This document shows, piece after piece, positions 1 through 32,244 of a DNA stretch of 32,244 nt (position 1 is its first letter; each line of letters starts with the position of its first letter). The stretch is from Myxococcales bacterium (GTDB lineage Bacteria; Myxococcota_A; Polyangia; Polyangiales; Houyiibacteriaceae), in contig JAOTYL010000019.1 of the NCBI GenBank assembly GCA_029861865.1, positions 1-32,244 of the forward strand. Direction: 5' to 3'. Position numbers and translations under genes: made by a program. The notes beneath the pieces are model-generated. The model was not told where the DNA came from and did no database searches. It was given only the letters and a program-made list of their open reading frames with translations.

Positions 1-205
1 GCGTGCGCGGGCTTGCATCGCGAGTCACCTGAACGCCTTTGGCGGCCTCACGCTTTCGACGCGCGAGGAGTCGGACCGCTGCTTGCCTATTCGTGCCCGC
101 GTGCTCGACGCGCCATCTTCCTTCGGAGTCCTTGTACTGGACTCGGTAACGCTGAGCGCCGTCGTCATACGTCACGCCCCTTGGGAGTGATTTCCTAGCC
201 ACCAC
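1..205 (-). CDS. Tyrosine recombinase (integrase), N-terminal part, cut by window edge
   Basis: The leftward frame from GTG at 205 (or the next codon, GTG at 202) is open to the window edge and gives 68 residues beginning MVARKSLPRG. It continues with the pattern YRVQYKDSEGRWR and ends in a basic helix (AAVRLLARRKREAAKG). This strand-strand-helix layout is typical of the arm-type DNA-binding domain at the N terminus of phage/ICE integrases; the catalytic domain would lie left of the window. The start overlaps the stop of the excisionase-like gene by 11 bp, so the two are probably translationally coupled. The family is inferred from the N-terminal pattern and the xis/relaxase context, not from catalytic residues, which are not visible. 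Confidence 0.6.
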   Translation of the reverse strand, partial: MVARKSLPRGVTYDDGAQRYRVQYKDSEGRWRVEHAGTNRQAAVRLLARRKREAAKGVQVTRDASPRT

Positions 206-458
206 GATCCTCCAACCACGCGATCACCGCGTCCTCCCGAAACCGAAGTGCACGCCCCGCACGTACACACGGACAATCGTCGCGAGACACCCATTTGCGC
301 ACGGTGTCGGCGCTGACGTCAAGCCGTGCCGCCAGCTCCTTCGTAGAAAGCAGCTCGGGGATCCGCTCGTACCGCGCCACCGCCTCGCTGACGGCATCAC
401 GAATGATCTCCCGCAGGTCGGTTCTGGTCGTGACGATCAGATTGACAGAGTCGCTCAT
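195..458 (-). CDS. Excisionase-like helix-turn-helix DNA-binding protein
   Basis: An 87-residue protein. Residues about 37-85 form a MerR/excisionase-type winged helix-turn-helix: LLSTKELAARLDVSADTVRK, then a short wing, then the FREDAVIAWLE ending usual for HTH_17 proteins. Such proteins act as recombination directionality factors, bending DNA at the att site so that the integrase excises the element, and some also repress the operon. The N-terminal 35 residues are helical with an unknown role. Its start overlaps the stop of the upstream gene (ATGA, 4 bp) and its stop overlaps the integrase start, so the three genes form one leftward operon. It could instead be only a transcriptional regulator. 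Confidence 0.7.
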   Translation of the reverse strand: MSDSVNLIVTTRTDLREIIRDAVSEAVARYERIPELLSTKELAARLDVSADTVRKWVSRDDCPCVRAGRALRFREDAVIAWLEDRGG

Positions 459-913
459 CGAGCGGGCTCCAGGTCACGGTCAAGGTCCATCATCCGGTCA
501 ATTTGTTCTGGCGTGAACCCTGGCGGCCGGTCGAGCGGCGGCGGGTAGAGCTTCAGGCGGCCGAGCACACTGCCCACAGGCTTGGGACCCCTCAACGGTC
601 CCCGTTTTGACGGGGTCTCGTTGGGTCGCTGCGATGGCAACCCCTGACCTCTGCGATGGAGGTCGGATTGCGTGCCTTCCTTCGCTCGGCGGCGTCCGAG
701 TGCGTGGGCGTTGCAGTAGCGAAGAAACGAGCTGTAGGAGCCTGGAAAGGGATGCGCAGCCCGTGTCGCGTACGCCCGCCACACACTCCTCACGGAGCAG
801 CCGCATTCGATGCAAGCCCTGATCTCCTCGAGGTGCACGCGGAAGTACGGGTACGCATGAACGAGCCGCGGGTCCACCTGGAACGGTTGCTTGTCTTCAC
901 TCTTGGCGGTCAC
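455..913 (-). CDS. Small unknown protein of the integrase operon (possible relaxosome/plasmid-type accessory protein)
   Basis: A 152-residue protein starting at GTG 913; no better in-frame start is seen, and the AGGGAG just before it is too close to be an ideal ribosome binding site. Residues about 20-75 have a helical pattern (EIRACIECGCSVRSVWRAY, then SYSSFLRYC) like that of short TraK/DUF5338-type proteins of mobilizable plasmids, where a helix-turn-helix precedes a SYSSF-type helix. The second half is basic and proline-rich with no recognisable fold. Its position at the head of the operon, divergent from mobC and the relaxase, suggests DNA binding in the intergenic region. The function is not established. 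Confidence 0.5.
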   Translation of the reverse strand: MTAKSEDKQPFQVDPRLVHAYPYFRVHLEEIRACIECGCSVRSVWRAYATRAAHPFPGSYSSFLRYCNAHALGRRRAKEGTQSDLHRRGQGLPSQRPNETPSKRGPLRGPKPVGSVLGRLKLYPPPLDRPPGFTPEQIDRMMDLDRDLEPAR

Positions 914-984
914 TCCCTGTTATCGGTTTTGCCCCCCAAAAAGTTGCGCGAGCCACCCAGCGCCCTCCTTGGCGTTTTCTGTCA

Positions 985-1175
985 CGAAGTGGCGCGAAGT
1001 GGTTCGCATTGCTGCACCTTGCGTTCTTTTGCCAAGAAGTGACTCGGTCTGACTCAGAATGGAAAGCTTTGCTTCAGTTCGCGTCAGAAGGATTCACTTT
1101 GCTTCAGACTTGCGCAGAAGGATCCAAGATTGTTCATCGTGCATCAAAAGGAACCGGACTCTGTTCGGGCAAGGT
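985..1175. repeat. Degenerate tandem repeats with 10-bp/30-bp phasing
   Basis: From 985 the sequence can be written as consecutive decamers, many starting CA or CG (for example CAGAAGGATT, CACTTTGCTT, CAGAAGGATC, CAAAAGGAAC). CGAAGTGG occurs twice exactly 10 bp apart at 985 and 995. Four 30-bp units start at 1056, 1086, 1116 and 1146, each beginning with a variant of AGAAGGA; neighbouring units 1-2 and 2-3 share about 17 of 30 positions. The phasing equals one helical turn, so repeated protein contacts on one DNA face or intrinsic curvature are possible. Degenerate coding repeats cannot be fully excluded. Confidence 0.45.
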
Positions 1176-1177
1176 GG

Positions 1178-1196
1178 AGTTTTGTTTAACAAAACT
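1178..1196. repeat. 19-bp palindrome in the oriT-candidate region
   Basis: AGTTTTGTT and AACAAAACT form perfect 9-bp inverted arms around a single T. The palindrome sits just after the phased repeats and about 135 bp upstream of the mobC-like start. It could be an operator for a relaxosome protein or the inverted repeat next to nic. A terminator is less likely because the stem has little GC. Confidence 0.5.
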
Positions 1197-1330
1197 GCAA
1201 GCGCTGCGGTCGAACTCTTCGTCGTTCGCTGCTCCGCGCTTGATCGATGTGCTCAACGCCTTCGGCTTATTCGCACACGCGAGACGAGATCCGCTCTAGA
1301 CAAGCGTCGAACACTTCCTATGCTTTACGA

Positions 1331-1657
1331 GTGGGGAGTCTTCGGCATTTCGTCGGGGTACGGGTCGGCGATGAGCACCTCGCCCACCTCAAAGCCCTCG
1401 AGGAGGCGTCCGGGCTCACCCGTGGAGAAATCCTACGTCGTCTGCTTCTGACCGCTGACATTCCGAGCGCCCGCGCTCGGCAGGAAGTCCAAGACATCCT
1501 CCGGATTCAACGCGAGCAAAATCGGCTCGGCGGCTTGCTGAAGAAAGCACTTGCCGAGCGTGCCGAAAAGAGCGAGCTTCGCCACACCCTTGTCGAAATT
1601 GAGCGCAATGGGGCTGAGCTCAGACGCGTGGTCGCGCATCTTGTTCGTTCCCGATGA
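1331..1657 (+). CDS. MobC-like relaxosome accessory protein (ribbon-helix-helix)
   Basis: From GTG 1331 this encodes 108 residues. The N-terminal pattern HFVGVRVGDEHLAHLKALEE followed by GLTRGEILRRLLL is a ribbon-helix-helix fold like that of MobC proteins, which bind oriT and recruit the relaxase. Residues from about 50 onward are a long charged helix (EVQDILRIQREQNRLGGLLKKA), similar to the conserved region of the family. An upstream ATG at 1247 is in frame, but the 28 added codons have poor third-position GC and no homology-like pattern, and the shorter form matches the usual length of about 110 residues. The stop overlaps the relaxase start by 4 bp (ATGA). Confidence 0.65.
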   Translation: MGSLRHFVGVRVGDEHLAHLKALEEASGLTRGEILRRLLLTADIPSARARQEVQDILRIQREQNRLGGLLKKALAERAEKSELRHTLVEIERNGAELRRVVAHLVRSR

Positions 1658-3165
1658 TCATCACGCCGAAGCAGCCGCGAAACGACAAGACCCACTCTCG
1701 TCTATCTAGGCTCGTCCCATACATGCTTCGGGGCAAGGGCGAGGAGCGCTGCACCTGGTACGTGGCCGGGAATCTCCCGGGCCTCGATCGTCGCGAGGAC
1801 GCGGAGCTTGCCGTCGACGTCATGGAGCTGCTGCAGGACGGCAATCAGAGGGCGAAGGGAAGCAAGACGTACCACCTGGTCATCTCGTTCCATCCAATGG
1901 ACAGACGCCTGACCCCCGCCGAGCTCGCTGACGTCGTTGCCCGGACCTTGCGGGCGGCGGGCTTGGAGGAACATCAATACATCGCCGTGCGCCACAGCGA
2001 GCAAGACCACGAGCATCTTCACGTCGCGGTGAACAGGATTCATCCGGAGACGCTCAAGATCCACCATCCCTACAAGGCCATCCACGCGTACCAAGTACTT
2101 GCGCGCATGCTCGAGGAAGAGCTCGGCCTGCACAGAGTCGACCGATCGAGAGTACGCGAGCAAAGCCACAGGGCACGCGACTTCGAGGCGCACCAAAGTG
2201 TCGAGAGTTTTGCGCGCTGGGCCCGCCGAACCATCGGCGGCGCCGCAGAACTCGATCGCATCGGATCCTGGCCGGCTCTTCACGAAGAGCTCGGGCGTTT
2301 CGGGGTGCGGCTCGTGCCCCGCGGGAACGGGCTTGCCATCGTCGACGCGACGAGACCGAACCTGGCGTGCAAAGCGTCATCCTTGGGGCGGCGTTGGTCG
2401 AAGCAGCGGCTCTGCGAGCGATATGGCGAGTTCGTTCCTGGTCCGAGCCCCGCCGAGGTGGCGCGCGAGCAGGTGCATCCCTACGTGGAGCGTCCGATTC
2501 AGTCACGGGATGATGACCTTTGGAGTGAATACCAGGACGCCCTCCGCGCCGCGCGCACGAGGCGAGCCGAGCAACGCGAAGCTTTGGCGCGCAGGGTCGA
2601 AGGAGCCCGGGCTGCGCAGCGACAGCAGTTCAAGCTGCGGCACCACGCCATCGCAGCAATGCCCATACCTCCCCGGGAGAAGCGCAAGCACTACAAGGCG
2701 CTCTCTTTTGAGAAGAAGGTGGCGGAGCGAAAGCTCCGGACGAAAATCCGGGACTGGCGCGTTATCAGCGTCGGCGCCCATCCAGGCTCCTGGAAGCAGT
2801 TCTTGGCCACACAGGCCGCGCGCGGAGACCGGCGGGCTATCCGACGACTTGCCGACCGGCCCCGGGATGCGGCGATTGTCAGCGATGGCCGGCACGTTCG
2901 GGCCCTCTTATCCCGCAGTTCGCGGACGAGTCGGGGGAGCATCGTTCACAACCTCCCGAAGGGGATTCGACTTCGAGAGTCTGCTTCCACGATCGAGCTA
3001 CTTGGCAGTACCAGCGATGAGGCGCTCCAGCTGCTCGTGGAGATGGGCAGGCAGCGGTTCGGCACGAGTCGCGTCAGGCTACTGGCACGAAAGGATGTTC
3101 AGAGGCGATTGGCAGACATCGCGCTCGAGCGAGGCCTAGAAATCGCTCAAGAGCGTGAGCGCTGA
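1654..3165 (+). CDS. MOBP-type relaxase / mobilization nuclease
   Basis: A 503-residue protein predicted to nick oriT, attach to the 5' end through a tyrosine and pilot the strand into a recipient. Visible motifs are a candidate catalytic Tyr23 (VPYMLRGKG), TYHLVISFHP around residues 72-81, and the metal-binding histidine motif HSEQDHEHLHVAVNRIH at 114-130 with His119, His121 and His123. These match the N-terminal relaxase domain of MOBP/VirD2-type nucleases. The region from about 170 onward is basic with long helices and shows no primase or helicase motif. It overlaps mobC by 4 bp. Length is ordinary for relaxases of mobilizable elements and the reading frame is intact. Confidence 0.85.
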   Translation: MIITPKQPRNDKTHSRLSRLVPYMLRGKGEERCTWYVAGNLPGLDRREDAELAVDVMELLQDGNQRAKGSKTYHLVISFHPMDRRLTPAELADVVARTLRAAGLEEHQYIAVRHSEQDHEHLHVAVNRIHPETLKIHHPYKAIHAYQVLARMLEEELGLHRVDRSRVREQSHRARDFEAHQSVESFARWARRTIGGAAELDRIGSWPALHEELGRFGVRLVPRGNGLAIVDATRPNLACKASSLGRRWSKQRLCERYGEFVPGPSPAEVAREQVHPYVERPIQSRDDDLWSEYQDALRAARTRRAEQREALARRVEGARAAQRQQFKLRHHAIAAMPIPPREKRKHYKALSFEKKVAERKLRTKIRDWRVISVGAHPGSWKQFLATQAARGDRRAIRRLADRPRDAAIVSDGRHVRALLSRSSRTSRGSIVHNLPKGIRLRESASTIELLGSTSDEALQLLVEMGRQRFGTSRVRLLARKDVQRRLADIALERGLEIAQERER

Positions 3166-3217
3166 CAGGGAATGGTCTGACTTCCCAATTCGCTACGAGA
3201 ACGAGTCTGTCCGGGCT

Positions 3218-5029
3218 TCATCTCATCTTCAGCGGGAGAAATGGGTCGGGTCGACCCGCGGGCGGGGCAAGAATCGCGTCACCTTTGAGCGCTGAAAGAA
3301 GAGCCTCTGCGTGCTTTCGTCCTGCACCGGATCGAACCTCGGTCAAAGAGACCTCACCGGCCTTGATGAGGACCACGGCTCTCATGTCCGGAAACACGAG
3401 CTTCTTGTACCGGAGCTTCTTGGCTTTCGCGGGGATGGTAATGTCGAGGTTCGGAGGGATCTCCACAGATTCTCCTTCGAGGAACTCATCGAGGTCGAAG
3501 AACCGCGAGTCGAGCGCTAGGTTGCCGACCACGGGGCGGTCTCGCCGGAGCATGGTCGTCAATGGCGAAAGCGTTCCCGTCACTCGGAGATCACTGCGCC
3601 CGTACGTTGCGAAGAGGGAATCCACCTTCGTCGCTCTCGGCGCAAAGCTCAATGACGCGGCGCTAACGCGGACGTGTGGCGCATTCTCGGCAAGGTAAGC
3701 CAGGGCCGTCGCGGTCATCCACCCGGTTAGTCTATGAACCCGATCGCCCTTCGCTGCGAAATCGAGCTCAAACCCCACGTTTCCTTGTAGCTCGGCGTCG
3801 TCCGACAAAGGATATGCCTGATTGAGCTCCTCCAGGTCCACGTGGCCGTGCAGTGCGGCCTCGAGGAAGGGGTTCGACAGCGGCTTGGTGATCGAGAGCT
3901 GGCCTTCGACATGGCCTTGTCCCGCACGAAACGAGAGGCGGCGGATGTCGACGGCCATCTTGTCCAGGTGACCGCCTGGATGTCTGAGCGTCGCGGCGAC
4001 CTCGATGCCATGAAGCGGAAGGGGAGGATCTGCGCGCTGGAGCTTCCCGTTCCTCACGTGCAGGGACGCGGAAAACGACGGCGCGTGGCCCTCCTGGCTC
4101 GACATGCGTCCCTTGACCTTGGCGCTCAGGGAATACGTGCCAGTCGCTCGAAGCCCCTCGAGGTCGCCCGCGTATGCGGCGGGAATCGCCGACACCAGCG
4201 CGCGGATCGACTGCCCCCTACCCGAAGCAAGCCCGAGGTCGAGATCCAGTTGCCCATCCCGCCATTCGATCGTCCCCTTAGCCTCTCCGGTGAGCTCGTT
4301 GAGCGCGACCTCGAGGCGCTCGACATCCAGGCGCTCGTCATCGGCGTGCAAGACCGCACTGAGGTCAAACCTCGCTTTGGCCTTCCTGATGTATCGGACG
4401 TTCCCGATTCGAACCGTCAACGATTCGACTGTCGTCGTCGACGAGACCGTATAAGTGGCGCCGTCGACGAACGCGGAGCCTTGGTGCTCGAATCCTTCGA
4501 GCGAAACCTCGGCGCCAGGTGCGTCGTACTCGATGCGTCCGCGGGTGACTTGAAACTGCTGAAGACGAAGCCTGAGCGCTCCGGGCTCGTCTTCCGCCTC
4601 GGTTTCTTCTTCCTCGTCTGCCGCTTTGACGATGTCGTAGTTCGCCTCTCCGTCTTCGTTGACGATCAGATAGATCTCCGGCTGGTCGACGGTGGCCGAC
4701 TCAATGAGGAGCTGGTCGTCGCGAACCAGCCGACGGAGGTCCACCCCTGCACGTAACGACTGCACCGATGCAAGCGTGACCCCCTCGTATTCGCCGGCGC
4801 CCGCTACCTCGAGACCGACGACCTCGATGGTGAGCGCGGGAAAGGTCGAGAGTAGCGAGAGCTCGACGTCTTCGAAATCGACGGTGGCCTCGAGTTGCTC
4901 GTTGACCTGCCTGCGAACGAGCTCGACGACGCGGTCCTTCAAGAGGAACGGGACGAGCGCGAGCGCGGCCAGCAGCAGCAAAAGGGATGCCCCTATGGCA
5001 ATGAGCGTCGTTTTGACCGGCTTCTTCAT
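3218..5029 (-). CDS. AsmA-family envelope protein, probably 3'-truncated
   Basis: A 603-residue protein with an N-terminal membrane anchor at about residues 7-31. The typical AsmA start follows: residues EATVDFEDVELSLLSTFPAL, and the blocks LRAGVDLRRL and IESATVDQPEIYLIVNEDG. AsmA-like proteins are inner-membrane-anchored periplasmic beta-rich proteins linked to phospholipid traffic and outer-membrane assembly. Related proteins usually continue well beyond the late block seen here as KLRYKKLVFPDMRAVVLIKA. In this gene about 40 residues of unrelated-looking sequence and a stop follow it, and the mobile element comes next, so a truncated gene is likely. The start has a good GAAGGGA site. It lies 42 bp after the barrel-like gene on the same strand. 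Confidence 0.75.
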   Translation of the reverse strand: MKKPVKTTLIAIGASLLLLLAALALVPFLLKDRVVELVRRQVNEQLEATVDFEDVELSLLSTFPALTIEVVGLEVAGAGEYEGVTLASVQSLRAGVDLRRLVRDDQLLIESATVDQPEIYLIVNEDGEANYDIVKAADEEEETEAEDEPGALRLRLQQFQVTRGRIEYDAPGAEVSLEGFEHQGSAFVDGATYTVSSTTTVESLTVRIGNVRYIRKAKARFDLSAVLHADDERLDVERLEVALNELTGEAKGTIEWRDGQLDLDLGLASGRGQSIRALVSAIPAAYAGDLEGLRATGTYSLSAKVKGRMSSQEGHAPSFSASLHVRNGKLQRADPPLPLHGIEVAATLRHPGGHLDKMAVDIRRLSFRAGQGHVEGQLSITKPLSNPFLEAALHGHVDLEELNQAYPLSDDAELQGNVGFELDFAAKGDRVHRLTGWMTATALAYLAENAPHVRVSAASLSFAPRATKVDSLFATYGRSDLRVTGTLSPLTTMLRRDRPVVGNLALDSRFFDLDEFLEGESVEIPPNLDITIPAKAKKLRYKKLVFPDMRAVVLIKAGEVSLTEVRSGAGRKHAEALLSALKGDAILAPPAGRPDPFLPLKMR

Positions 5030-5071
5030 GATTCCCTTCGATAGCTGCCTGCTGCGTCCGAACGCGTTCGT

Positions 5072-5734
5072 TCACTTTCCCCGGATCGACCAGAACGTTG
5101 TCCCGGCCCACAGGCGTGCCGCGAGCCCCACGTCGAAGGAACCTTGCCCGAATCCGAAGCCGGGGCCCACCTCCATCAAGATGAATGGCGCTACCTTGGG
5201 ACCGCCTTTGATCTCCACTCCCAGACGCACCAGAAGGGGAATTGCGCCAGTGAAACCTGTCCCTTCGATCCAGCCCAGATCTACCGGCACCGCTGCGCCA
5301 GTGACCACGCTCAGCTTGGGGTTCACATCGACAGTGACCGGCACCGCCAGCTCGGCTCTCGCTACGACCGTGGCGGTTTTTCTGGCGGCGGAGCCTGCCA
5401 TGAGGCCAGGCGTGAATCGGATACCGAGGTCGGTCTTCGACGCAGGCCGCTTGCGATTCCAAAGATGGAAGCGAAGCGGCGCGTAGAGCGCAAAGGCGAT
5501 TCGAGGATCGTCCCATGCGCCCGACCAAGGCCCGTACACGAGCTCGCCGCCAAGCGCCCAGTCGAGGCTGCGCTTACCCTTGTTCCACCATTCATAGGAG
5601 GTACTCGGCCAGCCGCTCCGTACTTGATGCGCCATGTCGGAATCGAGCCGCGCTCCACCGATCGTAGACTGCGGACCGGCAAGCGTGGTGCTGGCCAGAG
5701 CCAGTGCCAACAAGAACGTAATGACGAACTTCAT
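5072..5734 (-). CDS. Exported protein, probable outer-membrane beta-barrel, unknown function
   Basis: A 220-residue product starting at ATG 5734, preceded by AGAAAGGAA at proper spacing; an in-frame start 54 bp upstream would bury the signal peptide. Residues 1-19 (MKFVITFLLALALASTTLAG) are a clear Sec signal with an ALAS/LAG-type cleavage region. The mature part has alternating hydrophobic and polar strands, many Gly and aromatic residues (LALYAPLRFHLW-like patches) and a near C-terminal ARLWAGTTFWSIRGK strand, which suggests a small outer-membrane barrel. I recognise no family. A 166-bp gap separates it from the yegS-like gene upstream, so it and the AsmA gene may have their own promoter. 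Confidence 0.65.
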   Translation of the reverse strand: MKFVITFLLALALASTTLAGPQSTIGGARLDSDMAHQVRSGWPSTSYEWWNKGKRSLDWALGGELVYGPWSGAWDDPRIAFALYAPLRFHLWNRKRPASKTDLGIRFTPGLMAGSAARKTATVVARAELAVPVTVDVNPKLSVVTGAAVPVDLGWIEGTGFTGAIPLLVRLGVEIKGGPKVAPFILMEVGPGFGFGQGSFDVGLAARLWAGTTFWSIRGK

Positions 5735-5900
5735 CTGGGTTCCTTTCTGAGATACCGACGATTCGCGGCACGTTTTCATGAGCCGCATCTTGGCCCCTAT
5801 GCCACTTTCACCTTTTTCCCGAGAACGACCACGCCATGTTCAAAGGTGTTCGTGATGCAGACGCTGTGAACTCACAAGAATCTGATGGCACCCAGCCTCT

Positions 5901-6788
5901 CTAGAAGGCTACCTTGAGATGTTTGGGCAAGACCGAGAAATGCAGCTTGTGCTCCGTCGTGGGCTCGCCATCGAGGTTGAAGTGCACTTCGCGTTCGGCC
6001 TCGATCGTGAACTCGGGGAGTTGCCAGTAGCGGAGAACCTTGTTGTCCGGATTGTCGGGCGTTTCCAGCTCTTGGCTAAGCCGCATCAGGTCCGCCCCCG
6101 TCGCGTGATTGATGACCGCCAGATCGAGCAAGCCATCGTCGAGCTTGGCCATCGGGGCGACTTCAAAACCGCCGCCTGCCAGGCGACTGTTGCCGACCGC
6201 CATGAACAGCATGCTGCCCTCGATCGGATCTTGGCCGGGAATCACCAGCCGGCCTTTGTAAGGCTCCAAGCCGAACGCCTTGACCAGCCCCATGAGGGTG
6301 TAGGCGCCGCCGCCGAGCGCCTTCTTCATTGCGACCGGTGTCGTCGCGGTGATCTCCGCGCCGAAGCCACCGCTGGTGACATTGATGAACGAGCGCTTGT
6401 TCGCGCGGCCGACATCGATCGCCTTGGCTGGTGCGGTACACGCGATCTCGAGACACTTGTTGAGGTCGTCGCACGGAAGTCCCAAGCCGTGCGCAAAGTC
6501 GTTGGCCGTCCCGAGCGGGAGCACCCCCATCTCGACCTTCGGAAGCTTCTTTCCTTTGCCGACGAGCGCGTTGACGACGGCATTGATCGTTCCGTCTCCG
6601 CCGCCGGCGATGACTCGCTTTGCCCCATCTGCGATCGCTTCCTTCACGACCTTGGGCTTGGCCTTCTTGTTCCAAGGGATCCGGACTCGAAGGTCGACTC
6701 CTTGGGCTCGGACGTGCTTCACCGCCTCTTTGATCGCGGGCTCGTTCGCAGATTTGCGATGCAGAACTAGACAGACTTCAGATCCCAT
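5901..6788 (-). CDS. YegS/BmrU-family diacylglycerol or lipid kinase (first paralogue)
   Basis: A 295-residue protein of the diacylglycerol kinase catalytic fold. The ATP-binding motif GGGDGT is at residues 62-67, the GTAND motif at 93-97, and the SGGFGAEIT block follows near 139. Family members phosphorylate diacylglycerol, phosphatidylglycerol or related lipids at the inner leaflet. The start ATG has GAGGAG seven bases upstream, lying inside the last codons of pgpA. Only 3 bp separate the two genes, so co-translation is likely. Pairing with pgpA points to phosphatidylglycerol or diacylglycerol turnover. A second, diverged copy occurs at 19756-20673. The exact substrate cannot be read from sequence. 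Confidence 0.88.
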   Translation of the reverse strand: MGSEVCLVLHRKSANEPAIKEAVKHVRAQGVDLRVRIPWNKKAKPKVVKEAIADGAKRVIAGGGDGTINAVVNALVGKGKKLPKVEMGVLPLGTANDFAHGLGLPCDDLNKCLEIACTAPAKAIDVGRANKRSFINVTSGGFGAEITATTPVAMKKALGGGAYTLMGLVKAFGLEPYKGRLVIPGQDPIEGSMLFMAVGNSRLAGGGFEVAPMAKLDDGLLDLAVINHATGADLMRLSQELETPDNPDNKVLRYWQLPEFTIEAEREVHFNLDGEPTTEHKLHFSVLPKHLKVAF

Positions 6789-6791
6789 GGC

Positions 6792-7253
6792 TCAACTCCT
6801 CATTCTCCAATGGAGAAGGTGCAGCAAGGCACCAGCATAGATACCCGCAACGATGTCGTCCGCCATGATGGCGACGCCTATTTCCAGCCCGTCTTCGATC
6901 AGGCTCATTGGATAGGGTTTCCAAATGTCGAACAGTCGATAGAGAACAAACCCGCCCGAGATCCATCGCCAGTCGGACGGCAAGCGGAACATCGCCACCA
7001 AGTATCCCACAATCTCGTCCCAGACGATGCTCCCGGGATCGCGCAAGACGAGGTCGCGCGCTGTCTGCCCGCAGATGAAGACTCCGGCGACTCCCATGGC
7101 CAAAGTGATGGCCGAGTAGTAGACCGCCCTGAGCGACGCCATTGCCCGGAAGAGCGCGACCCCCAACAAGGAGCCCACGGTACCGGGCGCGAAGGGAACG
7201 AGTCCCGCACCGAGGCCGTACGCGAGAAAGTGAGTGAGTCCTTTCCACGACAC
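6792..7253 (-). CDS. pgpA: Phosphatidylglycerophosphatase A
   Basis: A 153-residue inner-membrane enzyme that removes phosphate from phosphatidylglycerophosphate to give phosphatidylglycerol. Family blocks are all visible: GLGAGLVPFAPGTVGSLLG near residues 13-31, the WDEIVG motif near 78-83, the YRLFDIWKPYP block near 104-114, and IMADDIVAGIYAG near 129-141. Length and the four hydrophobic segments fit PgpA. The start is GTG 7253 with AGGAG five bases upstream. It lies between a lipoprotein gene (45 bp upstream) and a lipid kinase gene (3 bp downstream). It probably belongs to the transcription unit starting at 10246, which would put phospholipid synthesis under sigma-54 control. Confidence 0.9.
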   Translation of the reverse strand: MSWKGLTHFLAYGLGAGLVPFAPGTVGSLLGVALFRAMASLRAVYYSAITLAMGVAGVFICGQTARDLVLRDPGSIVWDEIVGYLVAMFRLPSDWRWISGGFVLYRLFDIWKPYPMSLIEDGLEIGVAIMADDIVAGIYAGALLHLLHWRMRS

Positions 7254-7298
7254 GTCGTCTCCTACCTACCTTCCGGTTTCAGTTTCGCAAAATCTCGT

Positions 7299-8219
7299 TC
7301 ATCGCCCGGTCCGAACCTGCACCTCAAAGGCCTCCTCGACGAGAGCGCTTTTTTCCTTTCCGTCCTCGCTGACGACGAGAACGTCCCTCACAAGCCCGCT
7401 CACCGACCCGCTGGACACCACGGACGTCAAGTCGAGAACGGTTCGACCTGTGGCGGTCATGCGGGCCGACACGACCTCGATTGGAGCCTCGCTCCCAGGC
7501 ACGCTGACGACTTGGTCTCCTCCGATTTGCTCGAAATCCATCTCGAGCACGGGCTTGTCGTTGACGCGCTCCGACAGCGTATAGGTAATGGCTTGCTCGA
7601 TCCGCAATCCGTACACCGCGATCATGCCTCGATATTGCCATCGCGCGCCAAGCCCAACCGGCTCTTCGGGAAGCCAGACCTCGGACACGCTGAAAAGGGT
7701 CATCAGCAGATCCCAAAGAACGCGTACCGGGACCCCCGCTGCCACGGCGTTCATTTCGCTACCCCGGAGGTGGCCGCGATCGTCCATTTCGACCACGCCG
7801 CCTGCACCCCGAAGAAGGGCAGCCTGATCCTGGAGCTCCTTCTTCGTAGCTCTGCTCGCATTCGGCTCGCTGACCGCCTTGGCCCCGACGATCTGAAGCG
7901 GATACTTGATCCGATTGCCTTCGGGCTCCGCAGGTCCGTACACGACGTCGAGCTCGACACTCCGCAAGCCCGAGAGATACCGGTCGGGGACCTTGTCGCC
8001 CGTCGAGCGAACCCGAACCGTCGTGGTCGCCTTCGTCGTCGTGCCTTCCTCGATCGCGTAGCGGAGGAGTGATCGCGGCTCGGCGCCCGCGTCCAGGAGA
8101 AAGACCCCTGAGCTCGGGGGGGCCGCCGCGACTTGAGGCTCAGGCAGGGTGTTACAGCCTTGAACGGCGATGGGCACGCCGAGCACGACCAGAACCCAGC
8201 AAGCGATTTGTTTCGTCAT
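7299..8219 (-). CDS. Predicted lipoprotein of unknown function
   Basis: A 306-residue protein. Residues 1-21 are a lipoprotein signal with the lipobox VQGC, so Cys22 would be acylated. The mature part is a soluble, beta-rich domain with repeated strand patterns such as LRYAIEEGTTTKATTTVRVR, RSVELDVVYG and TGRTVLDLTSVV. It resembles the loosely defined envelope lipoproteins of the DUF6263 kind, but I would not assign the family firmly. ATG 8219 has AAGGG upstream at good spacing. It is 20 bp downstream of the sulfatase gene and 45 bp upstream of pgpA, inside the same leftward unit. No catalytic motif is seen. Confidence 0.7.
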   Translation of the reverse strand: MTKQIACWVLVVLGVPIAVQGCNTLPEPQVAAAPPSSGVFLLDAGAEPRSLLRYAIEEGTTTKATTTVRVRSTGDKVPDRYLSGLRSVELDVVYGPAEPEGNRIKYPLQIVGAKAVSEPNASRATKKELQDQAALLRGAGGVVEMDDRGHLRGSEMNAVAAGVPVRVLWDLLMTLFSVSEVWLPEEPVGLGARWQYRGMIAVYGLRIEQAITYTLSERVNDKPVLEMDFEQIGGDQVVSVPGSEAPIEVVSARMTATGRTVLDLTSVVSSGSVSGLVRDVLVVSEDGKEKSALVEEAFEVQVRTGR

Positions 8220-8239
8220 TCAAGTCGACCCTTCGTGCG

Positions 8240-9793
8240 TTAGTGTGCGCCTGGCTTCAACTTTTCCATCGCCTGGTCGATCGTGAAGCTCGCGGCCTTT
8301 TGCCTGGGCGGGAACTCCTGGAAGGTCGTCAAGAATTGTCCGACGATCGCTTGCGCCCCATAGATGATGTAGGCGTGATCGATGAGCCAATCGTAGTAGG
8401 TGTTGGACGTTTCTTCGGCGCGCTCATACGGATCGCGGCGCAGGTTGAACATCAAGGGGATGCGCAGCGGAATGAACGGGTCGATCCACGCTCGCAACGT
8501 AGCCTCGGACTTCTGCTCCATGAAGATGGCCTTCCAGTCGTTGAAACGTAGCGCCGTGAGATCGCCGTCGTCCGAGAAATAGAAGATTTCCTTGCGCGGG
8601 CCCTTGTCCTCTTTCCCTGTCAGGTAGGGCAGGAAGTTGTAGCCGTCCAAGTGGACCCTGAAGCCTTTCTGACGTCGCTTCTTCTTCTTGAGGAGGTTCT
8701 CTTTGATATTCGGGTCGCCCGCCGCCGCGAGGAACGTCGGCAGCCAGTCCATGTGGCTCATGATCTCGTTGGACACCGAGCCGGTTTTGATCTTCCCGGG
8801 CCAGCGCACCATCGAAGGCACGCGCCAGCCGCCCTCCCAGTTGGTGTTCTTTTCCCCACGGAACGGCGTCGCGGCCGCATCAGGCCAGGTGTTGTAATGC
8901 GGGCCGTTGTCGGTGCTGTAGAAGACGATGGTGTTGTCGGCGATGCCAAGCTTGTCGAGTAGAGCGAGTAGCTGGCCGACGTGCATGTCGTGCTCGACCA
9001 TGCCGTCCGAGTACTCATCCTGACCGGAAATGCCTCGGTGCTCGGGCTTCACGTGGGTGCGGAAGTGCATGCGGGTGCCGTTCCACCACACGAAGAACGG
9101 TGTTCCGGCTTTGTTCGCCTGCTCGATGAACCGAATGGCAGCGGCGACGGTTTCGTCGTCGATCGTCTCCATCCGCTTTCTTGTGAGCGGCCCAGTGTCC
9201 TCGATGCGGCCGTCGGCGTAGCTGTGGATGACCCCGCGCGGCCCGAAACGCTTCGCGAACTCCGGATTCTTCGGGTAGTCCTCGTTTTCGGGCTCTTCCT
9301 CGGCGTTGAGGTGATAGAGGTTCCCGAGAAATTCATCGAACCCGTGGTTGGTGGGCAGATACTTGTCCTTGTCGCCAAAGTGGTTTTTGCCGAACTGGCC
9401 CGTCGCGTAACCGTGCGGCTTGAGGAGCTGCGCAATGGTAGGGTCTTTGTCGCTCAAACCCTGGTCGGCCCCTGGCATCCCGACTTTGCTCAGGCCGGTT
9501 CGAAACACGCTCTGCCCCGTCATGAACGCAGCCCGACCGGCGGTGCAACTCTGCTCACCGTAGTAGTCGGTGAAGATCATGCCTTCGCTGGCAACCCGAT
9601 CGATGTTGGGCGTACGGTAGCCCATCATCCCCATGGTGTAGGCGCTGATATTCGATCGGCCGATGTCGTCGCCCCAGATGACGAGGATGTTGGGTTTGCT
9701 GGCCTTGTCTTGGGCCGCCGCGGGTACGGCGATGGCGGCGATCAGAGCTCCCAGGATGGCGGTGCCAATGAGCGACTGTCTTGATTCTTTCAT
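8240..9793 (-). CDS. Exported arylsulfatase-family hydrolase
   Basis: A 517-residue protein with a Sec signal (residues 1-28, ending AVPAAAQD) and a type I sulfatase domain. Metal-binding Asp42-Asp43 lie in VIWGDDIG. The formylglycine motif is CTAGR with Cys83 (the C-x-A-x-R variant), followed by AAFMTGQ. GKNHFGDKD and FYSTDNGPHYN hold further active-site residues. Sulfatases of this family hydrolyse sulfate esters in the periplasm after Cys is converted to formylglycine; some relatives act on phosphonate or phosphate esters. The substrate is unknown. It follows the coiled-coil gene by 30 bp in the unit beginning with the sigma-54 promoter at 10294-10307. No sulfatase-modifying enzyme gene is in the window. 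Confidence 0.85.
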   Translation of the reverse strand: MKESRQSLIGTAILGALIAAIAVPAAAQDKASKPNILVIWGDDIGRSNISAYTMGMMGYRTPNIDRVASEGMIFTDYYGEQSCTAGRAAFMTGQSVFRTGLSKVGMPGADQGLSDKDPTIAQLLKPHGYATGQFGKNHFGDKDKYLPTNHGFDEFLGNLYHLNAEEEPENEDYPKNPEFAKRFGPRGVIHSYADGRIEDTGPLTRKRMETIDDETVAAAIRFIEQANKAGTPFFVWWNGTRMHFRTHVKPEHRGISGQDEYSDGMVEHDMHVGQLLALLDKLGIADNTIVFYSTDNGPHYNTWPDAAATPFRGEKNTNWEGGWRVPSMVRWPGKIKTGSVSNEIMSHMDWLPTFLAAAGDPNIKENLLKKKKRRQKGFRVHLDGYNFLPYLTGKEDKGPRKEIFYFSDDGDLTALRFNDWKAIFMEQKSEATLRAWIDPFIPLRIPLMFNLRRDPYERAEETSNTYYDWLIDHAYIIYGAQAIVGQFLTTFQEFPPRQKAASFTIDQAMEKLKPGAH

Positions 9794-9823
9794 GTTTTGA
9801 TCTTTCGCTTGCTGAGAAGCTCT

Positions 9824-10246
9824 TCAGGCGCTCGCCGCTTCGGCATCGTCGACGTCCATTCGTGCGTCCAGGGCCTCGAGAATGGCTACGTTGGCCTCGT
9901 CGATGGCAGCATTTGCAAAAAGAACGGCATCGGCTGCATACGTCTCACGTCGTTCAGCGCGCTTTTCGAGCTTCTTGATCTCGCGCTTCGTTTTCCAGTC
10001 GTCGATGTCGTGCTGAGCCTCGGCGCGCTTCTCTTCGAGATAGCTCTTGACCTCGTGCCGCCGGCCCTCGGCCTTGCGCTTCTGCTCTTCGAGGTCGGCC
10101 TTCGCCTTGTCGAGCTTCGACTGAATGGCTTGGCGCGTCTCCTGATTGGCGGTTTCGATCTGACCTTTGAGGTCCTGGAGCCGGTTGTCGGCGGCGGTGA
10201 GATCGTTACGGAGGTCGTTGCAAAATTCATCAATCTTCGTGCCCAT
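9824..10246 (-). CDS. Small charged coiled-coil protein, first gene of a sigma-54 unit
   Basis: A 140-residue, almost wholly helical cytoplasmic protein with no signal or membrane segment. Heptad-like runs rich in Lys, Glu, Asp and Gln extend from about residue 5 to 105 (for example RLQDLKGQIETANQETRQAI and KADLEEQKRKAEGRRHEVKS). ATG 10246 with upstream AGGCAGG is chosen because the sigma-54 promoter at 10294-10307 implies a transcript start near 10283, which rules out a longer in-frame start at 10336. No family is recognised. It is the promoter-proximal gene ahead of the sulfatase, lipoprotein, pgpA and lipid kinase genes. It could be a scaffold or stress protein; this is speculation. Confidence 0.7.
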   Translation of the reverse strand: MGTKIDEFCNDLRNDLTAADNRLQDLKGQIETANQETRQAIQSKLDKAKADLEEQKRKAEGRRHEVKSYLEEKRAEAQHDIDDWKTKREIKKLEKRAERRETYAADAVLFANAAIDEANVAILEALDARMDVDDAEAASA

Positions 10247-10293
10247 GATTACCTGCCTTCTTCGGGGTGGGGGGTTGAAGTTGCGGCATAGAA

Positions 10294-10307
10294 GCAAGTT
10301 GCGTGCC
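10294..10307 (-). promoter_or_regulatory. Sigma-54 promoter P1 (leftward)
   Basis: Read on the minus strand this is GGCACGCAACTTGC: -24 GG and -12 GC separated by exactly 10 bases, with the consensus GGCACG and TTGC blocks intact. The predicted transcript start is near 10283, about 37 bases before ATG 10246 of the coiled-coil gene. Two palindromes lie upstream at 10381-10396 and 10412-10429. Confidence 0.85.
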
Positions 10308-10380
10308 CGTGCTCCATCCGCTGAAAACGCCTCCAACTGCTTGATTGGCCGGCCTTACCCGCGCGAAACGCGGCCCCCGA

Positions 10381-10396
10381 GTGCGACATTTCGCAC
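10381..10396. promoter_or_regulatory. Proximal upstream activator site of P1
   Basis: GTGCGA-CATT-TCGCAC has perfect 6-bp inverted arms. Its centre is 81.5 bp upstream of the P1 -24 GG. The CGA-N4-TCG core is shared with the sites upstream of the other three sigma-54 promoters in the window, at almost the same distance. Confidence 0.7.
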
Positions 10397-10411
10397 CTCC
10401 CAAACGTGCAG

Positions 10412-10429
10412 GGGACCAAGTCTCGCCCC
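10412..10429. promoter_or_regulatory. Distal upstream activator site of P1
   Basis: Read in the direction of P1 (minus strand) it is GGGGCGA-GACT-TGGTCCC: a perfect first half-site GGGGCGA and a degenerate second half. It is centred 32 bp beyond the proximal site and about 114 bp from the -24 element. Confidence 0.55.
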
Positions 10430-10461
10430 TTTGTGATAACGTCCAAACGAGTCGGGCAGAA

Positions 10462-11436
10462 ATGAGCAACGTAACCGAGACTGGCCTGTTTTCGTCCGCC
10501 GAGGAGCTCGAGCAAGCGAACCGCGAAGCGGGATGGAACCTTGAGTACCACCAACTCATGCCTGGTCCGTTCTTTTCAGGCTTTGCTTGTCGTGCTTGGG
10601 CGGACTCCTTGGTGATGCGTGAGTCCTTCGTGAGCAGTTTGGAGGTTCGCGGCGAGCCTCCGAGCGACATGACAGCGATCATCATCCCCGGGAAACCTTG
10701 CGCCAGGGTGACTTTGAACGGGGCAGAAGTCACGGAGGGCCGACTCTTCCTCGTGCCACCAGGCGCCGCGATAGACGCGTTCGTTCTGGGAGAGTTGGAG
10801 GCGTATTCCATATACCTGCCAGAGTCCGTCTTTCAGGAGGCCGCGCGCTGCGTCGACCCGTCGTGGCACGATAGGCGACCTAGCGAAGCGCTCAGCCTGC
10901 GTGCGGCGCCGCAAAGAGTCGATGCGTTGCGGCGTGAGTTGGGGATGTGGCTCGGCGGAGCGGACTCGACGGACGATCTAGCGCATCAGGTGCGCGCTTC
11001 GAACTTCGCGTTGAAGGTCGCTGCTCTGACTTTGGAAAACGAATGCGATTCCGAGTTCGAGCAAGCGTATCGGTCAGTTGCGCATCGAAAACAGCTGTCA
11101 CTCGCGAGAGAGTATATGGACGTCAACTTTCAGCACGCCGTCAAGATGACCCACGTGTGCGCGTATGCGGGTGTCGGGCTCCGCACCTTAGAGCGTGTTT
11201 TTCAGCACGAGCTAAACCTGTCCCCGAGCCGCTATTTACTGGCGCGCCGCCTCAGTACCGTCCGGCGAGTTCTCGTCTCCAGCGGCCCAGGACGCGGCGT
11301 CATCAAGCGCATCGCTATCGACCACGGCTTTACCCATATGGGCCGGTTTAGCGTCGAATATCGCCGGCAGTTCGGGGAGACGCCTTCGCAAACGTTGAAT
11401 GAAGTGCGCCTGCCCCTCCCCGTATCCGTTCATTAA
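10462..11436 (+). CDS. AraC-family transcriptional regulator
   Basis: A 324-residue protein starting at ATG 10462. Residues about 30-150 form an AraC-type beta-rich sensor domain (GWNLEYHQLMPGPFFSGFAC, later GRLFLVPPGAAIDAF). The C-terminal 100 residues are the double helix-turn-helix: LSLAREYMDVNFQHAVKMTH, AGVGLRTLERVFQHE, SPSRYLLARRLSTVRRVL, and the signature IAIDHGFTHMGRFSVEYRRQFGETPSQTL. Such proteins usually activate promoters by binding direct repeats. The gene is divergent from P1 and directly upstream of the sigma-54 activator gene, so it may control that gene or respond to the same signal. An in-frame ATG at 10345 would run through the P1 activator sites and is less likely. Confidence 0.85.
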   Translation: MSNVTETGLFSSAEELEQANREAGWNLEYHQLMPGPFFSGFACRAWADSLVMRESFVSSLEVRGEPPSDMTAIIIPGKPCARVTLNGAEVTEGRLFLVPPGAAIDAFVLGELEAYSIYLPESVFQEAARCVDPSWHDRRPSEALSLRAAPQRVDALRRELGMWLGGADSTDDLAHQVRASNFALKVAALTLENECDSEFEQAYRSVAHRKQLSLAREYMDVNFQHAVKMTHVCAYAGVGLRTLERVFQHELNLSPSRYLLARRLSTVRRVLVSSGPGRGVIKRIAIDHGFTHMGRFSVEYRRQFGETPSQTLNEVRLPLPVSVH

Positions 11437-11456
11437 CCAGGCGTCACGGGGCGGCT

Positions 11457-11507
11457 GACGCAATTCGGATATCGAATTCCGCGTCGCCGACGCAATTCGG
11501 ATACCGA
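11457..11507. repeat. 32-bp-spaced direct repeat upstream of the sigma-54 activator gene
   Basis: GACGCAATTCGGATATCGA at 11457 and GACGCAATTCGGATACCGA at 11489 differ at one base, and their starts are 32 bp apart. The first copy also holds the inverted pair ATTCG-GATAT-CGAAT. The repeats lie between the AraC-type gene and the activator gene, 45 bp or more before ATG 11552. Tandem direct repeats of this kind are the usual form of an AraC-type operator, so the neighbouring regulator is a candidate ligand. Confidence 0.6.
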
Positions 11508-11551
11508 TGGGGGTCGTATTGCGGGTAGGAGCCGTGGGAGAGTCGGCTTTC

Positions 11552-13381
11552 ATGACTCACCCGTTGCGGAAAATCTCCACCACCAGAGACCTGGCAAGGA
11601 CCGAGCTGAAACTCGAGATCGAGGCGATCCCAGACGCCGTCCTAGTCTTGAGACGGAATGGTTCGATCGTTCACGCAAACAGTCGCGCCGCCCGTCTGCT
11701 CGGATACGAGCCGCAAGAGTTGGCTCCGCGGATGGCCGAATCGCTACTTCCCACGAGGTATCGGGAGGAATACAGGAAGCTCATGCAGCGGTCTTTTGAG
11801 GAGCCTGCTGCGCGCCCCATCGATACAAGGTCAGACTTCCGAGCCGTGACGCGCGATGGCGAGGAATTTCCTTTGGAGATCGCCATCGGGCCGATGGCTG
11901 GAGGCGAGCAGGCGGTCGTGGTTTTGCGCGACACCACGGCCGCAACACAGTTGAGTGAAGAGCTGCGCGACAGCGAGCAGCGCTTTCGCATCGCAGCGGC
12001 GCAGACGGCAGACGTGCTTCAGCACATCAACGTGGAAGACAACCGCTACATGTGGTTCGGCGATATCGATGGCCTGTTAGGCTACGAGCCCGGCGAGTTT
12101 CCCCGTACGTTCGACGGCTGGCTCGAGCACATTCACCCCGATGACATCGACCGGATCAAGGCAGAAGTCGAGTGCATCGTGGAGAACGGCGAGCCCGGGT
12201 GGAATCTGCATTATCGAATACGCGCGAAGGACGGCTCTTACCAGCATTGGCTCGACCGAGGTACCGTCACCGGCTTTGTCGATGGGCGGGCCAATGAAGG
12301 GATCGGCGCCATCGTCGATCAGACCCACGAGCTCAAGGCCCGGCAGGAGCTGGAGCAGGCGCTCGCCGAAATTCGTAGGTTGAAAGCCCGGCTCGAGGCC
12401 GAGGGCGAATACTTGAGGCAGGAGATCAAGGGCAGCCACAACTTCGACGAGATTGTGGGCAGCAGCCCGGAGGTCCTGACCACGCTTCAGAAGCTCGAGC
12501 GGGTGGCCGACACCAACGCCACCGTGTTGCTGCTCGGTGAGACGGGCACGGGGAAGGAGCTCTTGGCTCGCGCCACCCATGCGAAAAGCAAGCGCAGCAA
12601 ACGGCCCTTGATCAAGGTCGACTGCACCACGCTGCCGTCGGGATTGGTCGAAAGCGAGCTCTTCGGGCATGAAAAAGGCGCCTTTACGGGTGCGCATGAA
12701 TCGAAGATCGGTCGATTCGAGCTGGCGCATCGCGGGACGATCTTCCTCGACGAAGTGGGGGAGCTGCCCCTAGAGCTGCAATCGAAGCTACTTCGAGTGA
12801 TCCAAGATGGCGAGCTCGAGCGGTTGGGAGGCAAAGGCGTCAAGAAGGTCGACGTCCGCGTGATCGCGGCCACGAATCGAAACCTTCGCGACGAAGTCCG
12901 CGCGGGACGATTTCGCGAAGACCTCTATTACCGGCTGAACGTATTCCCTGTTGAGATCCCGCCGCTGCGCAACCGGCCCGACGACATCCCGACGCTCGCC
13001 ATGTTTTTCCTCGCGCAGCGAGGCAAGGCACTCGGCAAGCAGGTGGAGCGAATTCCGGCCCAAACGATGGAGATGCTGATCGCGTACGCCTGGCCGGGGA
13101 ATGTTCGAGAGCTTCAGAACGTCATCGAACGCGCCATCATCCTCTCCTCCGGACCCGAGCTTCTGTTAGCCGAACCCTTGGAACCCCGCGAAGCGAGACC
13201 GCAGATGGCCAGTGGGGTGCTCCGTAAAGATCTCGAGGAATTGGAGCGGAAGCAGATTCTGGATGCGCTCGAGACCAGCCATTGGAGAATCAAGGGCGAC
13301 GGAAACGCAGCGGACCGCCTCGGTCTGAAACCAAGCACGCTGCGCTCCCGGATGAAGCGGCTCGGCATCGAGCGGGTTTAG
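11552..13381 (+). CDS. PAS-domain sigma-54-dependent transcriptional activator (enhancer-binding protein)
   Basis: A 609-residue activator starting at ATG 11552, which has GGGAGAG nine bases upstream; ATG 11507 is in frame but lacks a site and overlaps the direct repeat. Residues about 15-125 and 135-255 are two PAS domains (AIPDAVLVLRRNGSIVHANS; later a PAS-fold with WLEHIHPDDIDRIKAEV). A coiled-coil linker follows at about 255-290. The AAA+ domain has Walker A GETGTGKE at 329, the sigma-54 contact loop GAFTGA at 376 and Walker B IFLDE at 397. The C-terminal Fis-type helix-turn-helix contains ADRLGLKPSTLRSRMKRLG. There is no receiver domain, so the PAS domains probably sense a signal directly. 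It sits among four sigma-54 promoters with shared palindromes and is the likely activator of them. Confidence 0.93.
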   Translation: MTHPLRKISTTRDLARTELKLEIEAIPDAVLVLRRNGSIVHANSRAARLLGYEPQELAPRMAESLLPTRYREEYRKLMQRSFEEPAARPIDTRSDFRAVTRDGEEFPLEIAIGPMAGGEQAVVVLRDTTAATQLSEELRDSEQRFRIAAAQTADVLQHINVEDNRYMWFGDIDGLLGYEPGEFPRTFDGWLEHIHPDDIDRIKAEVECIVENGEPGWNLHYRIRAKDGSYQHWLDRGTVTGFVDGRANEGIGAIVDQTHELKARQELEQALAEIRRLKARLEAEGEYLRQEIKGSHNFDEIVGSSPEVLTTLQKLERVADTNATVLLLGETGTGKELLARATHAKSKRSKRPLIKVDCTTLPSGLVESELFGHEKGAFTGAHESKIGRFELAHRGTIFLDEVGELPLELQSKLLRVIQDGELERLGGKGVKKVDVRVIAATNRNLRDEVRAGRFREDLYYRLNVFPVEIPPLRNRPDDIPTLAMFFLAQRGKALGKQVERIPAQTMEMLIAYAWPGNVRELQNVIERAIILSSGPELLLAEPLEPREARPQMASGVLRKDLEELERKQILDALETSHWRIKGDGNAADRLGLKPSTLRSRMKRLGIERV

Positions 13382-13388
13382 TTTCGCG

Positions 13389-13406
13389 GGGGCGAGATCG
13401 CGCGCG
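13389..13406. promoter_or_regulatory. Distal upstream activator site of P2
   Basis: GGGGCGA-GATC-GCGCGCG: perfect first half-site and degenerate second half. It is centred 30 bp before the proximal site and 116.5 bp before the -24 GG of P2. It starts eight bases after the stop codon of the activator gene. Confidence 0.55.
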
Positions 13407-13417
13407 TCGCTCCCAAA

Positions 13418-13437
13418 GGGCGCGATATCTCGCGCCC
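13418..13437. promoter_or_regulatory. Proximal upstream activator site of P2
   Basis: GGGCGCGA-TATC-TCGCGCCC has perfect 8-bp inverted arms. It is centred 86.5 bp upstream of the P2 -24 GG. It could be misread as a terminator of the activator gene, but there is no following T-run and the core matches the other activator sites. Confidence 0.75.
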
Positions 13438-13513
13438 GCGGCCCCGCGCTCGACCCGAGCGAACCGTTACGGATCGCTGTCTTCCTGGCGGGCGCAGCAT
13501 AGCGTGCGAAACC

Positions 13514-13527
13514 GGCACGGAGTTTGC
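13514..13527 (+). promoter_or_regulatory. Sigma-54 promoter P2
   Basis: GGCACGGAGTTTGC: GG and GC separated by 10 bases, with both consensus blocks present. The transcript is predicted to start near 13539, about 45 bases before ATG 13584. Confidence 0.87.
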
Positions 13528-13583
13528 TTTGTCTTCGGGTCCGGAGCGTCGCTCCAGTACCCCAAAGCGAAAGGCAAACGACC

Positions 13584-14108
13584 ATGACCCAATTCATGGC
13601 AATCACATTCCGAGGTCGAAAGACCGCTTCCAAGGCTCTCGACGCAGTCGAGGAGTCCAACGATCATCTCTGGCTCGATGACATCGCGGTCGTTTCGCGC
13701 AGCAAGCACGGCTACCTCCGGGTACACAGCACCTGGGCGCAGGACGACAGCATCGTCAAAGGAAGCGCGGGCTGGGGTGCCATCACCGGTGGGCTGCTAG
13801 GCGCCATGATCGCGCCAGCGGGTGCGATCGGCGCGGCCATCGGAGCGGGCGCAATCGGCGGAGGGTCTCTCGGCGCCCTTTTCGGCGCCGGCACCGATCT
13901 TGCCGTCGAAGATCCGATCCTTTCGGATTTCGCCGCAAGCCTCAAGGACGACACGTCTGCGGTGGTCCTGGTATCTGACTCGGTGGCGGTGGACGAATTC
14001 GGCCGGGTGTTCGAGCCCTTCGAAGGCAGTTTCATTGAAACCGAGCTCAACGAGCACGACATCAAGGCCCTCAAAGAAGCGGTCAAGGCAAACAGAGCGC
14101 GAGCCTGA
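13584..14108 (+). CDS. DUF1269-family protein
   Basis: A 174-residue protein. The start ATG 13584 is fixed by the P2 promoter just upstream. Residues about 8-50 are a ferredoxin-like region (MAITFRGRKTASKALDAVEE, then LWLDDIAVVSRSKHGYLRVH). A long glycine/alanine-rich hydrophobic stretch covers about 68-112 (WGAITGGLLGAMIAPAGAIG and on). A final domain holds DDTSAVVLVSDSVAVDEFGR. This order is that of DUF1269 proteins, which are membrane-associated and of unknown function, often near stress genes. It is the first gene of the P2 unit, with a PafA-like phosphatase, an MscS channel and envelope proteins after it. Confidence 0.75.
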   Translation: MTQFMAITFRGRKTASKALDAVEESNDHLWLDDIAVVSRSKHGYLRVHSTWAQDDSIVKGSAGWGAITGGLLGAMIAPAGAIGAAIGAGAIGGGSLGALFGAGTDLAVEDPILSDFAASLKDDTSAVVLVSDSVAVDEFGRVFEPFEGSFIETELNEHDIKALKEAVKANRARA

Positions 14109-14130
14109 TCTCGTTCTCGAAGGACTGGCG

Positions 14131-15903
14131 GTGAAGCGAATCATGGAAAGGTGCGGCCCATTTGGGCCCGCCAGCGTTCTCTTGTTGGCGCTGACATGCG
14201 TCGGCTGTACGGTGACCGAGAGTCGCCGTGAACCGCCGAGGCTCGTCCTGCAGATCACGGTGGACCAGCTTCGGGGCGACCTGCTTCGCCGCCATGCCGA
14301 CCAGTTTGGACAAGGCGGATTTCGCTACCTGCTCGAACACGGCACCGTATTTGAAGACGCGCATCATCGACACGCCAATACCGAGACGATCGTCGGTCAC
14401 GCAACGCTGTCCACCGGAGCCGACCCTTCGGCTCACGGCATGGTCGGCAACATCTGGTTGGATCGTTCCTCGGGTGTCCTGACCTACAACATCGAAGATC
14501 CTGACTACCACCTGCTCTCCGCAGACGCGGACGTCGACACGAAGACAGAGATCGATCCGACCCAGAGGGCCGCGCGCTCCGATGGACGGTCCCCTTCACG
14601 GATTCTGGTCTCCACCTTCGGCGACGAGCTCTTCATGTTCACTGCGGGAGCCGCCAAGGTCTTCGGCGTTTCGGTCAAGGATCGCGGCGCGGTTGCGATG
14701 GCGGGCCATGCCGGAAAGGCGTTCTGGTTCTCCAAAAAATCCGGCGAGTTCGTGACCAGTTCGTACTACTACGACGAGTACCCCGCGTGGGTCGCCGACT
14801 GGAACGAGAAGCGACCTTCGACCCGCTGGAGCGGAGCGGACTGGAAACTGACGCACCCACAGGAGACCTACCTCTTTGGCGAGCGGGACGATCGCCCGTA
14901 TGAGACGGATCTCGCCGGATTCGGGCGAACCTTTCCGCATCCGTACGGCAACGCAGACGAGAGCAAGTACTACAACACACTCTTGACGGTCAGCCCCGCG
15001 GGAGATGAGCTGACCCTAGAATTTGCGAAGGAGTTATTGGAACGAGAAGACGTCGGCAGCGACTCGGTCACCGACTATCTATCGGTCAGTTTCTCATCCA
15101 CCGACTATGTCGGTCACCTGTTCGGCCCTTCGAGCTTGGAGAGCGAGGACAATCTGCTGCGACTCGACCGAACGATCGCCGATCTCCTTCGGTTCGTCGA
15201 TCAGAAGGTCGGCCTCGACAAGACCGTCATCGTGCTTTCGGCCGATCATGGTGGGGCGGAAGCGCCAGGATACCTGAACGAGCAGGGCTTGAACCGGGCC
15301 CAATACATCGACCTCAATGCGCTCGATCGCGAACCGGCAATCCAAGCGTTGAAAACTCAGTTTGGGATCGGCGAGGAGATCGTCGAGAGCTACCACCATC
15401 CCTACGTGTATCTCGATAGAGAGCTGCTCTCGAAGAAGGGGCTCGACCCGACCTTGATCGAAAGTCTGATCGCGGCGGAGATGACGAAAATGAACGGAAT
15501 TGCGCTCGCGGTCCCGTCGAGCCGGCTCACGCGAGGGGAGCTCCCGGATACCCCGTTGACCGACAAAGTGCTACGCAACTTCAATCCCAAGAGATCGGGA
15601 GATATCTACGTCGTCTTCGAGTCACATTCGTTCATCAACGATATGGATGGGCTCTCGGTCGCAACGACCCACGGATCGCCATGGACCTACGACAGCTACG
15701 TTCCGGTGATCTTCGTCGGAGCGGGGATTGCGTCCAGGACGGTGCACCGCCGGATTCATACGGTCGATCTGGCGCCGACTCTATCTGCCGTCGTCGGCTG
15801 CAAGCCTCCATCAGGCACGTCCGGTCGGAGGCTTCCCGAGGTTTTGGCGGGAAATTCTCGCAACCCACCACTGCCCTTGACCCGACCGGCATCGGAGCGG
15901 TAG
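14131..15903 (+). CDS. PafA-like alkaline phosphatase/phosphodiesterase, predicted lipoprotein
   Basis: A 590-residue enzyme of the alkaline phosphatase superfamily. GTG 14131 is preferred because GAAGGA lies seven bases upstream and it supplies the positive n-region; ATG 14143 is the alternative. A signal ends at TCVGC, so Cys26 may be acylated. Visible active-site features are Asp45 in VDQLR, the candidate nucleophile Thr86 in NTETIVGHA, a distal metal ligand block SSTDYVGHLFGP, SADHGGAEAPG and THGSPW. These match PafA-type monoesterases or nucleotide pyrophosphatases rather than sulfatases, since no CxPxR motif is present. It acts in the periplasm or at the outer membrane. It begins 22 bp after the DUF1269 gene and ends 10 bp before the MscS gene. 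Confidence 0.85.
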   Translation: MKRIMERCGPFGPASVLLLALTCVGCTVTESRREPPRLVLQITVDQLRGDLLRRHADQFGQGGFRYLLEHGTVFEDAHHRHANTETIVGHATLSTGADPSAHGMVGNIWLDRSSGVLTYNIEDPDYHLLSADADVDTKTEIDPTQRAARSDGRSPSRILVSTFGDELFMFTAGAAKVFGVSVKDRGAVAMAGHAGKAFWFSKKSGEFVTSSYYYDEYPAWVADWNEKRPSTRWSGADWKLTHPQETYLFGERDDRPYETDLAGFGRTFPHPYGNADESKYYNTLLTVSPAGDELTLEFAKELLEREDVGSDSVTDYLSVSFSSTDYVGHLFGPSSLESEDNLLRLDRTIADLLRFVDQKVGLDKTVIVLSADHGGAEAPGYLNEQGLNRAQYIDLNALDREPAIQALKTQFGIGEEIVESYHHPYVYLDRELLSKKGLDPTLIESLIAAEMTKMNGIALAVPSSRLTRGELPDTPLTDKVLRNFNPKRSGDIYVVFESHSFINDMDGLSVATTHGSPWTYDSYVPVIFVGAGIASRTVHRRIHTVDLAPTLSAVVGCKPPSGTSGRRLPEVLAGNSRNPPLPLTRPASER

Positions 15904-15913
15904 CGGACTCCCC

Positions 15914-17098
15914 ATGATCACTCTCCGCGATTGGTTTCTTGGGCACGGTTGGACAGAAGGCTGGGCCGTCACCGGCGCGATCGTGGTTGCGCTGGTGGCC
16001 GCCGTGTTGTTTGGAGAACTCGCTCGAGCGGTGGGCCCTGCTCTGGCCAACAAGATCGCACGGCCCACCAAGAGAGCCTGGGTCGCGGCCTTCGAGAAGC
16101 GTCGCATCTTCCGAAGCGCGGCGTGGATCTTGAGCATCATCGTCACCGACTCACTAATCACACCGCTGCTGGAATCGTGGCCAAAGGTCTCGAAGCTCGC
16201 CGAGACCGTGCTCGAGGGTGCTCTGGTCATCGCCGTCACTGTCTTGCTCAGCAAGCTGATTGCAGCGGTCGTCGACACACTCGAGTCGCAAGACGCGACG
16301 AACCAGCGGCTTCCAGTCAAAGCCCTCGGGCAGGCCCTGCAGCTGACCCTCTGGACTTACGCCACGGTGGTCTTCCTTTCGGCGATGACCCATCGAGATG
16401 TCACGACCCTGCTGACGGGGCTTACCGCCATCGGCGCGGTCCTAGTCTACGTGTTTCGTGATCCGATCCTGGGCTGGACGGCCGGCGTGCAGATCGCGGC
16501 GAACGATCTAGTGCGGATCGGAGACTGGATTATCGTCCCGGAGCGCGACGCGGACGGACAGGTTGCCGAGATCGGGTTGACGACGATCAAGGTGAACAAC
16601 TGGGACAAGACGATCAGCAGCATCCCCACGTACACACTGGTCAGTGAGGGCTTCCGCAACTTCCGCTTCATGCAAGAATCTGGAGGTCGACGAATCCGAC
16701 GGTCCTTCTCAATCGATGCGCGAAGCCTTCGGGTCTGTGACGATGCGCTGCTCGGGCGACTCAAGAAGAACGGATTGCTGGAACCCGGGGTCGAGGCACG
16801 CGACCTGCGGCCCACCAACCTCACCTGCTTTCGAACCTGGCTCGAAGGCCGGTTGAAGGAGAACCCGGAGATTCGCCACGATATGATGCAGCTGGTTCGC
16901 CTGCTTCCCCAAGACGGGCGAGGAATCCCCGTGGAGATTTACGCGTTTAGTCGCGGCACAGGCTTGGTGGACTACGAGCACGTCCAGGCCGACATCTTCG
17001 ATCGGGTGCTAGCCGTGCTCCCGGAATTCGACCTGCGCCTCTTCCAGGAGCCGACGGGCGACGACCTCCGAGAGCTCAGGCCTCCGGAGGGCGGCTAG
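15914..17098 (+). CDS. MscS-family mechanosensitive ion channel (YbdG-like)
   Basis: A 394-residue membrane protein with about five hydrophobic segments in the first 185 residues. The MscS pore-lining and beta domain follows: LTAIGAVLVYVFRDPILGWT near 175-195, NDLVRIGDWIIVPERDADGQ, then VNNWDKTISSIPTYTLVSEG. The long beta insert and the RNFRFMQESGGRRIRRSF block are characteristic of the YbdG/MscM branch, which responds to membrane tension and osmotic stress. The C-terminal domain is cytoplasmic. It is translated in the P2 unit between the PafA-like gene (10 bp) and a lipoprotein gene (2 bp). The role fits an envelope-stress unit. Confidence 0.88.
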   Translation: MITLRDWFLGHGWTEGWAVTGAIVVALVAAVLFGELARAVGPALANKIARPTKRAWVAAFEKRRIFRSAAWILSIIVTDSLITPLLESWPKVSKLAETVLEGALVIAVTVLLSKLIAAVVDTLESQDATNQRLPVKALGQALQLTLWTYATVVFLSAMTHRDVTTLLTGLTAIGAVLVYVFRDPILGWTAGVQIAANDLVRIGDWIIVPERDADGQVAEIGLTTIKVNNWDKTISSIPTYTLVSEGFRNFRFMQESGGRRIRRSFSIDARSLRVCDDALLGRLKKNGLLEPGVEARDLRPTNLTCFRTWLEGRLKENPEIRHDMMQLVRLLPQDGRGIPVEIYAFSRGTGLVDYEHVQADIFDRVLAVLPEFDLRLFQEPTGDDLRELRPPEGG

Positions 17099-17100
17099 CC

Positions 17101-17931
17101 TTGCGAGCCGTCTTTCCATCCGTCCTTGTCATTTCGCTTCTCGCATGTACGGAGCCGCTTCCCGAGCCCCCCGAACTGACCGAGACACTGCAGGCGTACG
17201 AGGAAGGCCCGACGGTCGATGTGCCGATCCAGGACGTGGCCGACCTTGTGGCGGATTGGCTCGATCGAACGGGGCTCGCCGATGAGCTTCGAAGCTCGGG
17301 AATCATCATCGAACAGGTGTCGACGGCGATCGGACTCGGAAACCGCGATCTAGGAGACCTCGAACCCACCGAGAATGTCAGGGAGGGCGTTGAGATTCTC
17401 GACGGGCGGTTCCTTGTCGATCTCTTCGTCGAGGTCACACATGTATGCGAGGGCCATGACCCAGAGGTGATGGCGCCGGATCCTGAAGCGAATGGGACCT
17501 TGAACGTCAACCTGAGGCTCACCGAATCCGGCTTCGACGGTGCGTTCTGGGGCGAGTTCGATACCTGTCGGTTCCGCAACGACGATGTCGACCTCGGCTT
17601 CGACTTCAACGAAGTGATCGCCGACGGGCCTGCGGGGTTCCTGTTTCTCGATCCACTGGGCTTCGATACCGAGCGAGACTATCTATTCGCGTTTGAAGGT
17701 CTCGTCATTGTCAACGCCGTGCTCGTTCTCGACGGCCCCTTCGACTTTTTGGTGCAACAGGACGTCGGCACCTTCGTCAGAGTTGAGGACGAAACTGGCG
17801 GCCAAGTGTTCCTCTTTCAGCCCATCGACAACCCAAACGCAATCGAGCTCAGAACACTTTCTGAAACCTGGGAATGCGATCTTTCGCTCCAACGATGTTT
17901 AAGCAGCGACGGCACCGAAGTTATTTGGTAG
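17101..17931 (+). CDS. Predicted lipoprotein of unknown function
   Basis: A 276-residue product from TTG 17101, two bases after the MscS stop; GGAGG ten bases upstream lies in the end of that gene. Residues 1-16 form a short lipoprotein signal ending LLAC, so Cys16 would be acylated. The mature protein is acidic and beta-rich, with aspartate-rich runs (DVDLGFDFNEVIADGPAGFL) and no recognised domain. Two further cysteines occur in the last 20 residues (WECDLSLQRC). It is the fourth gene of the P2 unit and overlaps the following barrel gene. The unusual start codon lowers certainty over the exact N terminus, but the lipobox supports it. Confidence 0.65.
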   Translation: MRAVFPSVLVISLLACTEPLPEPPELTETLQAYEEGPTVDVPIQDVADLVADWLDRTGLADELRSSGIIIEQVSTAIGLGNRDLGDLEPTENVREGVEILDGRFLVDLFVEVTHVCEGHDPEVMAPDPEANGTLNVNLRLTESGFDGAFWGEFDTCRFRNDDVDLGFDFNEVIADGPAGFLFLDPLGFDTERDYLFAFEGLVIVNAVLVLDGPFDFLVQQDVGTFVRVEDETGGQVFLFQPIDNPNAIELRTLSETWECDLSLQRCLSSDGTEVIW

Positions 17932-18740
17932 TCGTGCTCGCCCTGGGCGTGGCTGCGAGCTCGATCGACGCGCTGGCCCAGGCTCGTACGGCGAAACCCA
18001 TCATTGGGACCGCTTACACACTCGAGGCGCGAGAGTTTCAGCTCGGCATCGGGTCCCAGGCCTATGGGCTCGTCGATCGAGTGACGATGGCGACCCTTTT
18101 GGCAGGTTGGGTCCTGCCGGCGTTCACCGACGTTTTCGCCCCCAATCTCCAGTTCCGATACCGCTTTTTCGATGTGCATCGCTGGTCGCTCGCCTTGAAC
18201 ACAGGAGCGTCGTGGCTTCGGATCAAGGACGCGAACCTCATTGGCACTACGCAACAAACGGTCAATGTGCTGGTCGTGCCCTTAGGCTTTCGGGTGACCA
18301 ATCGAGCAACATCTCTGCTTCTCAGCACGCTCGAAGCGACCTATGTGGCGACGGGGTCCACCTTGCAGGACGGCGCGGTCATCGATGACTTCAACGGCGG
18401 CATCGCCACCTCTGGTCTGCAATTCGCCGTGGCGCTCGAGTATCCGGTTGCCCGATCGTTTGCCTTGACGCTATCGGGCCGCGTCATCGCTTTCGTTCCG
18501 GATTCAGAGTTCGAGGTGACCGCCATCGTCGACGAGTTCAACCAGATCCGCATCCGCGGTACACTAACCGCCGAAGACGTCGTCGGAAGCTACAACGTGA
18601 TCGCCGGCATGGCGTTCTACTCAAAGCTATTCCGCCTTCGAGTCGGCGCCGGTTACGGACGATTCATCATTCCCGAGCTCGGTTTCGTCTATCTAGAAAC
18701 CGGCCCCGTGATCGACTTCGCAGCATATTTTCGATTCTGA
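17895..18740 (+). CDS. Predicted outer-membrane beta-barrel protein, unknown function
   Basis: A 281-residue exported protein from ATG 17895 (MFKQRRHRSYLVVVLALGVA), whose signal ends DALAQA; an in-frame ATG at 17874 would lengthen the n-region. The mature part alternates amphipathic strands (FQLGIGSQAYGLVDRVTMAT, FAPNLQFRYRFF, WSLALNTGASWLRI) and ends in Phe (FAAYFRF), the usual C-terminal signature of outer-membrane barrels recognised by BamA. No family is recognised. It overlaps the lipoprotein gene by 37 bp and ends the P2 unit; the next element downstream is the P3 control region. Confidence 0.7.
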   Translation: MFKQRRHRSYLVVVLALGVAASSIDALAQARTAKPIIGTAYTLEAREFQLGIGSQAYGLVDRVTMATLLAGWVLPAFTDVFAPNLQFRYRFFDVHRWSLALNTGASWLRIKDANLIGTTQQTVNVLVVPLGFRVTNRATSLLLSTLEATYVATGSTLQDGAVIDDFNGGIATSGLQFAVALEYPVARSFALTLSGRVIAFVPDSEFEVTAIVDEFNQIRIRGTLTAEDVVGSYNVIAGMAFYSKLFRLRVGAGYGRFIIPELGFVYLETGPVIDFAAYFRF

Positions 18741-18763
18741 GCATGCAACCGCACCGCGACAAG

Positions 18764-18781
18764 GGGGCGAAATCGTTCACA
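18764..18781. promoter_or_regulatory. Candidate distal upstream activator site of P3
   Basis: GGGGCGA-AATC is a perfect first half-site with the NATC spacer, but the second half GTTCACA does not match. Its centre is 22 bp before the proximal site, not 30-32 as at the other promoters, so it is the weakest of the eight sites. Confidence 0.35.
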
Positions 18782-18785
18782 TGCT

Positions 18786-18803
18786 GGGGCGACATCTCGC
18801 CCC
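18786..18803. promoter_or_regulatory. Proximal upstream activator site of P3
   Basis: GGGGCGA-CATC-TCGCCCC has perfect 7-bp inverted arms and is the cleanest example of the motif. It is centred 86.5 bp upstream of the P3 -24 GG. Confidence 0.78.
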
Positions 18804-18880
18804 TTGGACCAGCACTCGAAGCGCCGACAAAATACTGCTTTTGGGGTTCTTCGGGGCTCCCTTCAGGAAGCCTAGGAGTC

Positions 18881-18894
18881 GGCACGCGAATTGC
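18881..18894 (+). promoter_or_regulatory. Sigma-54 promoter P3
   Basis: GGCACGCGAATTGC: GG and GC separated by 10 bases with consensus blocks. The transcript start is predicted near 18906, about 58 bases before ATG 18964. Confidence 0.87.
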
Positions 18895-18963
18895 TTCAGG
18901 CAAGTCTTGAAGAACTAGGCCGCGCTTGGGTAGGCTCGCCGTCCAACCGCGAAGGAGTCCGTG

Positions 18964-19248
18964 ATGAGAAACGAGGAAATCAAATCCGAGCTGTCGGCGC
19001 TGCGTGCAGAGGTCGTCGCGCTCGCGGAAGCCCGCGAGAAAGCCGCAGAGCCCGAGCCTCCGCGCGAAGCGTCAACACTCTCTACGTCGACCGGTGCGGA
19101 AGCTCCATCGGACGCGGAGCACGAGGGCTTCGTAGGCCAAGTTCAGGAGCTGGTCGAGCTCCTCGAAAACGAGCTCCGGGAGACACCGGTGGTCAGCGGT
19201 CTGGTGATCTTCTCGATCGGTATTCTAGTCGGCCGGTTCTTACGGTGA
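18964..19248 (+). CDS. Small membrane-anchored helical protein (YqjD/ElaB-like)
   Basis: A 94-residue protein. ATG 18964 is chosen over GTG 18961 because AAGGAG ends six bases upstream. Residues 1-25 are a charged helix (EEIKSELSALRAEVVALAEA), 30-55 an acidic, serine-rich linker, and 58-72 a second helix. A single C-terminal transmembrane segment (TPVVSGLVIFSIGILVGRFL) closes the protein. This layout is that of the DUF883/YqjD/ElaB group, tail-anchored inner-membrane proteins linked to stationary phase and ribosome or membrane association. The YqjE-like gene follows 10 bp later, as yqjE follows yqjD in enterobacteria, which supports the call. Confidence 0.6.
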   Translation: MRNEEIKSELSALRAEVVALAEAREKAAEPEPPREASTLSTSTGAEAPSDAEHEGFVGQVQELVELLENELRETPVVSGLVIFSIGILVGRFLR

Positions 19249-19258
19249 GGAAAACGTC

Positions 19259-19756
19259 ATGAGTGCAGTAATGCTGAAGCTTCGCATCTGGGTTCACGCC
19301 GAAACGGCGCTCTTGAAGATCAACGCGCGACGGACGGGTCAACGGTTCACGGCGCTCGCGATTGCATTGGGCCTGGCTGTCCTTGCCGTCGGGATGATCA
19401 ACATCGGGATCTTCGAGCTGTTGGCCGAAAGCTACGGCAGAATCAAAGGCGCCTTTTACCTCGCGGGCGGCAACGGCCTGTTGGCGGCCATAGTCGTGGT
19501 TGTTGCTCAGCGAAGTAAGCCAGGGCTTGAAGAGGAGATGGTCGCCGAAGTTCGAGAAATGGCCCTGACCGAGCTTCAGGCGGACGCCGACGAGATCAAG
19601 GCGGAATACGAGCGAATTGCGGATCGCGTGCGGAAGATCGAGAGCTCCGTTTCCGCCCTCACGGGGTCGGGGTCGTCGCTGTCTAAGCTCTCGAGCCTGG
19701 GCCCAGTGGTCGAGCTCGCAACCCACGCGCTCAAGCACCGACACGAGAGCAAGTGA
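19259..19756 (+). CDS. Holin-superfamily-III/YqjE-like inner-membrane protein
   Basis: A 165-residue protein with an amphipathic N-terminal helix, two transmembrane segments at about 30-52 and 62-84 (FTALAIALGLAVLAVGMINI; FYLAGGNGLLAAIVVVVAQR), then a cytoplasmic coiled-coil region rich in Glu, Lys and Ala to about residue 130. This matches the YqjE/phage-holin-like DUF1469 pattern. GAGGA seven bases upstream supports ATG 19259. The stop shares one base with the start of the lipid kinase gene, so translation is probably coupled. Its cellular function is unknown; association with membrane lipid enzymes is suggested only by context. Confidence 0.6.
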   Translation: MSAVMLKLRIWVHAETALLKINARRTGQRFTALAIALGLAVLAVGMINIGIFELLAESYGRIKGAFYLAGGNGLLAAIVVVVAQRSKPGLEEEMVAEVREMALTELQADADEIKAEYERIADRVRKIESSVSALTGSGSSLSKLSSLGPVVELATHALKHRHESK

Positions 19757-20673
19757 TGCCGCGACGATCTCGAATCATTCTTCACGGCAAACAAGCCGCC
19801 AACCAGGAGCTTCGCGATGCGGTGGCAGCGGTCCGGAAGGACGGTCACCAGATCGAGGTCCGTGTCACCTGGGAAGCCGGAGACTCGAGTCTCTTCGCCG
19901 CCGAAGCTGCTAAGGAAGGCATCGACACCGTCATTGCCGGCGGAGGCGATGGCACGGTGAACGAGGTCTTGAACGGCCTCGTCCAGGTCGAGGGGAACTC
20001 GAGCGCGCTGGGGGTGATTCCACTTGGCACCGCCAATGACTTCGCGCGGAGCGCAGGGATTCCTCTGCAGCTCGAAGGGGCCCTTCGCGTCGCGGTCGAA
20101 ACAGAGCCGGTGGCCGTCGACGTCGGTCGCTCCGGCGATCGCGCCTTCATGAACGTGGCTACCGGAGGCTTCGGTACGGAGGTGACGGTCAACACCAACC
20201 CCAAGCTCAAGCGTCTGCTCGGCGGCGCCGCGTATTTCATCACGGGTCTCGGACGCTTCTCCGAGCTCGAACCGGTGCCAGTTCGGCTGCGCGGGCCGGA
20301 TCTGGACTGGGAAGGCAAGCTCCTCGTCTTGGCCGTCGGCAACGCTCGCCAGGCAGGTGGCGGTCACGTCCTTTGCCCCGACGCGGTGCTCGATGACGGT
20401 CTGTTGGACATCGGCGTGCTGCCGGACGTTGCGGAGGATCAGCAGTCCGAAGCCATCTCTGCGCTGATGACGCACGGCATGCAAGCGGTCAAAGACGCTG
20501 CGCTCTACTGGCGGGTGCCCTGGATCGAGATCGAGGCCCCCAAGGGAATCTATGTCAACCTCGATGGCGAACCGACCCACGCCACCCATCATCGATTCGA
20601 GGTTGAATCGCAGCGGCTAAAGCTACACCTTCCGGAATCGACGCCGTTGATTTCACACGGCGGCAGGGCCTGA
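19756..20673 (+). CDS. YegS/BmrU-family diacylglycerol or lipid kinase (second paralogue)
   Basis: A 305-residue lipid kinase. GGGDGT is at residues 62-67, GTAND at 91-95, ATGGFGTEVT near 135 and GNARQAGGGHVLCPDAVLDD near 195-215, all typical YegS blocks. It is collinear with the kinase at 5901-6788 but clearly diverged, so it is a paralogue, not a recent duplication. ATG 19756 overlaps the previous stop by one base (TGATG); GTG 19753 is an alternative. It lies in the P3 unit while the first paralogue is in the P1 unit, so both would rise together. The substrate may differ between the two. Confidence 0.88.
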   Translation: MPRRSRIILHGKQAANQELRDAVAAVRKDGHQIEVRVTWEAGDSSLFAAEAAKEGIDTVIAGGGDGTVNEVLNGLVQVEGNSSALGVIPLGTANDFARSAGIPLQLEGALRVAVETEPVAVDVGRSGDRAFMNVATGGFGTEVTVNTNPKLKRLLGGAAYFITGLGRFSELEPVPVRLRGPDLDWEGKLLVLAVGNARQAGGGHVLCPDAVLDDGLLDIGVLPDVAEDQQSEAISALMTHGMQAVKDAALYWRVPWIEIEAPKGIYVNLDGEPTHATHHRFEVESQRLKLHLPESTPLISHGGRA

Positions 20674-20708
20674 GCACCAGACTTCAACTCTGAGAACTGG
20701 ATATCACG

Positions 20709-21590
20709 ATGAAGCTACTTCAACTGATCGGAGGTTTTCTGTACGCGGTTCGATGGCTGATCGTCGCCGTTCTCGCGATCGGTGTGCCGCTCTACGTTTA
20801 CTTTGCCTTCATCGCCAAAGACCCCGTGTTTGGCCCCAAAGAAGACGTGGAGCTCGGCAAGATGTCGGCGCAGTCCATCGCCGAAGACCCGAAGGAGTAT
20901 CCGATCTTGCCCGAAAGCGAATACCCGGAGGCGTACAGCCACCTGCGTCGAATCGTGGGTGGCGTCATCGGCTCGCCGGAGATTCAGTATCGGGATGTCT
21001 TCGCGTACGACCAGATGAAGATCATCAACCGCGACGACGTACTGAACGCCTTCTGTACTCCGGGCGGATACATCTACGTGTACACCGGGCTCATCAAGTA
21101 CCTCGACCAGGAGGATCATCTGGCGGGTGTCTTGGGGCACGAGATTGCCCACGCCGAGAAGAGGCACGGCAGCACTCGCCTTCAAAAAGAATTCGGGGTG
21201 AAGGGCCTCACCGGGTTCCTGCTTCTGACCCTCCCGATCTCGCCCAGTGACTACATCAACGCATCGATTCTCAAAGAGCTCTTGGGCCTCTCGTATAGTC
21301 GCGATCAAGAGGCTCAAGCCGACGAATACTCTGTTCGCTACCTGGCAACGAGCGACTACGCATGCGATGGCACCGCGGGGTTTTTCATCAAGCTCCGAGA
21401 AGCAGGTGATGATGTCGGAATTCCGGAGATGCTGAGCGATCATCCCGACACCGGCTCGCGTGTTAGCGCGATCCAAGGCGAGGCCAAGCGCCTCGGCTGC
21501 AGCACCGAGCCGGCTGACCCGTCGCGTTGGAAGGCGTTTCAACAAAGCCTGCCGCAAGATGAGCCAGCCGAAGAGGCCGCTCCGGAGTAG
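20709..21590 (+). CDS. M48-family zinc metalloprotease, membrane-anchored
   Basis: A 293-residue protein with one N-terminal transmembrane segment (about 14-34, WLIVAVLAIGVPLYVYFAFI). The zinc site HEIAH is at residues 144-148 and the third ligand lies in SRDQEAQADEYSVRYL near 205. CTPGGYIYVYTGLIKYL before the HExxH is a family block. M48 proteases of this size degrade misfolded envelope proteins, like BepA and LoiP; the catalytic domain here should be periplasmic. The C terminus is acidic. It begins 35 bp after the lipid kinase gene and lacks a strong ribosome binding site. The function fits envelope quality control. Confidence 0.87.
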   Translation: MKLLQLIGGFLYAVRWLIVAVLAIGVPLYVYFAFIAKDPVFGPKEDVELGKMSAQSIAEDPKEYPILPESEYPEAYSHLRRIVGGVIGSPEIQYRDVFAYDQMKIINRDDVLNAFCTPGGYIYVYTGLIKYLDQEDHLAGVLGHEIAHAEKRHGSTRLQKEFGVKGLTGFLLLTLPISPSDYINASILKELLGLSYSRDQEAQADEYSVRYLATSDYACDGTAGFFIKLREAGDDVGIPEMLSDHPDTGSRVSAIQGEAKRLGCSTEPADPSRWKAFQQSLPQDEPAEEAAPE

Positions 21591-21637
21591 CGGCAAGTTG
21601 CGTGCCCTGAAGCGATAGACCTTTCGTCGGTCGACAG

Positions 21638-22486
21638 ATGAACGAAACGCCCAGATCTTGGAAGGATGTTATCGCGCGGATTCCCGGAGCTGCCGTACTC
21701 CTGCGCGCGGTCGAGAAAAGCAATCAAGATCATCCCAAGGACATGGCGGCAAGCATCGCCTACTTCAGCTTCTTCTCTCTCTTCCCGCTCTTGGTAGGAG
21801 TGGTTGCGGGCGCAAGCCTGTTCCTGGACCGCGTCGAAATCCAGTCGCGCCTCGATCGAATGCTGGCCGACGAATTTCCGGGCAGCGCCGAGTTCCTGAG
21901 AACCAATATCGAAGCGCTGATCGAATTGCGGGGAGCGGCAGGCGTGGCCAGCGTACTCGGGCTCTTGTGGTCAGCCAGCAAGATGTTTGGCGCCCTCAGC
22001 CGGGGCATCAACCTCGCGTTGGGCATCCCCAAAGGGCACCCTTTCTATGTTTCCAAGCTTCGATACTTCGGAATGACCATCGCCGTGTCGCTCTTGCTGT
22101 TGATCGCGGTGGGGGTCTCCATGGCGCTTGACGTCGTGACTCAGGTCGACCTGACGCGATTCGGTCTCGCCGGCACGGTGTTTGCGTCGCTCGGCGGACA
22201 CGTCGCCAGCTTCGTTTTCATCTTTGCTATCGTCTGCTTGCTCTACAAGCTGGTTCCCTATCAGCGGCCCCAATGGCGAGAAGTCTTTCCGGGAGCTCTC
22301 GTCGCAGCCCTGTTGTTCGAGTTGGGCAAGGCGCTGTTCGTTCTCTATCTGGAGAACGTGGGTAGCCTCGAGGCCGTCTACGGGTCACTGGCCTCCGTGA
22401 TCGTGCTTCTTTTGTGGCTCTACTTCTCGGCGCGCGTCCTGTTGTTCGGTGCCGAGCTCATCGCGGTACGCGGAGAAGATCAGTGA
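21638..22486 (+). CDS. YihY/BrkB-family inner-membrane protein
   Basis: A 282-residue protein with six predicted transmembrane segments. Family blocks are the N-terminal MAASIAYFSFFSLFPLLVGV (about 36-55), LWSASKMFGALSRGINLALG, and the C-terminal YGSLASVIVLLLWLYFSARV followed by LLFGAELIAV. The family was once miscalled ribonuclease BN; its members are integral membrane proteins whose role is unsettled, possibly in transport or lipid handling. It starts 47 bp after the M48 gene and precedes the FadL-like gene by 47 bp. The frame and length are normal. Confidence 0.88.
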   Translation: MNETPRSWKDVIARIPGAAVLLRAVEKSNQDHPKDMAASIAYFSFFSLFPLLVGVVAGASLFLDRVEIQSRLDRMLADEFPGSAEFLRTNIEALIELRGAAGVASVLGLLWSASKMFGALSRGINLALGIPKGHPFYVSKLRYFGMTIAVSLLLLIAVGVSMALDVVTQVDLTRFGLAGTVFASLGGHVASFVFIFAIVCLLYKLVPYQRPQWREVFPGALVAALLFELGKALFVLYLENVGSLEAVYGSLASVIVLLLWLYFSARVLLFGAELIAVRGEDQ

Positions 22487-22533
22487 GTGGAGAGCTAGCG
22501 GCAGCGTGCCGATAACTTGCGGCGGCATGGCAT

Positions 22534-24066
22534 ATGTCCCCTAATCTTAGGATGATCCGGCCGTGGGGATTGGTTGCCGGCTCGATGGCTTTGCTACTTG
22601 TCGCAGGCGGGGTCAGCGCGGACGACACACACTATCGCTCTATACCCATTGGCGCTCACGCAATCGCACTTGGGGGCGCCTTTACCGGCGTCGCAGACGA
22701 CGCCTCGGCCGCCTACTTTAACGCCGCTGGCCTCGCGCTGGGGCCCACAGTAGGCATCGCCGGTGGCCTCACGATCAATGCGTGGGAACGCTTTGATCTG
22801 CGAAGGGCATTCGATCAGCCCGACGGCACCGTGGACGCCACGACCAAGCGGGGCCGTACAGTCCCAATCTTCGTCGGCGCCGCGATCAAGCTCGGGCCCA
22901 AGGATGCCTCTGGCCAGAAGAAGTTCACCTTGGCGGTCAGCGTGCTGGAGCCGATCTTCTTCAGCGGAGGCGTCTTCCTGAGGTCGACGTCAGAGCCCTT
23001 GGCCCTGTCGGACACGTATGAAGTCCTGGAAACCGATCGGGCGACCTGGTACGGTTTTTCCTTTGCTAGCCGTCTCAACTTGAAGCAGTCGATCGGCGGC
23101 TCGATCTACTTGAGTGTACGCAAGCTCAATCATGGCGAGACCGGGCTTGCACTGGACGGTGGGACGCCCGTTCCCAGCGATCCGGATAGGTTCGTCGGAA
23201 CGAGCTCGGCGGTAAACACTCAGGCCTTGGGGTTCAAGGCTTTCCACTTCGTTCTACGGTTTGGTTGGCTGTTCCGCATCAAGCCGCAAGTTCAATTCGG
23301 GCTCATGGTCCAACCTCCAGGAATTCCTCTGAAACAAACCGTCAATGCGCTCTCGCAGGGGTTCGTGAACGACAATCGCGATCCCACGATGCCCGGGACG
23401 ACCCAGGCGTACTTTTCGGACGAGAAGGTCGACGCGAAACTCCCCCTTCCTGCGGAGATCGAGGCCGGCCTCGAGTACTGGCCCGCCGAGAAAGTGATGC
23501 TGGCCCTGGACGTGTCGTTTCACGGCCCGGTCCGCTCCAGGCAGCGCGTCGAGATCTCAGATCCAGTTCCGGTGGGAGGCCTGCTTTTCGACTCCGATAC
23601 GAAGCGGCGAGCCATCGGTAACGTCGCGATTGCCAGCGACTTTTCCATCGGCAGGAGGGTGATGATCGAGACAGGGTTTTTCACCGATTTCTCATCCGCG
23701 CGTAAGATCCCCGAAAATCCCGATCAGTATTACAATCCCCGGATCCATCGCTACGGCGGCACCCTTTCGTTGCGCATCAACGCATCGGGCATTGCTCTCG
23801 CGGTGGGTTCGACTTTCATCTACGGCAAGGGAGACGCCGCGGGCGTCGTCGTCGACGCGAACAACCTGCTTCTCGAGTACACACGCACCGAAGCCCGATC
23901 GCGAATCGTCTACCTGCATTTAACCGGCGCGACGCGGGTCGTCGAGGAACTTGGCGACAAGGCTGCACGCCGAATCAAGGCGCGGAGCGAGAAGAAAGAG
24001 GTCGAGGAGGAAGTCCCCACTCCGGACGAAACGGAGCCTAGCACCGGCCCCGCGGAACCGCGCTAG
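22534..24066 (+). CDS. OmpP1/FadL-family outer-membrane transporter-like protein with charged C-terminal tail
   Basis: A 510-residue exported barrel. A signal runs to about residue 31 (SMALLLVAGGVSADD). The family start follows: IGAHAIALGGAFTGVADDAS AAYFNAAGLA, broken here for length. Many amphipathic strands follow to about residue 470. FadL relatives carry hydrophobic compounds across the outer membrane. Unlike most, which end at the last strand, this protein continues for about 45 residues after it with a lysine/glutamate-rich, then acidic and proline-rich tail (RSEKKEVEEEVPTPDETEPS). ATG 22552 is an alternative start with a shorter n-region. It is probably the last gene of the P3 unit; a convergent hdeD-like gene lies 19 bp beyond. 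Confidence 0.8.
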   Translation: MSPNLRMIRPWGLVAGSMALLLVAGGVSADDTHYRSIPIGAHAIALGGAFTGVADDASAAYFNAAGLALGPTVGIAGGLTINAWERFDLRRAFDQPDGTVDATTKRGRTVPIFVGAAIKLGPKDASGQKKFTLAVSVLEPIFFSGGVFLRSTSEPLALSDTYEVLETDRATWYGFSFASRLNLKQSIGGSIYLSVRKLNHGETGLALDGGTPVPSDPDRFVGTSSAVNTQALGFKAFHFVLRFGWLFRIKPQVQFGLMVQPPGIPLKQTVNALSQGFVNDNRDPTMPGTTQAYFSDEKVDAKLPLPAEIEAGLEYWPAEKVMLALDVSFHGPVRSRQRVEISDPVPVGGLLFDSDTKRRAIGNVAIASDFSIGRRVMIETGFFTDFSSARKIPENPDQYYNPRIHRYGGTLSLRINASGIALAVGSTFIYGKGDAAGVVVDANNLLLEYTRTEARSRIVYLHLTGATRVVEELGDKAARRIKARSEKKEVEEEVPTPDETEPSTGPAEPR

Positions 24067-24085
24067 CGGCAAGCTCGGTCGTGTC

Positions 24086-24667
24086 CTAGGCGGCCAGGGC
24101 CTCGTTCGCGGCACCGCGTGCAGCCCGGCTGAGCGATGCCATCGACGAGCCGGCGAAGATCATGTGAACGCCTGCGATCGTGCCGACGGCCCACATTCCT
24201 GAAACGGGGAACTGCCGCCAGATCATGACCCCGAGGACCAACGCGGCGATGCCGCTGAAGAACGTCCAGCCCCAACCCTTGATCGGCCGGAGTCGAAACG
24301 CGTAAATGATTTCAAAGACGCCGTCGACGAAGAGGTACGCCGCCAAGAACAGGGTTAGCGTGGCTAGTCCCATCCCAGGTCGGGCGATCAGGTAGCCTCC
24401 CGCAACCAGCGTCAGAGCGCCGAGGGCGAACATGAGCAAACCCCGTCCAAACGAGCCCATCTTGAAGGCGAGAAACAGCCTCGAGATACCCGACACGATC
24501 AGCAGCGCGCCCACGGCGATCGTCACCGAGAGCCCCGCAACCAAGGGCGAGATGACCGCCAACACGCCTGCGATCGCGATGCCGATCCCAAGCGCCATGC
24601 CAAGGCCAGCATGCCGCTTGATGGTGCTGAGCATATCCTGATCCACTTCTTCGATTCCGTTCGTCAT
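24086..24667 (-). CDS. HdeD-family (DUF308) acid-resistance-type membrane protein
   Basis: A 193-residue inner-membrane protein with six transmembrane segments in three pairs (about 20-65, 72-115, 125-170), typical of HdeD/DUF308. Repeated motifs include GVLAVISPLVAGLSVTIAVG, GALTLVAGGYLIARPGMGLA and GIAALVLGVMIWRQFP. E. coli HdeD contributes to acid resistance at high cell density; the mechanism is unclear. ATG 24667 has GGAGG six bases upstream. It is transcribed leftward, convergent with the FadL-like gene and divergent from the histone-like gene. I found no sigma-54 element in its upstream region. Confidence 0.85.
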   Translation of the reverse strand: MTNGIEEVDQDMLSTIKRHAGLGMALGIGIAIAGVLAVISPLVAGLSVTIAVGALLIVSGISRLFLAFKMGSFGRGLLMFALGALTLVAGGYLIARPGMGLATLTLFLAAYLFVDGVFEIIYAFRLRPIKGWGWTFFSGIAALVLGVMIWRQFPVSGMWAVGTIAGVHMIFAGSSMASLSRAARGAANEALAA

Positions 24668-24794
24668 AGTTTGCCTCCAAGTCGGACATCGAAGCCCCGC
24701 GCAAGACAAATTGCAAGGACGAATTGGAGAACCGATGCATGAACGTTGTTGAACTAACTCGGTCAGTGCGTCTACAGTGCGCCCACACATCAAG

Positions 24795-24807
24795 GGGACA
24801 TGGTCCC
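24795..24807. promoter_or_regulatory. Short palindrome just before the H1-like gene's ribosome binding site
   Basis: GGGAC-ATG-GTCCC has perfect 5-bp arms and ends one base before the GAGGAG ribosome binding site of the next gene. It could be an operator or a small mRNA hairpin affecting translation; chance is possible at this length. Confidence 0.3.
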
Positions 24808-24819
24808 GAGGAGACGCTG

Positions 24820-25149
24820 ATGGCGACTGCAAAGAAGAGAAAAGCACCTGCGAAGAAGCGCGCGGCCAAGAAGAAGCCGACGTTGGCCGCACGGATACGC
24901 GCTGAGTACGCGAAACTCAAGAAGGATGCCGCGGCACACGACAAGAAGGTCAAGGCAGACCTTGCCGCGCTCAAGAAGAAAGCCGAGAAGAAGCGCGCCG
25001 CGAACAAGAAGAAGCTCGCGGCCGCGGAGAAGAAGCTGAAAGCCGCGCTGAAGCCGAAGAAGAAGCGCGCCACGAAGAAACGCACGACCAAGAAACGGGC
25101 CCCCGCCAAGAAGCGCACCACGAAAAAGGCCCCGGCGAAGAAGAAATAG
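24820..25149 (+). CDS. Histone H1-like lysine-rich DNA-binding protein
   Basis: A 109-residue, extremely basic protein made mostly of Lys, Ala, Arg and Thr. Residues 1-18 and about 78-109 are KKRxxAKK-type repeats (PAKKRAAKKK; RATKKRTTKKRAPAKKRTTK) as in bacterial H1/Hc1-like proteins. Residues 20-75 form a charged helix (IRAEYAKLKKDAAAHDKKVK). ATG 24820 has GAGGAG six bases upstream; an in-frame ATG at 24724 lacks such a site and would add a non-basic stretch. It probably binds DNA non-specifically and compacts the nucleoid. It is followed by the P4 control region. Alternative roles in RNA or polyphosphate binding cannot be excluded. Confidence 0.8.
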   Translation: MATAKKRKAPAKKRAAKKKPTLAARIRAEYAKLKKDAAAHDKKVKADLAALKKKAEKKRAANKKKLAAAEKKLKAALKPKKKRATKKRTTKKRAPAKKRTTKKAPAKKK

Positions 25150-25251
25150 CCGCCGAAAACGCCTTGCGGGAGCCCAGGACGCGGCGGCCCGATGGCTGGC
25201 GGCGAAGGCGCAACATCTCCCTGGAAACACGAGGATGGAACCTGATTACGG

Positions 25252-25269
25252 AGGGCGAGATCCTGCCCC
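25252..25269. promoter_or_regulatory. Distal upstream activator site of P4
   Basis: AGGGCGA-GATC-CTGCCCC: near-perfect first half and five of seven matches in the second. It is centred 30 bp before the proximal site and 114.5 bp before the -24 GG. Confidence 0.6.
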
Positions 25270-25281
25270 CCGGTCGATCTG

Positions 25282-25299
25282 GGTGCGATATCTCGACCC
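25282..25299. promoter_or_regulatory. Proximal upstream activator site of P4
   Basis: GGTGCGA-TATC-TCGACCC: CGA-TATC-TCG core identical to the P2 proximal site, with arms matching except at one pair. It is centred 84.5 bp upstream of the P4 -24 GG. Confidence 0.7.
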
Positions 25300-25374
25300 G
25301 TTGCGGATCATCTCTGGTTGGCTGAGAGCGCGATTCCGTGCGTTTGAGTTTGGATCGGTTCTTACGCGAGGTCC

Positions 25375-25388
25375 GGCACGCGGTTTGC
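25375..25388 (+). promoter_or_regulatory. Sigma-54 promoter P4
   Basis: GGCACGCGGTTTGC: GG and GC separated by 10 bases, both consensus blocks intact. The transcript start is predicted near 25400, about 59 bases before ATG 25459. Confidence 0.87.
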
Positions 25389-25458
25389 AGCGGGTGCACC
25401 TTCAACGTCGAGCGGTTGGGAGCGCCACACCGAGGCCCACCCGCTCGTCACCAAGACG

Positions 25459-27444
25459 ATGCACAACGTAATTCAAATGGCCGACAATACGCGCTCCGAA
25501 TTCCTGTCATTCAAGGAGCGACACGCCTCGAAGCTCGCCAGACGGTGTCAGCCGCGGGATGCTGACATCTTTTGGCTGCGCTTCGAGCGGTACTTCGAGG
25601 ACATCTACTACCCTTTGGTCGAGCTTTACGGGACTCGACCCGACTTCGAGGCGCAGGTCGAATCGCTCTTCGAGGTCATGGTGGAGGCTTACGCCGCACG
25701 TCCTGAGCCCCTGCGCCTGCTGGATCTCGAACGTCAGTTCACGCCGGACTGGTTCGAGCGCTCCAACATGGTGGGCTACGTCTGTTATCCGGATCTCTTC
25801 GCTGAGACGCTGGAAGGGGTCAGGAGCAAAATCGGCTACCTCGAGGAGCTCGGCGTCACCTACCTGCACCTAATGCCACTGCTCCATCCCGGGCCGGCAC
25901 CCAACGACGGTGGCTATGCCGTGATGGACTACCGCGCGGTGAAACCCGAGCTGGGCACGATGGACGATCTCCGGACGTTGGCGACGGACTTGCGTGAGCG
26001 GGGCATCTCCCTTTGCGTCGACCTGGTCGTGAACCACACGGCAAAAGAGCACGACTGGGCGCAACGAGCCGTCTCCGGTGAAACGAAGTACTTGGACTAC
26101 TACTACACCTTCTCCGATCGCACGTTGCCGGACGACTACGAGAGAACGCTACCAGAGATCTTCCCGGATGACGCGCCCGGTAGCTTTACCTGGTGCCCCG
26201 AGATGGCAGGAACAGGCCGTTGGGTTTGGACGACGTTCATGGACTACCAGTGGGATCTCAACTATGCGAATCCCACTGTTTTTCGGGAGATGTTGGACAT
26301 CATGTTCTTCCTGGCCAACCAGGGGATCGATGTCTTGCGGCTCGATGCCGCGCCGTTCATCTGGAAGCGGCTTGGCACCGACTGCCAGAACCAACCGGAA
26401 GTCTTCGATTTGATCCAGGTCTTTCGGGGGTTGATGCGAGTCGTGGCACCGGGGTTGGTTTTCAAGGCCGAGGCGATCGTGCCGCCCGATCAGCTCCAGC
26501 AATACATCGGTGTGAAAACGACCACGGGGAAGCAATGCGAGCTTGCGTACAACAATCAGTTGATGGTGTTGCTTTGGAGCGCGCTAGCGACCCGGAAGGC
26601 CACCCTCTTGTCTCACGTGCTTCAGAAGCGCGCCCCACCCGTGCTCATCGATTCGAGCGTCGTGGCCTACATACGTAATCACGACGACATTGGTTGGGCC
26701 ATGTCCAATGAAGACCTCTCCGACATTGGGGAAGATCCCACGCAACACCGAAGATTTCTGAATGACTCTTACGTCGGAACATTCCCCGGCTCCTTCGCCA
26801 AAGGGGAGCTGTTCCAGTTCAATCCTGTGACAGGCGATGCCCGACTCTGTGGGACGACCGCCTCTTTGACGGGGTTGGAGTCTGCGCTCGAGCTTGACGA
26901 CGAAGGGGCAATCGACTTGGCGGTTCGGCGAATCCTTCTCCTGCACAGTGCAATCGCGTTCAGCACCGGCATTCCTCTCGTCTACATGGGCGACGAGATC
27001 GGCCTGCTGAACTACTACGCGTACACCGAGGATTTCAACAAGGCGAGCGATAGCCGCTGGCTCCAAAGGCCGCCCATGGACTGGAACAAAGCCGAGCGAC
27101 GCCATGACCCGACGAGCGTCGAAGGCCGAATCCACAAGGGCCTGAAGGACCTCCTCCGGGCTCGCAAGTCCTGCTCGCTGCTACACAGCTTTGCCGCAGT
27201 CTCGCCGATCTGGACCGACAACGAACACGTCTGGGCTGTTTGCCGCCGGCGGCCGGAAGGGACCGCCCTGTTCCTCGCAAATTTTGCCGAAAGCTGGCAG
27301 TCGGCGGATGCAGGGATTATCGCGAACAGCGGCCTCACCGACCCCGTTCGTAACCTTCTCGCTCCAGGAACTCACCTCAACGCTTCCCAAGGGCGCCTTC
27401 ACCTCGCACCCTACGAAACCCTGGTGCTGACTGGTGACCAGTAG
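25459..27444 (+). CDS. Amylosucrase (GH13 subfamily 4)
   Basis: A 661-residue GH13 enzyme that uses sucrose to make alpha-1,4-glucan and fructose. Visible family features are YVCYPDLFAETLEGVRSKIG near 107-125, the VNHTAKEHDW block near 191, and WTTFMDYQWDLNYANP near 257-272. The nucleophile is Asp296 in DVLRLDAAPF, the acid/base Glu338 in FKAEAIV, and His408/Asp409/Asp410 are in RNHDDIGW. The helical N-terminal domain (residues 1-95) and the C-terminal beta domain are both present, and the length is like that of known amylosucrases. No signal peptide is seen, so it acts in the cytoplasm. It is the first gene of the P4 unit. Sucrose hydrolase is an alternative activity. Confidence 0.9.
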   Translation: MHNVIQMADNTRSEFLSFKERHASKLARRCQPRDADIFWLRFERYFEDIYYPLVELYGTRPDFEAQVESLFEVMVEAYAARPEPLRLLDLERQFTPDWFERSNMVGYVCYPDLFAETLEGVRSKIGYLEELGVTYLHLMPLLHPGPAPNDGGYAVMDYRAVKPELGTMDDLRTLATDLRERGISLCVDLVVNHTAKEHDWAQRAVSGETKYLDYYYTFSDRTLPDDYERTLPEIFPDDAPGSFTWCPEMAGTGRWVWTTFMDYQWDLNYANPTVFREMLDIMFFLANQGIDVLRLDAAPFIWKRLGTDCQNQPEVFDLIQVFRGLMRVVAPGLVFKAEAIVPPDQLQQYIGVKTTTGKQCELAYNNQLMVLLWSALATRKATLLSHVLQKRAPPVLIDSSVVAYIRNHDDIGWAMSNEDLSDIGEDPTQHRRFLNDSYVGTFPGSFAKGELFQFNPVTGDARLCGTTASLTGLESALELDDEGAIDLAVRRILLLHSAIAFSTGIPLVYMGDEIGLLNYYAYTEDFNKASDSRWLQRPPMDWNKAERRHDPTSVEGRIHKGLKDLLRARKSCSLLHSFAAVSPIWTDNEHVWAVCRRRPEGTALFLANFAESWQSADAGIIANSGLTDPVRNLLAPGTHLNASQGRLHLAPYETLVLTGDQ

Positions 27445-28507
27445 CTCCCCCCTAACGAAGCCGCGTATCGCATTTCTCCTGGTGCTGTCGCTTGGCATCA
27501 CGCTGCTGCTCTTGTGGGTGGTAGAACCGTTCGTCGTGGCGGTCGTGATGGCGGCGGTCCTCGCTGCGCTTGTTCACCCGTTCTATCGCAAAGTCCGAGG
27601 ACAGCTGGGTGACCATGAGTCGCTTGCCTCCGCCGTCACTGTCTTGCTAAGCCTGTTTCTCGTCATCGTTCCATTGGTCCTATTTCTGGGAATTGTCGTC
27701 GGTGAAGCCATCAACCTCAGCCAGTCGGCGGCACAGTGGATGACCACGCACGCTCAAGCGTCGGAAACCCTGCAACATCAGATTGAGCAAGATCCCACTC
27801 TCAAGCGTTTGCTGCCCTACCAGGACGAAATCGTAGAGAAGGTCAGCGAACTGGCGTCCGACGCGGGGTCCTTTGTTGCGGGAAAGCTGGCCGACAGTGC
27901 AAGGGGCACTGCGGAGTTCTTCCTGATGCTCTTCATCACGCTCTACGCGATGTTCTTCTTCCTGACCGATGGTCGAGCAATCGTGGATTCGGTGCTGCGG
28001 TTTACGCCGCTCTCGGACGATGACAAGGCTCGTGTGCTTGGTACATTTACCTCCGTCGGTCGCGCGACACTGAGGGGCACCTTGACGATCGGCATCGTGC
28101 AGGGCGCGCTCGCAGGACTCTCGTTCTGGGTGGCGGGTATCGAAGGAGCGGTGTTTTGGGGCGCGGTGATGGCTCTGCTGTCGATCATCCCAGGCATCGG
28201 CGCTGCGCTGGTGTGGGTGCCAGTCGTGATCTTCTTGGCGCTGGACGGGCAGACCGGAGCCGCCGTCGGTGTTGGGCTGTGGTGCGCGATCATCGTCGGC
28301 ACCGCGGACAACGTCCTGCGGCCGGTGTTGATAGGGAAGGATACCGAAATGCCGGACTTGCTCGTGATGCTGACCACACTCGGTGGTTTGGCGGCCTTTG
28401 GCGCTTCGGGCATCGTCATTGGGCCCCTCATCGGAGCGCTCTCGCTGACGATTTGGAAGCTCTGGGGCAGCGCCATCGACGAAGCTGGCGGCGAGGAGTG
28501 TCCATGA
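27434..28507 (+). CDS. AI-2E-family (PerM-type) membrane transporter
   Basis: A 357-residue integral membrane protein starting at GTG 27434 and overlapping the amylosucrase stop by 11 bp. About eight transmembrane segments are visible, with the family pattern: two N-terminal segments (IAFLLVLSLGITLLLLWVVE), a soluble insert at about 95-150, and the C-terminal blocks GALAGLSFWVAGIEGAVFWG, LLSIIPGIGAALVWVPVVIF and PVLIGKDTEMPDLLVMLTTL. The family includes exporters of AI-2 and sodium/proton antiporters, and the substrate cannot be told from sequence. Its place between a glucan-forming enzyme and a porin might suggest transport of a sugar or ion, but this is inference only. Confidence 0.87.
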   Translation: MTSSSPLTKPRIAFLLVLSLGITLLLLWVVEPFVVAVVMAAVLAALVHPFYRKVRGQLGDHESLASAVTVLLSLFLVIVPLVLFLGIVVGEAINLSQSAAQWMTTHAQASETLQHQIEQDPTLKRLLPYQDEIVEKVSELASDAGSFVAGKLADSARGTAEFFLMLFITLYAMFFFLTDGRAIVDSVLRFTPLSDDDKARVLGTFTSVGRATLRGTLTIGIVQGALAGLSFWVAGIEGAVFWGAVMALLSIIPGIGAALVWVPVVIFLALDGQTGAAVGVGLWCAIIVGTADNVLRPVLIGKDTEMPDLLVMLTTLGGLAAFGASGIVIGPLIGALSLTIWKLWGSAIDEAGGEECP

Positions 28508-29937
28508 AAGCGCGCGCGCTATCGACACTGGCAGTGGCTGCCTTGCTTGGCTTTGGCGTTTCCGCAGGGGCGCAGGAAGAGGACAAGCCCGAACGGCCGC
28601 CGCCGACCACGGGGGCGCTTCCCTTCGACGATCCCACCATTGAGCCCCCGCGAGACGAGGATCTGCAGATCGAACAGACGCCGGACGCCGAGCTGGCGCA
28701 GGAGGCGGACGAGCCTGGAAGGGCGCCGATCGAGCCCGAGAAGCTAGACACGGAAGCCGCCGAATCCCCTGCTCCTCACGAGGACGAGGGGCCTGACGTC
28801 AAGGTCGTCTACGACGAGGCCTTTCTCCTCAGCGTCAACGACTGGTTCACTCTGACCCTCGGCGGTCTGGTGCAGGCTCGCTACACCCTCAACTATCGAA
28901 CGGAGCCGCCGACCGATATCGTGACGCTGGAGCGCGAAAAGCAAGTCGCACAAGGGTTTGATGTCGCGCGTGCTCGGTTTCAACTGGGCATCGGGCTGAC
29001 CGAATTCGTGGCTTTGTACATGCGCATCGGTGTGGTCGCCGGCGGCAGCTTCAGCTTCCAAAAGGCGTTCATCGACCTGAAGTGGAAGTACTTCCGCGTA
29101 CGCGCCGGGGTCTTCATGGTCGATTTCATTGCTGAGGATTTGTTGGGTCCTACCGACCTCTACTTCCTCGATTACTCGATCGTCGAAAATGTCTATTCAC
29201 CAGGTAGCTCCAAGGGCGCGATGTTCACCTATCTGCGCGATCGTTTCTCGATCAATCTCGGCTACTCGGACGGCCTGCGAACGGGTTTCTCCGAAATCCG
29301 GGCTCCCATCAATGCGGACTTCGCCTTCACCGTGCGCGCACAATACGCTTGGGGGGAAGCGGGGCTAGCGGGCTTCAACCGGCTCACCACGCGCCGTGGC
29401 GAGCCGTTCGGCATCCGCCTCGGTGGCGCACTTCATTATCAGCAAGGGGGACGTACCCAGGGAAGCCTTCCTGTAAGGATCGGCCTCGGGACCGTCGACC
29501 TCTCGATGCGTGGAAGCGGTTGGAGCGTATTGCTATCGGGGAACGTTGGTCAGGATGCGGTCGACGCAAGCGCGACCGATGAATCCGGTGAGATTCTCTC
29601 GGGAGCCGTCTCGCTGACGGGTGGCGCCTTCGTCTCAGAACGCGTTCAGGTGTTTGGCCGATATGCGATCGTGATAAAGCCAAGGATTCAAGGCGTGCTT
29701 CCTCCGGGGTTACCGGACGAGATCATTGGCCTACCGAGCAATTTCCAGTCATTCGGCTTCGGCTTTTCGTACTTCATCCTCCCTCGGCGCGACAACGTGA
29801 AGGTATCGAGCGACTTCAACTACTTCCTCGGCCGGGAGCGTGGAAGCCTCGTGCCGACCTCCCCTCTAAACTCGATCCAGCCCAACGACGCGGGCAGCCA
29901 GTTCGCCTGGCGGGTTCAGCTGAGCGGCAGGTTTTAG
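28504..29937 (+). CDS. Phosphate-selective-porin-like outer-membrane protein
   Basis: A 477-residue exported protein starting at ATG 28504, which overlaps the previous stop by 4 bp (ATGA). The signal ends at VSAGAQE (about residue 23). Residues 24-100 are an acidic, proline-rich periplasmic segment without a coiled-coil pattern. The barrel follows from about 110 (WFTLTLGGLVQARYTLNY, ARARFQLGIGLTEFVALYMR, FIDLKWKYFRVRAGVFMVDF) and ends in the strand AWRVQLSGRF with terminal Phe. The pattern is that of OprP/OprO-type porins. It is the last gene of the P4 unit and probably supplies outer-membrane passage for a substrate used with the permease. Confidence 0.75.
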   Translation: MKARALSTLAVAALLGFGVSAGAQEEDKPERPPPTTGALPFDDPTIEPPRDEDLQIEQTPDAELAQEADEPGRAPIEPEKLDTEAAESPAPHEDEGPDVKVVYDEAFLLSVNDWFTLTLGGLVQARYTLNYRTEPPTDIVTLEREKQVAQGFDVARARFQLGIGLTEFVALYMRIGVVAGGSFSFQKAFIDLKWKYFRVRAGVFMVDFIAEDLLGPTDLYFLDYSIVENVYSPGSSKGAMFTYLRDRFSINLGYSDGLRTGFSEIRAPINADFAFTVRAQYAWGEAGLAGFNRLTTRRGEPFGIRLGGALHYQQGGRTQGSLPVRIGLGTVDLSMRGSGWSVLLSGNVGQDAVDASATDESGEILSGAVSLTGGAFVSERVQVFGRYAIVIKPRIQGVLPPGLPDEIIGLPSNFQSFGFGFSYFILPRRDNVKVSSDFNYFLGRERGSLVPTSPLNSIQPNDAGSQFAWRVQLSGRF

Positions 29938-30201
29938 CAAGTCACTCCTCCCCTCGTTTTGAAGGCGAACGCGGTCCTCGTACCAATTCGCGCCTGTTAG
30001 CTACCGCGCGTTCGCCGCAGCACATCAAACACCGCGAACATCGCGCCGACCTCCACAAGCTCCCGATTCACATCGGGGATTTGTGACATTGTCATAAGAA
30101 TGTCCGGAAACGCGTTTTGTTCGTGTTCTTTGGATGTGTTCTCATCGATACCTGTCCGCGAAACCGTTCGAGAATCGTCGGAGTCGGGTGAAGAGCCGGC
30201 T

Positions 30202-30224
30202 GTTCGATTCCCACCGCCTCCACC
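30202..30224 (+). other. tmRNA/tRNA 3'-end-like fragment, candidate att core
   Basis: GTTCGATTCCCACCGCCTCC followed by ACC reads like the T-loop plus 3' acceptor end of a tmRNA (ssrA), whose usual end is GTTCGATTCCCGCCGCCTCC then ACCA. The upstream bases do not form a T stem, and no tmRNA tag or 5' acceptor arm is present, so it is a fragment. Such fragments mark att sites of elements that integrate in ssrA. Confidence 0.5.
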
Positions 30225-30258
30225 GATAAGCACTTGGAATCATTTCGCTTTGATCTCG

Positions 30259-30319
30259 GGTGGCAAAATCACTGGCAAAAACCTGGTGGGAAACTGTGGT
30301 TGTTTCACTTTTTGCCACC
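30259..30319. repeat. Inverted repeat with 10-bp arms
   Basis: GGTGGCAAAA at 30259-30268 and TTTTGCCACC at 30310-30319 are perfect inverted copies 41 bases apart. GGCAAAA also occurs within the loop (from 30274) and again just after the right arm (from 30320), all inside the integrase-remnant frame. They may be recombinase-binding core or arm sites, or chance. Confidence 0.35.
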
Positions 30320-30485
30320 GGCAAAACGATCAGACTGACCGGGTGTAGCTCGACCTCGAGCTTGGACACCTCGTCGCATAGCGTTGACCACTCCCACGAC
30401 GTGTAGGCATCGATCACTTCGCCTTTCGCGCCGGTCTGTCCCAGGTAACGTGAGACCTACACGACTAGAGGTTCAGAAGCATGCG

Positions 30486-30566
30486 AGAGCAAGGGGCAAA
30501 AATGGGGGATGCCGGACCGATCAAAGGTTTGCCTGCCCCATTTTTCACCCTCTTTGACCGTGCTCT
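30486..30566. repeat. Large imperfect hairpin upstream of the sulfatase gene (REP-like)
   Basis: The outer arms AGAGCA (30486-30491) and TGCTCT (30561-30566) enclose inner arms AAAAATGGGG (30498-30507) and CCCCATTTTT (30536-30545), all perfectly complementary, with a 28-base loop. The layout and the GTGCTCTG/CCCCATTTTTCACC wording resemble ends of REP elements mobilised by REP-associated tyrosine transposases, from general memory only. No transposase gene is nearby. Confidence 0.4.
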
Positions 30567-30597
30567 GGCCCCGCACGTGATGTACACCGGGCCCTGG

Positions 30598-32244
30598 ATG
30601 AAGCTATTCAAGACCACACGCCCGATTTTCATTGTTCTGTTCACCATATTGCTGCCCGCAACCGCTTGGGCGCAGAAGGCAGAAGTCGACCGTACCGAGC
30701 TGCCAGTGAAAGGACCGTGGTACCCGCCGATCACGACACTCGATGCGCGCGACGCCAAGGCGCCCCCGGTATTTGAAGTCGAGGCGCCCGTGGGCGCGCC
30801 CAATGTCGTGATCATCCTGCTCGACGATATCGGCTTCGGCGGCACGAGCGCGTTTGGCGGCGTGATCGAGACGCCCCACATCGACAAGCTGGCCAGCCAG
30901 GGATTGATGTACAACCATTTTCACACCACGGCGCTCTGCTCGCCGACGCGGCAAGCGCTCAAGACCGGCCGCAATCATCACTCGGCCAACCAAGCGAAAA
31001 TCACCGAGGTGGCGACATCGTTCCCCGGGGCTACGGGAATGCTCCCGAACGACGTGGCCAGCATCGGCGAAATGCTACGGCTCAACGGCTACAGCACCGC
31101 CGCGTTCGGGAAGTGGCACGAAACCGCGGTATGGGAGATCAGCCCGTCCGGTCCCCTGGCCCGCTGGCCGAACTTTCAGGGCTTCGATGAGTTCTACGGG
31201 TTCCTCGGCGGCGAGACCAACCAGTGGGCGCCCGCCGTGTATCACAACCTCAATCGCGTCGAGACCCCGGACGACCCGAGCTACCACTTCATGAACGACA
31301 TGGCGACGCAGTCCATCAACTGGATTCGCTTTCAACAGTCGCTCACGCCCGACAAGCCCTTCTTCGTTTACTTCGCCCCCGGCGCGGTGCACGCCCCGCA
31401 CCACGTGCCGCAGTCCTACATCGACAAGCAGAAGGGGCGCTTTGATGCGGGCTGGGACGTGATCCGCAAACGGATCTTCGAGCAGCAAAAGAAGCTCGGC
31501 GTCATCCCGCGCGGCACGAAGCTCGCGAATAAGCCGAAAGACATCAAGGACTGGAAGCGCCTCTCGGCGAAAGAAAAGAAGCTCTTCGCGCGCCAAGCCG
31601 AGGTCTTCGCCGCCTACCTCGACATGACCGACCACGAGACGGGCCGGGTTATCCAGGCGATCGAGGACATCGGCGAGCTCGACAACACGTTGATCTTCTA
31701 CATTGCCGGCGACAACGGCACCAGCGCCGAGGGCCTGATGAATGGGCTCTACAACGAGATGACCTACTTCAACAACGAGCCCAAGGGCTCGGACGTCGAC
31801 TTCATGCTGAAGCACTACGACAACTGGGGCGACCCGACGACCTATCCGCACATGGCGGCCGGTTGGGCAGTCGCCTTCGACTCACCTTTCACCTGGACCA
31901 AGCAGGTGGCCTCCAACTACGGCGGCACCCGCAACGCAATGGTCATCCACTGGCCGGACCGGATCAAGGGCAAGGGGGAGCTTCGCACGCAGTGGCACCA
32001 CGTGATCGACGTGGTCCCGACCATCCTCGAGGCCGCCGGGCTGCCGCAGCCGCGGATCGTCAACGGCGTCCCGCAGCGACCCATCGAGGGCGTGAGCATG
32101 GTCTACAATTGGGACGAGCCCCGTGCGCCGGGCCGGCACCAGATCCAGTACTTCGAGATGTTCGGCAACCGCGGCGTCTACTTCGACGGCTGGTTCGCGG
32201 GGACCGTGCACCTCAAGCCGTGGGGCAAGGTCGAGAACCGCTTC
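30598..32244 (+). CDS. Exported arylsulfatase-family hydrolase, cut by window edge
   Basis: At least 549 residues, open at the right edge. ATG 30598 is chosen because it gives an immediate Sec signal (MKLFKTTRPIFIVLFTILLP, then ATAWAQK); the frame is open back to ATG 30481, but those 39 codons span the hairpin. Metal-binding Asp76-Asp77 lie in IILLDDIGFGG, the formylglycine motif CSPTR has Cys114, and KWH in AAFGKWHET and FYIAGDNGTSAEG hold other active-site residues. The large size and the ATGMLPNDVASIGEMLRLNG and WTKQVASNYGGTRNAMVIHW blocks match large bacterial arylsulfatases. It differs from the 8240-9793 sulfatase in using the classic C-x-P-x-R motif. The substrate is unknown. Confidence 0.88.
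   Translation, partial: MKLFKTTRPIFIVLFTILLPATAWAQKAEVDRTELPVKGPWYPPITTLDARDAKAPPVFEVEAPVGAPNVVIILLDDIGFGGTSAFGGVIETPHIDKLASQGLMYNHFHTTALCSPTRQALKTGRNHHSANQAKITEVATSFPGATGMLPNDVASIGEMLRLNGYSTAAFGKWHETAVWEISPSGPLARWPNFQGFDEFYGFLGGETNQWAPAVYHNLNRVETPDDPSYHFMNDMATQSINWIRFQQSLTPDKPFFVYFAPGAVHAPHHVPQSYIDKQKGRFDAGWDVIRKRIFEQQKKLGVIPRGTKLANKPKDIKDWKRLSAKEKKLFARQAEVFAAYLDMTDHETGRVIQAIEDIGELDNTLIFYIAGDNGTSAEGLMNGLYNEMTYFNNEPKGSDVDFMLKHYDNWGDPTTYPHMAAGWAVAFDSPFTWTKQVASNYGGTRNAMVIHWPDRIKGKGELRTQWHHVIDVVPTILEAAGLPQPRIVNGVPQRPIEGVSMVYNWDEPRAPGRHQIQYFEMFGNRGVYFDGWFAGTVHLKPWGKVENRF

Follow-up and report, generated by a model that had tools for sequence, protein, structure and literature searches.

Paired putative activator sites, the distal one asymmetric, upstream of four predicted sigma-54 promoters in a Myxococcales contig

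At enterobacterial glnAp2, the NtrC enhancer is a tandem pair of dimer sites 32 bp apart, with centres near -108 and -140, that lies upstream of a sigma-54 promoter. A review gives positions of about -90 and -140 for NtrC enhancer sites and emphasises looping and the use of multiple sites (PMC7408454). Tandem sites are also found with other bacterial enhancer-binding proteins (bEBPs): GcsR of Pseudomonas aeruginosa, a TyrR-like bEBP, has tandem 18-bp sites (TGTAACG-N4-CGTTCCG) before an RpoN promoter (PMC4894688), and the LuxO enhancers of the Vibrio qrr genes lie 80-120 bp before sigma-54 promoters, with loop lengths that step by ~11 bp (PMC4740811). In Myxococcus xanthus, the bEBP Nla28 uses repeated 8-bp half-sites with variable spacers (PMC9765219).

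Here we analyse a complete contig of 32,244 bp (the window; G000:C20) from a 4.2-Mb Myxococcales genome. Four predicted sigma-54 promoters, P1-P4, are each preceded by two putative activator sites, the distal of which is asymmetric, an arrangement that the sequence supports well. We consider it likely that P1-P4 form a small local sigma-54 regulon of the bEBP encoded at 11507-13381, with two dimers per enhancer. The elements are as follows.

11507-13381, plus strand: putative activator gene, a PAS-PAS-AAA+ (GAFTGA)-Fis HTH bEBP of 624 aa (Pfam, translation)
10412-10429, minus strand: predicted P1 distal site, GGGGCGA-GACT-TGGTCCC in minus-strand reading (9.7 bits, p 1.1e-4; second half at background)
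10380-10397, minus strand: predicted P1 proximal site, GGTGCGA-AATG-TCGCACT in minus-strand reading (matrix score)
10293-10308, minus strand: predicted P1 sigma-54 promoter, GGGCACGCAACTTGCT (one mismatch to consensus)
13387-13406, plus strand: predicted P2 distal site, GGGGCGA-GATC-GCGCGCG, centre about 13397.5 (14.9 bits, p 7e-5)
13418-13437, plus strand: predicted P2 proximal site, GGGCGCGA-TATC-TCGCGCCC, centre 13427.5 (near-perfect palindrome, 30 bp below the distal centre)
13513-13528, plus strand: predicted P2 sigma-54 promoter, CGGCACGGAGTTTGCT (one mismatch to TGGCACGN4TTGCW)
18764-18781, plus strand: predicted P3 distal site, GGGGCGA-AATC-GTTCACA (5.5 bits, p 3.8e-4; 22 bp above the proximal centre)
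18786-18803, plus strand: predicted P3 proximal site, GGGGCGA-CATC-TCGCCCC (exact consensus match)
18880-18895, plus strand: predicted P3 sigma-54 promoter, CGGCACGCGAATTGCT (one mismatch to consensus)
25252-25269, plus strand: predicted P4 distal site, AGGGCGA-GATC-CTGCCCC (13.2 bits, p 9e-5)
25282-25299, plus strand: predicted P4 proximal site, GGTGCGA-TATC-TCGACCC (matrix score)
25374-25389, plus strand: predicted P4 sigma-54 promoter, CGGCACGCGGTTTGCA (one mismatch to consensus)

The putative activator, whose true start is possibly the Met at 11552, carries two features of its class, an AAA+ sigma-54 interaction domain with a GAFTGA loop (Sigma54_activat, PF00158, 7.4e-70; GETGTGKE and GHEKGAFTGA in the translation) and a C-terminal Fis-type HTH (HTH_8, 4.4e-11). 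Pfam identifies two PAS stretches (PAS_3, 7e-24) and no receiver, so the protein does not qualify as an NtrC orthologue; with PAS and no GAF it does not qualify as an FhlA orthologue, and its likeness to FhlA is confined to the AAA+/HTH part (about 50%). The gene sits within the cluster of P1-P4, the P2 site pair begins a few bases past its stop codon, and we infer that its product is the likely binder of the P1-P4 sites.

Exactly four sequences in the window match the sigma-54 consensus with one mismatch, and these are P1-P4. A loose scan (up to three mismatches) returned 55 matches against 46 expected, no better than chance; only the four one-mismatch matches carry weight. A sigma-54-like sequence nearly the same as P1, GGGCACGCAACTTGCC, lies at 21592-21607 (minus strand) behind the M48 gene, with no activator site upstream of it. 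P1 would drive a coiled-coil ORF (about 10246-9824) and a sulfatase gene (9793-8240). The predicted targets of P2 are genes for a DUF1269 protein, a type I phosphodiesterase and an MscS-type channel. P3 would drive small membrane-protein ORFs (18961 and 19259), a DAGK-type kinase (19753), an M48 peptidase (20709) and a BrkB-family protein (21638), and P4 an alpha-amylase family enzyme (25459) and an AI-2E-family transporter (27434). This predicted set is in keeping with the general association between sigma-54 and the cell exterior (PMC3162934). An uncharacterised bEBP thereby gains a predicted four-promoter regulon of envelope and stress-type genes, together with a recognition word.

The proximal sites are of the type GGGGCGA-NATN-TCGCCCC and, as the initial annotation had described, are good palindromes at all four promoters, with both halves scoring 10.7-13.2 bits. 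Their centres lie 80, 85, 85 and 83 bp upstream of the -24 element at P1, P2, P3 and P4, and the distal centres lie a further 32, 30, 22 and 30 bp up. The distance between proximal site and promoter, which the initial annotation overlooked, varies no more than the pair spacing does. It also bears on the reading that the palindromes terminate transcription of the upstream genes: those of P2-P4 do follow genes and would fold into GC-rich hairpins, but none is followed by a T-run, and all share a common sequence at a constant 80-85 bp before sigma-54 promoters, making a terminator role most improbable.

The P2 pair at 13389-13437 is present as first described. With transcription expected to start at ~13539, as judged from the -12 position, its centres would fall near -111 and -141, almost equal to those of the NtrC sites at glnAp2. 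The NtrC-type layout of two tandem sites ~30 bp apart and ~110-140 bp before the start recurs with spacings of 30-32 bp at P1, P2 and P4 and 22 bp at P3, the second half of the distal site being weak or at background. By analogy, the P1-P4 pairs most likely work like this known kind of bacterial enhancer. NtrC itself differs: it is a response regulator with a receiver domain and recognises another word, whereas the bEBP of the window has two PAS stretches and no receiver. The sites share the 7-4-7 shape of the GcsR sites (7-bp arms, 4-bp spacer); GcsR differs in having three full sites per promoter, another sequence and another regulator family.

To assess the distal sites, we derived a weight matrix solely from the four proximal sites, keeping the distal sites out, and scanned offsets of 12-70 bp upstream of each proximal site (59 offsets). 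At all four promoters the best upstream match was the distal site listed above, with empirical per-position p values of 1.1e-4, 7e-5, 3.8e-4 and 9e-5 for P1, P2, P3 and P4; corrected for 59 offsets and multiplied on the assumption of independence, these give a rough joint p of about 3e-9. The second, distal sites at P1-P4 are not chance. Their GC-rich surroundings and the background-level second halves at P1 and P3 are what one would expect of fortuitous look-alikes, but the top-ranked match falls at the listed offset in 4/4 cases, and [AG]GGGCGA[AG]A, a 9-mer defined post hoc, occurs in the 60 bp upstream of every proximal site (4/4) versus 0.1-0.3% of dinucleotide shuffles for each; we give this explanation almost no credence. 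The P4 distal site was also recovered as a 72% direct repeat of the P2 pair (repeat family D12).

The matrix recovers the distal sites because of a near-perfect first half (12.7, 12.7, 11.8 and 10.7 bits at P1-P4; p 4e-5 to 1.7e-4), which matches the proximal halves. The second halves are poorer, as the initial annotation held: weak at P2 (2.2 bits, beside 12.7 for the first half) and P4, where they reach p about 0.01, and at background at P1 (-2.9 bits, p 0.07) and P3 (-6.3 bits, p 0.15, beside 11.8 bits for the first half). P3 had been singled out for a 22-bp gap and a very weak second site; the gap and a weak second half are present, but it is not the sole weak case, since the second half at P1 likewise does not rise above background. 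The sequence at these two promoters thus does not demand a second full dimer.

This asymmetry leaves some room for an arrangement of three half-sites, in which the proximal palindrome holds the one dimer and the distal GGGGCGA, a solitary half-site, serves only to load or orient additional protomers. The equality of the distal first halves with the proximal halves, next to second halves that are weak or at background, would suit it, as would the 8-bp half-site clusters used by Nla28 (PMC9765219). Nla28 reads CT(C/G)CG(C/G)AG as direct repeats in a large regulon; the window has palindromic sites at four promoters. Against three half-sites, the second halves at P2 and P4 score above background (p about 0.01). 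Pairs in other genomes can also consist of two full palindromes, a property that the search itself required. We regard three half-sites as a serious possibility, though not the probable one.

Under the favoured reading of two dimers per enhancer, the one-component bEBP probably senses a signal through its PAS domains. One dimer would occupy the strong palindrome, ~110 bp ahead of each start site. Another would dock about 22 or 30-32 bp further up, where one protomer would read the near-perfect half-site and the other would contact DNA that is a poor match or non-specific. With two dimers on the same enhancer, the ATPase ring would assemble more readily, then loop to the sigma-54 polymerase and open the promoter, as at NtrC enhancers. 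We infer that binding of the two dimers would be cooperative. Two sites would fit the finding that active DmpR is a dimer of dimers (PMC7264223). Graded promoter strength, as initially proposed, would be a guess; site quality may set the grade. The four natural promoters, differing only in the distal half-site and the spacing (22 versus 30 bp), form a clean set for probing a half-good second enhancer site.

The combination of site and promoter appears to be local. The pattern GCGANATSTCG N65-95 GGCACGNNNNTTGC has exactly four matches among 183 genomes of the order, all in the window, and its reversed-pattern control has 0; the site with the full promoter is absent from the 182 other genomes. 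A search for further regulon members elsewhere in the genome gave two loose matches only, inside coding frames and without a -12 element. No orthologous control regions were found among the genomes reached: the best relatives of the bEBP match in the AAA+/HTH part only (45-61%), the DUF1269 neighbour is absent from other genomes of the class, and relatives of the amylase in the genus stand in another gene setting, without the sites.

The core word recurs more widely. A looser conservation test took in 377 genomes of the phylum and did not require a promoter; the pair pattern GCGANATNTCG..GCGANATNTCG was found in 22 of them. At nine places, in other families of the phylum, pairs or triplets of the core GCGANATNTCGC precede strong sigma-54 promoters, for which the expected number of matches is 0.0033 in 240 bp. 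The spacings are 22 bp in G396, 23 in G328, 29 in G422, 34 in G336 (divergent promoters), 18 + 23 in G389, 23 + 17 in G513, 29 and 23 at two places in G373, and 18 in G556. The recognition word thus recurs with different partner spacings, spanning 17-34 bp, with 22-23 and 29 bp each found repeatedly.

The geometry first proposed, a strict 30-bp, three-turn arrangement, is borne out in part only. The values of 32, 30 and 30 bp at P1, P2 and P4 stand, but 'strict' is too strong a word: the pair spacings show no significant helical phase in the window (10.5-bp phase, p 0.10, n=4) or overall (p 0.30). A 5.9-bp periodicity of the pooled spacings, which emerged from a period scan, is not trusted. 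The spacing at P3, at first taken as odd, belongs to an ordinary class, given that 22-23 bp recurs in other genomes. Comparison of the sequences thus points to paired sites, and not a fixed 30 bp, as the recurring feature, and the step from a fixed 30-bp geometry to cooperative binding would be the weaker for it. Both sites have the NATC spacer at P2, P3 and P4; P1 departs from it, with GACT in the distal and AATG in the proximal site. When the four centre bases were left free, N-A-T-N occurred in 9/47 matches outside the window (p about 0.002), and the rest look like chance; this excess suggests that the spacer rule is N-A-T-N, with A-T at the centre, and that the C of NATC is local.

Distances from site to promoter, pooled from the other genomes, fit a 10.7-bp period (p 0.003), resembling the ~11-bp stepping of LuxO at the qrr genes, where the word differs from that of the window; the window's own distances show no significant period (n=8). 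One site lies at 80-85 bp in 6/11 promoters of other genomes, three of these genomes coming from a search that favoured such distances, and the partner may lie above or below it.

A bEBP gene lies within 2 kb at 4/9 of the places and within 6 kb at two more. The recognition helices of these nearby bEBPs include PSTLRSRM, PTTLRSRL and PSTLKSRM, identical or close to the PSTLRSRM of the window bEBP. These neighbours weigh against the idea that another regulator binds the pairs while the bEBP binds elsewhere. The AraC-type protein encoded at 10463-11436, beside the bEBP gene, would be a candidate, but the same core adjoins bEBP genes with similar recognition helices and sigma-54 promoters in distant genomes, and bEBP sites typically lie, as these do, about 80-85 bp upstream of -24. 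We judge a different regulator to be improbable and retain the bEBP as the likely binder.

The genes behind the paired sites elsewhere encode rubrerythrin, pyridine nucleotide-disulphide oxidoreductases, a solute-binding protein, a luciferase-like monooxygenase and 3-hydroxyacyl-CoA dehydrogenase. Since these targets differ, it appears that several unrelated regulons use one word. A pyridine nucleotide-disulphide oxidoreductase gene follows GCGANATNTCGC pairs or triplets in L202 (G389), L200 (G513) and L199 (G422), two of them beside a bEBP gene; these loci apparently form a separate conserved regulon. A bolder and rather doubtful generalization would make GCGANATNTCGC a phylum-wide enhancer word shared by many non-orthologous bEBPs of the helix class P[ST]TLxSR, with promoters re-wired by a moving module (a site ~82 bp upstream of -24, with a partner above or below it) and the distal half-site giving direction here.

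Closer relatives of the bEBP use another word. The closest in the same genus are a paralog on G000:C15 (59% over AAA+ and HTH) and proteins in G004 (61%) and G009 (58%). Directly behind each of the three genes, a 20-bp palindrome stands 78-80 bp before a sigma-54 promoter; the word is ATTTCGTnGnnCnACGAGAT, and the palindrome is single, with no partner 30 bp away. Comparison of the layouts suggests that the ~80-bp distance is common to related systems in the genus, whereas the 30-bp partner is not. At the paralogous locus (L129, G000:C15:78879-80400), the bEBP gene is followed by its own sigma-54 promoter and the palindrome ATTTCGTAGTTCTACGAGAT, before an ORF that is isochorismatase-like by sequence. 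A half-site-like CCGTGGGTG after this palindrome is conserved in relatives.

The two ends of the contig show no overlap. We rejected mis-binning because its tetranucleotide profile fits four other contigs of the genome as well as those fit each other (0.92-0.95); its similarity to other organisms is at most 0.90. The bEBP and DUF1269 genes lack orthologues in the sampled genus or order, although the composition of the contig matches the genome; the contig is perhaps a recently gained block. Just upstream of P4, the ORF at 24724-25149 has a lysine/alanine-rich, histone-H1-like repetitive tail (AAGAAG-type repeats). Between the AraC-type and bEBP genes, a 19-bp direct repeat, GACGCAATTCGGATA(T/C)CGA, occurs at 11457-11475 and 11489-11507 with a spacing of 32 bp, and may be a putative operator of the bEBP gene itself.
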